A stretch of DNA of 64,000 nucleotides, taken from assembly GCF_900116205.1 (NCBI RefSeq), contig NZ_FOZS01000001.1, forward strand, positions 558,001 through 622,000, given 5' to 3'. The position numbers were made by a program, and so were the translations under genes. Position 1 is the first letter of the stretch. Each line of letters starts with the position of its first letter. Below are positions 1-64,000 of the stretch, piece after piece. The notes beneath the pieces were generated by a model that was not told where the DNA came from, made no database searches, and worked only from the letters and a program-made list of their open reading frames with translations. Source of the DNA: Halostagnicola kamekurae (lineage in GTDB: Archaea > Halobacteriota > Halobacteria > Halobacteriales > Natrialbaceae).

Positions 1-35
1 CCATCCGTATACCTGTGGCCCAAACGGCAGTCCGG

Positions 36-95
36 GCACCGCGTTCTGTCCCACCGCGTTCAGCCCCGACGCGTTCTGGCCCACCGCGTTCGAGC
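36..95. repeat. Four 15-bp tandem repeats upstream of pdhA
   Basis: Four consecutive 15-bp units (36-50, 51-65, 66-80, 81-95) share the core aCGCGTTC at the same place in each unit. They end about 40 bp before the TATA-like box of the E1 alpha gene. The exact 15-bp periodicity is seen directly; a role as regulator-binding sites is inference. Confidence 0.7.
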
Positions 96-137
96 GAACG
101 TGTTCGAGACGGCGACGGTCACGCTCGCGCACTCGAT

Positions 138-145
138 TTTAAGGT
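138..145 (+). promoter_or_regulatory. TATA-like box of the E1 alpha gene
   Basis: The AT-rich stretch ATTTTAAG stands alone in GC-rich DNA, centred about 32 nt before the ATG at 173. This fits a very short leader, the usual haloarchaeal arrangement. Confidence 0.5.
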
Positions 146-172
146 GATCGGCTCCCTCCGTGGGAGTATCCG

Positions 173-1327
173 ATGTCACGCGACGTACTCGACCGGGCAC
201 CCGACGATCGCGTGCAGATCCTCGACCCGATGGGCGAGGTCGTCGCCCCCGACCTCCTGCCGGACCTCGAGGAGTCGACGCTGCACGCGATGTACCGGGA
301 TATGAAGTTCTGCCGGCGGTTCGACGAGCGGATGATCAGCCTCCAGCGCCAGGGCCGACTCGGGACCTATGCCTCGCTCGCGGGCCAGGAGGGCTCCCAG
401 ATCGGGTCGACCTACGCGCTCTCCGACGAGGATATGCTCTCCTTTCAGTACCGCGAGCACGGGGCGGTCGTCTCGAGAGACCTCCCCTGGGAGTACCTGC
501 TGTACTGGATGGGCCACGAGGACGGCAACGCCGCGCTGGCGGACGTGAACGTCTTCCCGCTGAACATCTCGATCGCCGGGCACATCCCCCACGCGGTCGG
601 CTGGTCGTGGGCGGCCAAACTCCGGGGCGACGAGCGCGTCGGCGTCGTCCACTTCGGCGACGGTTCGACGAGCGAGGGCGACTTCCACGAGGCGATGAAC
701 TTCGCGGGGGTCTTCGACACCCCGACGGTCTTCCTGTGTCACAACAACCAGTGGGCGATTTCGGTGCCCCGCGAGCGACAGACTGCGAGCACGACCATTG
801 CCCAGAAAGCCGACGCCTACGGGTTCACGGGCGTGCAGATCGACGGGATGGACCCCCTCGCGACCTACGTCGTGACGAAGGCCGCTCGAGAGAAGGCCCT
901 CGACTCGCCCGACGAAGCGTCCGGGGACGGCGACGCCGCAGATTCGGCGGCGAGCGATCGCTTGCGACCCACGCTCATCGAGGCGGTCCAGTACCGCTTC
1001 GGCGCACACACCACCGCGGACGACCCGAGCGTCTACCGAGACGACGAGGAGGTCAAGGAGTGGCGCGAGCGCGACCCCATCGACCGGTTCGAACTCTATC
1101 TCCGGAATCGGGGACTCATCGACAACGGCCACATCGAAGCCGTCGAGTCGGAGGTCGAAGAGACCCTCGAGGACCTGCTCGAGCGGACCTCGGAGTACGA
1201 ACCCGATCCGCGGGAGATGTTCGAGTACACCTATGCGGAGCCGACGGAACGACTCGAGGACCAACGGGCCCACCTCGAGTCGCTGCGCTCGACCCACGGC
1301 GACGACACGTTACTCGAGGACGAGTAG
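173..1327 (+). CDS. pdhA: Pyruvate/2-oxoacid dehydrogenase E1 component, alpha subunit
   Basis: This is the thiamine-diphosphate-binding alpha subunit of a 2-oxoacid dehydrogenase E1, which decarboxylates pyruvate or a branched-chain 2-oxoacid and reductively acylates the lipoyl domain of E2. At 384 residues it is normal for the family. The ThDP motif runs from GDGS (162-165) to NN (191-192), and the GQEG segment near residue 82 is typical. An acidic low-complexity insert lies around 244-262. The ATG at 173 follows a promoter-like box closely, so the transcript is probably leaderless. The next gene is convergent and no E1 beta, E2 or E3 follows, so this copy looks solitary. Substrate identity cannot be settled from sequence. 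Confidence 0.92.
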   Translation: MSRDVLDRAPDDRVQILDPMGEVVAPDLLPDLEESTLHAMYRDMKFCRRFDERMISLQRQGRLGTYASLAGQEGSQIGSTYALSDEDMLSFQYREHGAVVSRDLPWEYLLYWMGHEDGNAALADVNVFPLNISIAGHIPHAVGWSWAAKLRGDERVGVVHFGDGSTSEGDFHEAMNFAGVFDTPTVFLCHNNQWAISVPRERQTASTTIAQKADAYGFTGVQIDGMDPLATYVVTKAAREKALDSPDEASGDGDAADSAASDRLRPTLIEAVQYRFGAHTTADDPSVYRDDEEVKEWRERDPIDRFELYLRNRGLIDNGHIEAVESEVEETLEDLLERTSEYEPDPREMFEYTYAEPTERLEDQRAHLESLRSTHGDDTLLEDE

Positions 1328-1338
1328 GGATCGGCGGT

Positions 1339-1773
1339 TTACTTCTGGCTCTCGGTTCGGTCGGGGTCGCTGTCGCGCTCGCTCCAGCGCTGGTAGGCGA
1401 CCGGATCGGGGCCGCGGACGGTCGTGACGCCACCGCCGCGATCGATCAGCATCGGCACGTCGGTATCGGGGCAGTTGCTCGAGGGAGGAGTGCCCTCGCT
1501 CGAGGAGCGCTCGTCCGGTGGCTCGGGGCTCTCCGATTCCGGGTCGCAGAGGAGTCGCTTTGCCCACCGGGCTTCCGCCCGGATCTCGCGGACGTGTCGT
1601 CTCACCGCGCGGGCGCGCTCACCCTCGAGGCTCGCGAGCAGGCGTTCGGCCTGCGCATCGATTCGCTCGAGGCGGTCGCGGGTGGTCGATGAAGTGCCTC
1701 GAGTGTCCGCAATTTCGTTCGGTGCGTTCGGTCTGTCGGGGCTTTCAAGTCCCGATGAGTCGTCGTCGTACAT
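1339..1773 (-). CDS. Hypothetical protein with charged helical core
   Basis: I do not recognise this 144-residue protein. Residues 30-75 are rich in Arg, Glu and Ala (segments such as RLERIDAQAERLLASLEGE) and should form an amphipathic or coiled-coil helix. Both ends are disordered, Ser/Pro/Asp-rich sequence. There is no membrane segment or signal peptide. It converges on the E1 alpha gene with 11 bp between stop codons. Composition fits a haloarchaeal orphan; whether it is translated is moderately certain. Confidence 0.55.
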   Translation of the reverse strand: MYDDDSSGLESPDRPNAPNEIADTRGTSSTTRDRLERIDAQAERLLASLEGERARAVRRHVREIRAEARWAKRLLCDPESESPEPPDERSSSEGTPPSSNCPDTDVPMLIDRGGGVTTVRGPDPVAYQRWSERDSDPDRTESQK

Positions 1774-1908
1774 GGCTTCCGTAGTGTGGATACGGGAGCT
1801 ACCACGGATCGGTGGCCAAACACCGATCCACTTCTCGAGCGATTATCTCGGCTCGAGTCCAAACTGTAGCTTCCGCATCACTATCTCCGTGCTATCTCAC
1901 TTAATATC

Positions 1909-1922
1909 TTTGCATATGCAAA
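1909..1922. promoter_or_regulatory. Perfect 14-bp palindrome, candidate operator
   Basis: TTTGCATATGCAAA reads the same on both strands and abuts an AT-rich box (AATATTTAG, from 1921). It lies about 105 bp before the start of the phiH1-repressor-like gene. It could be an autoregulatory operator; this is inference from position and symmetry. Confidence 0.45.
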
Positions 1923-2027
1923 TATTTAGATTCGCAAATGATTGTCTAAAAACTTCTAGATGCGCATATACGTGTGTTTTCGTTCGCATGAGAGGGTTCT
2001 ATTGCCGAGTAGCACGCGAACCGTGGT

Positions 2028-2288
2028 ATGCGCGAACGCGCTGACTGGATGGTTCCAACCGACGACGCTATCTTGGAATACGTGCGCGATGCGGGCGAGG
2101 TCCCACCGGCGGTTATTGGCCGCAACATCGAATCGCATCCGAACTACGCCGGACAACGGTGTCGGCTGCTCGCCGAGCACGGGTTGCTCGATCGTGAAAG
2201 CGACGGCTATTACTCACTTACCCCGTTGGGGCGTCGATATCTGGATGAAGAACTCGAGTCGGGAGCGTTGGATACTGACGGCGCGTAA
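2028..2288 (+). CDS. PhiH1 repressor-like winged helix DNA-binding protein
   Basis: This 86-residue protein has the layout of the small winged helix repressors related to the halovirus phiH1 repressor. The N-terminal half begins MRERADWMVPTDDAILEYV; helices follow around 10-50 including the turn region VIGRNIESHP; a beta-wing ends with SDGYYSLTPLGRRYLDEEL, the usual end of the fold. It probably binds DNA as a dimer and regulates transcription. The region upstream is AT-rich and carries a perfect 14-bp palindrome that may be its own operator. It sits at the left edge of a lower-GC islet with toxin-antitoxin-like genes, but chromosomal homologues are common, so a viral origin is not implied. 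Confidence 0.85.
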   Translation: MRERADWMVPTDDAILEYVRDAGEVPPAVIGRNIESHPNYAGQRCRLLAEHGLLDRESDGYYSLTPLGRRYLDEELESGALDTDGA

Positions 2289-2377
2289 CTGACGAGTCGC
2301 TCTCGTCCCACGTCGTCCGGGGGCGCAAGTCAACAGAACAACTATATTCGTGGGGGTCCCCAATTTCGTGTACGACC

Positions 2378-3343
2378 ATGCTCACTCTAAGCGACGAAGA
2401 CGACCTCCTCGAGGACATCATGGAGGGAGTTGAGATCGCTTTAGCTCGGACCGGGTTCGATGGGGAACACGTCGACCCGATCACGGTTAACAAATTGGCA
2501 TACCTCGCTATTCAGGAGTTCGAACCGCCGATAACCTACGGCTGGTACAAGTACGGCCCCGCACCGGTAAACGTCGCACGTCGGACTGTCGACCTGACGC
2601 CGCGACCGCTGGCGGAGGTTCCTGCTGCAGATGAACCGCGTGTTCGGGACCCAACGGGGAAGATACTCAGTCCCAGAGAGTACTCGCACTTCTTTAGCTC
2701 CGATCTCGAGGAATTCCAGCATATCCTTGAAACACCGACCAAAGAGTACCTGGTCGAGTTCTACTTCGATCACGCACCGGACGAGTATCGCGATCTCTAC
2801 ATCGCGAGTGCGGAACTCCAACAGGTCCTCGACGAAATCAAAACGCCGGCGTGGCACGCTGACGCTACCGGGTGTCGCACTCGACTCGAGCGGCGGTTCC
2901 CGCGGCTCGTGACTGAGGTTCACTCACACGACATCCTCAGTGAGTCCGTCTCAGCGGTAGACGCTTACGAACGAGTCGTGACGAGGATCGTTGCGACTGC
3001 GAGCGAGCAGGGCGAACTCTCGGAGTCACAGCAGCGTTTTATCAATCGGGCCGTCGACCACTTCTACAGCACCGTCTGGAAATATGTCGCACTTCTCGTC
3101 TCTCGAGACACTGTCGATCGCTCTCCCGGAACGAACCAGCGGGCGCTTCGGAACAACATCGAGAGCGATCTTCGAACGATTAGAGACGAGTGGGAGGTCG
3201 AACTCGAACGACTCGAGGAGCTGGCGACTGGATTCGACCTCTACTCGGAGTTGGGGGCGACTGCGCAGAGTGTCGACCATTACGACGGAGATGACGAATC
3301 CGGAACGGCGTCGGTAGACGAGATGTTGGAACTTATCGAGTGA
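2378..3343 (+). CDS. Panacea (DUF4065)-like protein, candidate antitoxin
   Basis: This 321-residue protein carries near residues 34-62 the segments TVNKLAYLA and YGWYKYGPAP, which resemble the K-L-x-Y-L-A and W-x-x-G-P-V signatures of the Panacea domain, best known from the SocA and PanA antitoxins. The rest is helical and rich in Glu and Ser, with a long C-terminal extension (about 180-321). There is no signal or membrane segment. The stop is only 9 bp before the next ATG, so the two genes are almost surely co-transcribed. A TATA-like box (ACTATATT, about 2340-2347) precedes it. GC is lower than in flanking housekeeping genes. Family membership rests on short motifs, so it is tentative; gene reality is secure. 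Confidence 0.8.
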   Translation: MLTLSDEDDLLEDIMEGVEIALARTGFDGEHVDPITVNKLAYLAIQEFEPPITYGWYKYGPAPVNVARRTVDLTPRPLAEVPAADEPRVRDPTGKILSPREYSHFFSSDLEEFQHILETPTKEYLVEFYFDHAPDEYRDLYIASAELQQVLDEIKTPAWHADATGCRTRLERRFPRLVTEVHSHDILSESVSAVDAYERVVTRIVATASEQGELSESQQRFINRAVDHFYSTVWKYVALLVSRDTVDRSPGTNQRALRNNIESDLRTIRDEWEVELERLEELATGFDLYSELGATAQSVDHYDGDDESGTASVDEMLELIE

Positions 3344-3352
3344 GTAGCCACG

Positions 3353-3802
3353 ATGCGTACTCATACACTGGATTCGGACACAACTGTCGCTATTTTTGAC
3401 GCGACCGCTGCCAAATCGCTCTTCGATGATCTCGGGAAGAAAACCACCCTACAGCGACAGTTTCTCACCCGTCTCCAGAACGCACTCGAGAGCCAGACCC
3501 CTCATACGTACGTCGAGAAACCGTTTCGCGGCGTCGACAACGTCGATCAGTTTCGGGCCGGAGACATCATGCGGGGTTACTGCGTGTTCGCCGATGAACC
3601 ACCCGCGTACAACATCTTTTATTTTCTGCAGATAACGGACCACGAGTACGACGCCTATCCGGTCGCGAAGTACGACCGCAAAGCGGGTGCAATCATCGAG
3701 ACACTGCAGTCGCTCTCGAGCGAGGTCGCCGTCGAACAGTATCTCGAGGAACATGACGCCCTCCGGGTCGACGATGTCGAACGGTTGCGATCCAAATTAT
3801 AG
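3353..3802 (+). CDS. RelE/ParE-like protein, candidate toxin
   Basis: This 149-residue protein is encoded 9 bp after the Panacea-like gene. The central part (residues 60-105) has the pattern FRAGDIMRGYCVF, then YNIFYFLQITDHEYD and a charged Lys/Asp segment. This looks like the K/R-x-R-x-G-x-x-R...hydrophobic strand order of RelE/ParE-fold toxins, where the strand before a charged helix carries catalytic or binding residues. The protein is longer than classic RelE (about 90 residues) because of an N-terminal helical part and a C-terminal helix. The order, larger antitoxin-like gene first, and the tight spacing fit a type II toxin-antitoxin operon. Similarity is by pattern only; no toxicity is shown. 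Confidence 0.78.
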   Translation: MRTHTLDSDTTVAIFDATAAKSLFDDLGKKTTLQRQFLTRLQNALESQTPHTYVEKPFRGVDNVDQFRAGDIMRGYCVFADEPPAYNIFYFLQITDHEYDAYPVAKYDRKAGAIIETLQSLSSEVAVEQYLEEHDALRVDDVERLRSKL

Positions 3803-3822
3803 TGTGGCGCTCACGGCAGTTC

Positions 3823-4170
3823 CTACTCCGAAACCGCTGCCTCCACGATTTCGATTTCCTCCTCGTCAATCCGTACAGTTCGTAGACGATTTCGTCGATC
3901 AACGTCCGTCTTCTCGATTTTCTCCTCGAGTTCCTCCGCCCATGCTTTCGTCTCGAAATAACTCTCTAACCCGTCTCGCACGTCGTCAACGGCGAGGGTG
4001 AGCTTCCACAGACGGTCGACGGGCTAGTTGGTCTTGGTGGCGGTCTCGCGGAAGTTGGCGAAGCCGCCAGCCTCGTCGACGGCGACGGGGACGAACGCCT
4101 CGATCAGGTCGGCTTCGGTTTCGGTGAGGTCGGAGATCTCGAGAGCCGGCAGGAACTCAGTTTCGGTGTG
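3823..4170 (-). pseudogene. C-terminal remnant resembling a type IIG restriction-modification enzyme
   Basis: On the minus strand one frame reads HTETEFLPALEISDL, continues to an in-frame TAG (4024-4026), then KLTLAVDDVRDGLESYFETK. After one frameshift it reads IDEIVYELYGLT, and after a second it reads EEEIEIVEAAVSE and a stop at 3823. The phrase IDEIVYELYGLTxEE is characteristic of the C-terminus of Eco57I-like (type IIG) and BREX-type methylase-restriction proteins. One stop and two frameshifts within about 350 bp, and no upstream catalytic part, show a dead fragment. It converges on the toxin-like gene, so the islet has carried defence genes. Confidence 0.65.
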
Positions 4171-4213
4171 CCATGGAGACGGTTGTGAGCACAAAACGTA
4201 TTAGGTGTAAGAT

Positions 4214-4429
4214 GTGAACAGAGTAGTAATATCAATGCTCAACTGGTTACGATCCCGCCCCTTTGCACAACAACTACTAATTCTCGCGGTGATCTGTGAT
4301 CCGATCGGATTCGCCGCGGGGTATCTCCTGGCACCGTCACTCGGCCTCGACCCTTTTATGGGAGGCGTGTACGGACTCGTCGCGGCGAGCCTCCCGGTTT
4401 CGTTCTGGGTTCTCACCCAGAATAACTGA
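4214..4429 (+). CDS. Small two-helix membrane protein
   Basis: This encodes up to 71 residues from a GTG at 4214, or 64 from an in-frame ATG at 4235, which I prefer because a basic N-terminus (LNWLRSRPF) then leads straight into the first membrane helix. Two hydrophobic segments follow: about LLILAVICDPIGFAAGYLLA and GGVYGLVAASLPVSFWVL. No family was recognised. It follows the restriction-modification remnant in lower-GC DNA and may be part of the same accessory islet. Confidence 0.5.
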   Translation: MNRVVISMLNWLRSRPFAQQLLILAVICDPIGFAAGYLLAPSLGLDPFMGGVYGLVAASLPVSFWVLTQNN

Positions 4430-4639
4430 CGCGATCAGTCACTCAGGACGCGGCAAGCGATGGCTTCGAGAAGCCACACGGCGTGCTCGAGAGCGATGTT
4501 CACTGGCGAGCGACGCATCGAACATCTATTGGTGTTCGGTGCGTTCTAGTTCTACAATATTTCACGATATCAATCAGGTTTGGCGCGTTTCCGACAGTTT
4601 TAGACCAGTGGGTGCGAGTCCGATACGTAGAGAGATTTG

Positions 4640-4897
4640 ATGTACTCCAACGAACTGACGGAGTCAAAGTGTATCTGGGACCTCCTCGATGCAGTTGCGG
4701 ACCTGAAGGGCGTCGAACCACATCGCCTGCCGCCGATTTACCATACGATCGATCCCGAGCCGGTTGCGGCGCTGATAAACGGCTCCGGCGCTCATTTCGA
4801 GTTGACCTTCGAGTACGAGGGATTGCAGATCCTGGTGACTCGAGACCGGTACCGGATCAGCGCCGACGGCGAAATCGCAGTCGACGCGAACTGGTAA
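4640..4897 (+). CDS. HalOD1 output-domain protein
   Basis: This 85-residue protein matches the haloarchaeal HalOD1 domain: AVADLKGVEPHRLPPIYHTI, then DPEPVAALI and a beta-rich end FEYEGLQILVTRDRYRIS. HalOD1 domains occur alone or at the ends of haloarchaeal signalling proteins and are thought to be sensory or regulatory output modules; the mechanism is not established. I chose the ATG at 4640 over an adjacent TTG at 4637. A DUF7344 regulator lies convergently downstream, a frequent haloarchaeal neighbour. Confidence 0.85.
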   Translation: MYSNELTESKCIWDLLDAVADLKGVEPHRLPPIYHTIDPEPVAALINGSGAHFELTFEYEGLQILVTRDRYRISADGEIAVDANW

Positions 4898-4960
4898 CGC
4901 CGGTTCGTATCAGACACTGTGCGTCTCTGAGATGGCTGTGGGTCGCCATCTGGTCTTGTT

Positions 4961-5287
4961 TTACTGAGAGCGATACGTTTCTGCGATCGCTTCGAGGTCG
5001 TCGACTTCTGCCGGAACGGTCACCTCACCCGATTCGCGCGCGTACGAGATCAGTCCCGAATCGGCCAGTTTCGGCAGGTGGACGTGATACAGTGCGACTC
5101 GAGCGGAACGGACTTGCGCGTCGGTCGGCTCCCCGCTTGCACCGTCCGGTGATCGAGCGGCGATTCGAGACGCCAGTTCGGAAACGTCGAGCGGTTGCTC
5201 TTCGGCCAGAATCGAGAGTGTCTGTCGGCGATACCTGTTCGCAACGTCGGTAAACGACGGCATCGTCGACGGAGTTCGTGAATTCAT
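4961..5287 (-). CDS. DUF7344 winged helix regulator
   Basis: This 108-residue protein has the layout of the haloarchaeal DUF7344 domain: an N-terminal helix with YRRQTLSILAEEQPLDVSEL, a recognition-helix region ending ALYHVHLPKLADSGLISY, and a short beta-wing. It is a likely dimeric DNA-binding regulator. An internal ATG nine codons in (MPSFTDVANRYRR) could be the true start. It lies between a HalOD1 protein and a bacterio-opsin-activator type regulator, so 4.6-6.1 kb is a regulator cluster. Its targets are unknown. Confidence 0.85.
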   Translation of the reverse strand: MNSRTPSTMPSFTDVANRYRRQTLSILAEEQPLDVSELASRIAARSPDGASGEPTDAQVRSARVALYHVHLPKLADSGLISYARESGEVTVPAEVDDLEAIAETYRSQ

Positions 5288-5390
5288 AGGTATTCAGTAG
5301 CAGATCTGGCTAGGCGACTCCGATGGAGAAGGGGCAGGCCTGTACTATCAACCCCTTATTTAGGGGGGCGTATCCGTGGTCCTGCGATAG

Positions 5391-6059
5391 TCACGTCGGC
5401 TGACTCGGCTCGCTGGCGCTCACGATGAGCGTGTTCGCGATCAGCGACCGGTGTGCGCGATGGAGCCGCTTCGAGAGCGACTGTTGTGTGATGTCGAGTT
5501 CGGCCGCAACGTCCTCGAGCGACGCCTCTCGAGGGGTTTCGAAGTAGCCGGCTTCCCAGGCCGCGACCAGCGCCGACTGCTGTTTCGACGTGAGTCCGTA
5601 CTGGCCGCCCGTTTTCGGCTGGGAGAGATCGTACAATCGTCGAAGGTCGAACGCGATGTTGCGTTCGTGACAGTAGCGCTGAAACGTATCCAGTTCGTCG
5701 CGGTCGTCGAACCTGATGCGCAGTTCCCAGCGCTCGTTTGAGCCGGTCGCCTCGAGGACGACGGCTTCGATTTCGGTGTAGATGTAGACGATCGATTCGA
5801 CGTGGCGGGTCCACTCCGCGCGGTAGAGTGCGGTCTCCTGAAATTCGTCGAGTTGCTCGAGGTTGCGTATCGACGGATCCTTCGCGACCGCGTCCTCGAA
5901 CGTGCCGAAGTTGACCTCCGAGACCCAGAAGTAGGGAGTGAGCACCTCCTCGGTCGCGACGACTCGTTCGATTTCGATTACCATCTCCGAAACCGCGTTC
6001 AGGGTTTCGTGCAGCGCGAACGCGTTCGAGGGGACGTGAAACTCCCCGAAGACACTCAT
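5391..6059 (-). CDS. Bacterio-opsin activator-type HTH regulator
   Basis: The C-terminal 60 residues are a haloarchaeal HTH_10 (Bat-type) domain: YGLTSKQQSALVAAWEAGYF, then TPREASLEDVAAELDITQQS and LSKRLHRAHRSLI. The first 150 residues are a mixed alpha/beta regulatory domain of the kind found in these single-domain Bat-like regulators. I chose the ATG giving MSVFGEFHVPSNAF because this N-terminus is usual for the family; the frame stays open to 6338, but the extra sequence is basic, low-complexity and unlike the family. It is probably a transcription activator; its target is not visible here. Confidence 0.88.
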   Translation of the reverse strand: MSVFGEFHVPSNAFALHETLNAVSEMVIEIERVVATEEVLTPYFWVSEVNFGTFEDAVAKDPSIRNLEQLDEFQETALYRAEWTRHVESIVYIYTEIEAVVLEATGSNERWELRIRFDDRDELDTFQRYCHERNIAFDLRRLYDLSQPKTGGQYGLTSKQQSALVAAWEAGYFETPREASLEDVAAELDITQQSLSKRLHRAHRSLIANTLIVSASEPSQPT

Positions 6060-6207
6060 ACGCTCGATTCGAAGTACCCGAATATAAGCACCAAGATGTA
6101 TAGTCCCCCGTTCGGTCGTCTGATACGGGTAAAACTCCCGATTTGTATATCTCGCCAATATGTTCGCGCGGCCCCGATCGCGGGCCGGTGGCCGTTCGAC
6201 TCGCTGC

Positions 6208-7608
6208 TCAGTCGTCGGTGGCCGGGCTGGTAACGGTCTGTGCCTCGTCGTCGGCCGCGTCGTCATCGTCGTCGATTCGCGGGAAGTTTTCGATGGTGTC
6301 CTCGCGAAGGGCGGCTTCGTCGAACTCGTACTCGCCATCGAGGAACTCGAGCACCCGCTCGGTGTCCTGCAGGGCGTTTTTCAGGCACGTCGACGCGCCG
6401 GGCGAGGGCGTGATGTTGAAGATGATGTCGTCGCCGACGATCTTCGCCTCGCCCATGTCCAGAGACTTGTTTTTCGTATCGACGATCTGCGGTCGAACGC
6501 CGCCGTAGCCTTTCGCGCGTTCGATGTCTTCGAGTTCGGCGCTGGGGACGACCTTCTGGACGTGCGGGAGGAACTGGCGTCGTCCGACCTCGGGGAGGTC
6601 GTAGACGAGGTTCCGGAGCACGTACGGCAGGAGGACCCGATCGGAGAGGATGTTGGCGTAGCTGAGAAACGCCGCCGCGTTCAGCCCGAACACGTCGAGG
6701 AAGTCTTTCACCGTCGAGATTCGGCCCCGCTCGAGCGTCGGCACGAGTTTCGCGGTCGGACCGAATCGGGTGATCGAGTCGTCGTGGACGTCCGCGTCCC
6801 CGTGGACCGCGGCGAAGGGCAACTTCTTCATCTGGAGGGTGTAGACCTTCCCGTTCAGGAAGTCGTCCGCGAGGAAGAAACTACCCGCGATGGGAAGCAA
6901 CACCTTGTCCTGTCCGTAGCCCAGTTCCTTGGCTATCTGGAGGCTGTGGGAGCCGGCGGCGACGACGGTCGCTTCGCAGTCGAACCGACCGTTCGTCGTC
7001 CCGATGGTGTAGCCGTCTAAGGTCTCCGTGATGTCTTCAACTTCCGTTCCGGTGTAGACGTCGACGTTCGCCTCCTGTTCGGCCTGTTCGACGAACGACT
7101 TCGTCGTCTCGCCGTAGTCGACGACGTAGCCGTCGGGCGTCTGGAGCGCGAGCATCTCCGTCGAGGGGTCGCGTCCCTCGACGACCTTCGGTTCGATCTC
7201 TGCGATCTCCTCGCGATCGATCGCCCGAAGTTTCGGGAAGAGGTCGCCGAATCCCTCGTCCTCGTAGCGTTCCTCGAGTTGTGCGACCTCCTCGTCCCCG
7301 ACGCCGAGGACCATCTTGGACCGCTTCGAGTGCATCTCGCGGTCGGGGTCGTGATTCTCGAGGTAGCCGGCGAGCAGTTCCGCACCTTCCTTTACGTCTT
7401 CGGCCTTCTCGAGCGTGTAGTTCGTCTCTATGTCGCCGAAGTGCAGCGTCTGGGAGTTGTTCGTGACGTCCGAGTTGATCGCGGCGAGTTCCGACTCTTT
7501 CTCGATCAGCGCGATGGACTCGATATCAGTGAACTTCGCAGTCGTGTACAGCAGGGATGCACCGCTGATACCGCCACCCACGATGACGAGGTCGTATTTG
7601 CCAGACAT
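6208..7608 (-). CDS. mqo: FAD-dependent malate:quinone oxidoreductase-like protein
   Basis: This 466-residue flavoprotein starts MSGKYDLVIVGGGISGAS, the dinucleotide-binding motif of the DAO/Mqo family, and has the malate:quinone oxidoreductase features NSQTLHFGDIETNY near residue 50 and SPGASTCLKNALQDTE near the C-terminus. Mqo oxidises malate to oxaloacetate and passes electrons to the quinone pool at the membrane. The C-terminus is an acidic tail (PRIDDDDDAADDE). The frame is open another 57 bases upstream, but the ATG at 7608 puts the FAD motif at the very N-terminus, as expected. A related 2-hydroxyacid oxidase activity cannot be excluded. Confidence 0.85.
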   Translation of the reverse strand: MSGKYDLVIVGGGISGASLLYTTAKFTDIESIALIEKESELAAINSDVTNNSQTLHFGDIETNYTLEKAEDVKEGAELLAGYLENHDPDREMHSKRSKMVLGVGDEEVAQLEERYEDEGFGDLFPKLRAIDREEIAEIEPKVVEGRDPSTEMLALQTPDGYVVDYGETTKSFVEQAEQEANVDVYTGTEVEDITETLDGYTIGTTNGRFDCEATVVAAGSHSLQIAKELGYGQDKVLLPIAGSFFLADDFLNGKVYTLQMKKLPFAAVHGDADVHDDSITRFGPTAKLVPTLERGRISTVKDFLDVFGLNAAAFLSYANILSDRVLLPYVLRNLVYDLPEVGRRQFLPHVQKVVPSAELEDIERAKGYGGVRPQIVDTKNKSLDMGEAKIVGDDIIFNITPSPGASTCLKNALQDTERVLEFLDGEYEFDEAALREDTIENFPRIDDDDDAADDEAQTVTSPATDD

Positions 7609-7943
7609 GATTTTGGTCGCTACTTTCGTGAGTGCACTCCACACGGATAACTCATATTCTTTCAACCGACATTACGTCGATCGACGAAATGAGAATCGAC
7701 GAAGTGGGCGTTCGCGCCGAAATCGCGACGCTTCGTCGTCTCTCGAACGCAATCGTCCGGCAATCGTGTCGGTTGAAACGGCGTCGGCGCGGCTGCTCGA
7801 GTGTAGCGAATCCACTCACCGGCGGATCGTGAAGCCTGAACGAACTGGCCAGCGTGAGCCGGAAATCGAAAAAATTCTCGGCCCGGTTCGGTCGAATACC
7901 GCTCGAGGAGTGTGATCGGCTTCGTGTGCGGCCGGAATCCGTC
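7609..7943. other. Intergenic stretch, no convincing gene
   Basis: This is 335 bp between the Mqo-like gene and the TM2 protein gene. A plus-strand frame from an ATG at 7689 could encode 47 Arg-rich residues with no promoter-like box or recognisable motif; I do not consider it a gene. Promoter elements of the leftward Mqo-like gene should lie in the first 60 bp. Confidence 0.6.
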
Positions 7944-8378
7944 TCAGAACTCGCCGAAGATGCTCCCGTCGGCGTATTTCTCCTCGTACTCCGCTTCGTC
8001 CGCGACGAGCATCAGGATCCCTTCGACCAGTCCGAGCAGAGCGGGAATTCCCGTCCAGAAGAAACACAGATACAGGACGCCGTACTTGATGTTCCCCTGG
8101 TAGAACTTGTGTGCCCCGACGAAGCCGACGACGATCGCCAACACGCCGGCGACGACCTGATCGGAGCTGGTTTCACCGGACGACTGCTGTCTGACACCAC
8201 ATTCCGGACAGATCTCCGCGTCTTCTTTTATCAACTCGCCGCACTCGGTGCAGTATTTCTCGTCTGCGGCTCGCTCTCCGCCGTCAGTCACGAGCGGCGT
8301 CTCCTGGCTCGCACCGCAGTTCGGACAGCGCGCCGTGTTCCCCTCGATATGGTCCCCACAGTTGGTACAGTCGGTCAT
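7944..8378 (-). CDS. Double zinc-ribbon, TM2-domain membrane protein
   Basis: The 144-residue protein has two CxxC...CxxC zinc ribbons: CTNCG...CPNCG at residues 4-24 and CTECG...CPECG at about 43-62. A TM2 domain follows with two membrane helices and the family signature VGAHKFYQGNIKYGVLYL. TM2 proteins are small membrane proteins of uncertain function; zinc ribbons in front of TM2 are common in archaea. A TATA-like box and an 18-bp inverted repeat lie just upstream (8408-8441). Confidence 0.9.
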   Translation of the reverse strand: MTDCTNCGDHIEGNTARCPNCGASQETPLVTDGGERAADEKYCTECGELIKEDAEICPECGVRQQSSGETSSDQVVAGVLAIVVGFVGAHKFYQGNIKYGVLYLCFFWTGIPALLGLVEGILMLVADEAEYEEKYADGSIFGEF

Positions 8379-8423
8379 CAGTGTTCTGACGAAAATTCAC
8401 ACACCCCTCATAAAATAGCATCT

Positions 8424-8441
8424 ATATGATCTCAATCATAT
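8424..8441. promoter_or_regulatory. Inverted repeat upstream of the TM2 gene promoter
   Basis: ATATGAT and ATCATAT form perfect 7-bp arms around CTCA. The repeat lies directly upstream of the TATA-like box (about 8408-8416, minus strand), which is itself about 34 nt before the start codon of the TM2 gene. It is a candidate regulator site. Confidence 0.4.
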
Positions 8442-8467
8442 CAATAAGACATACATTATTCGACTGC

Positions 8468-8926
8468 CTAATTATCAGTGAGGGAAATAGAAAGCAGTAC
8501 TCCGGCGGCGACGCCGTACCCGATTCCAACGGCGATAACCCGAAGGTCGCCGGCGAGGAGCAGGCCGAGGAGACCGCTTCCGTACCCGATTCCGAGCAGG
8601 AATCCCGTCGCCGTTCGAACCGGGTTGTATCCCCGTCGGTCGGTGAACGTCGTGAGCGTCCAGTCGATCAGCGCGGGGAGCGGAAAGAGGAGGACGACCG
8701 GGAGACCGGTGAGCGACTGGCTCGCCACACCGCCCTCGAGCACGGAAGCCAAAACCGCCACGAGGATACCCGGATAAATCCCAAGACAGCGCGCGCAGAC
8801 GTGGATCTGTCGACCGAAGACGACCGGCGCGTAACACCGGTGGCGCTCGGACGGCAGGTGATGTGAGAGCAGATACGGCCACGTCCGTGCCAACCCGGTC
8901 CGTAGCTCCGATCGGTCGATCCCCAT
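8468..8926 (-). CDS. DUF2085 membrane protein
   Basis: This 152-residue protein has the DUF2085 layout: an N-terminal region with SHHLPSERHRCY, then HVCARCLGIYPG entering the first membrane helix, and three to four helices in all (for example VVLLFPLPALIDWTLTTF and VIAVGIGYGVAAGVLLSISL). The conserved Cys and His residues suggest metal or redox chemistry at the membrane surface, but no function is known for the family. It stands on the same strand as the TM2 gene, with about 90 bp of AT-rich DNA between them. Confidence 0.85.
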   Translation of the reverse strand: MGIDRSELRTGLARTWPYLLSHHLPSERHRCYAPVVFGRQIHVCARCLGIYPGILVAVLASVLEGGVASQSLTGLPVVLLFPLPALIDWTLTTFTDRRGYNPVRTATGFLLGIGYGSGLLGLLLAGDLRVIAVGIGYGVAAGVLLSISLTDN

Positions 8927-9101
8927 ACCCTCTTTCGGTTGCCGTGGCGACTAAAACGTACGTCTCTCTCGAGGTCTTTTCTGACAGTCGAGGGCCGAGT
9001 CAATTCCGTGTGAGGTTGTGGACCGAGAGAACCACACCGGACGCGTCACCCGTCCGATCGTCGCGCGCTCGTTTCCGAACTCGAGAGACCGTCACCTTCC
9101 C

Positions 9102-9175
9102 AGCCAGAACGTATCAGTTCGGACCGAATGCAACTTATGGCCCTGATCGATGTAGGCCAGAGTTATGTTCTGGCT
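9102..9175. promoter_or_regulatory. Inverted repeats before the amidohydrolase gene
   Basis: AGCCAGAAC at 9102-9110 is repeated inverted as GTTCTGGCT at 9167-9175. The right arm is also half of a smaller hairpin, GCCAGA (9156-9161) with TCTGGC (9169-9174). The group ends 40 bp before the start codon at 9216. A regulatory role is inference. Confidence 0.35.
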
Positions 9176-9215
9176 TACGACACACAACGGCCGGGTGACC
9201 GGAGGGAGACCGTAG

Positions 9216-10211
9216 ATGTGTACGCGATTAGTGTATCTCGGTCCCGAGAATATCGTGCTCACTGGCCGGTCGATGGACTGGCACGGAGAGATCGGAACGA
9301 ACATCTGGTGCTTCCCACGCGGGATGGAGCGAACAGGCGAAGTCGGTCCGGCCTCGATGCGGTGGACCGCTGAGTACGGCAGTGTCGTCGCATCCGCGTA
9401 CGACATCGCGACGACCGACGGGATGAACGAGGCGGGTCTGGTTGCGAACGTCCTGTGGCTCACCGAATCCGACTATCCAGAGTGGGATGGCGACAGACCC
9501 GGGTTGTCGATCTCGCTGTGGGCGCAATACGTCCTCGACAACTTCGCGACGGTGGCCGAAGCAGTCGAGAGTCACCGGAAAGAAGAATTCGTGGTCGTTT
9601 CCGACGAAATCCCGGACGAAGGCCGGTTGGCCACCCTCCACCTGTCCGTCTCGGATGTCACGGGTGACAGTGCCATCTTCGAGTACGTCGATGGCGAGTT
9701 GACGATCCACCACGGTCGGGAGTATCAGGTAATGACGAATTCCCCAACGTTCGATCAACAGCTCGCACTCGACGAGTATTGGTCGGAGATCGGCGGAACA
9801 GTCATGTTACCGGGGACGAGCCGCCCGGCTGACCGATTTGCCCGCGCAAGTTTCTACGTGGACGCGATTCCGCAGACCAAGAACCGGCGAGCCGCAACGG
9901 CGAGCGTCTTCGGCGCGATCCGTAACGTCTCCGTGCCGTACGGGATTAGTACGCCGGATGCACCGCATATCTCCTCGACGCGTTGGCGCACGGTCGCCGA
10001 TCACCGTGACCGTCGCTACTACTTCGAGTCGGCGCTCTCTCCGAACGTTTTCTGGCTGGACCTCGAGGGGATCGACTTCGAAGCCGATGCCGGAGTTCGA
10101 TCGCTGTCGCTCGGTGAGAACCAGGCGAACGTCTTCGCCGGCGATGTCGTCGACGAACTTGTCGAGACCGAGCAGTTCGAGTTTCTCGGTGTCCCGGCTC
10201 GAGCGGGCTAA
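9216..10211 (+). CDS. Linear amide C-N hydrolase (choloylglycine hydrolase family)
   Basis: This 331-residue Ntn-hydrolase starts MCTR, so removal of Met would expose Cys2 as the catalytic N-terminal nucleophile. Other family motifs follow: GRSMDWHGE near residue 17, NEAGLVANVLWL near 70, and TNSPTFDQQL near 172, which holds the conserved Asn of the active site. The family includes penicillin V acylases and bile-salt hydrolases; in archaea the substrate may be an N-acyl amide or acyl-homoserine lactone, but this is not known. There is no signal peptide, so it is probably cytoplasmic. The start is fixed by the requirement for Cys2. Confidence 0.9.
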   Translation: MCTRLVYLGPENIVLTGRSMDWHGEIGTNIWCFPRGMERTGEVGPASMRWTAEYGSVVASAYDIATTDGMNEAGLVANVLWLTESDYPEWDGDRPGLSISLWAQYVLDNFATVAEAVESHRKEEFVVVSDEIPDEGRLATLHLSVSDVTGDSAIFEYVDGELTIHHGREYQVMTNSPTFDQQLALDEYWSEIGGTVMLPGTSRPADRFARASFYVDAIPQTKNRRAATASVFGAIRNVSVPYGISTPDAPHISSTRWRTVADHRDRRYYFESALSPNVFWLDLEGIDFEADAGVRSLSLGENQANVFAGDVVDELVETEQFEFLGVPARAG

Positions 10212-10239
10212 TCCCAGCTGCTCCCGGCGCGTTCTTACG

Positions 10240-10360
10240 GAAAGTCAAGGAGAAAAGCTCCGTCCTTTAGGGCGGACCACGATATCCCAACGACGTCGGG
10301 AATCCTCGACCTCGAAAACGCGAAGGGCATTCCCCTTCAGGGCGAGGAAGATGTAAATAC
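10240..10360 (+). mobile_element. Eroded IS200/IS605-type right-end sequences
   Basis: A segment reading AGCTCCGTCCTTTAGGGCGG (near 10255-10275) and another reading CCCCTTCAGGGCGAGGAAGATG (near 10331-10353) resemble the 3' ends of haloarchaeal tnpB genes. These typically end in a short GC hairpin with a TTTAG or TTCAG loop followed by GGAtGT. One frame encodes KAPSFRAD, similar to the C-terminus of haloarchaeal TnpB proteins. No transposase or left end is present. The assignment rests on recall of typical ends. Confidence 0.4.
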
Positions 10361-10585
10361 GGACACATCGGCAGTAAGTGCTGTTTGCGACCAGCCGTTC
10401 GCAAGTACGGAACCAATCGAGAAACGGCGTAGTACAAGCGTAACGAGTAAATCGATGGCCTCGGCACTCATAGGGCTCGTCACGACCGGTTGCCGAGACC
10501 GGTTCGGAGCGGACCCATCGTCATCGGCCGCTCGAGTCTACGGCGGCCGTCGAAAAGTCAGTTCGGATCCCAGGCGAGTACACGT

Positions 10586-10792
10586 TTATTCGGATTCGCT
10601 CGAGGCCGGCGTGACGAACGCGGAGTTGCAGTCGTCGATCAGGTTCTCGAGGCGGTCTCGATTCTGCGGACAGAACGTCCGCTGAACGCGTTCGGTCGGG
10701 GTGGCCCGATCTCGAGTCGCTCGGCGGCCGGGTGTGGTCGGTGTTCGGTTCGAGATTTGCGTCGTCTGTGTTTGCAAGTTTCGTGTGCTCAT
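10586..10792 (-). CDS. Weak candidate small protein
   Basis: This 68-residue frame starts MSTRNLQTQTTQ and ends with FCPQNRDRLENLIDDCNSAF. The last third looks like real acidic haloarchaeal protein; the first two thirds are Thr/Arg-rich and less convincing. A TATA-like box lies about 155 bp upstream, which would imply a long leader. No family was recognised. It may be a gene fragment in the eroded region. Confidence 0.25.
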   Translation of the reverse strand: MSTRNLQTQTTQISNRTPTTPGRRATRDRATPTERVQRTFCPQNRDRLENLIDDCNSAFVTPASSESE

Positions 10793-11076
10793 GTCGGTCG
10801 AGTGCTGGGGTGTGATTCGGTGTGTCCGACGGCGGGTACTGGAAGCCGTCGTGTCGCTGAACTGGCCCGAGAGTCGTCTGAAGGAAGAGTGTCACCGTGG
10901 TACGTGTACGACCGACATCTGTACTTTCCCCTTCTGGCCCGAGCATTATAAAAGTTCATGATATACTTCGCCAGTGAAGGGGTTCGTGTCACTCAGCGGT
11001 CGCTGACCCACCCTGCACACCGGATCAACAGTCGCATAGACAACAATTACAACGCACGCGGTGAGAGTCTCAATCG

Positions 11077-11790
11077 ATGAGTGCGAGTAAGACGACCGCT
11101 GAGAGGGGTTCGCGAGGCGAATCCCTCGAGCCGGTCGTCAGTTTCGTCGTTCCCGCGCGAAACGAGGCCGAGTACATCCGCGGCACCCTCTCGAGTATCG
11201 TCGGACTGGATACCGCCTATGCGTACGAGGTGATCGTCGTCGACGGCGGATCGACCGACGGGACGGCCGACATCGCACGCGAGTACGACGTGACGGTCGT
11301 TTCGGACGGCGGTTCCGGCATCGGCCCCGCCCGAGATCTCGGCGCAGACTACGCCACCGGCGACTGGCTGGCGTTCGTCGACGCCGACACGCGCGTCCGG
11401 GCGAACTACCTGACGGCGATGCTCGGGTACGTCGAAGCCGAGGGCGTGGCCGGGGCCAGTTCGGCCTGTCGGATCACGGGCCCCTATCGGGCGAAGCTGA
11501 TGGAGGCGACGATCAACCACGTCTTTCCGCGCCTCGAGTTGCCGATCCTCCCCGGCTTCAACTGTTTCGTTCGCCGGGACGCCTACCACGACGTCGGCGG
11601 CTTTCCGAACGTACCCAACGAGGATACGGCGTTCAGTCGGCGACTGGCCCGCTCGTACGACACGGGCTACTGCGCTCGCGCGCTCGTCGAGAGCTCTGGG
11701 CGGCGAATCGCCGACGCGGGACTGACGGGGACGCTCTGGCACTACGGCCGTCTCGACGTCGAGCGGGTTCGCGCCGGCTCTCGAGGGTGA
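11077..11790 (+). CDS. Family 2 glycosyltransferase
   Basis: This 237-residue protein is a GT-A fold, family 2 glycosyltransferase. It has the N-terminal strand VVSFVVPARNEAEYI, the nucleotide-binding VIVVDGGSTDGTADIA near residue 50, and the metal-binding DxD-like motif FVDADTR near 105. A later acidic GFPNVPNEDTAFSRRL (about 175-190) is the usual catalytic region. There is no membrane segment. It probably transfers a sugar from a nucleotide or dolichol-phosphate donor in glycolipid or glycoprotein synthesis; donor and acceptor are unknown. It stands alone, not in a glycosylation cluster. Confidence 0.9.
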   Translation: MSASKTTAERGSRGESLEPVVSFVVPARNEAEYIRGTLSSIVGLDTAYAYEVIVVDGGSTDGTADIAREYDVTVVSDGGSGIGPARDLGADYATGDWLAFVDADTRVRANYLTAMLGYVEAEGVAGASSACRITGPYRAKLMEATINHVFPRLELPILPGFNCFVRRDAYHDVGGFPNVPNEDTAFSRRLARSYDTGYCARALVESSGRRIADAGLTGTLWHYGRLDVERVRAGSRG

Positions 11791-11916
11791 CTCTCGACCG
11801 GCGTTCGACGCGCTCGAACGCGGCTCGAATACGTGACGGGGTCTCGTTCGTGTGCTGAAACGCTCGCTCGTGATCAGTCGGGAGAGTGAAATACTCCACC
11901 TGCCTTACAGTGAGAT

Positions 11917-13086
11917 ATGGAATTCGATCGCCCCTTCGCCCGCCGAGCGGGCGTCGGAGTACTCGTTCTCGCACTCTTTGCGGTCGTCGCCTACGTCGCC
12001 GTTCGATTCATCGCGGTAGTCGTCTTCTCGGTCTTTCTGTACTACGCCGTTCGCCCGATCTTCCGCTCGCTCGAGCGTTTTGCCCTCCCTCGCCGTCTGC
12101 GAGCGGGGCTCGCGCTGGTTCTTTTCGGCGTTCCACTCGTTCTCCTGGTCGGCTATACGATCGCCATCGTCGCGCTCGAAGCCCAGTCGATCCTCGAGGT
12201 CTACGACGTTCACGGACCGGCGTTCGTCGAGACGCTCGAGCGCGTCGGCGTCGGCGACTTCGAAGAGCTCCAGTCGATTCTCTCCGGTGCGATCTCACAA
12301 TCTTCGCTCAGCGTGATCGGCGTGAGCGTTCTCGGAGCACTCGGCGTCCTGAGCAGCGCGTTCGTCCAGTTACTGATCCTCGTCGTCCTGACCTACTACA
12401 TGCTCGTCGACGGGTCGCGATTCGTCTCGTGGCTCCTCGAGCGCTTCGACGACTCCGGCGTGATGGGCGAGTACGTCCGCGCCGTCGATCCGGAGCTGTC
12501 AATGACGCTCTTCGGAAACATCGTCAACGTGTTCGTCACCGCGATCGTCGGCGTCGCCACCTTTTATGCGTACAACTTCTTCGCGCCGGCGGCCGTCGCG
12601 GTGCCGTTTCCGGAACTGCTCGGGGCGCTTGCCGGCGTCGGGAGTCTCATCCCGGTCGTCGGCATAAAGCTCGTCTACCTTCCGGTCACCGCCGTACTCG
12701 CCGCGAACGCGTGGATCTCCGGCGACCTGTCGTTGCTCGTTCCGGTCGGCATATTGCTCGTCGTCAGCGCCGTCGTCGTCGATTTCATCCCCGACTTTTT
12801 CATCAGAGCGCACATCAGCGGCGACCAGACCCACACCGGGATGTTGCTCGTGTCGTACGTCGTCGGCCCGGTCGTGTTCGGGTTTTACGGGCTCTTCTTG
12901 CTCCCGATCGTCCTCATTCTCGTCATCAACGCGACGTACGTCCTCGTGCCCTACGCGCTCTCGGGCGAGGAACCCGGGACGAGACAGGCGCGGCTCCGGG
13001 AGTACGCCACTCGAGGTGGGGAGCCGACCGCCGAGACCCCTTCCGAGAGGCGTTCGAAGCCGGTCGAGCGAAAGTCGGAACCCTGA
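11917..13086 (+). CDS. AI-2E family transporter
   Basis: The 389-residue protein has seven to eight predicted membrane helices in the AI-2E (PerM/TqsA) arrangement: three N-terminal helices (from about 10 to 90), a soluble stretch with the periplasmic-type segment (about 95-140), then five helices including VLTYYMLVDG and the family-conserved GSLIPVVGIKLVYLPV near 245. The C-terminal 40 residues are charged and cytoplasmic. In haloarchaea these permeases are not known to move autoinducer 2; ion export has been proposed for the family. The next gene starts 26 bp downstream and is likely co-transcribed. Confidence 0.9.
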   Translation: MEFDRPFARRAGVGVLVLALFAVVAYVAVRFIAVVVFSVFLYYAVRPIFRSLERFALPRRLRAGLALVLFGVPLVLLVGYTIAIVALEAQSILEVYDVHGPAFVETLERVGVGDFEELQSILSGAISQSSLSVIGVSVLGALGVLSSAFVQLLILVVLTYYMLVDGSRFVSWLLERFDDSGVMGEYVRAVDPELSMTLFGNIVNVFVTAIVGVATFYAYNFFAPAAVAVPFPELLGALAGVGSLIPVVGIKLVYLPVTAVLAANAWISGDLSLLVPVGILLVVSAVVVDFIPDFFIRAHISGDQTHTGMLLVSYVVGPVVFGFYGLFLLPIVLILVINATYVLVPYALSGEEPGTRQARLREYATRGGEPTAETPSERRSKPVERKSEP

Positions 13087-13112
13087 TACGGTCGCTGTCT
13101 AACCAGTTCCAT

Positions 13113-13577
13113 ATGGTCGACGTTCTTCTCGCACGAACGGCACACCTCGTCTTTGCTGCGCTGTGGGCCGGCAGCGTCTTCTACGTCGCGTTCGTCGTCG
13201 TTCCGCTGGCTCGAGACGGCGCCTTTAATTCCACAGCGCCGCTCGAGACCATCTCCGGAAAGCTCGCGACGATCTCGCGAACCAGCTCCCTCGTGCTCTT
13301 TCTCTCGGGGAGTCACCTCGCGGCCGCCGTCTACGACTCAAATACCCTGTTCTTTTCGCTCCGGGGTCGACTCGTCCTCCTGATGGTCGCGCTCTGGCTC
13401 GTGTTGACCGCACTCGTCGAAGTCGCTACCAAACGATTCGAATCCGGACTCAACGGCAAGAAAATCCGCGAGCCCGCCCGGGACGCGCTTCCGTTGTTCC
13501 GCGCGGCGGCGATCGTGAGTGTCGCGTTGCTCCTCGTCGCGGGGGCGCTCACAGGCGGCATCGCCCGCTTCGTGTAA
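13113..13577 (+). CDS. Four-helix integral membrane protein (DUF4149/CopD-like)
   Basis: This 154-residue protein starts MVDVLLARTAHLVFAALWAG and has four membrane helices, with GRLVLLMVALWLVLTALVEV and AAAIVSVALLLVAGALTG as the clearest. The first helix carries HLVFAALWAGSVFYVAFVVVPL, as in DUF4149/TMEM205-type and CopD-like proteins. Specific function is unknown. It follows the AI-2E permease closely and on the same strand. The frame is open much further upstream, but only this start, right after the permease stop, gives a sensible N-terminus. Confidence 0.8.
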   Translation: MVDVLLARTAHLVFAALWAGSVFYVAFVVVPLARDGAFNSTAPLETISGKLATISRTSSLVLFLSGSHLAAAVYDSNTLFFSLRGRLVLLMVALWLVLTALVEVATKRFESGLNGKKIREPARDALPLFRAAAIVSVALLLVAGALTGGIARFV

Positions 13578-13711
13578 GTTCCGCTCGGATCCAATAACTG
13601 TCCGTTTTCCTGAACGTCGTCTGACGCATGTCTGATTTCCGGTCCGAAGAATTATCAATCGAACATATTCCGACGAAAGATACTTAGTTGATTGCTATAC
13701 AGTAGTGAACG

Positions 13712-14140
13712 ATGATCAGGGGGAAAGACGTCGCACTGTCCGCGCTCGTCGTCGGCTCTGCCGCGGTCGCCGGGTACGTGTTACGGTCGGGTCGATCCAG
13801 CACCACCGCCGCGCGCTCGAAGGCCGACCTCGGGGCGCGCGTGGTCGAGGACGTACCGGTCGACGCGACCGTTATCGACGCCTCGAGCCGCTCGCTCCAC
13901 GACATCCCGGGCGCGAAAAAGGCGATCCGTCGAGCGATTCGAAACGACGCTCGAGAGGAGTGGGAACACGTCACGATCGAACGCGACGGCGCCTGGTCGG
14001 TCGTCGACGCGATCCGCGACTCGCTTCCCTACCACGAAGGGCGGTCGGACGGATACAACGGCGTCTACGTCTGGTACGACGGCCGAGTCGTCGTCCTCGA
14101 CGCGATCGGCTGGGCGCGCCTCGAGACGCCCATGCAGTAG
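13712..14140 (+). CDS. Membrane-anchored hypothetical protein
   Basis: This 142-residue protein has one N-terminal hydrophobic segment (VALSALVVGSAAVAGYVL, residues 7-24), then a soluble domain of mixed helices and strands ending GYNGVYVWYDGRVVVLDAIG. No family was recognised. A TATA-like box (ATACTTAG, 13679-13686) lies about 29 nt before the ATG, which fits a leaderless transcript. The next gene is 6-phosphogluconate dehydrogenase, 123 bp downstream. Confidence 0.75.
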   Translation: MIRGKDVALSALVVGSAAVAGYVLRSGRSSTTAARSKADLGARVVEDVPVDATVIDASSRSLHDIPGAKKAIRRAIRNDAREEWEHVTIERDGAWSVVDAIRDSLPYHEGRSDGYNGVYVWYDGRVVVLDAIGWARLETPMQ

Positions 14141-14263
14141 GGGCCCGACATCGCGTTTACCGTCTCTCGAGCGGGTTTCGATTCCATTTTGACGACAGAT
14201 CGGCTCCATCAGCGCCGCGGTCGAATCACAACCACTACCTCCCCTGCCCGTCCAGCCTCCGGT

Positions 14264-15163
14264 ATGCAACTGGGCGTAATCGGACTCGGACGGATGGGTC
14301 AGATCGTGGTCGATCGGGTACTCGCTGCTGGACACGACGTGGTCGCGTTCGACCTCGACGACGAGGCGGTCGCGGCGGCCGCGGAGGCGGGCGCCGACCC
14401 CGCCGATTCGATCGATGACCTCTGCGAGCAACTTGAGGGGACGAAACGGATCTGGCTGATGGTCCCCGCCGGCGCGGCCGTCGACGCGACGCTCGAGGAA
14501 CTCGAACCGCACCTCGAAGCCGACGATATCGTCGTCGACGGCGGCAACTCGAAGTTTCAGGATTCGGTTCGGCGTGCCGAGTCCTGTCCCGCGGCCTATC
14601 TCGACTGTGGTACCTCCGGCGGCCCCGCGGGCGCAGAACTCGGCTTCTCGCTGATGGTCGGCGGACCGGAAGCGGCCTACGCGGAACTCGAGCCGATCTT
14701 CGACGCGGTCGCGACCGGCCCCGACGGCCACGGCCACATGGGTCCCGCGGGCTCGGGCCACTACGTGAAGATGGTCCACAACGGCGTCGAGTACGCGCTG
14801 ATGCAGGCTTACGGCGAAGGGTTCGAACTCCTCCACGAGGGTCGCTACGACCTCGATCTCGAGAACGTCTCTCGAGTCTGGAACAACGGCGCGGTGATCC
14901 GCTCGTGGCTGCTCGAACTCTGCGAGGAGGCGTTCCGCGAGGAGGGGACGGATCTGGGCGACGTCGCGGATCGGGTCGAGGGCGGCTCGACCGGAACCTG
15001 GACGGTTCAGGAAGGCCTCGAGCAGGAGGTTCCCGTGCCGCTGATCTACACGGCGCTGGCCGAGCGGTTCGGCTCGCGGGCCGACGAGGGCCGGTTCTCG
15101 CGACGGCTCGCGAGTCGGCTCCGCTACGGCTTCGGTCGCCACGAAGTGCCCCGAGAGGAGTGA
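14264..15163 (+). CDS. gnd: 6-phosphogluconate dehydrogenase (decarboxylating)
   Basis: The 299-residue protein belongs to the short, GndA-like 6-phosphogluconate dehydrogenases. It has the NAD(P) Rossmann motif MQLGVIGLGRMGQIV, the substrate-binding signature DGGNSKFQDSVRR, GTSGGPAGAELG near 120, and the catalytic Lys in HYVKMVHNGVEYALMQAYGE near 165-185. It converts 6-phosphogluconate to ribulose 5-phosphate with release of CO2, the oxidative pentose phosphate route known in haloarchaea. The frame is open from 14189, but the ATG at 14264 puts the Rossmann strand at the N-terminus. It stands as a single gene. Confidence 0.95.
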   Translation: MQLGVIGLGRMGQIVVDRVLAAGHDVVAFDLDDEAVAAAAEAGADPADSIDDLCEQLEGTKRIWLMVPAGAAVDATLEELEPHLEADDIVVDGGNSKFQDSVRRAESCPAAYLDCGTSGGPAGAELGFSLMVGGPEAAYAELEPIFDAVATGPDGHGHMGPAGSGHYVKMVHNGVEYALMQAYGEGFELLHEGRYDLDLENVSRVWNNGAVIRSWLLELCEEAFREEGTDLGDVADRVEGGSTGTWTVQEGLEQEVPVPLIYTALAERFGSRADEGRFSRRLASRLRYGFGRHEVPREE

Positions 15164-15256
15164 CTACCGCCGACGAACACGCGCCGGTCCCGACCGATCG
15201 TCGCACTCGTTGACGCTTCAAAATATTGATCACCTCGCCGCTCATCTGTCGGGTCA

Positions 15257-16978
15257 GTGCCCGACGATTCCCGCGATTCAGACGATAGTCCGTCTCGAGG
15301 GGCGGACGACCCTCCAGCGAGCGACGATGCGCCGACGGGGAATTCGTCGCCCGACGAGTCGCTTCCCCGATCGGGGACGGAGTCGACCGCGGACTCGAGC
15401 GACGACGGATCGTCGAACTCGTCGGACGCCGATTCGGACGCGGGTTCGTCGGAAAGCGACTCGAGCGTTCCGTTTACCCCCTCGAGTTCGATCACGGAGG
15501 GCTCGCTCATCGAGCCGCTCTTTCACCTGGCGTGGCCGATCGTCGTCATCCAGCTGCTGCAGGTCACCTACAACGTCGTCGACACGCTGTATCTGGGTCG
15601 GCTCTCCGCGGACGCGGTCGGTGCGATCAGCCTCGCGTTCCCGCTTATCTTCCTCCTGATTGCCGTCGCCGGCGGCTTTACGACCGCGGGGGCGATCCTC
15701 GTCGCCCAGTACATCGGTGCGAGAGGTGACCGGTCGGCGGGATTGGTCGCGGGCCAGACGGTCTCGTTCGTCGCCGTCCTCTCGGTCGCGATCGGGATCG
15801 CCGGCTACTTCTACACGCGACCGGCCCTCGATGTCCTGCCGAGCGATCCAGAGACGGCGGCCGCGGTCGTCCCGCTCGCAGCGGACTACATGGAGGTTAT
15901 CTTCCTCGGGATGCCGTTGATGTTCGGATTCTTCGTCTTCTCGGCGCTCATGCGGGGCTACGGCGACACGCGGACGCCGATGCTCGTGATGGTCATCTCC
16001 GTGGCCGTCAACGTCGTCCTCGATCCGATCTTCATCTTCGGTTTCGATAGCAATCCGCTGGTCGGCTGGCTCGAGACCCTCCCCGTCATCGGCGCGCTGG
16101 ATTTCGCGGGTTTCGAAGCCGCGGTCTACGCCGCGACCGGCTTTTCGGGCTGGGGGATCGAAGGTGCGGCCATCGCAACGATCGCCGCCCGCGGCGCGGC
16201 GACGCTCGTCGGACTCTGGATCCTGTTCGCGACGACCCGCGGTCCGGCGGTCTCGCTCGAGCACCTCCGACCGGACCTCGAGTTCATTGAGGACATCGTC
16301 CGTCTGGGCGTCCCGAGCATGGTCGAACAGTCGACGAGCGCGCTGGCGATGATCTCTCTGACCGCGATGGTCGTCACGTTCGCGCCGCCGGTCGTCGCCG
16401 CCTACGGCCTCGGAAACCGGCTCATCTCGCTGGTCTTTCTCCCGGCGATGGGACTCGGGCGGGCCATCGACACCGTCGTCGGGCAGAACCTCGGCGCGGA
16501 CAGGGCGGACCGAGCGGGTCGCGCCGTGCGACTGGCCGCGACGACCGGTGCCGGGGTGATGATCCTCGTCGCCGTGGTCGCGGTCACGTTCACCGAACCG
16601 ATCGTCAGCGCGTTCCTCGGCGACGTCGAAGACGCGCCTGAAACCATCGCGCTGGGTGTCGAGTACGTCCAGATCCGTTCGGTCGAGTTCGCCTTCATCG
16701 GCGTCTCGCAGGTGATCCTCGGCGCGTTCCGGGGAGCCGGAAACACGAAGACCGCCATGGTCCTCTCGATTCTGACCCTCTGGGTGGGTCGCGTCTCGAG
16801 CGTCTTCGTCCTCGTGTTCGTCTTCGATATGGGCGCCACCGGCGTCTGGATCGGGATGGCCGTCGGGAACGTCCTCGGAGCGATCGTTGGCGTCGGCTGG
16901 TTCGCCCGCGGGACCTGGCGAAACCGGTACATCGACGACCCCGAGCCAACACCCCGCGCTGAACCGATGGAAGACTAA
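15257..16978 (+). CDS. MATE family efflux transporter
   Basis: This 573-residue protein has a 75-residue disordered, Ser/Asp-rich N-terminal tail starting at a GTG codon, then twelve membrane helices in the MATE arrangement. Typical segments are PLFHLAWPIVVIQLLQVTYN, YLGRLSADAVGAISLAFPL and the matching second-half sequence LGVPSMVEQSTSALAMIS. MATE proteins export cationic compounds in exchange for Na+ or H+. The long acidic tail is unusual for bacterial homologues but common in haloarchaeal membrane proteins. The true start could lie within the tail. Confidence 0.92.
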   Translation: MPDDSRDSDDSPSRGADDPPASDDAPTGNSSPDESLPRSGTESTADSSDDGSSNSSDADSDAGSSESDSSVPFTPSSSITEGSLIEPLFHLAWPIVVIQLLQVTYNVVDTLYLGRLSADAVGAISLAFPLIFLLIAVAGGFTTAGAILVAQYIGARGDRSAGLVAGQTVSFVAVLSVAIGIAGYFYTRPALDVLPSDPETAAAVVPLAADYMEVIFLGMPLMFGFFVFSALMRGYGDTRTPMLVMVISVAVNVVLDPIFIFGFDSNPLVGWLETLPVIGALDFAGFEAAVYAATGFSGWGIEGAAIATIAARGAATLVGLWILFATTRGPAVSLEHLRPDLEFIEDIVRLGVPSMVEQSTSALAMISLTAMVVTFAPPVVAAYGLGNRLISLVFLPAMGLGRAIDTVVGQNLGADRADRAGRAVRLAATTGAGVMILVAVVAVTFTEPIVSAFLGDVEDAPETIALGVEYVQIRSVEFAFIGVSQVILGAFRGAGNTKTAMVLSILTLWVGRVSSVFVLVFVFDMGATGVWIGMAVGNVLGAIVGVGWFARGTWRNRYIDDPEPTPRAEPMED

Positions 16979-17059
16979 GCCGCTCGCGCCGCCGATAGCA
17001 CCGTCTCGTTTCGCCACAACACGCGCGCCAGACAGACGATTGAGAACGATCGAGACGAC

Positions 17060-17224
17060 TCAGGACGGATGCTGGTGGCCGATCTTCTCGGCGACGATCC
17101 CGGGAACGGGCGTCGCACACTGCCTGCACTTCCACGTCCGCCCCGTGGTTCCGCGATCGGAAACGAGGTCTTGCTTGTACTCGAGGACCGCGCCACACGT
17201 ACACTGATACGTCGTGCGGGACAT
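17060..17224 (-). CDS. Small zinc-ribbon protein
   Basis: This 54-residue protein has a treble Cys pattern, YQCTCG near residue 6 and WKCRQCATPVPG near 31, fitting one zinc ribbon with two CxC/CxxC half-sites. Longer in-frame starts exist but would add basic low-complexity sequence. Small CxxC proteins of this size are abundant in haloarchaea and mostly uncharacterised. It is convergent with the MATE gene. Confidence 0.65.
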   Translation of the reverse strand: MSRTTYQCTCGAVLEYKQDLVSDRGTTGRTWKCRQCATPVPGIVAEKIGHQHPS

Positions 17225-17402
17225 CGCCGCGGTGTAGGTCCCGCGGCCGCTTAAGCGTACAGCCGGCCTCAGCACGTTCTTTCTCGCCGTCGAGTTGCGA
17301 GATCGGTTCGAGGGGTCGATACTCGAGCCCGACCCGTGAGGTGGGTGCTCGAGCCCGGCTCGCGAGATCGATTCGAAGTCGGGTATCGAGACCGGCCGAC
17401 CA

Positions 17403-17410
17403 TTTATATA
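17403..17410 (+). promoter_or_regulatory. TATA box of the Tat-exported protein gene
   Basis: TTTATATA is centred 26 nt before the ATG at 17433, the classic spacing for a leaderless haloarchaeal transcript. Confidence 0.7.
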
Positions 17411-17432
17411 CCGTTCCGCGGCCAACGAGCCC

Positions 17433-17822
17433 ATGGTAGATCGACCGACAGTCGACCGCCGAACCGTCCTGCGAACGATCGGCACGAACACTGCCGCCGC
17501 GCTCGCGCTCGTCTCGAGCGCGAGCGCGACCGATACCGAGCGAGCGGGCTCGGACACCGAAAAACAGCGAGAATCCACGACCGAGTGCGAGGACATCCCC
17601 ACCGTTCCCGAGTCGGCGGCGAACCCGCCCGAGTCGTACGTTTCGACCGTCGACCGCATCGTCGACGGCGAACACGTCGTCATCTTACTCGAGGACGGCA
17701 CCCGGACAGTCGATCAGATCGTCGTCCCGGCGGCGGAGCATCCGTGTCTCGAGGAAAACGATCGGATCGTCGCGACCGTTGCGGACGACGACCTGCGCTG
17801 TTTCCGGTGGCTCGCCGAGTGA
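17433..17822 (+). CDS. Tat-exported DUF3006-like small protein
   Basis: This 129-residue protein has a twin-arginine signal (VDRRTVLRTIG followed by an Ala-rich hydrophobic run to about residue 33), suggesting export of a folded protein. A Ser/Glu/Thr-rich linker follows. The last 65 residues, starting YVSTVDRIVDGEHVVILLED and ending with NDRIVATVADDDL, resemble DUF3006, a small beta-barrel-like domain of unknown function. Two Cys residues flank it (residues 54 and 108), and a third follows near the end. It has its own TATA box. Confidence 0.8.
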   Translation: MVDRPTVDRRTVLRTIGTNTAAALALVSSASATDTERAGSDTEKQRESTTECEDIPTVPESAANPPESYVSTVDRIVDGEHVVILLEDGTRTVDQIVVPAAEHPCLEENDRIVATVADDDLRCFRWLAE

Positions 17823-17891
17823 TCGTCGCCTCCGGACGAAACCCGCACGCTGGGGCCGATATCGCCGCTGAACCCCACCACTGGCGGCACT

Positions 17892-18665
17892 CTACCGTCC
17901 GCTGAAATCCGGCTCGCGGTCTTCCGTAAACGCGGCGACGCCTTCCATCATGTCCTGCGTGTGGAACATCCGCTCTTGCTCGCGCGCCTCGAGGTCGAGT
18001 TGCTCCTCGAGCGTGTTGGCGTTCGACCGGAGCAGAAGCCGTCGAATCGAGGAGTAGACGCGAGTCGGGCCGCTCGCGAGCGTCGTCGCGCGTTCGTGAA
18101 CTCGTTGGTCGATGTCCGCGTCGCTCACGACTTCGGTGAGGAGCCCGATATCGGCGGCCTCGCTGGCGGAGAGGATGTCACCGCTCATCAGCAGCTCCGT
18201 CGCGGTGCGAACGCCGACCAGCCGCGGCAGGATGAACGTCGCGCCGGTGTCTGCGGTCAGGCCGATGCTCGAGAACGAAAAGCCGATGCGGGCGGACTCG
18301 GCGGCGTAGACGAAATCGCAGGCGGTCGCGAGCGACGCGCCGGCACCGATCGCGGGCCCGTCGACCTTCGCGATCACCGGTTTCGAGCAGGTCATGATGG
18401 CTTCGACCGCGGCGTGAAACCCTCGGTCGATCGATTCGGCCGTCGGCGTCGAGCCGACGCTCGAGAGATCCGCACCCGCACAGAAGGCCTCGCCCGCGCC
18501 GGTCAGGACGAGACACCGAACCTCGTCGTTCGCGTCGAGTTCGCGGAACGCGGCCGCGAGGTCCTCGGTATCGGACTCGCTGACCGCGTTCTTCCGGTCC
18601 GGATTCGATATCACGACGGTCGCGTAGGACTCGGCTTCGTGGATCTCCGTCCGAATAGTTGCCAT
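17892..18665 (-). CDS. Enoyl-CoA hydratase/isomerase family protein
   Basis: The 257-residue protein has the crotonase oxyanion-hole motifs AFCAGADLSSVG near 64 and GPAIGAGASLATACDF near 105. In place of the classic hydratase GLxPGxGGTQ segment it reads GLTADTGATFILPRLVG, with Asp as in PaaG-like isomerases. It may therefore isomerise rather than hydrate its acyl-CoA substrate, in fatty acid or aromatic acid breakdown. It stands as a single gene, with a sulfatase-like gene behind it on the same strand. Substrate unknown. Confidence 0.9.
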   Translation of the reverse strand: MATIRTEIHEAESYATVVISNPDRKNAVSESDTEDLAAAFRELDANDEVRCLVLTGAGEAFCAGADLSSVGSTPTAESIDRGFHAAVEAIMTCSKPVIAKVDGPAIGAGASLATACDFVYAAESARIGFSFSSIGLTADTGATFILPRLVGVRTATELLMSGDILSASEAADIGLLTEVVSDADIDQRVHERATTLASGPTRVYSSIRRLLLRSNANTLEEQLDLEAREQERMFHTQDMMEGVAAFTEDREPDFSGR

Positions 18666-18793
18666 ACTACACAGTCACGCTCGAGACCCGTATAAAACTC
18701 GGCGAACGGCTTTCAATCCCCCGGCCGTTTGTCGCGGATCGGCTCGATCGGCTCAATCGGCACGTCACGACGGCCCGGGCTGAGTGATCGCCT

Positions 18794-20326
18794 TTACAGA
18801 TAGCCCAGATCCGCCAGCCGTTCTTTCGTTCCCGCGCGCATCGAGACGCTTTCCGTGCCCGTCTCGCTCACGACCGACTCGAGGTCGCCGAGTCGCTCGT
18901 CGAGTCGACGGATCAGTGCTTCGCGTCTATCACGCTGCTGTCCGTTTCTCGAGTCTGCGTCCGGCTCGGCACAGAGGTTGCGCTGTTCGTGGGGGTCCAT
19001 CTCGAGGTCGTGGAACCGCTCGAAGCCGTCGTCGCCGCGGACGTACTTGGCGTCGTGCGTTCTGATCGCCTGCAGTCGGCGGTCGAACGCCCGAACGCGG
19101 TCCGGCACGTCGCCGAACCGAGCATCGAGGCGGTCAATCGAGGGCTGTGGAGCGACGTACTCGGCGAAGATTGCGTCTCGAGTGCCTGTGTCCGAGGTGG
19201 GATGCATCGACCGCCCCTGACTCTGCTCGGCGAACGCGGGGTCCTCGATGCCGGTCGCCTCGAAGAGGGTCTCCGGGAGGTCGAGCAACTGAACGAGGTC
19301 GCGTCGCGTGCCGCCGCCGGTGAACTCGCCGCCGTGGATGACCAGCGGGACGTGCAACAGGGTGTCATAGAGGTTGTACTGATGGCCGAAGAAGTCGTGC
19401 TCGCCGACGTGCTCGCCGTGGTCGCCACAGACGACCAGCAGCGTCTCCTCCCACTCGCCGGTCTCCTCGAGCGCGCGACGCAGTCGCGCGATCTGCCGGT
19501 CGACGTAGGCGAGTTCGGCCCGGTAGAGGCCCCGAAGCATGGCGAACTCCCGGTCGTCGATCTCGTAGTCTTCGCAGTCGTAGGCCCGCGGATCCTGCCG
19601 AACCGCCGTGGCCGCTTCGTAGCTCGCACCCTCGGGGAGATGTCGCTCGGCGAGTTCCCGCGGTGGGTCGTAGACGACGTGCGGTTCGATGTAGTTACAG
19701 AACAGGAAGAACGGCGAGTCGTCGTCCCGTCCCTCGAGCCAGTTCTCGACCCACGTCGTCGTTCGATCGGCCCCGTCGTCGCCCGCCGGCTGGAGCACCT
19801 CGCTGTAGAGGATGTTCGTCGCGTTTACCAGGGGGTTCCCGTGAAAGAGGTTCTCGCGGGTCGCCTCGAGTTTCTCGCGAAGGTCCTCGCCGCGAACGAC
19901 GGCGCCCATATCGTGTTCGGACTGAACGTACTGCCAGCCGCGCCGGAGGTGATCGAGCCCGCGGTCGAAGCCGAACTCCTCGGTGATCCAGGTGTTGTTC
20001 GAGACGCCGACGGTTTCGTACCCGGCGTCAGCGAAGACCTCGGGAAGCGTTCGAAGCGACTCGTCCAGAAAGGGGTGGTGCCCGTGCGTTCCGTGCTCGG
20101 AGGGATACGTCCCGGTGAACATCGAAGCGTGGGAAGGCAGCGTCCACGGTGCCGTCGCAAACGCGTTCTCGAACGCCGTCCCCGCCGTCGCCAGTCGGGA
20201 CAGCGCCGGCATCGTTCGATCGCTCACGCTCGTCGCTCGAGCGGTGTCGAGAACGACGAAAACGACGTTTCGAGGACACTCATGTGGCTCGGGTTCACTT
20301 CGTGTTAGCGAGTCCATAGTATGCAC
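18794..20326 (-). CDS. Sulfatase-like hydrolase without the formylglycine site
   Basis: The 510-residue protein is in the alkaline phosphatase/sulfatase superfamily. Metal-site residues are seen in VVFVVLDTARA (Asp27), in VVCGDHGEHVGEHDFFGHQ near 315, and in the C-terminal HDLEMDPHEQRNL typical of sulfatases. At the active-site nucleophile, where sulfatases have C/S-x-P-x-R for formylglycine, this protein has T-L-P-S-H (residues 62-66). A true arylsulfatase activity is therefore doubtful; a phosphodiesterase or phosphoglycerol-transferase-like activity with Thr as nucleophile is more plausible. It has no signal peptide and starts MHTMDSLTRSEPEP. Confidence 0.9.
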   Translation of the reverse strand: MHTMDSLTRSEPEPHECPRNVVFVVLDTARATSVSDRTMPALSRLATAGTAFENAFATAPWTLPSHASMFTGTYPSEHGTHGHHPFLDESLRTLPEVFADAGYETVGVSNNTWITEEFGFDRGLDHLRRGWQYVQSEHDMGAVVRGEDLREKLEATRENLFHGNPLVNATNILYSEVLQPAGDDGADRTTTWVENWLEGRDDDSPFFLFCNYIEPHVVYDPPRELAERHLPEGASYEAATAVRQDPRAYDCEDYEIDDREFAMLRGLYRAELAYVDRQIARLRRALEETGEWEETLLVVCGDHGEHVGEHDFFGHQYNLYDTLLHVPLVIHGGEFTGGGTRRDLVQLLDLPETLFEATGIEDPAFAEQSQGRSMHPTSDTGTRDAIFAEYVAPQPSIDRLDARFGDVPDRVRAFDRRLQAIRTHDAKYVRGDDGFERFHDLEMDPHEQRNLCAEPDADSRNGQQRDRREALIRRLDERLGDLESVVSETGTESVSMRAGTKERLADLGYL

Positions 20327-20493
20327 CCTCCACCTCCCGCGGGGAAGGTCACCGACCCGGCACGCGCAGGTCGCTCATGCCGGTCTGGCGTTTTTCGACC
20401 GCTCTCTCACGGACCGGTCGAACTGTTGATCGATATCCACGGTGGAGTCAACGGAGCTAACACGACGGGTGGCGTGACTCGAATCGAACAGTG

Positions 20494-21405
20494 ATGCGCG
20501 CCTTCCGGATCGCCTACGACGGCACCGACTACTTCGGCTTCCAGCGCCAGCCCGACGTGCGAACCGTCGAGGACACGATCTTCGGCGCGTTGAGACGACT
20601 CGAGATTCTCGCTCCCGACGCCGACAAACCCGACGGCTACGCGGCCGCCGGTCGAACCGACGCCGGCGTCTCGGCGCTCGCACAGACCGTCGCCTTCGAC
20701 GCACCCGACTGGCTCACGCCGCGAGCGCTAAATAGCGAACTGCCCGCGGACGTCAGGGCGTGGGCCAGCGCCGACGCGTCGCCGTCGTTTCACGCGACAC
20801 ACCACGCCAGCGAGCGCAGATACGTGTACCACCTCTACGCGCCGGCAGAGTCGCGGTCGACTGCGGCCCTGCCGGAGCCGACCGACGACGCACAACCGTC
20901 GAGGCGTGAGACTGGGGACGCGACTCGCGTCGAGGACGACCGATTCCGCGCCGCACTCGAGGCCCTGTCTGGACCCCACGACTTTCACAACCTGACGCCC
21001 GACGACCGAAACACGGAGCGCTCGCCGACGCTCGAGGCGACCCGCGACGGGCCGTTTCTCGTCGTCACCGTCTCGGCGGGCGGCTTCTCGCGCGAACTGG
21101 TCCGCCGGCTCGTTTCGCTCGCCCACAGCGTCGGCTCGGGAGAGACGCCGCTCGCGAAGGTCGATCGGGCGCTCGCGGACGAACCGCTGGCGGGCCACGA
21201 CGGGATCGCTCCGGCGCCGCCAGAACCGCTCGTGCTCGCAGCCGTCGAGTACCCCGACCTCGAGTTTACCGTCGACGAAGCGGCGGCGACGAGCGCGCGG
21301 CGGATCTTCGACCGTCGGCGAGTCGAGCAGCGAACGGTCGCGCGGGTCTCGAGACAGCTCCGTGACGGACTGTCGGCGGACTCACACGGCGGCTCCGAAT
21401 GGTGA
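20494..21405 (+). CDS. truA: tRNA pseudouridine(38-40) synthase
   Basis: This is TruA, which isomerises U38, U39 and U40 in the tRNA anticodon arm. Near the N-terminus it has AYDGTDYFGFQRQPDVRTVE, the catalytic Asp in AAGRTDAGVSALAQTVAFD near residue 58, and the family C-terminal motif GFSRELVRRLVSLAHSVGSG near 195. At 303 residues it is slightly longer than bacterial TruA because of an acidic insert around 125-150. An adjacent GTG three bases upstream is an alternative start. It is divergent from the sulfatase-like gene. Confidence 0.94.
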   Translation: MRAFRIAYDGTDYFGFQRQPDVRTVEDTIFGALRRLEILAPDADKPDGYAAAGRTDAGVSALAQTVAFDAPDWLTPRALNSELPADVRAWASADASPSFHATHHASERRYVYHLYAPAESRSTAALPEPTDDAQPSRRETGDATRVEDDRFRAALEALSGPHDFHNLTPDDRNTERSPTLEATRDGPFLVVTVSAGGFSRELVRRLVSLAHSVGSGETPLAKVDRALADEPLAGHDGIAPAPPEPLVLAAVEYPDLEFTVDEAAATSARRIFDRRRVEQRTVARVSRQLRDGLSADSHGGSEW

Positions 21406-21440
21406 GTGGGTTTATACGATTCGGGCGACGACCACGAGGT

Positions 21441-21683
21441 ATGGAACTGTCCCCCGAGGAGTACGGCGCGTACTGGCGCGCCTCGCTTTTCGTCTCCGCG
21501 GGGGTGCTCGTCGCGTATCTCGGATATCGCGTCACCGCGCCGCTTCTCGCTCACTCGCAGGCGGGCGCGACGCTGTTCGGCGTCTTCTTGCTCGGCGCAC
21601 TCGTCGTTTCCGGGGGCTATCTGGTCGTTCTCGGTATCGCCCGAACGGTTCGGACCGCCGTCGACGCCGAGATGCGCGGCTAG
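21441..21683 (+). CDS. Two-helix membrane protein
   Basis: This 80-residue protein starts MELSPEEYGAYWRASLFVSA and has two membrane helices (about 14-34 and 43-65). No family was recognised with certainty, but the size and layout are those of a haloarchaeal conserved hypothetical. It lies 35 bp after truA on the same strand and is probably co-transcribed. Confidence 0.7.
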   Translation: MELSPEEYGAYWRASLFVSAGVLVAYLGYRVTAPLLAHSQAGATLFGVFLLGALVVSGGYLVVLGIARTVRTAVDAEMRG

Positions 21684-21794
21684 GAGACGACGGCACGTCG
21701 TTTGCGGATCACCGTCTCTGATCGGCCGTCGCTCTCAGACCCGTCGTCACCCGGCTTCGGTAGATTTTCACAGCTTCGGTCCGAAATCAGCGCC

Positions 21795-23606
21795 ATGAGT
21801 TCTGTACCGGACCGCTCCGAAATCGACCGGGAGTACACCTGGGACCTCGAGAGCATCTACGGGAGCGACGAGGAGTGGGAGGAGGCGTACGCGGCGGTGA
21901 GCGATCGAATCGAGGAGTTGGCGAGCTACGAAGGCCAGACCACCGACGACGCCGAGACGTTACTCGCGGTTTTCGAGCTTCGAAACGACATCATGCGCGA
22001 GGTGTCGACGGTGGCCGCCTACGCCCGCATGCGACGCGACGAGGACACGACCAACCAGGAGTATCAGGCCCTGACCGCCAGATCCCAGTCGCTGGCAGCG
22101 GAGGCACAGTCCGCCGCCTCGTTCATCGAGCCCGAACTCCAGACGCTCACGCGATCGGAGTTCGAGTCGATGACCGACGAGGAGCCGGCACTCGAGACCT
22201 ACGACCACTACGTCGACGACGTGTTGCGGATGAAACCGCACACGCGTTCGGCGGAAGTCGAGGCGCTCCTCGCGGACCTGAGCGAAGTGACGGGAGCGAC
22301 CGGCGAGGTCTACAACATGCTCTCGAACGCGGACATGTCGTTTCCGACCCTCGAGGATCCCGATGGCGACGCAGTCGAGATCACCCAGAGCAACTTCACC
22401 AACCTGCTCAAACGCCCCGATCGGGAGTTCCGACGGCGGGTGTACGAAGGCTACTTCGACGAGTGGGAAGCGGTGCGAAACACCGTCGCGGCGTCGTACA
22501 AAAACAGCGTCAAAGCGGACGTCAAGACCGCACAGGCTCGCAACTACGACACCGCACGCGAAGCCGCACTCGACGGCCCGAACGTCCCCGTCGAGGTCTA
22601 CGATACGCTGGTCGACAGCGTCGACGACAACCTCGATAAACTCCACCGCCACGCCGAACTCAAACGCGAGGCCCTCGAGGTCGACGAACTGCAGATGTGG
22701 GACCTCTACATGCCGTTGACGGGCGGGGAAGGACCCGACGTCGGCTACGACGAGGCGACCGAGTACGTCGTCGACGCCGTCGGGCCGCTGGGCGAGGAGT
22801 ACCAGTCCCGGGTCGCCGAGGGTCTCGAGTCGCGGTGGGTCGATGTCTACGAGAACGAAGGCAAACAGTCGGGCGCGTATTCAGGTGGCACCTACGACAC
22901 CCAGCCGTTCATCCTGATGAACTACCAGGACGACATCGCCTCGATGTACACGCTGGCCCACGAACTCGGCCACTCGATGCACTCTCAGCTCACCAAGGAC
23001 GAACAGCCCTACGTCTACTCGAGCTACGAGATCTTCGTGGCCGAAGTCGCCAGCACGGTCAACGAGGCCCTGCTGACGAACCACCTGCTCGAGACCGTCG
23101 ACGATCCGGCGTTCCGAAAGGCCGTCCTCAACGAGTTCCTAGAGCGCGTCCGCTCGACGCTGTACCGCCAGACGCTGTTCGCCGAGTTCGAACACGAGGC
23201 CCACCGGCTCGAGGAAAACGGCGAGCCGCTCACAGCGGATCGACTGGACGACCTCTACTACGGGCTCAAAGAATCGTACTACGAGCCCGCCACCGTCGAC
23301 GAGCGGATCGCCCGCGAGTGGATGCGCATTCCGCATTTCTACCGCGCGTTCTACGTCTACCAGTACTCGACCGGCATTTCCGCCGCGCTCGCCATCGTCG
23401 ACGGCATCCTCCCGGACGGACCCAGCAGCGAGCCGGACTGTACCGCCGCCGAGAACTACCTCGAGTTTCTCCGTCGCGGCTCGCGGGAGTACCCGCTCGA
23501 CCTCCTGCGAATCGCGGGGGTCGATATGAGTTCGAGCGATCCGATCGACCGCGCGCTGGCGACCTACGGCGACCGCCTCGACGAGATGGCGGCGCTGCTC
23601 GAGTAG
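21795..23606 (+). CDS. pepF: Oligoendopeptidase F
   Basis: The 603-residue zinc metallopeptidase of family M3B has the HExxH site in TLAHELGHSMHSQL near residue 390 and the third zinc ligand in YEIFVAEVASTVNEALL about 28 residues later. The N-terminal oligopeptidase F domain begins with REYTWDLESIYGSDEEWEE. It degrades short peptides in the cytoplasm. The frame is open 31 codons further upstream, but the ATG at 21795 places the conserved WDLE segment at the normal distance from the N-terminus. It follows the small membrane protein gene with a 111-bp gap. Confidence 0.95.
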   Translation: MSSVPDRSEIDREYTWDLESIYGSDEEWEEAYAAVSDRIEELASYEGQTTDDAETLLAVFELRNDIMREVSTVAAYARMRRDEDTTNQEYQALTARSQSLAAEAQSAASFIEPELQTLTRSEFESMTDEEPALETYDHYVDDVLRMKPHTRSAEVEALLADLSEVTGATGEVYNMLSNADMSFPTLEDPDGDAVEITQSNFTNLLKRPDREFRRRVYEGYFDEWEAVRNTVAASYKNSVKADVKTAQARNYDTAREAALDGPNVPVEVYDTLVDSVDDNLDKLHRHAELKREALEVDELQMWDLYMPLTGGEGPDVGYDEATEYVVDAVGPLGEEYQSRVAEGLESRWVDVYENEGKQSGAYSGGTYDTQPFILMNYQDDIASMYTLAHELGHSMHSQLTKDEQPYVYSSYEIFVAEVASTVNEALLTNHLLETVDDPAFRKAVLNEFLERVRSTLYRQTLFAEFEHEAHRLEENGEPLTADRLDDLYYGLKESYYEPATVDERIAREWMRIPHFYRAFYVYQYSTGISAALAIVDGILPDGPSSEPDCTAAENYLEFLRRGSREYPLDLLRIAGVDMSSSDPIDRALATYGDRLDEMAALLE

Positions 23607-23852
23607 CCGAGAGCGCTCTGTCAGGTCCCGTCTACATTTTCGATTCTATTGACCCTCGCTTCTCGAGATTCTGTCCCGTTCGTTCGTCGAATCTCTCTCG
23701 TCGACAATTTCCCGTGACCGGCCAAGCGAACTCCATCGTTTCCCCTCGGTGGCACCCGAAACGGTCGTATCACCCACGGCTTCCGGCCTGCCGAAAACCA
23801 ACCGCGACCCAAAGGCACATTTATCGTGGGAATCCTAACGACGTACATCACG

Positions 23853-25085
23853 ATGTCTCGAAGCCCATCTGTTCCTGAGCGACCACATCGCGAGATCGAT
23901 CCCGATCTCTCCGATGACGAACGGCTCGAGGCGCTCCGTGGACACTTCGAAGATCTCACCGAGGTCCGAGATCAGCTGTCCGAGCAGCTCGACGCTGCAG
24001 AGGAGCGCCGCGAGCAGTTACGAGAGAAAGTAAACTCCGTCGAGCGCGAAAACGAGACGCTCAAAAGCTCCTCGCTTTACATCTCGACCGTCGAGGACGT
24101 CCTCGAGGACGACGAAGTCGTCGTCAAACAACACGGCAACAACCAGGAGGTTCTCACCGACGTCTCCCCGCGGATCGCGGAGTCGGTCGAGAGCGGCGAT
24201 CGAGTCGCCGTCAACGATTCGTTTTCGATCCAGACGGTCCTGGACGCGGAAACCGACGCCCGCGCACAGGCCATGGAGATCGCCGAAAAGCCCGACGTCT
24301 CATACGACGAGATCGGCGGCATCGACGAGCAGGTTCAGGAAGTCCGCGAGGCTGTCGAACAGCCCCTTGACGAGCCCGAACTGTTCGAAGACGTGGGGAT
24401 CGAGCCGCCGAGCGGCGTCCTCCTTCACGGACCGCCGGGAACCGGTAAGACGATGCTCGCGAAGGCCGTCGCAACCGAAACCGACGCGACGTTCATCAAG
24501 ATGGCGGGCTCGGAACTGGTCCGCAAGTTCATCGGCGAGGGCTCCCGGCTCGTTCGGGACCTCTTCGAGATGGCCCGCGAGCGCGAACCGGCTATAATCT
24601 TCATCGACGAGATCGACGCCATCGCGACGACGCGAACCGAGTCCAAGACCTCCGGGGACGCCGAGGTCCAGCGAACGATGATGCAACTGCTCTCGGAGAT
24701 GGACGGCTTCGAGGCCCGCGGCGACATCAGGATCATCGCCGCGACCAACCGCTTCGACATGCTCGATCGCGCGATCCTCCGCCCTGGCCGCTTCGACCGA
24801 CTCATCGAAGTTCCCGAACCGAATCAGGAGGGACGCGAACAGATCCTCGAGATCCATACGCGGGAGATGGCCGTCGACGACGGGATCGATTTCGCCGATC
24901 TCGCGGCCGAAACCGAGGGCTACTCCGGTGCCGAGATCGAGAGTCTCGCGACCGAAGCCGGCATGTTCGCCGTTCGAGACGACCGGACCGAGGTGCGCCA
25001 CGAGGACTTTACGAACGCCATCGAGAAGATCGAAGACGACGACTCGAGCGACGTTATCTCCTCGGCCGGCTACTTCTACCAATAG
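23853..25085 (+). CDS. pan: Proteasome-activating nucleotidase (AAA ATPase)
   Basis: This 410-residue PAN ATPase unfolds substrates for the archaeal 20S proteasome. In order it has an N-terminal coiled coil (about 20-72), an OB-fold region (75-130), a Walker A GPPGTGKT (193-200), Walker B with IIFIDEIDAI, and arginine finger region DRAILRPGRFDR. It ends YFYQ, giving the C-terminal HbYX motif (F-Y-Q) that docks into the 20S alpha ring and opens its gate. The ATG at 23853 was chosen over upstream in-frame codons. A short AT-rich box (ATTTATCG, about 23819-23826) precedes it. Haloarchaea usually have two PAN paralogues; which one this is cannot be told here. Confidence 0.96.
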   Translation: MSRSPSVPERPHREIDPDLSDDERLEALRGHFEDLTEVRDQLSEQLDAAEERREQLREKVNSVERENETLKSSSLYISTVEDVLEDDEVVVKQHGNNQEVLTDVSPRIAESVESGDRVAVNDSFSIQTVLDAETDARAQAMEIAEKPDVSYDEIGGIDEQVQEVREAVEQPLDEPELFEDVGIEPPSGVLLHGPPGTGKTMLAKAVATETDATFIKMAGSELVRKFIGEGSRLVRDLFEMAREREPAIIFIDEIDAIATTRTESKTSGDAEVQRTMMQLLSEMDGFEARGDIRIIAATNRFDMLDRAILRPGRFDRLIEVPEPNQEGREQILEIHTREMAVDDGIDFADLAAETEGYSGAEIESLATEAGMFAVRDDRTEVRHEDFTNAIEKIEDDDSSDVISSAGYFYQ

Positions 25086-25446
25086 CCACCGACCATTTGC
25101 GCTGCGGTCTGTTTCGCTGGCGGCCGGGACTTCCGAGCCTTCGTTCGTTTCACTCACGAAGACCTCCTCCTTCCCCACCGCTCGTCTCACTCGCTTCAGA
25201 TCAATCGTCGGCTCGCTCGTTCGCTCTGGACCAGTGATCTGCTCGCTCGTTCGCACCGGACCAGTCGGTCAGCCCGCACGTTCGTCCGGTTACTCGCGGC
25301 GCGTATCGGTGTGACCGCCTGCCCTTCCCCGTCTCGTGACGCCCTCAGGTTTTCGGGCGTCACTCGTGGCCACCGTCCTTTGTCTTCACGAATCGAGGCT
25401 CCCCCGAATCGCAACGCCTTACGCGATCGATCCCTGAGATCGGACA
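25086..25446. other. Intergenic stretch with short direct repeat
   Basis: No gene is seen in these 361 bp. Two imperfect copies of a GCTCGCTCGTTCGC...GGACCAG segment (near 25211-25235 and 25242-25266) lie in the middle. Such GCTCGCTCGTTCGC strings are common spacer sequence in haloarchaea. Confidence 0.6.
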
Positions 25447-25926
25447 ATGAGCACGATTCGAATCGTCTGGGGCTCCGCCTCGGCCCCCACGGCGATGGCA
25501 TCCTACGACGCAGCGCTCGCCGAGGCCGGCGTCGAGAACTACAACCTCGTCGCCGTCTCGTCCGTTATCCCGGCCGATACCGCCGTCGAGGCCGTCGGCA
25601 CCGCGCCCGACCTCGGGCCCGCCGGCGACCGACTCACTGTCGTCGAGGCTCGAGCCACGACCACCGGTCCGGGGCGGGTGAGCGCCGGACTGGGGTGGTC
25701 CCAGTCGGCGGACGACGGACCGGGGCTGTTCTACGAAGCGGGGGGTGAGACCGACGGTGAGGACGTCGAGACGCGCGTGCGAGAGGGACTCGAGAGCGGA
25801 CGGGCGCTTCGCGACTGGGACTTCACCGAGCCGCGCGTCCGCGTCGAGAGCGCGCAGGCGGCCGCCGGTACGTACACGACGGCGATCGTGCTGGCGGTCT
25901 ACGGCGACGGCGATCCGATCGTCTGA
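25447..25926 (+). CDS. pdaD: Pyruvoyl-dependent arginine decarboxylase
   Basis: This 159-residue enzyme decarboxylates arginine to agmatine, the first step of archaeal polyamine and tRNA agmatidine synthesis. It is made as a proenzyme that cleaves itself between two serines to form a pyruvoyl group; the site is visible in VAVSSVIPADT (near residue 40). The N-terminal strand RIVWGSASAPTAMASYDAAL and the C-terminal GTYTTAIVLAVYG match the family. It is encoded as a single gene just upstream of a DUF5811 gene on the same strand. Confidence 0.93.
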   Translation: MSTIRIVWGSASAPTAMASYDAALAEAGVENYNLVAVSSVIPADTAVEAVGTAPDLGPAGDRLTVVEARATTTGPGRVSAGLGWSQSADDGPGLFYEAGGETDGEDVETRVREGLESGRALRDWDFTEPRVRVESAQAAAGTYTTAIVLAVYGDGDPIV

Positions 25927-25984
25927 GTTGTCGGAAGCCGAATCCTTTTGACCGCTCGGCCCCATAGGACCGGTAGGACTTCTC

Positions 25985-26389
25985 ATGAACGGAAATACGC
26001 CGTACGCGGGCTTGCCGGGTGTCACTGGGGCTGGAAAGCGTGCAGCGGCGGATATCCCCGAGATCTCGAACACACAAAAACGAACACTTCACCGGGACGT
26101 CTCCCGAATCGCCGCTCGAACGCGGGAGTTCCTGCCGAACGAGTACGTGGTCGATTCGGACATCTCGCAGGGGACCGCCGGGCCCCAAGTGACCGTCGCG
26201 GTTCGGCCGCCCGTCGGACACGCGGTCAGCGCCGGATTCACGCCCGACCTCGAGACAGATCTCGAGGACGCCGCTGACGAAGTGATCGACGCCGACGAGC
26301 GCGACGAAGTCGCTCGCGGGCTCGCGGCCAGCGCCGCGTTGCAGGTCAAACAGGCGCTGAGCAACAACGTGAAACCGACGGCGAGATAG
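25985..26389 (+). CDS. DUF5811 family protein
   Basis: This 134-residue protein matches the haloarchaeal DUF5811 family: NGNTPYAGLPGVTGAGKRAA at the N-terminus, then TAGPQVTVAVRPPVGHAVSAG in the middle. No catalytic motif is apparent and no function is known. It lies 58 bp after the arginine decarboxylase gene on the same strand and is convergent with the DUF6276 gene. Confidence 0.88.
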   Translation: MNGNTPYAGLPGVTGAGKRAAADIPEISNTQKRTLHRDVSRIAARTREFLPNEYVVDSDISQGTAGPQVTVAVRPPVGHAVSAGFTPDLETDLEDAADEVIDADERDEVARGLAASAALQVKQALSNNVKPTAR

Positions 26390-26413
26390 GGATTTCCGAA
26401 CCGATTTTCGCGG

Positions 26414-26821
26414 TTAGTAAAGGAGCTGCTCGAGCTGGTGCACTCGGCGCTCGAGGTCGGTTTCCGGTTCGATCGTCGGGTCCCGACAGAGCCGCTCGAG
26501 CGTCAACAGCGGATCCGTTCCCGCCTGTTCTAGGTCCGCCAGCAATGCCTCGAGCCGATCTCGGTTCCGCGCGAGCGACGTGCACAACTCGAGAGCCAGT
26601 GCGATGCCGACGGCCGGTTTCTGTCGGGTCGGGAACGCCTCGCTGACCGCGGTGACGTCTGCACGCTCGCTCCGGCTCGTCCCGTCGGTTTCCGAACGGG
26701 GACGGACGCGCAGACAGCGCGTACAGATCGTCGCCGTCGACGCTTCTGACGGCGCGTACTCTCTGTACGAATCGGGAACTGCAAATCGAACGACGGGGGA
26801 CTCACATCGAGAACAAACCAT
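26414..26821 (-). CDS. DUF6276 family protein
   Basis: This 135-residue protein begins with a zinc-binding pattern: VCSRCESPVVRF (residues 2-5) and later TICTRCLRVRP (near 32-35), giving four Cys for one zinc. The C-terminal half is helical. It matches haloarchaeal DUF6276, of unknown function. It lies between DUF5811 and the ATPase subunit D gene, a neighbourhood I recall as common in haloarchaea. Confidence 0.85.
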   Translation of the reverse strand: MVCSRCESPVVRFAVPDSYREYAPSEASTATICTRCLRVRPRSETDGTSRSERADVTAVSEAFPTRQKPAVGIALALELCTSLARNRDRLEALLADLEQAGTDPLLTLERLCRDPTIEPETDLERRVHQLEQLLY

Positions 26822-26929
26822 ATCTTGCGTTCGAACGCTGCCGTCGTCCGGACGACCGCGCTTTCGGGCCGTCCTCGAGATAGCGGTCGATCCCTCGGAA
26901 TCGTTGTAGATGAGTGGCCAGCGATGCCG

Positions 26930-27652
26930 TCAGTCGCCGCCCGCTGCACTTCCAACGGGCGGCGTTTGATCGCCTTCGAGGTCGTCTGCTTGTTCGGCTT
27001 CTTCTTCGGCCTTCTCTTCCTTTTCTTCCTGTTCTTTCTTCTCTTTGATCTTCTTCAGGCGGAAGGTCTCCTCGCGTTCTTGCTCCTCGAGTTTCTGTTC
27101 GATGTATTCCTGGCTGCTGTAGAGTTCCGGCAGGAGTTTGAACTCGAGGGCGTTGACGCGCCGTTTGGTCGTCTCGATCTCGCGGAGCATCTTCTTCATC
27201 GCGGTCTCGACCTCGGCGGCCAGGATGATGCTCTCTAAGAGGTCCTCGTAGGCTTCCGCGGCCTCGTCGATGCGCGCGGAGGTGCCCATGATCCCGTAAC
27301 CGCGCTGATCTAAGTTCTTCGAGACGCGGGAGGATTCGATCTGGGGAACGACGACGCCCATGATGTTTTTCGACTCGGTGGTGATCTCCGGGTGTTCCTG
27401 CAGCGCCGCGGCCGCGCCGCGGACTGCGACGTCGCCTTCCATCGCTCGAGCCATGTTGATCGTCTTCTGGGCCCGTTCGTAGTCCTCGGAGAGTTCCCCG
27501 CGGACGTCCTGAGCTTTGTCCAGGATGTCCATGAACTCCATGATGAGGCCGTCTCGCTTCTTCTCGAGCGTGCCGTGGCCGCGTTCGGAGAGCTCGATGC
27601 GCTCCTCGATCGCCATCAAGTTCTTGCGGGTCGGCTTGACATCTTTGGCCAT
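26930..27652 (-). CDS. atpD: A-type ATP synthase subunit D
   Basis: Subunit D forms the central rotor shaft of the A-type ATP synthase, linking the catalytic A3B3 head to the membrane c-ring. The 240-residue protein starts [20 protein letters not shown], has long heptad-like N- and C-terminal helices, and the conserved [20 protein letters not shown] near 165-185. The C-terminal 40 residues are a Glu/Lys-rich tail. No other ATPase subunit is encoded nearby: a PadR-type gene precedes it, so this gene is detached from the main ATPase operon or at least has its own promoter. Confidence 0.95.
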
Positions 27653-27682
27653 GTTATGGGAGGGTTGCGCTCCCAGTCGGAT

Positions 27683-27696
27683 AACTGTTTACAGTT
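27683..27696. promoter_or_regulatory. Palindrome in the atpD promoter region
   Basis: AACTGT and ACAGTT form perfect 6-bp arms around TT, 31-44 bp before the atpD start codon, where the TATA/BRE of a leaderless transcript should be. It is a candidate operator. Confidence 0.35.
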
Positions 27697-27736
27697 TTGG
27701 TCGTGGGACTCGGAGACGGTGAGTCCCGGTAGCGAA

Positions 27737-27756
27737 CGCCCGCCTGTTGGCGGGCG
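27737..27756 (-). terminator. Strong hairpin after the PadR-type gene
   Basis: CGCCCGCC and GGCGGGCG form a perfect 8-bp GC stem around a TGTT loop, starting 5 bp beyond the stop codon of the PadR-type gene. It has no clear T-tract. It probably separates the PadR-type transcript from atpD or stabilises its 3' end. Confidence 0.5.
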
Positions 27757-27761
27757 AGCTG

Positions 27762-28229
27762 TCACGAGAGAAACGCGTACAAAAGGAGTCCGAAGGCGAG
27801 GTGTTGGACCATCGTCTCCTCGACAGTCGAGTGGACCTGTTCCTCGTTCGCGACGGCGTACTCTTTGGTTCGGATCTCCGAGCGCATCGAGAGGACGTCG
27901 TCTTCCTCGAGCGCGTGGAGTCGAGGGTAGACGGTTCCCGGACTGAGTTCCGTTTCGAAGAGCCGATTCAGGTCCGTGAGCAGCTCTTTCCCGTGTGTTT
28001 CACCGTGCAACGAGATGAGAACGAGCAGTACCTCGTCGAGGTTCTCCTTGACCAGTGTGTCCTCGAAGTGAACGTCGTTGGTCTGGAGAACGTCGTTGAC
28101 TTGCGCCATGAGTTCCTCGAACTCGTGTTCGATATCGACCGGGTCTTCGCGCTCGTTCACTGGCGTTTCGTACGATTCCGACGTCCGTTTTGTCGTAATC
28201 ACTTTCGATAACTTCTCGAGAAGTGACAT
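27762..28229 (-). CDS. PadR-like winged helix transcription regulator
   Basis: The C-terminal part of this 155-residue protein is a PadR-type winged helix: HGKELLTDLNRLFETELSPG, TVYPRLHALEEDDVL and a wing ending TKEYAVANEEQ. The first 80 residues form an extra acidic helical domain starting MSLLEKLSKVIT, absent from minimal PadR proteins. A longer start (eight extra residues, from 28253) is possible. A hydrophobic end (HLAFGLLLYAFLS) is unusual. It lies next to the chemotaxis locus, but no direct link can be shown. Confidence 0.82.
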   Translation of the reverse strand: MSLLEKLSKVITTKRTSESYETPVNEREDPVDIEHEFEELMAQVNDVLQTNDVHFEDTLVKENLDEVLLVLISLHGETHGKELLTDLNRLFETELSPGTVYPRLHALEEDDVLSMRSEIRTKEYAVANEEQVHSTVEETMVQHLAFGLLLYAFLS

Positions 28230-28504
28230 ACTCTCTGGTGGCTCCTCACGCATTCTCGATCACCATGGGGGTTTCGTGGCTGTAACAATCCACTTCCGAC
28301 CCGCTTAATTGGGGTCTCAGGATTGGTCGTTGTCCACGACTAATCAAGCCGAGGAACGGCCACACAATAAACGACAGGGAACCAATCAACACCGATCTAA
28401 ATAATTCAATGATGATGAACTTCATAATAATGGCTATGTTCCGATACCATCACGTGCGAACGGACCGTTCGAGCTGATCGTGTTTCGCATCGAAAACACC
28501 CGGT

Positions 28505-29230
28505 TTAGATGACTCGATCGGAGCTGTCTGATCGTTGAATAGACACCGAACCAGTCCGCGAGTCGACGGTTATCGATCGCCCAATCGAACCGCCGGTATC
28601 CGTTCCAGCGATCGGAATATCGCGGGACTCGAGTGCTGTGCGAGCCGCGGTCACGTTCTGTTCCCCGATCGACTCGCCGTCGTTTTCGAAGTCCATCATC
28701 GTCGCGCCGCCGGCGAGTTTGGCCGTCGCTCGCGAGACGGATCCGCCCAGCGCCGTGAACGAATCGATCATCGCTTCGATCCCGGCGTCCCCAAACTTCG
28801 CGGGATTCGGATCCGGGTTCGAGATTTGCTCGATCGACGGCAGCATGAAATGCAACAACCCGGTGACGGCCGCGGACTCGTCGTGCAACACGACACCGAT
28901 GCAGGATCCGAACCCGCTCGAGCGAAGCGTCTGGTACTCGTTGTGGGCGGTGAGGGCATACTCGGCGATTCCGACTTTGAACGCGGACTCCTCGATGTTG
29001 TCGGCCGGTCCCGGAACGACGGTCGGCGATTCGACTCGGGCGGCCTGTTGAATCGTCATCGGCTCGTCCGATCGGCGGTTGGTCGGCTTGGACGATCGTG
29101 TCTTCGAGGAAAACGTCGTCGAAGCGGATCCGGTAGTCGGTTGGGATTGAGACGAGTCCGTATCCGTTCGAAAGCGGTTTCTCCCGCGTGATTCGAATTT
29201 TCCTGCTCGAGCGACACTATCGTCAGTCAT
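28505..29230 (-). CDS. cheD: Chemoreceptor glutamine deamidase CheD
   Basis: CheD deamidates glutamines on chemoreceptors and, in archaea and Bacillus, works with CheC in adaptation. The core (last 160 residues) has SSGFGSCIGVVLHDES with the catalytic Cys, then LLHFMLPSIEQI with the catalytic His, and TAKLAGGATMMDF. The annotated frame gives 241 residues; the first 57 are Ser/Arg/Thr-rich and disordered. An in-frame ATG at 29059 gives 184 residues, closer to the family size, so the start is uncertain. A TATA-like box (29245-29254, minus strand) is close to the first ATG. Confidence 0.9.
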   Translation of the reverse strand: MTDDSVARAGKFESRGRNRFRTDTDSSQSQPTTGSASTTFSSKTRSSKPTNRRSDEPMTIQQAARVESPTVVPGPADNIEESAFKVGIAEYALTAHNEYQTLRSSGFGSCIGVVLHDESAAVTGLLHFMLPSIEQISNPDPNPAKFGDAGIEAMIDSFTALGGSVSRATAKLAGGATMMDFENDGESIGEQNVTAARTALESRDIPIAGTDTGGSIGRSITVDSRTGSVSIQRSDSSDRVI

Positions 29231-29539
29231 TTGATTTTGGTCCCGAATTTATGCCAAAACGGGCCGTTAGTAGTACAGTAGTGGATCCGTGTGGCAAAAG
29301 GAATCTGGCCGATAAACTGACATATACGGCACTGTTCGCTGTTTGTACATCGCGTCCTCGCAGTCGTCGCGCCGGTCGGGTACCTATCACCGAGCAGGCG
29401 TGGTAGTAGTAACAGCCGAGTCGGTCGTCGGATCAGCTCTCGGAACGTTCGTGGCCGCGAGAATTAAGTACGTGTCTGGGAAACGATTCAGTACGAAAGC
29501 GATTTCAACATCGGTTGAGATCGGGGGTGAATCCAACGT
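29231..29539. other. Divergent promoter region between cheD and cheW
   Basis: These 309 bp separate divergent chemotaxis genes. A TATA-like box for cheD is at 29245-29254 on the minus strand. An AT-rich GAGAATTAAGTA (about 29459-29470) may serve cheW but is about 70 nt before its ATG. I see no coding sequence. Confidence 0.55.
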
Positions 29540-30004
29540 ATGGCAGCAAAAGAGTACGAGCAGGGAGCCGTCGACGAGGGCATCGAGGAGACGAACGAGC
29601 AGGATGCAGTAGACGTACTGGAGTTCGAACTCGATACTGACGGGTTCTGTGTCGAGATCGGCTACATCGCGGAGATCGTAAACTGCGGCGAGTTGACCAA
29701 CCTGCCGAGCACGCCGCCCCACATCGAAGGGGTCCTCAACCTCCGCGAGGAGGCCGTGAAGGTGATAAACCTCAAGCAGCTGCTCGAGGTCGGCGAGGAG
29801 TACGCCGACGAAAAACTCATCGTCTTCAAGCGAAAGGACGGCGCGGATAGTCGGCTCGGCTGGCTCGTCGACGGCGTTCGCGGCGTCCACTCGTTTACCC
29901 CGAGCGAGGTCGAAGCCGGCGGTAATGCGCCGGGCGTCGAAGGCGTTATTCGGCGAGGCGACGATTTCGTCATCTGGCTCGATCCGGCGCGGATGCGCAT
30001 CTGA
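29540..30004 (+). CDS. cheW: Chemotaxis adaptor CheW
   Basis: CheW couples chemoreceptors to the CheA kinase. This 154-residue protein has the paired SH3-like barrel motifs: VEIGYIAEIVNCGELTNLP near 40, HIEGVLNLREEAVKVINL near 65, and LGWLVDGVRGVHSFTPSEV near 108. A 25-residue acidic N-terminal tail precedes the domain. It is transcribed toward cheB, with 64 bp between stop codons. It is the second CheW-type protein in the locus and is of ordinary length. Confidence 0.93.
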   Translation: MAAKEYEQGAVDEGIEETNEQDAVDVLEFELDTDGFCVEIGYIAEIVNCGELTNLPSTPPHIEGVLNLREEAVKVINLKQLLEVGEEYADEKLIVFKRKDGADSRLGWLVDGVRGVHSFTPSEVEAGGNAPGVEGVIRRGDDFVIWLDPARMRI

Positions 30005-30068
30005 GACTCTCACGACCGAACCGACGACTTCTATCGCTGTGTCGTAGCGAACTGACCGAAAATTTCGA

Positions 30069-31199
30069 CTAGTCGTTTCGCTCGTCGGTACAGAGGTCGA
30101 CGATCGCCTCTGGGATGTCCTCGATCGCCAGAACTTGTTCGACCGACCCGGTTTCGATCGCGGCTTTCGGCATCCCGAATATTCGCGAGGTCGCTTCGTC
30201 CTGAGCGATCGTTCGACCGCCCGCATCGGCGACCGCCTTAATTCCGATCGCACCGTCCTGGCCCATGCCGGTCAGAATTACCCCGATCATGTGATCGTCG
30301 ATGACGTCCGCCGCGGTTCGCATTGTCGCGTCGACGGCCGGCCTGACGTTGTTGATCTTGGGCGCTTTCGAGAGGTCGATGTCGATCCGGCCGCGCCGGT
30401 AGCCGGTCACCTCGAGGTGGTAGCCGCCCTTCGCGAGAACGCCCTCTCCGCCGCTTACGGTATCGTTGGAGCCCGCCTCGCGAAACTCGAGGTCCGTCGC
30501 CGCGTCGAGACGCTCGGCGAACGAGCCGGTCAGGGCGTCGGTCATGTGCTGGACGACGATGACCCGAAGATCGAGACTCGCCGGGAGGTTCGCGAGCAGC
30601 GTCTCGACGGTCTTCGGACCGCCGGTCGAGGAGCCAACGAGTAGCGTCGTCGTCTTCGACGACCCGGGTGCGTCCACTGATACGGATCCCGCCCGCGATG
30701 GCTCGCTGCTCGACGCCTTCGATCCCAACGACCGGCCGGTCCCTGTATCGACTCCTCGAGTAGTAGATCTCGCCGTCGAGGTGGATCTCGATCCCGACGG
30801 GGTGCTCGACTGCGAAGCGCCGGCGATTCGCTCGACGACCTCGTCGGCGCGATCCCAGAGCGAAACCGATCGCTCCTTGCCGCCGGGTTTTCTGATGATA
30901 TCGACGACGCCGCGTTCCATCAACTCGAGCGCCTCTTCGGCGTCTTCGTGGACGTGTGCGCTCAAGACGACGATCGGGACCGGGTGTCGCTCCATGATCT
31001 TGTCGACGGCCCAGTGGCCCCCCTGTCCGGGCATCGAGATGTCCATCGTGATGACCTCGACGTCCGTGGTTTCGACGAGTTCGACGGCAGATTCGCCGTC
31101 GCTGGCCTCGCCGACGACGTCGTGTCCGCGCTGCTCGAGAATCTCGGTGAGAATGTTCCGCATGAACGCGGAGTCGTCGACGATGCCAACGGTAACCAT
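30069..31199 (-). CDS. cheB: Chemotaxis response regulator methylesterase CheB
   Basis: CheB demethylates chemoreceptors for adaptation. The N-terminal receiver (residues 1-120) has the phospho-acceptor Asp53 in VITMDISMPG and acidic DDS near 8-10. A Ser/Thr-rich linker of about 60 residues follows. The methylesterase domain has the catalytic Ser in LLVGSSTGGPKTV, the His in VIVVQHMTDALTGSF and the Asp in LTGMGQDGAIG. At 376 residues it is normal. It is the last gene of the parA-like/cheW/cheB operon, 24 bp after cheW. Confidence 0.95.
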   Translation of the reverse strand: MVTVGIVDDSAFMRNILTEILEQRGHDVVGEASDGESAVELVETTDVEVITMDISMPGQGGHWAVDKIMERHPVPIVVLSAHVHEDAEEALELMERGVVDIIRKPGGKERSVSLWDRADEVVERIAGASQSSTPSGSRSTSTARSTTRGVDTGTGRSLGSKASSSEPSRAGSVSVDAPGSSKTTTLLVGSSTGGPKTVETLLANLPASLDLRVIVVQHMTDALTGSFAERLDAATDLEFREAGSNDTVSGGEGVLAKGGYHLEVTGYRRGRIDIDLSKAPKINNVRPAVDATMRTAADVIDDHMIGVILTGMGQDGAIGIKAVADAGGRTIAQDEATSRIFGMPKAAIETGSVEQVLAIEDIPEAIVDLCTDERND

Positions 31200-31223
31200 G
31201 TACGAACGTTCTGAGACCCAGTA

Positions 31224-32336
31224 TTAATACTCTTTCAGTGTTTCCATGAGCGACGCGAAATCGACCAGCGGCACCTGGGCCTGTTCGTCGGCGCGATAGC
31301 CGTGGATGATGCCCTCGAGGTAAGACTCGTCGATCGTGACAAGATCCATCTCGGTGATGTCGTATATCGGCGTGATCGATTCCTCGCTCGCGGATTCGAC
31401 GTGGCTGATGTCGTCGACCCGCACCCCGATTCGGTGTTCGTCCTCGATCTCCTCCTGAACGATTATGTAGTCCCCGCCGGCCCCGTTTTCGTGGCTCGCG
31501 TTCGAGAGGTCGACGATCACCTTCGGGTTCAAGACCGCGATAATCTTGCCCCGCATATCGGTCACGCCGTCGATCGGTTCCGGCGACCGCGGGTACCGGG
31601 TCAGCCCCGACAGCTCCTCGACGGAACTGATGCTCTCGAGGGGGGCGGCGAACAACTCGTCGTTGAGTTCGAAATACAGCAGTTTCGTCTGCTCCGTTTC
31701 GTTCGTTTGCGCCTCGTCTCCGGTAACGAAGTCGACCTCCGTCTTCGTGACCGCCATCCGTTCGCCGGTCGTCACGCCGCCCAAGCCGGCCATCGATCCG
31801 CTCGACTGGTTCGTGTCCGCCTGGGCGGCAGCCTCGGTCGTCGGCCGCTGGTCGTCGACGGACGACTCTGTGTCGTGTTCGAGTTTGGAATTCATGTCGT
31901 TGTATTCGTATACAGTTCCCGCTCCGGAGCCGGTCGATTCGGCATCGGATGGTGACGGGTGGGCTCGGTCGGCTGCAGCGGGGGCGGTGGCGTCTCTCCC
32001 GTCGGGCGAAACGTCGGTATCGTCGCCATCGGACGGACCGTTGTCGTCGCTGCTACTCTCGGCGTCGACGGCAGCACCGTCTCTGTCAGTACCGGCGTCG
32101 ACGCCGGCTCTGTCATCATCGGCGTCGGTATCCGACGGGGCACTTGTACCACCATCTGCATCGGTGGTATCGGCGTCAGTCGCGTCAGCCGTCGACTCGT
32201 CCGGATCGCCCGGAGAAACCCCGAGCTTTTCCGCTTTCTTCCGTTCTTCCGCCGAAAACTTCTCGCGCGTTCGGGAACCAACGTCCGATAGTTGGTCTTC
32301 GAACTGGTCGTCTGGGTCGGGTGTGTCCTCGCTCAT
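31224..32336 (-). CDS. cheW: CheW-domain protein with long acidic disordered N-terminus
   Basis: Residues 200-370 are a CheW domain: LLYFELNDELFAAPLESISS, GVTDMRGKIIAVLNPKVIVD and IGVRVDDISHVESASEESI. The first 190 residues are low-complexity, with Asp, Ser, Ala and Thr repeats (for example DATDADTTDADGGT), and are surely disordered. Such a long tail is not usual for CheW and may tether or space receptor arrays. Its ATG overlaps the stop of the ParA-like gene (ATGA), so translation is coupled; cheB follows 24 bp later. Confidence 0.92.
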   Translation of the reverse strand: MSEDTPDPDDQFEDQLSDVGSRTREKFSAEERKKAEKLGVSPGDPDESTADATDADTTDADGGTSAPSDTDADDDRAGVDAGTDRDGAAVDAESSSDDNGPSDGDDTDVSPDGRDATAPAAADRAHPSPSDAESTGSGAGTVYEYNDMNSKLEHDTESSVDDQRPTTEAAAQADTNQSSGSMAGLGGVTTGERMAVTKTEVDFVTGDEAQTNETEQTKLLYFELNDELFAAPLESISSVEELSGLTRYPRSPEPIDGVTDMRGKIIAVLNPKVIVDLSNASHENGAGGDYIIVQEEIEDEHRIGVRVDDISHVESASEESITPIYDITEMDLVTIDESYLEGIIHGYRADEQAQVPLVDFASLMETLKEY

Positions 32337-33232
32337 GCGTTTACCTCTTTTTCTCGGGTTTGCTCTCGCCGACGGCGAATACCGTCGAGCGACAGCTGTG
32401 TCGCCGCCTCGACGTCGATTCCGAACGTCGGCGGCTCGGTCTGTTCCATGACGAGTCGGACGAGCCTGTCGTAGGTATCGAGTTCCGCGTTTGCGAGCGA
32501 TTCCTCGTAGGCGTAGATCGACCGCTGGTTCTTCTTGGCCCTCGCGAACGCCGCCCGGTGGTCCGTCACCACGCCCTTCTCGCCGAACGTGTCCTCGAAC
32601 CAGGAGACAATCCGCTGGTGTTCGCTCGTCATCTTCGTCGAGTCGACGGTCATCACCGAGGCGAGATAGGAGATGTCGAGTTCGTGCATCATCTCGAGGA
32701 CGTCGTACTGGTCGAACAGCAAGTCGACCGAGTGGGGCATCTCCGTCTCCGGGATCATCGGGATGACGATGTTTTCGCCCGCAGTTACCGCGTTCTTCGC
32801 GTACGGCGAGAAGTCGGGCGGGCAGTCACAGACGACGTAGTGGTACTCGCCTTCGAAGTGCTCTAAGAGCCGTCCGAATCGGTTCCCACCGGCGTCCGCG
32901 GCGTCGAGGGGCGTCTTGTTCCCGTTGTACGATTGGTTCGCGGGAACGAGGTCGAACTCTTCGTGGTCGGTTTCGATCAGCTCTGTCACTCGATCCCACT
33001 CCGATGGGTCCAGCAGCACCTCGTCAAGCGAGAGCGTGTCGAGATCGAAATACTGCTCGCGCTTGCCGAGGTTGGCAGTTAACGTTCCCTGCGGATCGAA
33101 ATCGACGAGAAGGACTTCGAACCCGCGAGCTGCAAGCCCCCCCGCGATGTTCATCGCGGTAAACGTTTTGCCGGTCCCACCCTTCTGCAGTGTGACTGCG
33201 ATCACTTCCGGCGTCTCGTCTGTCGCTGTCAT
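32333..33232 (-). CDS. ParA/MinD-like ATPase of the chemotaxis operon
   Basis: This 299-residue ATPase has a ParA deviant Walker A, VTLQKGGTGKTFTAMN (KGGTGKT at 17-23), the switch region VDFDPQGTLTANLG near 44, and Walker B in YVVCDCPPDFSPYA near 125. ParA proteins position cargo by dynamic DNA or membrane binding. Here the gene is first in an operon with cheW and cheB, overlapping cheW by 4 bp. By analogy with bacterial ParC, which places chemotaxis arrays at the pole, it may position the array; this is inference. The frame is open to 33553, but the added sequence is basic and unlike ParA, and MTATDETPEVIAV is a normal start. Confidence 0.9.
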   Translation of the reverse strand: MTATDETPEVIAVTLQKGGTGKTFTAMNIAGGLAARGFEVLLVDFDPQGTLTANLGKREQYFDLDTLSLDEVLLDPSEWDRVTELIETDHEEFDLVPANQSYNGNKTPLDAADAGGNRFGRLLEHFEGEYHYVVCDCPPDFSPYAKNAVTAGENIVIPMIPETEMPHSVDLLFDQYDVLEMMHELDISYLASVMTVDSTKMTSEHQRIVSWFEDTFGEKGVVTDHRAAFARAKKNQRSIYAYEESLANAELDTYDRLVRLVMEQTEPPTFGIDVEAATQLSLDGIRRRREQTREKEVNA

Positions 33233-33669
33233 TTTTTCTCCGTCTGATCGTGCGCTCGGATCATCCTCGTTTCGTGGTCCATCATCCAACGGCACCCAGT
33301 TACTCTCGCGTTCCAAAGATATGCGAAGTTCGTGTGCTGTTACACGAGAACTGTCAAACGCGACCCGGATAACTGTTCTGGCCCCGCTTTCGACCGGGCG
33401 AAACGGGCCCTCGAGAGCCCCGTCTCGAACCGATCGAGTTCCATTTCGAACCGATCGGCCCCATCTCGGCCCGCTTCGCCCCGACCGTCTCGACGGTGTG
33501 ATCCTCCAGCCTACTGATGGGTCGACGACGAGTAACTCTCGAACGCACCCCACACGCGGCGTTTCAGACCGCTTACCGGCCGATAATGGCGGCTAGGAAC
33601 GTTGTAAGGATATGGTAATTCAGCCAGTAAGCCTAAATCGTTGGTGTTCGACGTACTACGTATCAAGGT
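33233..33669. other. Divergent promoter region between parA-like gene and cheA
   Basis: No gene is seen in these 437 bp. A short direct repeat, CGAACCGATCG, occurs at about 33427 and 33449. Near the right end lies the GCCAGTAAGCCTAAATC promoter-like sequence of cheA. Promoter elements of the leftward operon must lie at the left end but no strong TATA box is obvious. Confidence 0.6.
33623..33639 (+). promoter_or_regulatory. cheA promoter motif shared with the first globin transducer
   Basis: GCCAGTAAGCCTAAATC lies 31 nt before the cheA ATG. An almost identical sequence, GCCAGTAAACCTAAACC, is found at 35750-35766 before the first globin-coupled transducer. The AT-rich half is the likely TATA box and the purine half the BRE. 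Confidence 0.6.
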
Positions 33670-35643
33670 ATGAGTGACGTTTTTGATACATTCATTCGGG
33701 AAAGCCAGGACGACCTTCTCCAGCTCAACAATTCGTTGCTGGCTCTCGAGGACAATCCGAGCGACGCCGAGGCGATCGACGCGGTCTTTCGGGTGAGTCA
33801 CAACCTCAAGGGGAACTTCGGGGCGATGGGGTTCGAAGCGCCGTCGAACCTCGCACACGCGCTCGAGGATTTACTCGACGAGGTGCGAGAGGGAAACATG
33901 GCGGTGACCAACGACCGGATGAACCTGCTGTTCGAAGCGGTGGATTCGCTCGACGAGATGGTCACCCAGATCGACGAGTCGGGGGAGGTGCAACTCGACC
34001 CGAGCGCGACGGTCGCACAGCTCAGAGCGGAGATCGACGGCAGCGACGGCGAGGAAGTTACCACCCCGACGGACGACGGTGACGATTCGGCCGACGACTC
34101 GATCGATATTCCGTTCGAGACCCTCGCCGAGACGGAAGCGGCCAGCGCCGACTCGGTCTTTCACCTCGATCTCTCGATCGGTGACGGCGAATCGAACCTC
34201 GTCGATGCGATGTTCGTTCTCGGGGACATTCGGGACGGGTATACCGTTCACGCGGGAGTACCCGCGATCACCGACATCGAATCCGGCGAGTTCGAAGACG
34301 GGTTCGAACTGTACGTCTCGCCGGACTCGGGTGCGGCTGCCGACGACATTTTCGAGGAGTACGACGGTCACCGGTATCTCGAGTCGGTCGAAGTGACAGA
34401 GGTTACTGATGCGCTGGAAGGCGGGCTCGCGGACGACGAAGGCGAGGAAGACGGCGGATCGTCGGGGGGCGGCGGCGGGTCGGTACTCGACAATCACGAC
34501 ACGGAGATCGAATCGATCCGCGTCGACGTGACGACCATCGACGAACTCTACAACCAGGTCGAGGAGATGGTGACGAGCAGAATCAAGCTTCGAAACACCA
34601 TCGAAGAACTGGGCGTCTCGGAGGTCGAAAAGGAACTCAGCGAACACGACAAGATCACCTCCCGCATTCAGGATACCGTCCTCGAGATGCGGCTGGTTCC
34701 GGTTCGGACGATCGCGGGCCACTTCCCGCGACTCGTCCGGGACATCGCACAGGATCAGGGCAAGGAGATCAACTTCGAGATGACCGGCGTCGACATCGAG
34801 ATGGATCGGTCGATCCTGAACGAGATGCGCGACCCGCTCGTCCACCTCATTCGAAACGCGATCGATCACGGGATCGAAGACCCGGACGTTCGCGAAGCGA
34901 AGGGGAAACCTCGGGAGGGAACCATCGAACTTCGGGGCACACGCGAGCGCGATACGGTAACTCTCGCTATCGAAGACGACGGCGCGGGTCTCGATCCGGA
35001 GCGGATCCGTTCGAAGGCGATCGAGAAGGACGTCATGACCCCCGCAAAAATCCAGTCGCTCGAGCGCTCGGAGGTCTTCGAGTTGATCTTTCACCCCGGC
35101 TTCTCGACGAACGACGAGGTAACGGACATCAGCGGTCGCGGCGTGGGAATGGACGTCGTCAACCGCGTGGTCCAGAGCGTCGACGGCGACATCGACGTCG
35201 AGAGCGAACCCGGTGAGGGAACGTGCGTCACGCTGACCCTGCCGGTGAGCGTGGCGATCGAACGGGTGTTGTTCGTCGAAATCGGTGACGAGGCGTACGG
35301 CATTCCGATCAAGAACGTCGATGACATCTCGGTGATCTCGGATCTGGACGTCCAGTCGATCGACGACTCGAGGATCCTCAGTCACGACTCGAAGACGTAC
35401 CCGATCATCGACCTCGGCGAGTCGCTGTCGGTTCCGAACTCCCAACAGCAAGACGACGACCTGATCGTTCGGGTCAAAGACGACATTCGCAAAGTCGCGT
35501 TGCGGTGTAACGGGATGAACGGACAGGAAGAGGTCGTCATCAAGCCGTTCCACGGCTCGCTCAGTTCCACCGAGGGAATCAGTGGCGCGTCCGTCCTCGG
35601 CGAAGGTGACGTGGTGATGATCCTCGACGTCGAATCGTTGTAG
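33670..35643 (+). CDS. cheA: Chemotaxis histidine kinase CheA
   Basis: CheA is the central kinase of chemotaxis, autophosphorylating on a His and passing phosphate to CheY and CheB. The 657-residue protein has in order: HPt domain (1-105) with phospho-His44 in VSHNLKGNFGAMGF; an acidic linker; a P2-like domain (about 155-255); dimerisation helices (about 285-345); HATPase with N-box HLIRNAIDHGIE, G1 DDGAGLD and G2 GRGVGMDVV; and a CheW-like regulatory domain to the end. A Gly-rich linker (SSGGGGGS) joins P2 to the dimer domain. It is divergent from the parA-like/cheW/cheB operon. Confidence 0.96.
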   Translation: MSDVFDTFIRESQDDLLQLNNSLLALEDNPSDAEAIDAVFRVSHNLKGNFGAMGFEAPSNLAHALEDLLDEVREGNMAVTNDRMNLLFEAVDSLDEMVTQIDESGEVQLDPSATVAQLRAEIDGSDGEEVTTPTDDGDDSADDSIDIPFETLAETEAASADSVFHLDLSIGDGESNLVDAMFVLGDIRDGYTVHAGVPAITDIESGEFEDGFELYVSPDSGAAADDIFEEYDGHRYLESVEVTEVTDALEGGLADDEGEEDGGSSGGGGGSVLDNHDTEIESIRVDVTTIDELYNQVEEMVTSRIKLRNTIEELGVSEVEKELSEHDKITSRIQDTVLEMRLVPVRTIAGHFPRLVRDIAQDQGKEINFEMTGVDIEMDRSILNEMRDPLVHLIRNAIDHGIEDPDVREAKGKPREGTIELRGTRERDTVTLAIEDDGAGLDPERIRSKAIEKDVMTPAKIQSLERSEVFELIFHPGFSTNDEVTDISGRGVGMDVVNRVVQSVDGDIDVESEPGEGTCVTLTLPVSVAIERVLFVEIGDEAYGIPIKNVDDISVISDLDVQSIDDSRILSHDSKTYPIIDLGESLSVPNSQQQDDDLIVRVKDDIRKVALRCNGMNGQEEVVIKPFHGSLSSTEGISGASVLGEGDVVMILDVESL

Positions 35644-35749
35644 CCGATTCGTCACGGGAGCAATACTATCGAGCGACTCGGTTTTTCGGAATTCCAGTGC
35701 AATTCTCGGGACCATGTGCGACCGAGCACGGCGCTCGAGCGCGCTGTGG

Positions 35750-35766
35750 GCCAGTAAACCTAAACC
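35750..35766 (+). promoter_or_regulatory. Promoter motif of the first globin transducer
   Basis: GCCAGTAAACCTAAACC lies 34 nt before the ATG at 35801 and matches the cheA promoter sequence at 15 of 17 positions. The two genes are probably transcribed by the same basal or regulatory factor. Confidence 0.6.
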
Positions 35767-35800
35767 CCGATAGCGAGGAAGTATACCAATTACTACCCAC

Positions 35801-37258
35801 ATGAACGAGGATCCATATCGAACGGACGGCGGGGCTGTGGCCGAGGTGGACCAACTCGGTATCGACGGCCAATCGCTGGCGTGGCGAAAGGAGTTCACGC
35901 GATTCGACGACGAGGATCGAAAACGGCTCGAGGAGATTTCGTCGGTTATCCGATCGGAGGCGGATCGAATCTCCGAAACGATCGCTGATCACTCGATCGC
36001 GATGGGGACCGTCGACTCGGCCGGTGCCGAGCGAATTCGACAGCAAATAAACGGCCACGTGGACGAGATGGCGTCCGGATCGTACGGCAAGCAGTATTAC
36101 GAGAAGCGGGCGAAGGCCGGCGAGCGCTACGAGCAGATGGGAGTCGAACCGAGCATCGTCATCGGGGCCTACACGGTACACACCGAGGCACTGGTCGAGG
36201 GTATCGCGGCCGATATGCTCGAGGAGATCGGCGTCGCGAACGCGGATCCCGAGACCGACGTTGCTGCTGGTACTGTCCAAGATGGTGTCGAGACGATGGT
36301 CGAGCGGATCGTGTCGACGGTCAAGTTACTGAACCTCGATCAGCAGGTCGCGGTCGATCAGTACGTCAAGTCCTACGCCAACCTCGAGGAAGACCTCGAG
36401 CGTCGGGAATCGATCGCCGAGCGAACCCAAGAGATGGTCGCGGAACTCCGCGAGGCGACCGAAGACGTCCAGCAGGCCTCGAACGAGATCGACTCGATGA
36501 CTTCGAGCCAATCCGAATCGATCTCGACCGTGACCAGCGAAGTGTCGACGGTCTCCGCGACCGTCGAAGAAGTCGCCTCGAACGCACAGGAGGTCAGTTC
36601 GACCAGCGACGAGAGCGCCGAGTTCGTCGAGGACTCGCTCGAGAACGGCGAGCAGGCCATCGAGAGCATGGAAAGCGTCGAGCAGGCGACCGAGCAGGTC
36701 TCCGAAGACGTCGAGGCCCTGCGAGAGGGCGTTCAGGAGATCGACGAGGTGGTCGAAGTCATCAACGACATCGCCGACCAGACGAATCTGCTCGCGGTCA
36801 ACGCTTCGATCGAGGCCGCAGACAGCGGCCAGACCGGCGACCGGTTCGCGGTGGTCGCGGACGAGGTGAAGTCGTTGGCCGAAAACTCCAAAACGGAAGC
36901 GAAAAACATCGAACGCACGGTCACGCAGATTCAGGAGGACACCGAACACACCGCGACGAGCCTCGAGACGGCGATCGAGGAACTGGACGAGAGCGTTCAG
37001 ATGGTTCAGGAGACGGTCGACAACCTCTCGCGTATCGAGGACCTGGTCAGCGATACCTCCGAGGGAATCAATCAGGTCGCGGAGGCGACCGACGATCAGG
37101 CCGCCAGCATCGAGGAAGTCGCGAGTATGACAGAAGAGGCGAAACGTCAGACTGAAGAGGTATCTGACAAGTCCGAAGAAATCGCCGCCATTGCGGACGA
37201 ACAGTTCGAGCTCATGGACGACCTCGAGACGGAAGCGAATCGGCTGACTGAGGAGTAA
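35801..37258 (+). CDS. Globin-coupled-sensor-like transducer lacking haem ligands
   Basis: This 485-residue soluble methyl-accepting transducer has an N-terminal protoglobin-like domain (about 20-180) and a C-terminal MCP signalling domain (about 215-485) whose hairpin tip reads [20 protein letters not shown]. The globin region aligns with that of the next gene ([19 protein letters not shown]), but where the proximal haem His should be it has Tyr (KRAKAGERYEQMGV, Tyr110), and the distal Tyr position is Ala (near residue 62). It may sense something other than haem-bound oxygen, or act as a partner of its paralogue. It has no membrane segments. Confidence 0.9.
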   Translation: MNEDPYRTDGGAVAEVDQLGIDGQSLAWRKEFTRFDDEDRKRLEEISSVIRSEADRISETIADHSIAMGTVDSAGAERIRQQINGHVDEMASGSYGKQYYEKRAKAGERYEQMGVEPSIVIGAYTVHTEALVEGIAADMLEEIGVANADPETDVAAGTVQDGVETMVERIVSTVKLLNLDQQVAVDQYVKSYANLEEDLERRESIAERTQEMVAELREATEDVQQASNEIDSMTSSQSESISTVTSEVSTVSATVEEVASNAQEVSSTSDESAEFVEDSLENGEQAIESMESVEQATEQVSEDVEALREGVQEIDEVVEVINDIADQTNLLAVNASIEAADSGQTGDRFAVVADEVKSLAENSKTEAKNIERTVTQIQEDTEHTATSLETAIEELDESVQMVQETVDNLSRIEDLVSDTSEGINQVAEATDDQAASIEEVASMTEEAKRQTEEVSDKSEEIAAIADEQFELMDDLETEANRLTEE

Positions 37259-37344
37259 TAAACCGAATCTGTTCGTGTTGATGCTCCCCGTGTAGAGCCA
37301 TCGGTCTCGTCCCCAAAACTTCGGTCGGCTGGAATAACAAGTGG

Positions 37345-37352
37345 ATTTATAT
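37345..37352 (+). promoter_or_regulatory. TATA box of the second globin transducer
   Basis: ATTTATAT is centred about 34 nt before the ATG at 37382. It differs from the motif shared by cheA and the first transducer, so the tandem genes seem to have separate promoters. Confidence 0.55.
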
Positions 37353-37381
37353 ACTCAAAAGAGAATTGAAAAATCGTTATT

Positions 37382-39037
37382 ATGACCGGCGATGGGAGCG
37401 AGTACAAGATCTCTGATGAGGATCGGCGAAGCGTCATCGGGTCGCAGTTGACCGACGAACTCGGCATCGACGCGGCGCAGATCGAGTGGCGAAAGGAATT
37501 CACGCGGTTCGACGGGGAAGACGTGCGTCGCCTCGAGTCGATGTCGGAGCTGTTAGATTCAATCGCGGACGATCTCGTCGACGATTTCTACGCGGAGATG
37601 CAGTCTCACGAGGAGACGATCGAGATACTGAACGCCTCGAGCAAGCGGGTCGAGGCGCTCAAACGCACCCAGGCGGAGTACCTCAGGGACCTGGGTCGCG
37701 GCGAGTACGGGCAGGATTACTTCGATCGGCGCGCGAAGATCGGGAAGCTACACGACATGCTGGATCTCGGCCCGGAGATCTATCTGGGTGCCTATTCGAT
37801 CTACTACGAAGGGATTCTCGAGGCGGTCGCCAGCGAAGCGAAAGATCGACCGGCTCTCGCCGGCGAGCCGAACGAAACCGAATCGACAGCGCCGATGGAG
37901 ACGTCTGCGAGTTCGAGTACGGGTACGTCGGATGTGGATGCGACGGGTGCGGACGCGTCGGGTGCGGATACCGCGCCGAATTCGAGCGCGGCGGCGACGA
38001 AAGCTCGAGACGAGGCGCTTCTCACCGCGAGCGAGGCGCAGGCGGCCGTCGACGAGGCCGTCGACGAGGTCGTCGAGCGCACGCTCTCGGCGCTCAAACT
38101 CATCAACCTCGACCAGCAGGTCGTGATGGACACGTACATCCACTCCTACGCAGACATCGAGGCGGAACTCGAGCGACGGGAGCGTGTGTCCGAAAGCGTC
38201 GAAGCGAGCGTCTCGGAACTGCGCGAGTCCGCCGACGACGTCGTCGAGCGGTCGAACGAGGTCGGCCAACTCGCCGACGAGCAAGTCGAGTCGATGTCTC
38301 AGGTGTCCGGCGAGATCTCGAGCCTCTCGGCGACGGTCGAGGAAATCGCCTCGAACGCAGAGGAGGTCAGCTCGACGAGCGAGAACGCCAGAGACATCGC
38401 GGACAACGCCTCCGACACGGCCGAAGATGCCCTCGAGAAGATGGAAAGTCTCGAAGAAGCCGCCAGCGAGGTCTCGGAGGACGTCGAGAACCTCCGCGAG
38501 CGAGTCGAGAAGATCGACGAGATCGTCAAAGTGATCAACACGATCGCCGATCAGACGAACCTGCTGGCGATCAACGCCTCGATCGAGGCGGCGACCGCGG
38601 GCGAGGCAGGCGACAGCTTCGCCGTCGTCGCAGACGAGGTCAAAGCCCTCGCCGAGGAATCTCAGGAGGAGGCGACGAACATCGAGCAGATGGTCGAACA
38701 GATTCAACGCGAGACCGAGAGCACCGTCGAGAGCATGAATCGGGCGGGAGCCGAGACCGACGACGCGGTCGACCTCGTCGAGGACGCCGTCGAGGATCTC
38801 AACCGAATCGAAACCTCCGTTCAGGAGGCGACGACCGGCATTCAGGAGGTCGCCGACGCGACGGACGATCAGGCCGCAAGCACCGAAGAGGTCGCCAGTA
38901 TGACCGACTCCTCGATGGGGAAAGCCGAGGAGATAGCCGAGGCCAGCAACGAGATCGCCGAGGCCAACGAGTATCAGGCCGAACTCGCCAAGGAAATCGA
39001 GTCCGAGGTCCACGAGCTACGGGATCACGACGACTAA
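37382..39037 (+). CDS. hemAT: HemAT-type globin-coupled aerotaxis transducer
   Basis: This 551-residue soluble transducer is like HemAT, the haem-based oxygen sensor that drives aerotaxis in Halobacterium and Bacillus. The globin domain (about 30-155) keeps the proximal His124 in [18 protein letters not shown] and the distal Tyr70 in [11 protein letters not shown]. An Ala/Ser/Asp-rich disordered insert (about 160-215) links it to the MCP helices, whose tip reads [20 protein letters not shown]. Glu-rich repeats near [10 protein letters not shown] mark likely methylation regions. It follows its paralogue by 123 bp and probably signals to the CheA encoded just upstream. Confidence 0.93.
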
Positions 39038-39097
39038 CGCTCGTTATCGGAGCTATCGACAGCTCCTGTTTGATCTCCTCGGGCACGTTCCGCGTCG

Positions 39098-40687
39098 CTA
39101 CTCGCGTTTTTCGCCGGTCGTGATGTCCGCGGAGAGTCCCTGTGCCATCTCGATCTCTCTCGAGTTGTTCACCGTCCAGGCGGTGCGTTCCGTGACCGCC
39201 TCGATGGCTTCGCGCGCGCTCGGATAACCGTTGCCGGACTTCTTGACGCCGCCGAACGGAAGCTGGATCTCCGCGCCGATACACGGTAGGTTCGCGTACG
39301 CGAGTCCGAGTTCCGCGTGGTCGCGGAACCGGTTGATCTGTCGGTAGTCTTCTGAGATGATCGCGCCCGCGAGGCCGTAGGGGGTGTCGTTGTGAATCTC
39401 GAGTGCCCGGTCGATGTCGCCGTCATACTCGATGAGCGCGACGTGGGGACCGAAACACTCCTCGTTCAGCGAGCGAAGATCGGGGTCGTACGCCATTTCG
39501 TAGACGAACGGCCCGACCCAGTAGCCGTTCGCGTAGCTGTCGCTTCCCTCGCCATCGGCGGCGGTGGCCGCCCCGTTTTCGTGTCCCTCGGGAATCTCCT
39601 CGTCCCCGAGTTCGAACCGGTCGACGAGCACCTCGGCTCCTTCCTTTCGGGCCAGTTCGTTGTGTCTCGCGATCTTCTCGACGTGGTCGGGCTCGATCAC
39701 CGGCCCCATGAACGTCTCTTCCTCGAGCGGGTCGCCCACCGAGATGCGCTCGGCGACATCGACGAACCGGTCTTTGAACTCCTCGTAGACGTCGGTGTGG
39801 ACGATCAGGCGCTCGCTCGAGACGCAGCGCTGGCCGGTCGTCTTGAAACTTGACATGACCGCGGCGTGGACGGCGATGTCGAGATCGGCTTCCTCGGTGA
39901 CAACGATGCCGTTCTTGCCGCCCATCTCGCAGGCCGCGAGTTTGCCGGGTTCGCCGCCGACCTTGCTGGCGATCTCCTGACCGACTTCCGCCGAACCCGT
40001 AAAGAGGACCGTGTCGACGCGCTCGTCGTCGGTGATGGCCGCGCCGGCGTCGCCGAAGCCCTGGACCATGTTGAAGACGCCGTCTGGAACGCCCGCGTCC
40101 TCGAACATCTCGGCGATGATCTGGCCGCACCACGGCGTCTGTTCGGCGGGCTTCCAGACGACGGTATTGCCCTCGACCAGCGCGATGGCCATGTGCCAAA
40201 AGGGAATTGCGACGGGGAAGTTCCAGGGGGTGATACAGCCGACGACGCCGCGCGGTTTCCGGCGCATGTACGCGTCTTTCGAGGCGATTTCGCTCGGGAC
40301 CACGTCGCCGTGGGGATGGCGGGCGTTGCCCGCGGCCCACTCGACCATGTGATAAGCTTCGACGACGTCTGCCCGCCCCTCGGAGATCTCCTTGCCGCAC
40401 TCTTTCGTGACGATCTCGCCCAGTTCGTCCGTCCGCTCGCGTAGTTCGTGATAAATGTCCCAGAGGTGTTCCGCGCGATCGATGTAAGAGAGCGCTCGCC
40501 ACTCGTCGGCGGCCTCGGCGGCGGCCTCGAGCGCCCGGTCGACGTCCGACTCGGTTCCGCGTTCGAACGTCGCGAGCGCCTCGCCGGTCGCCGGGTTCGT
40601 GCTGTCGAACGTCTCCGTTCCGTCGCCGGCGGTCCACTCGCCCGCGACGTAGTGTCCGTACGGGTCTTCGGTCGATTGGCGTTCCAT
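39098..40687 (-). CDS. Aldehyde dehydrogenase, probable P5C dehydrogenase
   Basis: The 529-residue NAD(P)-dependent aldehyde dehydrogenase has the cofactor motif VVGCITPWNFPVAIPFWHMA near 150, FTGSAEVGQEIA near 227, the catalytic Glu in ACEMGGKNGIVV near 250, and catalytic Cys in TTGQRCVSSER near 286. It is divergent from proline dehydrogenase, 283 bp apart, so it most likely oxidises pyrroline-5-carboxylate/glutamate semialdehyde to glutamate in proline catabolism. That role is inferred from context. An acidic insert near 375-390 (EGHENGAATAADGEGS) is typical haloarchaeal decoration. Confidence 0.93.
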   Translation of the reverse strand: MERQSTEDPYGHYVAGEWTAGDGTETFDSTNPATGEALATFERGTESDVDRALEAAAEAADEWRALSYIDRAEHLWDIYHELRERTDELGEIVTKECGKEISEGRADVVEAYHMVEWAAGNARHPHGDVVPSEIASKDAYMRRKPRGVVGCITPWNFPVAIPFWHMAIALVEGNTVVWKPAEQTPWCGQIIAEMFEDAGVPDGVFNMVQGFGDAGAAITDDERVDTVLFTGSAEVGQEIASKVGGEPGKLAACEMGGKNGIVVTEEADLDIAVHAAVMSSFKTTGQRCVSSERLIVHTDVYEEFKDRFVDVAERISVGDPLEEETFMGPVIEPDHVEKIARHNELARKEGAEVLVDRFELGDEEIPEGHENGAATAADGEGSDSYANGYWVGPFVYEMAYDPDLRSLNEECFGPHVALIEYDGDIDRALEIHNDTPYGLAGAIISEDYRQINRFRDHAELGLAYANLPCIGAEIQLPFGGVKKSGNGYPSAREAIEAVTERTAWTVNNSREIEMAQGLSADITTGEKRE

Positions 40688-40776
40688 ACGCTTCCTTCAC
40701 CCTCGAGAGAATTGTAGCTACCCCTCACGAAGGAGGGTGACGATGTAAAATGAATAGCGTTCGAATCGCATATAAT

Positions 40777-40911
40777 ATGGATGGCGGAGAATACGGCATA
40801 TCAATGGCGGAATCAGTCGATCGACTCCCAGACGTGTTGGCCTCGTCCACCGAGCGGTTACTCGGACGCATCGAAGACGCCGACGTTCGAGCGCTCTTCG
40901 GTACCCGCTAG
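40777..40911 (+). CDS. Candidate small protein upstream of proline dehydrogenase
   Basis: An ATG at 40777 opens a 44-residue frame; an in-frame ATG at 40804 gives 35 residues (MAESVDRLPDVLASSTERLL, then GRIEDADVRALFGTR). A TATA-like CATATAAT (40769-40776) is about 30 nt before the second ATG, which would make that a leaderless start. The sequence looks like a short amphipathic haloarchaeal protein. It ends 59 bp before proline dehydrogenase and may be co-transcribed. Not recognised. Confidence 0.4.
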   Translation: MDGGEYGISMAESVDRLPDVLASSTERLLGRIEDADVRALFGTR

Positions 40912-40970
40912 CACTCGAGAGCGAATATCGGTGTAGCGCTTAAGCACTCTCGGCCGAAACATCATGTGGG

Positions 40971-41909
40971 ATGATACCACCGATCGCTAACCGGTTCGTC
41001 GCCGGAACGTCGCCAGCGACGGCGCTCGAGCACGTCCAGACGCTCGATGACGAGGGGGTCGGGGCGATCCTCAACTTGCTCGGCGAACACCACACGGATC
41101 CGGACGCGGTTGCCGCGGACGTCGACGCCTACCGATCGCTCGTCGACTCCATCGCGCGGACGGCGTTCGACGCCTGCATCTCGGTCAAGCCTTCGCAGAT
41201 CGGCCTCGATATCGGCCCCGAGGAGTTCGAGTCGAACCTCGAGCGGATCGTCTCGCACGCCGCCGACCGCGGCGTCTTCGTCTGGGTCGACATGGAAGAT
41301 CACACGACGACCGACGCGACGCTCGAGGCGTACGAACTGCTGGCTCGAGAGTACGCGGACCGAAGTGCTCGAGCGACGGAACCGGCTACTGGCGAGTCGA
41401 CGGAGGCGGCGACGAACGGGTCGGGTGAAGCGGTGGACGAGGGCCGAGCGGCCGTCGATGGGGTCCTCGGGCTCTGTCTGCAGGCGAACCTGAAACGCAC
41501 GCGCGAGGACTTAGAGCGGTTGGCCGACGTTCCGGGCAAAGTTCGACTCGTCAAAGGGGCCTACGACGAGCCGAAATCCATCGCCTACAAGGAGAAAGAT
41601 CGGGTCGACGAGGCCTACCGAACGCTGCTCGAGGACGCGTTTGAAAATCGGGACGGCGGAATCGCGGTCGGGAGCCACGACCCGGAGATGATCGCCTACG
41701 CGAAGCAGTTACACGAGGAGCACGGAACGCCCTACGAGGTCCAGATGCTGATGGGCGTTCGGGCGGACGCCCAACGCGAACTGGCGGCCGACGGCGTCAG
41801 CGTCTACCAGTACGTTCCCTACGGCTCGCGCTGGCTGTCGTACTTCTACAGGCGCGTCCGCGAACGCAAGGAGAACCTGCTGTTTGCGGTTCGCGCGATC
41901 ATTTCGTGA
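40971..41909 (+). CDS. putA: Proline dehydrogenase
   Basis: This 312-residue FAD enzyme oxidises proline to pyrroline-5-carboxylate. The barrel starts near SVKPSQIGLDIG (about 65-75); other family residues are VDMEDHTTTDATLEAYE, LQANLKRTREDLERL, VRLVKGAYDEPKSIAY with the FAD-contacting residues, and YEVQMLMGVR followed by YVPYGSRWLSYFYRRVRER, the substrate-binding Arg pair. An acidic Thr/Glu-rich insert lies about 132-158. It is encoded opposite the aldehyde dehydrogenase that probably does the next step. A repeat array begins at its very 3' end. Confidence 0.94.
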   Translation: MIPPIANRFVAGTSPATALEHVQTLDDEGVGAILNLLGEHHTDPDAVAADVDAYRSLVDSIARTAFDACISVKPSQIGLDIGPEEFESNLERIVSHAADRGVFVWVDMEDHTTTDATLEAYELLAREYADRSARATEPATGESTEAATNGSGEAVDEGRAAVDGVLGLCLQANLKRTREDLERLADVPGKVRLVKGAYDEPKSIAYKEKDRVDEAYRTLLEDAFENRDGGIAVGSHDPEMIAYAKQLHEEHGTPYEVQMLMGVRADAQRELAADGVSVYQYVPYGSRWLSYFYRRVRERKENLLFAVRAIIS

Positions 41910-42022
41910 GCGGCAGGCGGCAGTCCCGTTCGCGGTGATCATCTCGTGGGCGGCGGACTCGTCCGCGGTATTCATCTCGTGGGCGCCAGTCCCGTCCGTG
42001 GCGATCATCTCGCGAGGACCGT
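41896..42022. repeat. Imperfect tandem repeat between proline dehydrogenase and rtcA
   Basis: The segment GATCATtTCGTGaGCGGC at the stop codon of proline dehydrogenase recurs as GATCATCTCGTGGGCGGC (41937), aTTCATCTCGTGGGCGCC (41970) and GATCATCTCGcGaGGAC (42003). The two middle units are 33 bp, the first is 40 bp and the last is partial. The array seems to have grown from the 3' end of the gene. Confidence 0.6.
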
Positions 42023-42098
42023 CGGAACGGTCGCCCGTCGCGACCGGCGTTCGACCGCGAACGATAGAACAATCCACCTGGCCTGCGCACGGGACGCT

Positions 42099-43148
42099 AT
42101 GCGCGAACTCGACGGCGCGGACGCCGGCGGCCAGTTCGTCCGAACGGCGCTCTCGCTTTCGGGTCTCGAGAACGAACCGATCCGGATCGAGAACGTCCGC
42201 GGCGATCGCTCGACGCCGGGGCTGCGACCCCAGCACCTCGCGGTGCTCGAGACGATGGAAGCGATTTGCGACGCCGAGGTTTCGGGTGCCGCGGTCGGCT
42301 CGGAAACGATCGAGTTCGACCCCGGTACCGACGCCGGTGTGGAGAAAGCGACCGTCCCGGGCGGTAGCTACGCTGTCGATATCGGTACCGCGGGCAGCGT
42401 CACGCTCCTGTTCGACGCCGTCTTGCCGCTCGCGAGCGCGCTCGAGGAGCCCCTCTCGCTCACCGTCACCGGCGGGACCGACGTCGCCTGGTCGCCACCG
42501 ATCGAGTACGCGACGCAGGTCAAATACCCGATCCTGCGGCGCTTCGGACTCGAGGTGTGCTGTGAGGTCGATCGCCGTGGGTTCTACCCGGACGGCGGCG
42601 GCCGGGCGACGCTCCATCTGGCCCCGTCGGATCTCGAGCCGATCGATCTCGAAACCCGAGGGCCGGTCGACGGCGTGCGAGCGTACTCGACCGAGTCGGC
42701 GTCGCTGGCGGACAGCGACGTGGCCCACAGACAGGCGGGGGGAGCGCTCGAGCGGCTTTCGATGCGCGACGACGATACTGGCGGGATCGATGTTCGGACC
42801 CGACGGCTGACGACCGCCTCGAGCGACTGTCCCGGGTCGGCGATCGTGCTCCGACTGGAACACGCCGGCGGGCTGGCGGGATTCGGTTCGCTCGGCGAGC
42901 GGGGGAAACCGGCCGAACGCGTCGGCGAGGATGCGGCGGACGCGGCGAATCGATTTCTCGAGTCCGACGCGGCGGTCGACCGGCACCTCGGCGATCAACT
43001 GCTGGTCTTTCTCGCGCTCGCCGGCGGCGCGGTTCGGCTGCCGGCCGTCACCAACCACGTCGAGACCAGTCTCGGGCTGCTCGAGCGGTTCGGCTACGAA
43101 TTCGACCGCGAACGGACGAGCGGTTCCGTTCTCGTTCGACGAGCGTAG
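42099..43148 (+). CDS. rtcA: RNA 3'-terminal phosphate cyclase
   Basis: RtcA converts an RNA 3'-phosphate to a 2',3'-cyclic phosphate with ATP. The 349-residue protein has DGADAGGQFVRTALSLSGL at the N-terminus, ENVRGDRSTPGLRPQHLAVL near 30-50, the family signature VDRRGFYPDGGGRATL near 155-170, and the catalytic His in PAVTNHVETSLGLLERF near 325. The frame is open 51 codons upstream, but that runs through the repeat array; the ATG at 42099 gives the normal N-terminus. It shares the strand with proline dehydrogenase. Confidence 0.93.
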   Translation: MRELDGADAGGQFVRTALSLSGLENEPIRIENVRGDRSTPGLRPQHLAVLETMEAICDAEVSGAAVGSETIEFDPGTDAGVEKATVPGGSYAVDIGTAGSVTLLFDAVLPLASALEEPLSLTVTGGTDVAWSPPIEYATQVKYPILRRFGLEVCCEVDRRGFYPDGGGRATLHLAPSDLEPIDLETRGPVDGVRAYSTESASLADSDVAHRQAGGALERLSMRDDDTGGIDVRTRRLTTASSDCPGSAIVLRLEHAGGLAGFGSLGERGKPAERVGEDAADAANRFLESDAAVDRHLGDQLLVFLALAGGAVRLPAVTNHVETSLGLLERFGYEFDRERTSGSVLVRRA

Positions 43149-43262
43149 GGAACCCGTTTCCCGCGAGCGCTCGAGAGATCAGTATCCCTTTTATTGCGCC
43201 GGCCGTTTTGCCGGCCATGACCGAGTTACGGCAGACGGCGAGCCCCCGTGGCGGTGAAACTC

Positions 43263-44216
43263 GTGAGTGATCTCGTTACCTTCGGCGAGACGATGCTTCG
43301 GCTCTCGCCGGCTGGAAACGAGCGAATCGAGACCGCAGGCGAGTTCGAGGTTCGCGCGGCGGGTGCAGAGAGCAACGTCGCGATCGCGGCAGAGCGGTTG
43401 GGAACCCCCTCGACGTGGCTCTCGAAGCTTCCCGACAACCCGCTGGGACGGCGCGTCGCCGGCGAACTCGAGCGATACGGCATCGACGCCGATCCGGTCT
43501 GGACGGAGGAAGGCCGGCAGGGAACCTACTACCTCGAGCAGGCGGGCAAACCACGCGGAACGAACGTCGTCTACGACCGGGCGAACGCGGCGGTCACGAC
43601 CGCCGAAGCCGACGAGTTCGACCTCGAGGCGCTTCGAGACGCCGAGGTCTTTTTCACGTCGGGGATCACGCCCGCGCTGTCGGCGACGCTCGCTGAGACG
43701 ACGGCGACGCTGCTCAAGACCGCGAGTCGGGCCGGAACGACGACGGCGTTCGACCTGAACTATCGGAACAAGCTCTGGAGTCCGTCCGAAGCGAAGGAGA
43801 CGCTGACGGCGCTCTTCGATTCGATCGACGTACTCGTCGTCGCGGCTCGAGACGCTCGGCAGGTACTGGACCTCGAGGGCGACGCGGAGACCCTCGCGGA
43901 GACGCTCGGGACCGATCACGGGTTCGAGACGGTCGTGATCACCCGCGGTTCGGCGGGCGCGCTCGCCTGGCACGACGGCGAGTACCACGAGCACGACGCC
44001 TACGAGACCGAGACCGTCGACCCGATCGGGACGGGCGACGCGTTTACCGGCGCGTTTCTCGCCCGCCGGATCGACGGCGACGGCGTCTCGAGCGCGCTCG
44101 AGTACGCCGCGGCGACGGCCGCGCTCAAGCGAACGATCCCCGGCGACATCGCGGTCGTCACGCCGGCCGAAGTCGAATCGGTTATCGGAGAGCAGACGTC
44201 GGATATTTCGCGATAA
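43263..44216 (+). CDS. kdgK: PfkB family sugar kinase, probably 2-keto-3-deoxygluconate kinase
   Basis: The 317-residue kinase starts from GTG as [19 protein letters not shown], the usual KdgK N-terminus. It has the sugar-contact segment [32 protein letters not shown] near 165, and the PfkB catalytic motif [17 protein letters not shown] (base Asp near 258). Haloarchaea use a semi-phosphorylative Entner-Doudoroff route in which 2-keto-3-deoxygluconate is phosphorylated, so this role is likely; other ketose substrates remain possible. A TATA-like CTTTTATTG (43189-43197) fits a short leader. A GTG 15 bp upstream is also possible. Confidence 0.9.
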
Positions 44217-44356
44217 CCGGCTGAGCCGCCGCGTTTTCCCCGGTTTCGAAGTGGCGTCGAGATGTCCGCATCGACGTTCATGCGAGAGGATACCGAACAC
44301 AATTGGACGGTTTTGCCAGAAACTGCTTTATGGTCCCGTCGGAACTCGAGACTGTC

Positions 44357-45523
44357 ATGTCCAGAAGAACCGCAATCGCACTCGCAGTGGTGGTAACGAC
44401 CGCGATGCTCACGGCCGCCGCGGTGGGCGGGGCTGCAGGCGCGAGCACGCAGGAAACGACCCAGTCGAGCGACGCCGAGGGCGAGGCCTACGCGGGAACG
44501 CACGTCGCGTTCGAGACGTCGAACACGGCGGTGACGAACTACAGCGTCGGCGGGGAGACGGTGTTCGAGAACGTCAGCGTCACCTCCCAGAGCGACCACG
44601 AGAGCGAGATGGGGATCGGAAGCAGTACGGGACTGTCGGCGGTGACGAACGTCTCCGGACTCGGACTCGAGTTGAGCGCGCAGACGGACACTCGAGTGGA
44701 GATCGCCTCGGAGGGGTCCGCCACGATGAGCGCCCACGACACCGAACGAGGTATCCTGACCGTGGACGCCGGCGGCGAATCCCAGTACGTCGAAGTGGCG
44801 CTCGCCGAGGAGAGCAACGCGACGGCCGAGAGCGACGGCGAAGCCGTCGTCGTCGAAAGCGAGAGCCGAACCGGTGCCTTCGTCGTCGCCGGCGACGGCG
44901 AGGTCAGCGTCAACGACGAGGGCGACGTGACGGCAGACCTCGGCGGCGACTCGACGCTCGTCTTCCGATCGTACGACGACGGCGAGCGCGACGAGGCGGC
45001 CAAAACGCAGGAACGACTGATCGCGAACGGCACGGCGACGGCCGAAGTGTACGCAGACGAGCAAGACGGCGAGCGAGTCGCCGACGTGGCCACCTACGGA
45101 GAGGACATCGCCGTCGAGACGCAGGCCGAGAGCGAACAGCGCCTCGAGATGACCGCCGAACGCGCCCAGAGCGAGGGCACGGTCATCATCGCATCGGTCT
45201 CCGACGCGGCGGTGGCGGGTGCCGAGTCGGCCGACGACCTCGAGGTGACGGTCGACGGCGAGGCCGCCGCCGAAGCCTCGTCCTACAGCGAACTCGAGGG
45301 TGCCATCGGGGGCGACCAGTCGCGGTACATGGTGACCCAGTCGGGCGAGGCCGACGCGTCGGCTGACGTGCTCATCGCCGTCAACCACTTCTCGGAGCGA
45401 GACGTGGCGGTCCAGAGCGCGAGCGCCGACGGCGGCGCGCTCGGCGATACCGTGCCCGGCTTCGGCGTCGGCGTCTCGGTCGTGACGCTGCTGTCGGCCG
45501 CGGCCGCTCGAGTCCACGGCTAA
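44357..45523 (+). CDS. Secreted PGF-CTERM surface protein
   Basis: This 388-residue protein has an N-terminal signal peptide (SRRTAIALAVVVTTAMLTAA, cleavage near the Ala-rich GGAAGAS), a long acidic, beta-rich exterior part without recognised domains, and a C-terminal DTVPGFGVGVSVVTLLSAAA. The last is a PGF-CTERM motif, the archaeosortase A recognition site that leads to lipid attachment at the cell surface. N-glycosylation-type NxS/T sites (for example NVS, NAT) are present. The frame is open 18 codons upstream but the signal peptide fixes the ATG at 44357. Function unknown. Confidence 0.85.
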   Translation: MSRRTAIALAVVVTTAMLTAAAVGGAAGASTQETTQSSDAEGEAYAGTHVAFETSNTAVTNYSVGGETVFENVSVTSQSDHESEMGIGSSTGLSAVTNVSGLGLELSAQTDTRVEIASEGSATMSAHDTERGILTVDAGGESQYVEVALAEESNATAESDGEAVVVESESRTGAFVVAGDGEVSVNDEGDVTADLGGDSTLVFRSYDDGERDEAAKTQERLIANGTATAEVYADEQDGERVADVATYGEDIAVETQAESEQRLEMTAERAQSEGTVIIASVSDAAVAGAESADDLEVTVDGEAAAEASSYSELEGAIGGDQSRYMVTQSGEADASADVLIAVNHFSERDVAVQSASADGGALGDTVPGFGVGVSVVTLLSAAAARVHG

Positions 45524-45621
45524 TCGGCGCGACGAGTGAACGTGAACGCTGGCCGGATCTTCGCCAACAGAGTTGGTTTCAACCAGTCTGTCGCCACCGG
45601 CGTACTCTATCTGGCCGGGAG

Positions 45622-45648
45622 GACGGCTCGAGCACTGCGAGAGCCGTC
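45622..45648 (+). terminator. Hairpin after the PGF-CTERM gene
   Basis: GACGGCTC and GAGCCGTC form a perfect 8-bp stem around an 11-nt loop, followed by TTCCCC. It lies about 100 bp beyond the stop codon and could terminate or trim the transcript. Confidence 0.4.
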
Positions 45649-45706
45649 TTCCCCAGGGAAAGGCAGGCTGACGGCAGCTTCTGGCGGATTGAAAGGGCGA
45701 GGCGGG

Positions 45707-45742
45707 CGCGGTTCGGAGCGAGCGAAGCGAGCGAGAACCGCG
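45707..45742. repeat. Palindromic spacer element
   Basis: CGCGGTTC and GAACCGCG flank a 20-bp purine-rich core (GGAGCGAGCGAAGCGAGCGA). The core can pair poorly and is itself repetitive. Such elements recur in haloarchaeal intergenic DNA; the origin is unknown. Confidence 0.45.
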
Positions 45743-45888
45743 AAACCGCGGAGGGCTTTCTCTATGTTCGCGGTCACCGAGGCAATTCTGGCATTTCTCT
45801 CAGGAACGAGAACATCGGGTCGGTCGTTCGAAACGCTCCGGTTTACTAGGCGCGGAACGATTTTTTGTGTCGGCGCGAAAGCCACCGT

Positions 45889-47364
45889 ATGGTACACGTC
45901 GCGATTATCGGTGGGTACGGCAGCGCGGGCGTCGCCGTCGCCGACGAACTGGTCGACCGCGCGGACGAGGACCCCGAACGCGACCTCGAGTTGACCCTGA
46001 TCGACGACGGCGAGCCGGGCGGCGGGCTCTGCATTCTCAGGGGGTGTATGCCCTCGAAAGACGTGCTTTCGGCCGCACAGCACCGGTATCAGGTCAGACA
46101 CGACGACCGGCTCGAGGGCGTTCCCGAAGTCGTCCCCGAGCGCGTCGTCGACCAGAAAGACGACCACGTCCTCGGGTTCGCACAGCACCGGCGGGATCAC
46201 GTCCACGAACTCGCCGAACGCGAGAACGTCGAGTTCGTCCATGACACCGCCGAATTCGTCGACGATCGCGTACTCGAGGTCGGCGATCGAACGCTCGAGC
46301 CCGATTACGTCGTCATCGCGACGGGCTCCGTGGTCGACGTTCCCGACCTGCCCGGCATCGAGGACGTGCCGTTTTCGACGAGCGCGGACGTGCTCGACGC
46401 GACCGAGTTCCCCGACAGCGCCATCGTGATGGGCTTTGGCTACATCGGCCTCGAACTCGTCCCCTACCTCTCTGAGGTCGGCGGCGTCGACGTCACGGTC
46501 ATCGAACACGACGAGCACCCCCTGGACGAGATGGAGTCCGAGTACGGCGAGACGGTCCTCGAGCTCTACCGCGAGCACTTCGACGTGGAAATCCTCACCG
46601 AGACCGACGAGAAACGACTCGAGACGATTGAATCGGGCGACGATCACAGCGACCGGGATCTCAACGCGACGGCGGCCGCGTCCGACGGCGTCCGCCTGCA
46701 CGTCGACCGAGACGGCGTCGAGGAAACGCTCGAGGCCGAGAAGCTGTACCTCTTCACCGGTCGCCGACCAAACGTGGACGGCCTGGGGCTCGAGAACACG
46801 AGACTCGAAGTCGAGGAGGGATGGGTCGGCTCGACGATGCAGGCCCGCGACGACGAGCGCGTGTTCGTGGTCGGCGACGTCAACGGGAGAGAGCCGATCT
46901 TACACGTCGCCAAGGAACAGGGGTTCGCGGCCGGCCGAAACGTGCTCCGCCACGATCGGGGGCAGGATCTCGAGGCGTACGCGAACGTCCCCCACCACGT
47001 CATCTTCTCGGGGCTTGGCGTCTATCCGTTCGCTCGTATCGGGCACACCCCGGCGACGGCGAGCGCGAGCGATATGGATACCATCGTCGTCTCGAGCGAG
47101 GCGTCCTCCGAGGGCGTGTTCAAGTCGAAGAACCATCCGGAGGGGCGCGCGACGCTGGTCGTCAACGCCGACGACGGATCGGTGCTTGGCTATCAGGGGC
47201 TTCACCTCCACGCTGACGTGATGGCAAAGACGATGCAACTGGCCGTCGAGATGGCACTGGACGTTCGCGAGATTCCGGATCGGGCCTATCACCCGACGAC
47301 GCCCGAAATCATCGATAGCCTCCTGCGGGCGGCCGAGGCCGAACTCGAGGAGCGATCCGAGTAG
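45889..47364 (+). CDS. FAD-dependent pyridine nucleotide-disulfide oxidoreductase
   Basis: The 491-residue flavoprotein has the dinucleotide motif VAIIGGYGSAGVAVADEL, the redox-active disulfide GLCILRGCMPSK (C-x4-C), a second Rossmann motif AIVMGFGYIGLELVPYL, FAD contact VVGDVNGREPILHVAKEQG near 325-345, and a C-terminal dimerisation domain with HLHADVMAKTMQLAVEMALD. This is the fold of dihydrolipoamide dehydrogenase and mercuric reductase. The usual C-terminal His-x4-Glu pair is present as YHPTTPE. No E2 or other partner is encoded nearby, so the disulfide substrate is unknown. The first Rossmann motif GGYGSAG departs from GxGxxG by a shift. Confidence 0.88.
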   Translation: MVHVAIIGGYGSAGVAVADELVDRADEDPERDLELTLIDDGEPGGGLCILRGCMPSKDVLSAAQHRYQVRHDDRLEGVPEVVPERVVDQKDDHVLGFAQHRRDHVHELAERENVEFVHDTAEFVDDRVLEVGDRTLEPDYVVIATGSVVDVPDLPGIEDVPFSTSADVLDATEFPDSAIVMGFGYIGLELVPYLSEVGGVDVTVIEHDEHPLDEMESEYGETVLELYREHFDVEILTETDEKRLETIESGDDHSDRDLNATAAASDGVRLHVDRDGVEETLEAEKLYLFTGRRPNVDGLGLENTRLEVEEGWVGSTMQARDDERVFVVGDVNGREPILHVAKEQGFAAGRNVLRHDRGQDLEAYANVPHHVIFSGLGVYPFARIGHTPATASASDMDTIVVSSEASSEGVFKSKNHPEGRATLVVNADDGSVLGYQGLHLHADVMAKTMQLAVEMALDVREIPDRAYHPTTPEIIDSLLRAAEAELEERSE

Positions 47365-47440
47365 CTCCTCTGCGGTCGTCCTGTCGACTCGAGACGACGT
47401 ACCCTCATTCTTAAGCGAGCGGACTGTCTCGATTTCGATA

Positions 47441-49831
47441 ATGTCACGGGCAGTGAGCGGTGAGGATCGACGCCGAAACTGGCGCTCGATCGTGGTCGTG
47501 GTGGTCCTCGCGGCGTCGCTCGCGGTCGCGAGCGGTCCCGCGGCCGCCGCGGGAATCAGCGTCCCTGCGGACGGTGGGAACGAGAGCAAACTGTCGGGAA
47601 CTCAGCCCCAGCGTGTCGACACCGCTGCGCCCGCGACCGATTCGAACCGACCCGCGATCGATCCGGCCCTCGAGAACACGACCGGAACGCAATCCGTCGT
47701 CGTCGAGTTCGGCGAGGTGGCGAACCAGTCGATCGAGGACGAGACCGCCGCGCGACGGGCAGCGGCCGATTCTCTCCAGCGGCCGCTCGAGACGTACGCC
47801 AATCGGACCGAAGGAGTCAGTTTCGAACACGGGTTCTGGATCGACAACGCCGCGGTGGTGACCGTGGACGCGGACCGAGTGGAGCCGTCGGACGCTGTGG
47901 CCTCGATAGCCGAACTCGACCGGGTGAGCCGCGTTCGACCGGAAGCGGAAATATCCGTTCTGCAGGCCGGAGACGAGCAGTCGACGGACTCGGACGCGGC
48001 CGCACTCGCCTCGAGCACCGCCGGCGACGTGCCGTACAACCTCGAGCAGACCAACGTCTCGGCGGTCTGGGAGGAGTTCCGAACCACTGGCGAGGGCGCG
48101 ACGATTGCAGTCCTCGATTCCGGCGTCGACGACGACCACCCCGACATCGACCTCGAGCGGTGGAAGGACTTCACGACCGATCCGTCCCCCGAGCCGACCG
48201 TCTACGCTGACCACGGGACGCTGGTCTCGGGCGTCGCGACCGGCGGCGCGGAGCGCGGAACGCCGATCGGCGTCGCGCCCGATGCGGCCCTCCTCCACGG
48301 CGCGGTCGTCGCGGACTGTGCCGACGGTACCTGCAGGACATCCGAATCGGCCGTCCTCGAGGGACTCGAGTGGGCGGTCGAGCACGAGGCCGACGCCGTC
48401 AGCATCAGCCTCGGCTGGTACCGCTACAGCGAGTCGTTCATCGACGCCGTCGAGACCGCGAACGACGCGGGAACGGTCGTCGTCGGCGCGAGCGGCAACC
48501 GAGGAAACGGCTCCTCGCTCACGCCGGGGAACGTCTACGACGCCCTGAGCGTGGGTGCGACGAACGAATCCCGGGGGGTCGCCTCGTTCTCGAGCGGCGA
48601 AACGATCGAGACCGACGACGCGTGGGGGACCGACGCGCCGGACGACTGGCCCGAGACCTACCGCACGCCGGGCGTCGTCGCGCCGGGCGTCGGTATCGAG
48701 AGCGCGATCCCCGGCGACGGCTACCGGACGGCAAGCGGAACCAGCATCGCGGCACCGCACGTCGCCGGCGTGGTCGCGCTCGTGCAGTCTGCGACGGCGG
48801 CGGATCTCGAGGCCAGCGAGATCGTCGAGTCGCTTCGAGAGACGGCTACAAAACCGGACGACGCGTGCACGCGCTCGGACGACTGCGAGACGGAATCCGA
48901 CACGCGCTACGGGCACGGCATCGTCGACGCCTACGCGGCGATCGACGCGCTCGGAACTCACGCCACCGTCGACGGGACGGTCACCGACCGCGAAACGGGC
49001 GATCCGATCCCCGACGCGACGGTGGCGCTGACCGCAGCCGACGGCGCCGAGTACGAGACGACGACGGACGCGGACGGCGGGTACGACGTGACGGGGCTCT
49101 CCGGCGCGCAGAAGTACACCGTCTCCATCGACGCGGACGGCTACGAGGGCGCCACCGAGACGAGCGACGTTCCGACCGACGAGACGACGACGATCGATTC
49201 CGCGCTCGCTGGTTCCGGGACGGCCGAGATACGCCTCACCGACGCCCACTTCGGGACCGGAATCGACACCGAGACGGTCGAACTCGTCGGCGACCGCGGA
49301 ACGTACGCCGCAACCCACGTCGAAAACGGAACCTACGTCGCCGAGCACGTCCCGACGCTGGGCGAGTACGACCTTCGGATGACCGCCGACGGCTACGAAC
49401 CCGAGAGCGCCTCGCTCTGGCTCGAGGCGGACGCCGAATCGGTCACCGAATCGTACGCGCTCTATGGGAACGCGACCCTCGAGGTCACCGCCGAAACGGG
49501 CGGCGGCGACCCCGTCGAGAACGCGTCGCTGTCGATCGCGCGCGGCTCGGGGGCGTCGTTCGAACCGACGGAGCGGACCGACGCGAACGGAACGCTCGCG
49601 GTGACGGTGCCCGGAACGGGCGAGCACTACACGATCGAAGCAAAAGCCGACGGGGCGGGATCGGGGTCCGCAGAGAGTGCGACTCTCGAGAGCGGTGAGC
49701 GAGATTCCGTGACGGTCGTCCTCTCGACCCGAACGCTTCCGACCGGCGGATTCGGACCCGTATCGGCCGTGATCGCGATGGCATCGCTCCTCGGATGGAC
49801 GACGATGAGGCGGTATCGAAACTGTCGGTAA
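47441..49831 (+). CDS. Secreted subtilisin-like serine protease
   Basis: This 796-residue S8 protease has a signal peptide (VVVVVLAASLAVASGPAAAA near 20-40), an inhibitor-like propeptide (about 75-170), and the catalytic triad: Asp in IAVLDSGVDDDHPD, His in YADHGTLVSGVATGG and Ser in TASGTSIAAPHVAGVVA. After the catalytic domain come carboxypeptidase-regulatory-like beta domains from about residue 508, for example ATVDGTVTDRETGDPIPDAT. The C-terminus has LPTGGFGPVSAVIAMASLLG and a basic tail, suggesting a membrane anchor. It is probably a cell-surface halolysin relative. Confidence 0.9.
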   Translation: MSRAVSGEDRRRNWRSIVVVVVLAASLAVASGPAAAAGISVPADGGNESKLSGTQPQRVDTAAPATDSNRPAIDPALENTTGTQSVVVEFGEVANQSIEDETAARRAAADSLQRPLETYANRTEGVSFEHGFWIDNAAVVTVDADRVEPSDAVASIAELDRVSRVRPEAEISVLQAGDEQSTDSDAAALASSTAGDVPYNLEQTNVSAVWEEFRTTGEGATIAVLDSGVDDDHPDIDLERWKDFTTDPSPEPTVYADHGTLVSGVATGGAERGTPIGVAPDAALLHGAVVADCADGTCRTSESAVLEGLEWAVEHEADAVSISLGWYRYSESFIDAVETANDAGTVVVGASGNRGNGSSLTPGNVYDALSVGATNESRGVASFSSGETIETDDAWGTDAPDDWPETYRTPGVVAPGVGIESAIPGDGYRTASGTSIAAPHVAGVVALVQSATAADLEASEIVESLRETATKPDDACTRSDDCETESDTRYGHGIVDAYAAIDALGTHATVDGTVTDRETGDPIPDATVALTAADGAEYETTTDADGGYDVTGLSGAQKYTVSIDADGYEGATETSDVPTDETTTIDSALAGSGTAEIRLTDAHFGTGIDTETVELVGDRGTYAATHVENGTYVAEHVPTLGEYDLRMTADGYEPESASLWLEADAESVTESYALYGNATLEVTAETGGGDPVENASLSIARGSGASFEPTERTDANGTLAVTVPGTGEHYTIEAKADGAGSGSAESATLESGERDSVTVVLSTRTLPTGGFGPVSAVIAMASLLGWTTMRRYRNCR

Positions 49832-49918
49832 CGGTTCGACGGTGTGTGGCCTCCGACAGTTGCGTGGTCTCCGGAGACTGCGTGGGTTACAACGGACGTG
49901 GCTACGACACCTTCGGGC

Positions 49919-51655
49919 CTACGACGGCTGTGGGGCGGCAGAATCCGGCCCCTTTCCGGCGGTCTCGAGGTCGAACCGGCCGAGGCGCGTCTCCATCTCG
50001 GCGGCCATCTCGTCGATCGACTCCGAGATCTCGGCCATCCGATCGATGGTATCGGTCTGCTGGTCGATGTTCGTCGAGACGGCGTCCATCCGGTCGTCGA
50101 TCTCGGCGCTGCGCTTCGAGAGGTCGGTCACGATGTCCTGGACGGCCTGTGCGTCCGCCGCCTGATCCTCGGCCGCGCGGGCGATGTTCTGGATCCCCTG
50201 GTCCGTTTCCTGTACCGCGTCGTCGATTTCCTCGATGTGATCGACGATACCGTCGACCGCTTCGGCGCTCGTCTCGACCGTGGTATTGGCTCGTTCGACG
50301 GTTTCGACGGTCTCCTCGACGTCCGATTGGATGCCCTCGAGATCGCTCGAGATTCCCTCGGCGGTCTCTTTTGACTCGTCGGCGAGGCGTTTTATCTCCT
50401 GGGCGACGACCGCGAACCGATCGCCGGTGCCGTCGGCGCGCGCCGCTTCGATGTTGGCGTTGACCGCCAGCAGGTTCGTCTGGTCGGCGATGTCGCTGAC
50501 GAGTTCCGCCATCTCCCCGATGGTTCCCATCCGTTCCTGGAGCGTCTGGATCTGCGTTACCGTCTCCTCGGACGCCGACATCGATTCCGCCATGCGCTCG
50601 AGTGCCGTTTCAGCCTCGGTCGCGCCCTGATCCGTGCGGTCGCTCGCCTCCGACGCCCGCTGCTCGATGGTGCCCGCGTTCGCCGTGATCTCCTCGATCG
50701 CCGCAGAGAGGTTCGAGACGTTTTCCTCGGCGACGGCCGCCTGCTCGGCCTGCTCGCTCGTTTTCGAATCGACGGCCTGACTCGCTCGATCGATCTCGAC
50801 GGTCGCGCTCGAGGTCTCTTCGGCCGCGTCGACGAGCGTGTCGCTGATCTCGCTCAACTGTTCGGAGTTGTGTCGCACCTCCGCGAGGGCGTCGTGAATG
50901 GTGTCGACCGCCGTCGAGAGATCTGCGGCCATCGTCGAGAACCGATCGTAGGCCTCCTGTATCTCCTCGGAGTCGCCCTCGGGCTCCGGAATCGTCGGGT
51001 CGATCGTGAAATCGCCGTCGCTGAGTCTATCCATCCACCTCTGGAACGACTCGACGACCTCCTGCTGGTAGGCTTGATACTGTTCTAAGGTCTCCTGGCG
51101 ATTGACCGCCTCGACGCGTTCGGACACGTTGCGGTTGATCTCGATCGCACCGGTCAGTTCGCCGTCGGCGTCGAAAAGCGGGAAGAACGTTCGACTGACG
51201 TAGATCGTCTCGTCGTCGACTTCGACGACGCCCTCTAAGTTCTGAATCGACTCTTCGGTCTCGAGGACCTCTTTCATCACTGAATTGTCGGCCTCGTCGA
51301 GGTCGAAGAGGTTCTTCTCGAGCAGTTCGCCGGGAACGCGCCCGAAGAGGTCGCGACACTCCGCGTTCGAGTGGGTGAAGTTCCCCTCGGCGTCGATGAC
51401 GAAGATGGGATCGGTCGACCCCTGTAGATAACTGACGATGATCGACTCCGCGGTCGCCTCCCCGAACGGCGTTTCCGCGGAAACGCGCTCGACGTCGCCG
51501 GTCGGATCGAGTAACGCGCCGTCGACGCTCTCCCAGTCGCCGGTGTGACCGCCGACGGTCGTTTCCTCGGTCTCGTTGGGTCCAGATTCTGTCGACGAAT
51601 CTGCCGATGCTGCTGGGCCGGTCAGGCCGACCAACCCCGTCACTAGGTTACGCAT
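49919..51655 (-). CDS. Soluble PAS-domain methyl-accepting transducer
   Basis: This 578-residue chemotaxis transducer has an acidic N-terminus, a PAS domain (about 75-185) with DPIFVIDAEGNFTHSNAECR and TFFPLFDADGELTGAIEI, a short HAMP-like region (FQRWMDRLSDGDF), and an MCP signalling domain (about 250-560) whose tip reads [20 protein letters not shown]. No membrane helix is present, so it is cytoplasmic, like other haloarchaeal PAS transducers. It may respond to redox or energy state through a cofactor in PAS, but no ligand motif is clear. It is 10 kb from the che locus and convergent with the protease gene. Confidence 0.93.
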   Translation of the reverse strand: MRNLVTGLVGLTGPAASADSSTESGPNETEETTVGGHTGDWESVDGALLDPTGDVERVSAETPFGEATAESIIVSYLQGSTDPIFVIDAEGNFTHSNAECRDLFGRVPGELLEKNLFDLDEADNSVMKEVLETEESIQNLEGVVEVDDETIYVSRTFFPLFDADGELTGAIEINRNVSERVEAVNRQETLEQYQAYQQEVVESFQRWMDRLSDGDFTIDPTIPEPEGDSEEIQEAYDRFSTMAADLSTAVDTIHDALAEVRHNSEQLSEISDTLVDAAEETSSATVEIDRASQAVDSKTSEQAEQAAVAEENVSNLSAAIEEITANAGTIEQRASEASDRTDQGATEAETALERMAESMSASEETVTQIQTLQERMGTIGEMAELVSDIADQTNLLAVNANIEAARADGTGDRFAVVAQEIKRLADESKETAEGISSDLEGIQSDVEETVETVERANTTVETSAEAVDGIVDHIEEIDDAVQETDQGIQNIARAAEDQAADAQAVQDIVTDLSKRSAEIDDRMDAVSTNIDQQTDTIDRMAEISESIDEMAAEMETRLGRFDLETAGKGPDSAAPQPS

Positions 51656-52139
51656 GCCAATCGGTATGCAGACCCAATATTTAAATCGGATGGCGGATTT
51701 CGGTCGGTATCTGAGAAACAGTACGGCGGTCCTACACGGTTTGTTCAGTTCTCGGCGACTCGAGAACCCGCGCTCTCGAGAGAAAGTACCCGCCCTATTT
51801 TGTTAAATGGGCCGCGATATCGTACGTGTCACGACCCCATGCCGTGAACGAACGGCTCTCGAACCGGAATTCTTACCGCGAGGCCTGCGCGCTACTCTCG
51901 CTATCAAACGCCGAAAACATCTAATATATGTCATATTGTGGGCCAGATAAATTAGTAGCGACACCCCTCTCAGTCATCGGGTGTTCCAGTAACACAGGGG
52001 ATACCAGATAACCGTATCATCAGGAAGAATATATGTCTGTGCGGGGCCGAACCTGGTACCGTATGCAACGACTGTACGATCGGAGAGATGAACTGGCGAA
52101 TTCGAACGAGCGCGTCGGGAAATCGCGGGTGAGCAACTG
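51656..52139. other. Intergenic stretch with AT-rich promoters
   Basis: These 484 bp hold the transducer promoter on the left (TATA-like ATATTTAAAT, 51678-51687) and several AT-rich boxes on the right, such as CTAATATATG near 51920 and GATAAATTAG near 51948. There is one short frame coupled to doxX (52033-52140). Inverted ACACCC/GGGTGT arms lie near 51961-51992. No longer gene is seen. Confidence 0.55.
51678..51687 (-). promoter_or_regulatory. TATA box of the PAS transducer gene
   Basis: ATATTTAAAT is centred 27 nt before the start codon at 51655 (minus strand), fitting a leaderless transcript. Confidence 0.6.
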
Positions 52140-52140
52140 A
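52033..52140 (+). CDS. Candidate leader peptide overlapping doxX
   Basis: A 35-residue frame starts MSVRGRTWYRMQRLYDRRDE and ends with a TGA that overlaps the doxX ATG as TGATG. This geometry allows translational coupling. The peptide is basic, unlike the acidic proteome. A TATA-like box sits at its own start, so a transcript beginning there would miss this ATG; transcription would have to come from a more upstream box. Weak support. Confidence 0.3.
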   Translation: MSVRGRTWYRMQRLYDRRDELANSNERVGKSRVSN

Positions 52141-52559
52141 TGGTACTCGAGAACGGCCCCGGCGCCGAACTGCTGTTGGCGGGTCGGATCCTGTTCGGGC
52201 TGGTCATCGCATTTACCGGTCTCAATCACTTCCTCGACATGGAGGGCATGATCGGTTACGCCGAAGCGAAGGGCGTCCCGGCGGCGTCGCTCGCGATTCC
52301 GCTCTCGGGTGCGGTGTTGCTCTTGGGCGGCCTGGGCATCGTGCTTGGCGTCTTCCCGGTGCTGGCCGCGGCGGCGCTCGTCGCGTTCTTCGTCGTCGTC
52401 ACGCCGAAGATGCACGACTTCTGGAACGTCCCCGAAGAGCAGAAAGAAGGCGAGATCAACAGCTTCCTGAAAAACGTCGGCCTGCTCGGCGCATCGTTGG
52501 TCTTTCTCGCGCTCGGCGTCTCCTCGTGGCCGTACGCGATGAACTTGAGTCTCTTCTAG
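52140..52559 (+). CDS. DoxX family membrane protein
   Basis: This 139-residue protein has four membrane helices in the DoxX layout: AELLLAGRILFGLVIAFTGL, the pore-lining type segment NHFLDMEGMIGYAEAKGVP, GAVLLLGGLGIVLGVFPVLA, and a last helix near LGASLVFLALGVSS. DoxX proteins are linked to quinone or thiosulfate metabolism and oxidative stress; substrate here is unknown. The ATG overlaps the stop of a short upstream frame. A Lys/Glu-rich loop near EEQKEGEINSFLKNV precedes the last helix. Confidence 0.88.
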   Translation: MVLENGPGAELLLAGRILFGLVIAFTGLNHFLDMEGMIGYAEAKGVPAASLAIPLSGAVLLLGGLGIVLGVFPVLAAAALVAFFVVVTPKMHDFWNVPEEQKEGEINSFLKNVGLLGASLVFLALGVSSWPYAMNLSLF

Positions 52560-52737
52560 GATCGCTCTCAGCTGACCGGCCGCTACCGCGACCTAAGCCG
52601 CTCGAGTACTCGAAGTGACGGTTCCGACTCGGGGAGACCGACCGCCGATCTGAGTCGCCGCGCGGCGTTACGATACTGACAACGCACTACGAACCACCCT
52701 AACTTGTTTATCAGTTGCTGACATCAGTCGAGTCGAT

Positions 52738-53349
52738 ATGCCTCGAATTCGATCGGCGACGCTCGAGGATGTTCGGGCGATCAGCAGGATCGCCCGGCGG
52801 AGTTGGCACGCGGCCTACGACGATATCCTCGGTCCCGAGACGGTCGAAAAATTGACTGACAGGTGGTACGCGATTGAGGCCCTCGAAGAGAGTCTCGAGC
52901 AAACGGCGGAGAGAGATACTGGCGCGTTTCTGGTCGCCGACAGCGAGTTCGCCGCGGACGACAAGGCCGCCGACACGGCGCCGACTCTATCCAACGAGGC
53001 CCGATCGGCGTCCGTCGTCGGGTTCGTCCAGGGGACGGCTGCAGCCAACTCGAGTGAACCGCCGGAAAATTCACGGCGAGTCGCGGTGCTCAACCGGATC
53101 TACGTCGATCCCGACTCGTGGGACGACGGCGTCGGTTCGGCGCTGGTTACGGCGCTCGAGGAAACGCTCGACGACTCGTTCGAAACGCTCCGAGTACACG
53201 TTCTCGCCGGCAACGATGTCGGCATCTCGTTCTACGAATCGACCGGCTTCGAACGCGTCGAAACCCGGATCACCGACCTCGAGGCGGAAATAGACGAGAC
53301 GGAGATCGACGCGCCGCTCGAGGAACACGTCTACGAGAAGCCGCTGTAG
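52738..53349 (+). CDS. GNAT family N-acetyltransferase
   Basis: The 203-residue protein starts MPRIRSATLEDVRAISRIAR, a typical GNAT N-terminus, followed by RIYVDPDSWDDGVGSALVTA, where the acetyl-CoA pyrophosphate loop is somewhat degenerate (DDGVGSA for the usual RxxGxG/A), and GISFYESTGFERVETR near 155-170. A 40-residue acidic insert (about 65-108) splits the sheet and is a haloarchaeal addition. Substrate unknown. A TATA-like GTTTATCA (52706-52713) is about 29 nt before the ATG, fitting a leaderless gene. Confidence 0.9.
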   Translation: MPRIRSATLEDVRAISRIARRSWHAAYDDILGPETVEKLTDRWYAIEALEESLEQTAERDTGAFLVADSEFAADDKAADTAPTLSNEARSASVVGFVQGTAAANSSEPPENSRRVAVLNRIYVDPDSWDDGVGSALVTALEETLDDSFETLRVHVLAGNDVGISFYESTGFERVETRITDLEAEIDETEIDAPLEEHVYEKPL

Positions 53350-53401
53350 TCCCGACGAAGCGACGCGTTCGGAACTAGGCTTGTCTTTTCGCTGTCGGCG
53401 A

Positions 53402-54697
53402 TTACAGCGTGTTTTCGGCGTCGCCCTCGACGACCTCGATGCCGCGGTTGTTGACCGCCGTCGGATCGAGACCGACTTCCTGTAGGAACGTCTTGTACTC
53501 GCGTTCGCACTGTTCGGCGTCCTTCTGCCTGTCGCTGGCCCGATCGCAGAGCGCGACGAGGTTCTCCGGCACGTCGTTCTGGTAGACGATCCAGTGGTTG
53601 ATCAGGTCCGATAGCCGCCGGATGGGGCTCGTGAAGTGGCCGTAGATCTCGAAGTTCAGCGCGTGGTGCCCGCCGAAGGGATCGTTCATGTATCGTGCGC
53701 GCGGCATGACTTTCATCACGGCCCACTGAATCTTATCGAGCTGGCGACCCGGCGCGTCCTCGAGCGTGGCGTTGACCGCCATCCGCGGGTCGTCCCACTT
53801 GTCGCCGGGGATCGAAACGCCGTCCAAGTCCTGGATCTCTTGCAGCGCCTTCGACCACTCGTCGGGGCTCGGCTGCGGGTGAACCCGATACATCGCCTCG
53901 ACGCCGCGAGACCACATGAGTTCGTGCGTGACGGCCTTGTTCGCCTTCAGCATGCACTCCTCGATGATGGTGTGTGCGCGGTCGCGAGCGGGGTTCAACA
54001 CGAGCGAGCCGTCTTCCTTGCGGATCTCGTGCATCCTATCGGCGAGTTCGTGGACTAGCACGTTCTCCTCGTGCAGCGGCGCGTCGGGATCCTCGAGTCG
54101 GTTTTCGGCCTGCGAGTAGGTGAGCCGTTCGTCGGATTCGATCACCGATTTGTAGATATCGATCGTCTCGTAGGAGAGGTTCTCCTTGTCGAGGTGCATC
54201 TCGACGGTGTGGGCGAATCGCTCCTCGTTCGGGACCAGCGAGCAGACCGACTCCGCCAGTACCGGCGGCAGCATGTGGATGGTGTATCCCGGCAGGTAGA
54301 CCGTGTTCCCCCGCTCGACGGCCTCGTCCCACATCGCCGTCTCCGGGTTGACGTAATGGGTGACGTCGGCGATGTGGACCCAGAGGACGTACTCCTCTTC
54401 GCGCTCTTCGACCGAGATCGCGTCGTCGAAGTCCTGGGCGTCGATCGGATCGGTCGTCCAGGTCGTCAGGTCGCGCAGATCTCGGCGGTCGTCGATCTCC
54501 TCGTCGATCTCGCCCTGTACGTCTCCGGACAGTTCCTCGGCCTCCTCGAGGACCGCCGGCGGAAACTCGTCGCGGATCTCGAACTTCTCGAATAACTCCT
54601 CGCGTTTGTTCTCGAGGTGACGGGCGAGTTCCTCGGAAATCTCGACCGGGCCCTGCCCTTCGGCCGTGCCTGCGTCGGCCTGTGTCTCGTCGCTCAT
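53402..54697 (-). CDS. rnr: RNB-domain ribonuclease (RNase R/II-like)
   Basis: This 431-residue exoribonuclease has the RNB active-site acidic cluster in TDPIDAQDFDDAISVEERE near 90-108 and later motifs IADVTHYVNPETAMWDEAV, GNTVYLPGYTIHMLPPVL, and the C-terminal YGHFTSPIRRLSDLINHW. It degrades RNA 3' to 5'. It consists almost only of the RNB domain: cold-shock and S1 domains of bacterial RNase R are absent. I chose MSDETQADAGTAEGQ as start; the frame is open to 54859 but upstream sequence is basic and Ser-rich. Confidence 0.93.
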   Translation of the reverse strand: MSDETQADAGTAEGQGPVEISEELARHLENKREELFEKFEIRDEFPPAVLEEAEELSGDVQGEIDEEIDDRRDLRDLTTWTTDPIDAQDFDDAISVEEREEEYVLWVHIADVTHYVNPETAMWDEAVERGNTVYLPGYTIHMLPPVLAESVCSLVPNEERFAHTVEMHLDKENLSYETIDIYKSVIESDERLTYSQAENRLEDPDAPLHEENVLVHELADRMHEIRKEDGSLVLNPARDRAHTIIEECMLKANKAVTHELMWSRGVEAMYRVHPQPSPDEWSKALQEIQDLDGVSIPGDKWDDPRMAVNATLEDAPGRQLDKIQWAVMKVMPRARYMNDPFGGHHALNFEIYGHFTSPIRRLSDLINHWIVYQNDVPENLVALCDRASDRQKDAEQCEREYKTFLQEVGLDPTAVNNRGIEVVEGDAENTL

Positions 54698-54779
54698 ACC
54701 GGTGGGTACGGACGTATCCCTGAAAGCCGTGTCGGGATGGTATCCGCTTCGGCCGACGGACGCTCGCGACCGGACTCGC

Positions 54780-55070
54780 TCACCGCTCCTCGAGCGGACC
54801 GTACCGATCCTCGACGGTCGCGACGTAGCGCGACAGGAACTCGAGCCGCGAGCACTCACCGGCGTCGATTTCGACGAGCAACTCCTCGAGTTCGGTCCGG
54901 GCGTGGTGACAGAGCTCGTCGTGACAGGACCGACAGAAGTGCTCGAACTCCTTGCCCTCGCGCTCCCAGCGATTGCCGTACTTGTCGTACTCTCGAGCCA
55001 GCTCGCGGTCGGTGTGCGTACCGCAGGCGACGCACGTCACCGTCTCGGATTCGGTCCTGGCGGGCCACAT
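54780..55070 (-). CDS. Small Cys-rich zinc-binding protein
   Basis: This 96-residue protein has paired Cys motifs, TCVACGTHTDRELAREYDKY near residue 12 and HFCRSCHDELCHHART near 45, fitting a zinc ribbon or treble clef with an extra Cys/His cluster. A helical C-terminus follows. It is a haloarchaeal conserved hypothetical of unknown function. Longer in-frame starts exist but MWPARTESETVTCVACG is the natural start. A 12-bp palindrome (55085-55096) lies in its promoter region. Confidence 0.75.
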   Translation of the reverse strand: MWPARTESETVTCVACGTHTDRELAREYDKYGNRWEREGKEFEHFCRSCHDELCHHARTELEELLVEIDAGECSRLEFLSRYVATVEDRYGPLEER

Positions 55071-55084
55071 ACGAACTGGATTGG

Positions 55085-55147
55085 AGTGTGCACACTTAGC
55101 GATTGTCACACCCGTCGGCGACGACGAGTGTCCGCTCGAGCGGACAC
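55085..55147. promoter_or_regulatory. Two perfect palindromes in a divergent promoter region
   Basis: AGTGTGCACACT (55085-55096, 12 bp) and GTGTCCGCTCGAGCGGACAC (55128-55147, 20 bp) are both perfect. They lie between the leftward zinc-binding protein gene (start 55070) and the rightward PUA gene (start 55266). Candidate operators; the 20-bp one could also form a hairpin in a leftward leader. Confidence 0.5.
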
Positions 55148-55265
55148 ACCACCGGTACGAACGGGCCGCCCGGCTGTCTCCGGCGAGCGCCTCGCCGAAT
55201 CTGCCCAACGTACGTCCGTGGCCGAGAACGGTCGTTTTATACGCGAACCGCCCGTTCGCTCGAGC

Positions 55266-55745
55266 ATGGAGGTCAAATCTCGACACCATCTCCGCAGCGA
55301 CGTCGTTTCGGATCTCGAGACGACGCTTGCCGACCAGCTCGGCGTCGAACTCGACGGCGACGCCTACGAACGCGTCGAGTTCGAAGCGGTCGACTGGGAG
55401 GTCATCCTCGTCGACGGCGAGCCCCAGATCGCGTACTTCGACGACGAGCCGTTTCTCACCGTCCGTGGTGCGAACGCGTACGAACCCGAGAAGCGACTCG
55501 TCACCGTCGACTCCGGTGCCATCTCGTTCGTCAGCGACGGCGCTGATATCATGCGTCCCGGCATCACCGAGGCCTCGGGTGACATCACCGGCGGCGACCT
55601 GGTCGTCATCGCAGAGGAGTCCCACGGGAAGGTACTCGCCGTCGGTCGAGCACGCGTCGACGGCACCCAGATGGTCGGCGACGAGGGGAAAGTCGTCGAC
55701 TCGCTCCATCACGTCGGCGACGATCTCTACGAATTCGCGGGCTGA
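55266..55745 (+). CDS. PUA-domain RNA-binding protein
   Basis: This 159-residue protein matches the archaeal family related to MCT-1 and the N-terminus of Tma20: an N-terminal domain (MEVKSRHHLRSDVVSDLETT onward), then a PUA domain from about 78 with KRLVTVDSGAISFVSDGADI, MRPGITEASGDITGGDLVVI and GKVLAVGRARVDG. The eukaryotic relatives act in ribosome recycling and translation re-initiation. A role in translation is inferred from the family. The ATG at 55266 was chosen because the domain starts there. Confidence 0.9.
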   Translation: MEVKSRHHLRSDVVSDLETTLADQLGVELDGDAYERVEFEAVDWEVILVDGEPQIAYFDDEPFLTVRGANAYEPEKRLVTVDSGAISFVSDGADIMRPGITEASGDITGGDLVVIAEESHGKVLAVGRARVDGTQMVGDEGKVVDSLHHVGDDLYEFAG

Positions 55746-55819
55746 CTCGCCCCACTCGCTCTGTTCGGAGGAGAAACGGCCGATTCGGCTCGAGACGTCC
55801 CACACCGTCGGCTCGCGGA

Positions 55820-56785
55820 TTAGTGGTGGATACCCATCGCTTCGATCTGTTCTTGGTACCGGTTTCGGATCGTCACTTCGGTGACCTGTGCGACGTCTGC
55901 GACCTCGCGCTGGGTCTTCTTCTCGTTGCACAGCAGCGAACTAGCGTAAATCGCGGCGGCTGCGTAACCGGTCGGCGACTTGCCCGACAGGAGCCCCTTC
56001 TCGGTCGTGGTGTCGATGATCTCGTTCGCCTTCCCCTGGACTTCCTCGGATAGCTCGAGTTCCGAGCAAAACCGCGGCACGTACTTTTTTGGATTGACCG
56101 GCTCCATCTTCAGCGAGAGTTCCTGTGCGACGTAGCGGTAGGTCCGGCCGATCTCCTTGCGATCGACCCGGGAGACGGCAGCGACCTCCTCGAGCGAGCG
56201 GGGGATTCCCTCCATGCGACAGGCCGCGTACAGCGTACTGGTCGCGACGCCCTCGATCGAGCGCCCGCGGATGAGGTTCTCGTCGAGCGCCCGCCGGTAC
56301 ATCACGCAGGCGACTTCCCTGACCGAACGCGGGATCGCGAGCGCCGAGGCCATGCGGTCGGTCTCGCTGAGCGCGAACTGGAGGTTTCGCTCGCCGGCGT
56401 CTTTGGTCCGGATGCGCTCTTGCCACTTGCGGAGTCGCCGCATCTGACTGCGCTTGTCCGCCGAGAGCGAGCGCCCGTAGGCGTCCTGGTCCTTCCAGTC
56501 GATCGAGGTCGTCAGCCCCTTGTCGTGCATCGTCTTCGTCGTGGGCGCGCCGACGCGGGACTTGTTCTGTCGTTCCGAGTGGTTGAACGCGCGCCACTCC
56601 GGGCCCCGGTCGATGTTCGTCTCCTCGACGATCAGCCCGCAGTGATCGCAGACGAGTTCGCCCTGGTCGTCGCTGTTGACGAGCGTGCCGGACTCACACT
56701 CGTCGCACACCCGTTCGTGATCCGACTCCTGCGCTTGCTGTTCCGATTCGGTCGCGCGCTCGCGCTGACGGGTGGGGCGTTCCAT
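55820..56785 (-). CDS. tfb: Transcription initiation factor IIB (TFB)
   Basis: TFB bridges TBP-bound promoter DNA and RNA polymerase. The 321-residue protein has a zinc ribbon ([20 protein letters not shown] then CDHCG, about 26-51), the B-finger and linker region [20 protein letters not shown], and two cyclin-like repeats (about 120-210 and 215-310), the second ending with the recognition helix [20 protein letters not shown]. Haloarchaea have several TFB paralogues with different promoter preferences; which one this is cannot be told. The start [16 protein letters not shown] was chosen. Confidence 0.95.
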
Positions 56786-56943
56786 TTCGTCTTGATACTC
56801 GCTTCCCGAGGCCTTAACACCTCGCCACCTCGAGCCCGTCGAACGGCGTTCGCGGAATCGGCGACGAGGCGGCGGCGAACGTCTCGCTATCGAGACAGTG
56901 TCTGACGTAAGAACTATACTCACGGCGAGGCTGAATTCCGCCA

Positions 56944-57300
56944 ATGGGACTGATGACTAAAATCCTGGGCGGGGAGCAATCCAGATCCGCCGAGGACTAC
57001 GTCGAGTTGAACCTCGACGACGTGACCGACAACACGACGGAGGCGGCGATGCAAGTACACGTCGCGGAAGTCGACGGACAGGAAGCCGCGATCGACATCA
57101 AAGACACCGTCTACGATGGCGACATCGTCATCGCCGACATCACGCGGCTGCGCACGAACGACAAGACGGTCGAACACATCGTCGACGAGCTCCGACAGGT
57201 CGCGAACGAAGTCGACGGCGACATCGTCCGGAAGGGCGACGACCAGATCATCATCACGCCGACCGGCGTCAAAATCGGTCGCGAAAAGCTCGGCCGATAA
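56944..57300 (+). CDS. sepF: Cell division protein SepF
   Basis: Archaeal SepF anchors FtsZ to the membrane and is essential for division in Haloferax. This 118-residue protein has an N-terminal amphipathic membrane-targeting helix, [20 protein letters not shown], and the SepF core: [40 protein letters not shown] and [20 protein letters not shown]. It matches the archaeal type. It lies divergently from the TFB gene, 158 bp from its start, and a 57-residue membrane protein gene follows on the same strand. Confidence 0.94.
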
Positions 57301-57422
57301 CCCCGCGAGTCGCCGGTTACGTCGTCTCCGAGAGCTCGACGACCGCTCGAGACTGCGACCCGATCGACGCGATTTACCGACCGATCGTCAGCTTCTTTCG
57401 TTCGGCCGACCGACCGGTCGTC

Positions 57423-57596
57423 ATGGCGACGTTCGATTCGATCCCCGACTATCTCTGGCAGGCTCCCGTCCTCCTGGTCGCGATCCTCGGATACCAGCTC
57501 GTCGCTCGAGGCGAGCTCACGCTTTCTATCGCCGTGATCGCGGTCGTCGGTTTCGTCGCGGTCTCGTGGATCGTCGACTCGCTCCGCAGCGAATAG
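57423..57596 (+). CDS. 57-residue two-helix membrane protein
   Basis: ATG at 57423 opens a frame for MATFDSIPDYLWQAPVLLVA, then ILGYQLVARGELTLSIAVIA and VVGFVAVSWIVDSLRSE. Two hydrophobic segments flank a short ARGELT turn, giving a helical hairpin. The acidic and hydrophobic composition is that of a real haloarchaeal membrane protein. It follows sepF by 122 bp on the same strand. Not recognised as a named family. Confidence 0.7.
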   Translation: MATFDSIPDYLWQAPVLLVAILGYQLVARGELTLSIAVIAVVGFVAVSWIVDSLRSE

Positions 57597-57693
57597 CGGT
57601 CCGGTCGACGACCGAAGCCCCAAGGGGTTGGCTCGAGTTCAGATTCTACACGATCGATATTCTTTATAAAAAGAAGGAACTCAATTTATAGTA

Positions 57694-57708
57694 CAATTTT
57701 TGAAATTG
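57694..57708. promoter_or_regulatory. Inverted repeat in the citrate synthase upstream region
   Basis: CAATTT and AAATTG form perfect arms around TTG in an unusually AT-rich block (57655-57712) that also holds CTTTATAAAAAG. A likelier promoter of citrate synthase is AATACTTTT near 57785-57793, about 32 nt before its ATG. The AT-rich block may be a second promoter or regulator site. Confidence 0.3.
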
Positions 57709-57820
57709 ACGAACTCGCTGTATTTCCTGGTTTACGCTCTGTACCCGCAACATCGCCCGCGTTCGGCCGTCACAACCGACAAACGACAATACTTTTCCAT
57801 CGGGGTCCGAAACGACAGGT

Positions 57821-58969
57821 ATGGCAGACGACCTCAAGAAAGGGCTGGAGGGAGTGTTGGTCGCAGAGTCAGGACTCAGCTCCATCGACGGTGACGTGGG
57901 TCGCCTGGTGTATCGCGGGTACACCATCGAAGACCTCGCACGCGGTGCGAGCTACGAAGAAGTCGCGTACCTGCTCTGGCACGGCACGCTTCCGGACGAG
58001 GAGGAGCTCGCGGAGTTCTCCGACGCGATGGCCGCAGAGCGCGACGTAGACGACGCTATCCTCGAGACGATTCGCGCGCTCGTCGAGGCAGACGAGCGAC
58101 CGATGGCGGCGATGCGAACCGCGGTTTCGATGCTCTCGTCGTCCGAACCCGAACCGGACGCGGACCCGGCGGACCGTGAAGCGTCGCTTCGGAAGGGGCG
58201 TCGAATTACGGCGAAGATCCCGACGATCCTCGCTGCGTTCGAGCGGTATCGACAGGGCGAGGAGCCGGTCGACCCCGATCCGAGTCTCGGACTCGCGGCC
58301 AATTTCCTCTACATGATGACCGGCGAGGAGCCGGACGAGGTCGCCGCCGAGACGTTCGATCAGGCGCTGATCCTCCACGCCGACCACGGGCTCAACGCCT
58401 CGACGTTCACCTCGATGGTCATCGGCTCGACCATGGCCGACATCTACTCCGCCGTCACCGGCGGAATCGGCGCTCTCTCGGGGCCGCTTCACGGCGGTGC
58501 GAATCAGGACGTCATGGAAGTCCTCATCGAGATCGACGAGAGCGGTCTCGACCCGCTCGAGTGGGTCGAGCAGGCGACCGAGGACGGGCGGCGCATCCCC
58601 GGCTTCGGCCACCGCGTCTACAGCGTCAAGGACCCTCGAGCGAAGATCCTTCAGGAACGCAGCCGCGAACTCGCCGAAACCGGCGACTCGAAGTGGTACG
58701 ACATCACCACGACGATCGAGGACTACCTCACCGACGAGAAGGGACTCGTCGAGAAGGGCATCGCGCCGAACGTCGACTTCTACTCCGGGTCGGTCTACTA
58801 CCAACTGGGCATCCCGATCGATATGTACACGCCCATCTTCGCGATGAGCCGCTCGAGCGGTTGGATCGCACACGTTCTCGAGTACCAGGAGGAAAACCGA
58901 CTCATCCGGCCGCGCGCCCGCTACACCGGCCCGGATGAACGGGAACTCGCTCCACTCGAAGAGCGATAG
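57821..58969 (+). CDS. citZ: Citrate synthase
   Basis: Citrate synthase condenses acetyl-CoA with oxaloacetate at the entry of the citric acid cycle. The 382-residue archaeal-type enzyme has the N-terminal LEGVLVAESGLSSIDGDVG, RLVYRGYTIEDLARGASYEE, the catalytic His regions LILHADHGLNASTFT near 187 and GALSGPLHGGANQDVMEVL near 220, IPGFGHRVYSVKDPRA near 260, and the catalytic Asp in APNVDFYSGSVYYQLG near 315. An acidic insert lies near 105-120. It is monocistronic as far as can be seen. Confidence 0.96.
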   Translation: MADDLKKGLEGVLVAESGLSSIDGDVGRLVYRGYTIEDLARGASYEEVAYLLWHGTLPDEEELAEFSDAMAAERDVDDAILETIRALVEADERPMAAMRTAVSMLSSSEPEPDADPADREASLRKGRRITAKIPTILAAFERYRQGEEPVDPDPSLGLAANFLYMMTGEEPDEVAAETFDQALILHADHGLNASTFTSMVIGSTMADIYSAVTGGIGALSGPLHGGANQDVMEVLIEIDESGLDPLEWVEQATEDGRRIPGFGHRVYSVKDPRAKILQERSRELAETGDSKWYDITTTIEDYLTDEKGLVEKGIAPNVDFYSGSVYYQLGIPIDMYTPIFAMSRSSGWIAHVLEYQEENRLIRPRARYTGPDERELAPLEER

Positions 58970-59007
58970 ATCGAGTCGAGAACCGCCGCAGGGACCGGTT
59001 TTGAGTG

Positions 59008-59544
59008 ATGTTCGTCTTCGTCTACGGAACGCTCACCGACGCGACTCGAGTCGATGCCGTGCTCGACGAGACGACCCGCGGGTCCAGACCGCCCGAGTAC
59101 GCGGACCCCGAGTTCGTCGGCGACGCGACGCTCGAGGGGCTCCACCGCGCCGACGGCGCGTATCCGACGCTCGTTCCCGGCGGACGCGTTACCGGGCGAG
59201 TGCTCTCGGTCGACGAACGCGATCTCGAGGCGCTCGACGCCTACGAGGGACTCACACGAGGGCTGTACGTGCGAGCGAGGCTGCCGCGAGTCGAGCAGCG
59301 CGGTTCGACGGCGACGCCGCCTGCGGACGATTTCGACGTCACGGTGTCCGACGAGCCCGGTGCCGTTCCAGCAGGTGAGCCGACTCTCGAGTCGTCCGTG
59401 TGGACGTACGTCGGCGATCCGGATCGGCTCGGGGTCGAACCCGAGCGGGAATCGACGCCCTACTGGCCGGGCTCGGGGCCGTTCGGCGAACGGGTTCGTC
59501 GGCGTCTCGAGCGGGATCGAACCGTGGTACTGACCGACGAATGA
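59008..59544 (+). CDS. Gamma-glutamylcyclotransferase-like protein
   Basis: The 178-residue protein starts MFVFVYGTLTDATRVDAVLD, with the YGTL substrate-binding motif of the AIG2/GGCT fold, and continues with YPTLVPGGRVTGRVLSVDER, where the catalytic Glu of the family would lie in or after DLEALDAYEGL. A long acidic C-terminal part (about 95-178) is less typical. The family includes cyclotransferases acting on gamma-glutamyl amines and dipeptides; substrate here is unknown. A GTG three bases upstream is an alternative start. Confidence 0.87.
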   Translation: MFVFVYGTLTDATRVDAVLDETTRGSRPPEYADPEFVGDATLEGLHRADGAYPTLVPGGRVTGRVLSVDERDLEALDAYEGLTRGLYVRARLPRVEQRGSTATPPADDFDVTVSDEPGAVPAGEPTLESSVWTYVGDPDRLGVEPERESTPYWPGSGPFGERVRRRLERDRTVVLTDE

Positions 59545-59621
59545 CGATCGTCTGCTCGCCGTCAGACGTCAGTTACAGGTCGCTTCCCGCTTGCGATTCC
59601 ACTTTCACTTCGGAGGCATGA

Positions 59622-59629
59622 GATTTATA
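59622..59629 (+). promoter_or_regulatory. TATA box upstream of threonine deaminase
   Basis: ATTTATAT lies about 185 nt before the ilvA start codon. With normal spacing it predicts an ilvA leader of about 155 nt that contains the hairpin at 59687-59715. Confidence 0.45.
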
Positions 59630-59686
59630 TGTTCCCGGTCCTCCTGTATAGTCGCACGTCACACGCCGTGCATTCCCTGTATTCCC

Positions 59687-59715
59687 GTAGTGCTGTTCCC
59701 TTGTATCAGCACTAC
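59687..59715 (+). promoter_or_regulatory. Perfect hairpin in the ilvA leader
   Basis: GTAGTGCTG (59687-59695) and CAGCACTAC (59707-59715) form a perfect 9-bp stem with an 11-nt loop. Expected position is about +37 to +65 of a leader running to the ilvA start at 59811. It may be a regulatory RNA element or a terminator of the upstream transcript. Confidence 0.5.
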
Positions 59716-59810
59716 CTTCCGACACTGCTCGTGAGCGACGCGTCTCGAGCGATCGGCGAGCGACGACGGCCCACAGCAATCCTTACAGTTCGTCCCGAGT
59801 AGTCGATTGT

Positions 59811-61022
59811 ATGCTCTCACTTGAGGCGATTCTCGAGGCACGTCCGCGGGTACGGGAGACGTCGCGGCACACGCCGTGTGAGTACTCGCACACGTTCTCC
59901 GCGATGACGGGCGCGGAGATCCACCTGAAACTCGAAAATCAGCAGCGAACGGGGGCGTTCAAGATTCGGGGGGCGACGAACCGAATCGCGACGCTGACAG
60001 AGGCCGAGAAAGACGCCGGCGTCGTCACCGCGAGTGCGGGCAATCACGCGCAGGGCGTCGCGCTCGCCGCGACGCGAACGGGCGTCGACTCGAAGATCGT
60101 CATGCCCGAAGACGCGCCCATCGCGAAGGTCAAGGCGACGAAAAACTACGGCGCGTCGGTCGTCCTCCACGGCGTCGACTACAGCGAGGCCGCCGAGCGC
60201 GCACACGAGATCGAACGCGAGGAGGACAGAACCTACCTCCACGCCTTCGACGACCCGGACGTGATGGCGGGCCAGGGAACGATCGGCCTCGAGATCCTCG
60301 AGGATTGCCCCGAGGCCGAGACCGTCGTCGTCCCGATCGGCGGCGGCGGACTGATCAGCGGGATCGCGACGGCGATCAAAGAACAGCGCCCGGACGTGCG
60401 CGTTATCGGCGTGCAGGCCGAGGGTGCCTCGAGCGCGGCCAGTTCGCTCGAGAAGGGGGAACTCGTCACGCTCGATTCGGTCGACACCGTCGCGGACGGC
60501 ATCGCAACGCGCAGCATCGGCGAGCAGACGTTCCCGATCATTCAAGAGCGCGTCGACGAGGTCGTCACGGTCTCGGACGCCCAGATTGCTACAGCGCTGG
60601 TACAGCTGCTCGAGCGTTCGAAGACGCTCGTCGAAGGCGCGGGTGCGGTACCGCTCGCCGCCGTGCTCTTCGAACAGTTCGACTACGAGGACGACGAGGT
60701 CATCGTCCCCGCGCTCTGTGGGGGCAACATCGACATGAACATGCTCTCGACGGTCATCGTCCGCGGACTGGTCGAAACCGGCCGGTACCTCAAGATCCGA
60801 ACAGTCCTCGAGGACCGACCCGGCGCGCTCGAGGACCTGCTCGACATCTTCTCGGCCCACCGCGCGAACATCTACGGCATCCAGCACGATCGGACCTCTC
60901 GCGACATCAGCATGAGCGACACCGAGGTCGAGATCGACCTCGAGATGCGCGGACACGACCACGTCGCGGAATTCCTCGAGGATCTGCGCTCGGAGGGGTA
61001 CGAAGTCGACGTGCTGGTGTAG
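59811..61022 (+). CDS. ilvA: Threonine ammonia-lyase (threonine deaminase)
   Basis: This 403-residue PLP enzyme converts threonine to 2-oxobutanoate, the first step toward isoleucine. The PLP-binding Lys51 is in NQQRTGAFKIRGATNRIA; the phosphate loop is VVVPIGGGGLISGIATAI near 175; other family sequences are VVTASAGNHAQGVALAA and PALCGGNIDMNMLSTVIV. A C-terminal ACT domain (about 325-403, RTVLEDRPGALEDLLDIFSA) suggests allosteric control by an amino acid, as in the catabolic-like short TdcB/IlvA type. The leader holds a perfect hairpin. Citramalate-based isoleucine synthesis in other haloarchaea would make the role degradative; this is open. Confidence 0.93.
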   Translation: MLSLEAILEARPRVRETSRHTPCEYSHTFSAMTGAEIHLKLENQQRTGAFKIRGATNRIATLTEAEKDAGVVTASAGNHAQGVALAATRTGVDSKIVMPEDAPIAKVKATKNYGASVVLHGVDYSEAAERAHEIEREEDRTYLHAFDDPDVMAGQGTIGLEILEDCPEAETVVVPIGGGGLISGIATAIKEQRPDVRVIGVQAEGASSAASSLEKGELVTLDSVDTVADGIATRSIGEQTFPIIQERVDEVVTVSDAQIATALVQLLERSKTLVEGAGAVPLAAVLFEQFDYEDDEVIVPALCGGNIDMNMLSTVIVRGLVETGRYLKIRTVLEDRPGALEDLLDIFSAHRANIYGIQHDRTSRDISMSDTEVEIDLEMRGHDHVAEFLEDLRSEGYEVDVLV

Positions 61023-61092
61023 GCTCGCGCGTGGACAGCGCTTGCGCCGGCTTCGGTACGTTTAGGTCGGCTCCGGTACTTCCCTCGAGCGA

Positions 61093-61311
61093 GTGCACTC
61101 ACGACGCAAATCCGCCCTCCTCTGGGGTCTGGTCGGTTCGATGGCGTTTCTCGCCGTATTGCAAGGATACACGCTCGCTCGAGAACCGTTGCTTTCGATC
61201 ACGCAGGCGGTTCTCGTCGCCGCCGTCGTCGGTGGGGTGACGGCAGCGGTCGCCTACGGGCTCGAGTATCGCATCGCCGCGTGGACGGCCCAACGCACGG
61301 ACGAACGATGA
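61093..61311 (+). CDS. Small two-helix membrane protein
   Basis: From a GTG at 61093 this encodes 72 residues: a basic start (MHSRRKSALL), a first membrane helix (LLWGLVGSMAFLAVLQGYTL), a second (ITQAVLVAAVVGGVTAAVAY), and a short charged tail. It looks like a conserved haloarchaeal small membrane protein. It lies 70 bp after ilvA on the same strand and may be co-transcribed. Function unknown. Confidence 0.7.
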   Translation: MHSRRKSALLWGLVGSMAFLAVLQGYTLAREPLLSITQAVLVAAVVGGVTAAVAYGLEYRIAAWTAQRTDER

Positions 61312-61341
61312 CCGCAGGCAGGCGCGGTCACTATCGTAGTC

Positions 61342-61347
61342 TTTAAA
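61342..61347 (+). promoter_or_regulatory. TATA box of tRNA-Ser
   Basis: TTTAAA is centred about 29 nt before the first base of the tRNA, the expected position for archaeal tRNA promoters. Confidence 0.6.
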
Positions 61348-61373
61348 CGATCGACCCGGTTAGCTACGGGTGA

Positions 61374-61454
61374 GCCAGGATGGCCGAACGGTAAGGCGCA
61401 CGCCTGGAAAGCGTGTTCCCTTTGGGATTCAGGGTTCAAATCCCTGTCCTGGCG
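61374..61454 (+). tRNA. tRNA-Ser (anticodon GGA)
   Basis: The 81-nt sequence folds as a class II tRNA. The acceptor GCCAGGA pairs with TCCTGGC and is followed by discriminator G. The D arm is in GGCCGAACGGTAAGGC, the anticodon stem CACGC/GCGTG carries the loop CTGGAAA (anticodon GGA, reading UCC and UCU), a long variable arm TTCCCTTTGGGATT follows, and the T arm is CAGGG TTCAAAT CCCTG. CCA is not encoded. Parts of its 3' end are repeated downstream. Confidence 0.96.
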
Positions 61455-61615
61455 TATTCTGTCGCGAACAAACTCGTGAGCGACAGATACCCGAAGAAGG
61501 GATTTGAATCAGGGAGGTCGCGCACAGCGAGGGCGCGGTCGCGATGCGACCGCGCTTTCGAACGGCGAAGCCGTGAGCGAGCACGTCCGACCGTGGTTCA
61601 AATCCCCGTCTGGTC
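61432..61615. other. tRNA 3'-end repeats, candidate attachment-site scar
   Basis: The T-arm and 3' end of the tRNA, GGTTCAAATCCCTGTCCTGG (61433-61452), recur in direct orientation as GGTTCAAATCCCCGTCTGG (61595-61613). An inverted near-copy, AGGGATTTGAATCAGGG, lies between them (61499-61515). This is the pattern left by integrases that use tRNA 3' ends. No integrase gene is present in the 130 bp between copies or next to them. Confidence 0.55.
61533..61555 (+). terminator. Strong hairpin downstream of tRNA-Ser
   Basis: GCGCGGTCGC and GCGACCGCGC form a perfect 10-bp stem around GAT, followed by TTTCG. It lies between the tRNA repeats, about 80 bp after the tRNA. It may end the transcript or be part of the inserted sequence. 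Confidence 0.45.
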
Positions 61616-61742
61616 CCGTTTTTCCACGTATTCTGACGCCTAAAACCGTATCCCTCCAGAATCTAGTAAACAACAGTCTCTGCCCCGTTTTGAGACGACC
61701 GTACTGGGGCAGTACACGACAGCGACGTCTCGAAGAACGCGA

Positions 61743-61997
61743 TCAGTCCGGTTGCCAGAACCACGTGACGAGAAAGCCGATAATCATGACTGTGCCAGCG
61801 ACTGGCTCTAACCAGAACTCAACGGTCGCGTTCGCCGGCATGAGATCCTCGAGAAAGAACTCAATAGCGACTCCGACAAGAAAGATACCAGTACCGAGGG
61901 TCCGGTTGGTGGGCCACTGTTCCTGATGTAATTGATAGACGGCGGCGACGGCGGCGATACTAAATGTCCCGATACCGATGATAGTCCCGCTGTCCAT
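61743..61997 (-). CDS. Three-helix small membrane protein
   Basis: This 84-residue protein starts MDSGTIIGIGTFSIAAVAAV and has three membrane segments, the last reading TVMIIGFLVTWFW. A middle segment, TLGTGIFLVGVAIEFFLEDL, carries acidic residues at its end. Base composition is lower in GC than flanking genes. A minus-strand TATA-like box (about 62022-62030) is 29 nt before the start. It lies just beyond the tRNA-associated repeats and may have arrived by integration. Not recognised. Confidence 0.65.
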   Translation of the reverse strand: MDSGTIIGIGTFSIAAVAAVYQLHQEQWPTNRTLGTGIFLVGVAIEFFLEDLMPANATVEFWLEPVAGTVMIIGFLVTWFWQPD

Positions 61998-62158
61998 ATT
62001 AGATGGAGATTAGATGACAAACTATATACTTATTGTACTCAGTTCGCAACTGTAGCCTCGAGACTATTCGACTCCTCCCGAGAGTCGACCCGCCGAAGCC
62101 GCTCTTTGGGGGGTCCTCGAGCGGGCGTTGTTTTCCGTCTGTGCCGCTCGAGTCGGCG

Positions 62159-62272
62159 TTACCGCTCGATCTCGAGGGGGGAGTCGGTCGCGATCCAGCA
62201 GTCGGGGTCGTCTCGGTCGCGCAGTTCGAGCAGTCCGTCGTCACAGACCACGAGTTCGTATCGGTCGTCCAT
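62159..62272 (-). CDS. 37-residue hypothetical protein
   Basis: ATG at 62272 (minus strand) opens a frame for MDDRYELVVCDDGLLELRDR, then DDPDCWIATDSPLEIER. The sequence is acidic, with a beta-strand-like start and no Arg-rich shadow character, so I consider it a true short haloarchaeal gene. Two Cys residues (10 and 25) are present. Function unknown; it stands alone between the membrane protein and the SRAP gene. Confidence 0.55.
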   Translation of the reverse strand: MDDRYELVVCDDGLLELRDRDDPDCWIATDSPLEIER

Positions 62273-62484
62273 TGGAATCGTCCGCCGATCCACCGGGATC
62301 GAGTATGGTAACGGGGCACCTACCCACGGCTATCGGGACGGTAAGGACCGTGTACCATCGTGGTGCGGGATGAAACTCGAGTGGCGATCGACCGACGGGA
62401 GTCGGTGCGAGCGAGCACAGCGGGAGGTTCGACAGTACCCCAATCGATGAAAGGGACTTATCGATGCGTCCCGTAGGAACCGGT

Positions 62485-63186
62485 ATGTGTGGTCGCTACA
62501 CGCTCTTCGTCGATCAGGACGATCTCGAGGATCGGTTCGACGCCCGGTTCGCCGAGCCGTTCGCGCCGCGGTACAACATGGCACCGGGCCAGCGCCTCCC
62601 TGTCATCACGAACGAGGAACCGGAGACGATCCGGTCCCTCGAGTGGGGATTGATTCCGTCCTGGGCCGACGACGATAAAGACGGGCTAATCAACGCTCGT
62701 GCGGAGACCGTCGACGAGAAACCGAGTTTTCGCGAGGCTTACGAGCAACGCCGTGCGCTGGTGCTCGCCGACGGGTTCTACGAGTGGACCGAGACCGAAG
62801 ACGGCGGGAAACAGCCGTATCGAGTCGCGTTCGAAGACGATCGACCGTTCGCGATGGCGGGGCTCTGGGAGCGCTGGGAGCCGGAGACGACCCAGACCGG
62901 GCTCGAGTCGTTCGGGGGCGGCGCTGGGAACACCGAGGCCGACGAGGAGGCGGGGCCGCTCGAGACCTTTACGGTCGTCACGACGGAACCGAACGACCTC
63001 GTCGGCGAGTTACACCACCGAATGGCGGCGATTCTCGAGCCGACGGTCGAGCGCGACTGGCTGACGGGTGCGGCGTCGACGGCGGCGCTCGAGCCCCACT
63101 CGGCGGACGAGATGGTCGCCTATCCGGTTTCGACGGCGGTGAACAGTCCGGCGACCGACGAGGCGTCGCTCATCGAACCGGTGTGA
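62485..63186 (+). CDS. SRAP family DNA-protein crosslink sensor/peptidase
   Basis: SRAP proteins (YedK, HMCES) bind abasic sites in single-stranded DNA and form a covalent thiazolidine link through Cys2. This 233-residue protein begins MCGRYTLFVDQDD, so Cys2 is in place after Met removal, and has the other active-site regions RYNMAPGQRLPVI, INARAETVDEKPSFREAY, LADGFYEWTE (catalytic Glu) and ELHHRMAAIL (catalytic His). An acidic insert lies near 150-165. It protects DNA from abasic-site damage. The start is fixed by Cys2. Confidence 0.94.
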   Translation: MCGRYTLFVDQDDLEDRFDARFAEPFAPRYNMAPGQRLPVITNEEPETIRSLEWGLIPSWADDDKDGLINARAETVDEKPSFREAYEQRRALVLADGFYEWTETEDGGKQPYRVAFEDDRPFAMAGLWERWEPETTQTGLESFGGGAGNTEADEEAGPLETFTVVTTEPNDLVGELHHRMAAILEPTVERDWLTGAASTAALEPHSADEMVAYPVSTAVNSPATDEASLIEPV

Positions 63187-63355
63187 TCGCTCCGATCAAT
63201 AGAATATAAAAGTAGCACGGAACCGACGACGCTCGTTCCTGTGAAGGTACGCTATCATGTGGCATGATTCTCGAGTGAACCGGTCGCAGTGGTGCGATTT
63301 TTGGGCACGACCGCGTCCGCGACCGAGCGACCCCTGTCGACACCGAGAGTGAAGA

Positions 63356-63363
63356 TTTATATA
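63356..63363 (+). promoter_or_regulatory. TATA box of the thermosome gene
   Basis: TTTATATA is centred about 31 nt before the ATG at 63391. No other AT-rich box competes in the 200-bp intergenic stretch. Confidence 0.65.
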
Positions 63364-63390
63364 GAAGGACAAACATAGAATCAGCTGACT

Positions 63391-64000
63391 ATGAGTCAGC
63401 GAATGCAACAGGGACAGCCGATGATCGTAATGAGCGAGGACTCCCAGCGCGTCAAAGACCAGGACGCGCAGGACTACAACATCAGCGCCGCTCGAGCGGT
63501 CGCCGAGGCCGTTCGCTCGACGCTCGGTCCGAAGGGAATGGACAAGATGCTCGTCGACTCGATGGGATCGGTCACCATCACGAACGACGGCGTCACCATC
63601 CTCAAGGAGATGGACATCGACAACCCGACGGCCGAGATGATCATCGAAGTCGCCGAAACGCAGGAGGACGAAGCCGGCGACGGCACAACGACCGCCGTCG
63701 CGATCGCGGGCGAGCTCCTCAAGAACGCAGAGGACCTGCTCGAGCAGGACATCCACCCGACGGCGATCATCAAAGGGTTCCACATGGCCGCAGAGCAGGC
63801 TCGAGCGGAGGTCGACGATATCGCCGAAGATATCGACCCCAGCGACGAGGAACTCATCCGCAAAACAGCGGAAACCTCGATGACCGGCAAGGGCGCCGAG
63901 GTCAACAAAGAGCACCTCTCGCAGCTCATCGTCGACGCCGTCTCCGGCGTCACCGTGGAAACGAACGACGGCGAGAACGTCGTCGACCTCGAGTTCCTCA
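63391..64000 (+). CDS. ths: Thermosome subunit (group II chaperonin), 5' part
   Basis: The window ends inside this gene after 203 codons. It starts [20 protein letters not shown] and has the chaperonin ATP-site motifs [35 protein letters not shown] and [20 protein letters not shown]. Thermosomes are two-ring chaperonins that fold proteins in the cytoplasm; haloarchaea have two or three subunit genes. The N-terminus and strong TATA box suggest one of the heat-inducible, abundant subunits. Which paralogue it is needs the missing C-terminus. Confidence 0.96.

Follow-up and report, generated by a model that had tools for sequence, protein, structure and literature searches.

A haloarchaeal toxin-antitoxin-like gene pair and an archaeal family of antitoxin-like proteins with several toxin partners

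Introduction

Do two adjacent genes in the genome of the salt-loving archaeon Halostagnicola kamekurae form a toxin-antitoxin system, and what kind of antitoxin would the first gene encode? The genes lie in the window, by which we mean the whole stretch of 64,000 nucleotides that was analysed. An earlier note on this DNA had proposed that a Panacea-like gene is followed here by a RelE-like gene.

A two-gene organisation with the antitoxin first is typical of toxin-antitoxin pairs, and the promiscuous antitoxins known so far are mainly those with Panacea and HTH domains. Panacea antitoxins (PanA, PF13274/DUF4065) are promiscuous, and in some of them the C-terminus holds a neutralising element that can be exchanged, for example Phd-C (PMC8832971; PMC10440598). 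Where this element is separate, a sensor role has been proposed for Panacea (PMC10440598).

Results

Two genes in an accessory islet

Both open reading frames are where the earlier note had placed them, on the plus strand and separated by 9 bp:

2378..3343, plus strand: gene 1, ATG start, an antitoxin-like protein of 321 aa from an archaeal family without annotation
3353..3802, plus strand: gene 2, ATG start, a 149-aa RelE/ParE-like putative toxin
2343..2348, plus strand: TATA-box-like TATATT about 30 bp 5' of the gene 1 start, proposed from sequence inspection
1505..4234, no strand: accessory islet holding the gene pair, from blastn against L269; a genome of the same genus has about 62 bp in its place

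Both proteins show the motifs quoted in that note: gene 1 has 'VNKLAYLA...TYGWYKYGPAPV' at residues 37-64, and gene 2 contains 'QFRAGDIMRGYCVFADEPPAYNIFYFLQI'. The lower-GC islet is equally real. The GC content of the stretch with the gene pair is 0.53-0.59 versus 0.66-0.68 directly upstream, and the islet is absent from a genome of the same genus (G018), where window positions 1-1504 and 4235-4434 are separated by 62 bp (blastn). Another genome (G019) aligns with 4416-9201 of the window at 90% identity and with no part of 1330-4415.

Upstream of gene 1 lies an 86-aa winged-helix-like ORF (2028-2288). Similar small winged-helix ORFs also precede the canonical Panacea loci L157 and L160; no winged-helix ORF common to the gene 1 loci was seen. 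On the minus strand 3' of gene 2, two short ORFs without a family match occupy 3823-4194. The earlier note took this stretch for a dead restriction-modification fragment, a label that found no footing, the pieces having no match in Pfam or NCBIfam. Ordinary haloarchaeal regulators adjoin the islet, a HalOD1 protein (4637-4897) and a DUF7344 protein (4961-5287).

Gene 2 resembles RelE-superfamily toxins

Gene 2 has no match in Pfam, NCBIfam or PADLOC, and PF05016 does not match it directly either. Three of its homologues had no Pfam match save one that was weak and irrelevant. Neither gene 1 nor gene 2 returned an informative family from PHROGs or a relevant sequence from the PDB. At the level of profiles, the proposed RelE likeness holds. 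The gene 2 profile (25 distinct members) matches haloarchaeal members of PF05016 (ParE_toxin) over 74 columns (hhalign 87%, P 3.8e-6), while control comparisons with PIN, MazF, Panacea and gene 1 profiles gave P >= 0.09. The core of the likeness is as follows:

3542..3658, plus strand: RelE-like core of gene 2, residues 64-102, from the family alignment

R74, H97 and Y99 are invariant in the gene 2 family, which fits RelE/YoeB-type catalysis. Because the R and H/Y of this type lie at family-invariant positions, gene 2, a putative toxin of the RelE superfamily, is most likely an mRNA interferase. Its 'FRAGDxMRGY...H-x-Y' resembles the 'LRAGDYRAII...GHRRxVY' of haloarchaeal ParE/RelE proteins. 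However, gene 2 departs from RelE/ParE in several respects: it has 149 aa compared to 85-95 aa in these relatives, it has no direct Pfam match, it shows a single H where they have HR, and its partner is gene 1 instead of a RelB-size antitoxin.

Gene 1 seems to stand in for the usual antitoxin

Homologues that occur singly had been named by the earlier note as evidence against a gene pair. This is partly what we find. Most gene 2 homologues do lie apart from gene 1, but another small antitoxin-like ORF then takes the place of gene 1. It is mostly a conserved ORF of 45-50 aa, 11-56 bp upstream, with the typical ending '..VLRGIEDIAEGNTASKEDLESVLKY' or '..PEGVLRGIEDIAEGNTASKEDLESVLKY', and it is likely a mini-antitoxin. 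Because a small antitoxin-like ORF fills the place of gene 1 at solo gene 2 loci, the toxin-antitoxin reading is strengthened. The solo RelE-like genes (L020-L024, L067-L094) belong to the same toxin family as gene 2 (about 31-34% identity) and share its antitoxin-first order; they differ in having the mini-antitoxin where the window has gene 1. At the four gene 1-paired copies of gene 2, gene 1 stands in place of the 45-50-aa ORF. Among the loci fetched through gene 2, these were the only ones with a gene 1 relative.

Where MazF homologues lack gene 1 (L247-L267), a MazE-type antitoxin mostly lies upstream. Since solo RelE-like and MazF homologues mostly bear a mini-antitoxin and a MazE-type antitoxin, respectively, gene 1 appears to take the place of the cognate one.

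The mini-antitoxin ORF family of L020-L024 and L067-L094 is apparently unannotated; one example is the ORF before L024:1495-1935:-. The genome of the window has one mini-antitoxin/RelE-like pair of its own, on contig C5 at about 5849-6300.

A Panacea-like motif in gene 1

Pfam, NCBIfam and PADLOC contain no match to gene 1. The Panacea model PF13274 does not match gene 1 at E up to 10, does not match ten gene 1 relatives at E up to 1, and has no match in the window's own genome. The likeness to Panacea is confined to one motif:

2477..2569, plus strand: Panacea-like motif, gene 1 residues 34-64, from the alignment and from hhalign to haloarchaeal PF13274 members

K39, W56 and G60 are invariant in alignment A1 (17 relatives). 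Compared to 22 haloarchaeal Panacea proteins (A5), the A1 profile yields an hhalign P of 1e-4 and a profile of 75 members a P of 9e-5; unrelated profile pairs, our controls, gave P >= 0.07. The similarity is limited to 33-47 columns, the K-L-x-Y-L-A...W-x-x-G-P motif, and the invariant K and G of haloarchaeal Panacea align with K39 and G60 of the gene 1 family. A direct HMM search between gene 1 and Panacea gave weak matches, with those in forward orientation at the N-terminus ranking higher than most reversed controls; the best 40 comprised 28 forward matches near the N-terminus and 9 reversed controls.

The AlphaFold2 model of gene 1 has a mean pLDDT of 81 and a pTM of 0.77. Its N-terminus is modelled as helix-helix-hairpin, and two further parts matter below:

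2735..3232, plus strand: predicted long helical bundle, gene 1 residues about 120-285 (AlphaFold2)
3251..3340, plus strand: C-terminal tail of gene 1, residues 292-321, pLDDT < 50, probably disordered, a candidate for the part that neutralises the toxin, with the motif GTASVDEMLELIE

Foldseek found no match to this model at E <= 0.001 in the PDB or among viral models. Likenesses to CheA P1, talin and CCM3 (VIA-align Z about 10) were rejected as helical-bundle background. Structure prediction, which the earlier note had named as a check, thus gave a good model without a convincing fold match for gene 1, and for gene 2 a poor model with a pLDDT of 37, built from 3 sequences. The label Panacea-like survives as a remote likeness confined to one motif; PF13274 does not match, and among solved folds there was no convincing counterpart.

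Gene 1 relatives share with PanA the antitoxin-first two-gene operon with several unrelated toxin folds, and the K-L-x-[YF]-x-A...G-P core motif in register (a remote hhalign match). Unlike PanA, they are about 320-400 aa in length, contain a long helical bundle where Panacea has a compact domain of ~113 positions, and have no PF13274 match. PanA is known mainly from bacteria, whereas the gene 1 family was found here in the archaeal phylum searched and one archaeal virus only. Canonical Panacea proteins coexist with the gene 1 family in haloarchaea. On genomic grounds gene 1 would work like PanA; we do not claim membership of PF13274.

Several toxin folds follow gene 1 relatives

As partners we took the gene directly 3' of every distinct member of the gene 1 family, which gave 82 genes. 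A same-strand ORF begins at most 30 bp from the stop in 76 of the 79 full-length gene 1 relatives, with gaps of about -20 to +18 bp. The family thus shows the conserved two-gene operon, antitoxin-like gene first and with a short gap or overlap, that is expected of type II systems.

Most partners (72/82) fall into three homologous groups, with a few others besides. The groups are PemK/MazF (11), RelE-like (4) and PIN-like (57), all three of them unrelated types of RNA-cutting toxin. The PIN-like group was built by sequence linkage; its most divergent members are PIN-like by linkage only. Among the MazF partners, two are matched by PF02452 (E ~1e-18). The PF01850 model finds two PIN-like partners, below its cut-off, and a set of PIN-like partners aligns with PF01850 members (hhalign P 5e-5); D13, E50, D92, D160 and D183 (L012 numbering) are invariant in it. 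In Archaeoglobus-type genomes, the partner of the gene 1 relative is likewise PIN-like. The haloarchaeal MazEF/PemIK system has its counterpart in those gene 1 relatives that have MazF partners, two of which bear tails resembling a MazE-type tail; here the gene 1 family takes the place of the AbrB-like MazE. Hence the first gene is antitoxin-like and pairs with several toxin folds, as the earlier note had supposed.

RelE-like partners occur in the window, at L079 (G142) and at L080 and L105, both in G286, which corresponds to Halorutilus salinus (L170, L171). The pair of gene 1 and gene 2 is therefore present at four loci, which belong to three families (f1, f5, f11), in the same order and with a spacing of -4 to +9 bp. 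Could the two genes still be unrelated and adjacent by chance? That most gene 2 relatives are not beside gene 1 would agree with this. Yet both genes have homologues throughout the haloarchaea, and the same pair recurs at L079, L080 and L105 in two other families. We therefore reject chance adjacency as scarcely credible. A toxin-antitoxin-like two-gene unit that recurs and lies in an accessory islet is thus supported.

In a maximum-likelihood tree of 74 members, the four RelE-paired proteins lie on one side of a branch (87/41). Together with two MazF-paired groups they form a strongly supported clade (100/99), and all other partners are outside it. The tree needs four changes of partner label, compared to a mean of 16.3 for shuffled labels. 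As judged from the tree, toxin exchange happened in the gene 1 family, if rarely. Partner class is stable within clades and changes four times; therefore the exchanges are few and old.

Some divergent gene 1 relatives have partners outside the PIN, MazF and RelE groups (L126:3569-3997, L134:1812-2351, L138:3172-3675). These are possibly further toxin types; those at L126 and L138 have no Pfam assignment.

The core is kept and the tail is not

Compared to the RelE-paired L079, the gene 1 protein of the window is identical at 167/290 core positions and 9/31 tail positions. The corresponding counts are 163/289 and 12/31 for the RelE-paired L080, and 138/289 and 3/31 for the MazF-paired L002. In these alignments the core of gene 1 is kept across toxin classes and the 30-residue C-terminal tail is not.

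Does the tail resemble the antitoxin that usually accompanies the toxin? In a position-specific score for the mini-antitoxin tail, L080 comes first of all gene 1 tails (shuffle p 0.01), L079 second (0.07) and the window sixth (0.13), the last with a weak score of 0.70. The tail of the RelE-paired L105 does not score. By a MazE-tail score, the first two places of 81 go to the MazF-paired L174 (shuffle p 0.003) and L025 (0.009); the majority of the remaining MazF-paired tails gave no score. Because all these proteins are relatives of one another, the ranks are not independent and are not proof. A mini-antitoxin HMM failed to set the RelE-paired gene 1 proteins apart, which leaves the weaker position-specific score. 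It is therefore suggestive that the tail is toxin-specific and in some members resembles the tail of the cognate antitoxin.

Accessory or mobile distribution of gene 1 relatives

Gene 1 relatives occur in 15 of 125 genomes of the host's family. Queried with the alignment of 17 relatives, 70 of 391 sampled haloarchaeal genomes (18%) contain the family, and it is also found in other classes of the phylum (G423, G465, G480, G593, G625, G644). Eleven haloarchaeal plasmids bear a relative, and some plasmid copies adjoin DrmE-like, helicase or restriction-like genes. Archaeoglobus veneficus pleomorphic virus 1 bears one relative; scans of viral contigs found none. Hence, with an empty site in the same genus, a presence in 18% of sampled haloarchaeal genomes, and copies on plasmids and in a virus, the distribution is accessory or mobile.

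Discussion

We consider it reasonably probable that the locus is a type II toxin-antitoxin module in which a RelE-superfamily toxin is blocked, through a tail, by a Panacea-like antitoxin that swaps toxins. In this antitoxin-first operon, gene 1 would keep gene 2 inactive, and its short, flexible C-terminal tail probably binds and blocks the toxin. The conserved core, that is, the Panacea-like N-terminal motif and the long helical bundle, would be a platform or sensor. The core would free the toxin in response to a cue, for example when a virus infects the cell or the element is lost. Loss or inactivation of gene 1 would free gene 2 in the same way, and freed gene 2 probably cuts mRNA. In evolution, the core has been joined to RelE-, MazF- and PIN-type toxins, and the tail would have diverged upon toxin exchange. 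The sequence analysis itself shows that the genes are paired, that partners are exchanged, that gene 1 stands in place of the usual antitoxins, that core and tail differ in conservation and that the location is accessory; toxicity, neutralisation and the roles of tail and sensor are inferred from this.

We hold one extension of this proposal tentatively, at a little short of an even chance in our judgement. Gene 1 may represent an archaeal family of promiscuous antitoxins with a constant, sensor-like core and an exchangeable tail that was taken from, or converges on, the toxin's usual antitoxin. Tails would then be matched to toxins, MazE-like for MazF and mini-antitoxin-like for RelE, and one scaffold would serve at least three toxin folds.

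The same module could work differently: the core, by its Panacea-like motif or helical bundle, might bind the toxin directly, and the tail would merely add degradability or specificity. A stand-alone Panacea neutralises directly in the PanAT of B. choladocola (PMC10440598), the core is long and confidently folded in the model, and most MazF-paired tails are unlike MazE. However, the core is alike across unrelated toxin folds while the tails differ, and the tails with the best matches look like the antitoxin that is cognate to their own toxin class. We thus regard direct binding by the core as rather unlikely.

Further removed is a module that is not of the addiction type at all, but serves RNase-based antiviral defence or RNA regulation, with gene 1 as activator or targeting subunit of different RNases. 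The mobile and plasmid location with one copy in a virus, the DrmE-like, helicase or restriction-like neighbours of some plasmid copies, and the sensor role proposed for Panacea (PMC10440598) would suit such a module. We nevertheless find it improbable: the partners come from classical toxin families, in which relatives are found paired with small antitoxin-like genes, and the antitoxin-first order of the two genes is that of toxin-antitoxin pairs. Such a module would also be compatible with the toxin-antitoxin explanation. Just as little credence goes to gene 2 as a ParE-like inhibitor of DNA gyrase instead of an mRNA interferase. The matched profile is indeed Pfam's ParE_toxin, yet the family-invariant R74, H97 and Y99 fit RelE/YoeB-type catalysis.

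How much of the preferred toxin-antitoxin reading is new? Panacea promiscuity and exchangeable neutralising elements are already known; the archaeal gene 1 family is apparently undescribed. The open-access literature that we searched contains no description of it. Kurata et al. searched with the DUF4065 model at gathering score (PMC8832971). Because the current DUF4065 model does not detect the gene 1 family, their survey would miss it.

If this reading is confirmed, archaea possess a promiscuous antitoxin scaffold of their own, for which dozens of toxin pairings exist in nature. Related proteins with different toxins, RelE and MazF within one clade, would then make the antitoxin's toxin switch testable. 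Functions would also be assigned to many 'hypothetical protein' pairs that haloarchaeal plasmids and an archaeal pleomorphic virus carry.

Further observations

In Archaeoglobus veneficus pleomorphic virus 1 (L027:12753-14166), the gene 1 relative is followed by a PIN-like gene of 144 aa. In its close relative L227 the gene at this position encodes 223 aa, so the copy in the virus may be truncated. Several other loci are decayed: at L125 the gene 1 relative is split, with a transposase-like ORF between the parts, L028 is frameshifted, and L009/L033 are truncated. At L101 it is the MazF partner that is cut short. Finally, two adjacent small ORFs of 91 and 109 aa upstream of the second pair of Halorutilus salinus (L171:2201-2808) look like another toxin-antitoxin-like pair.
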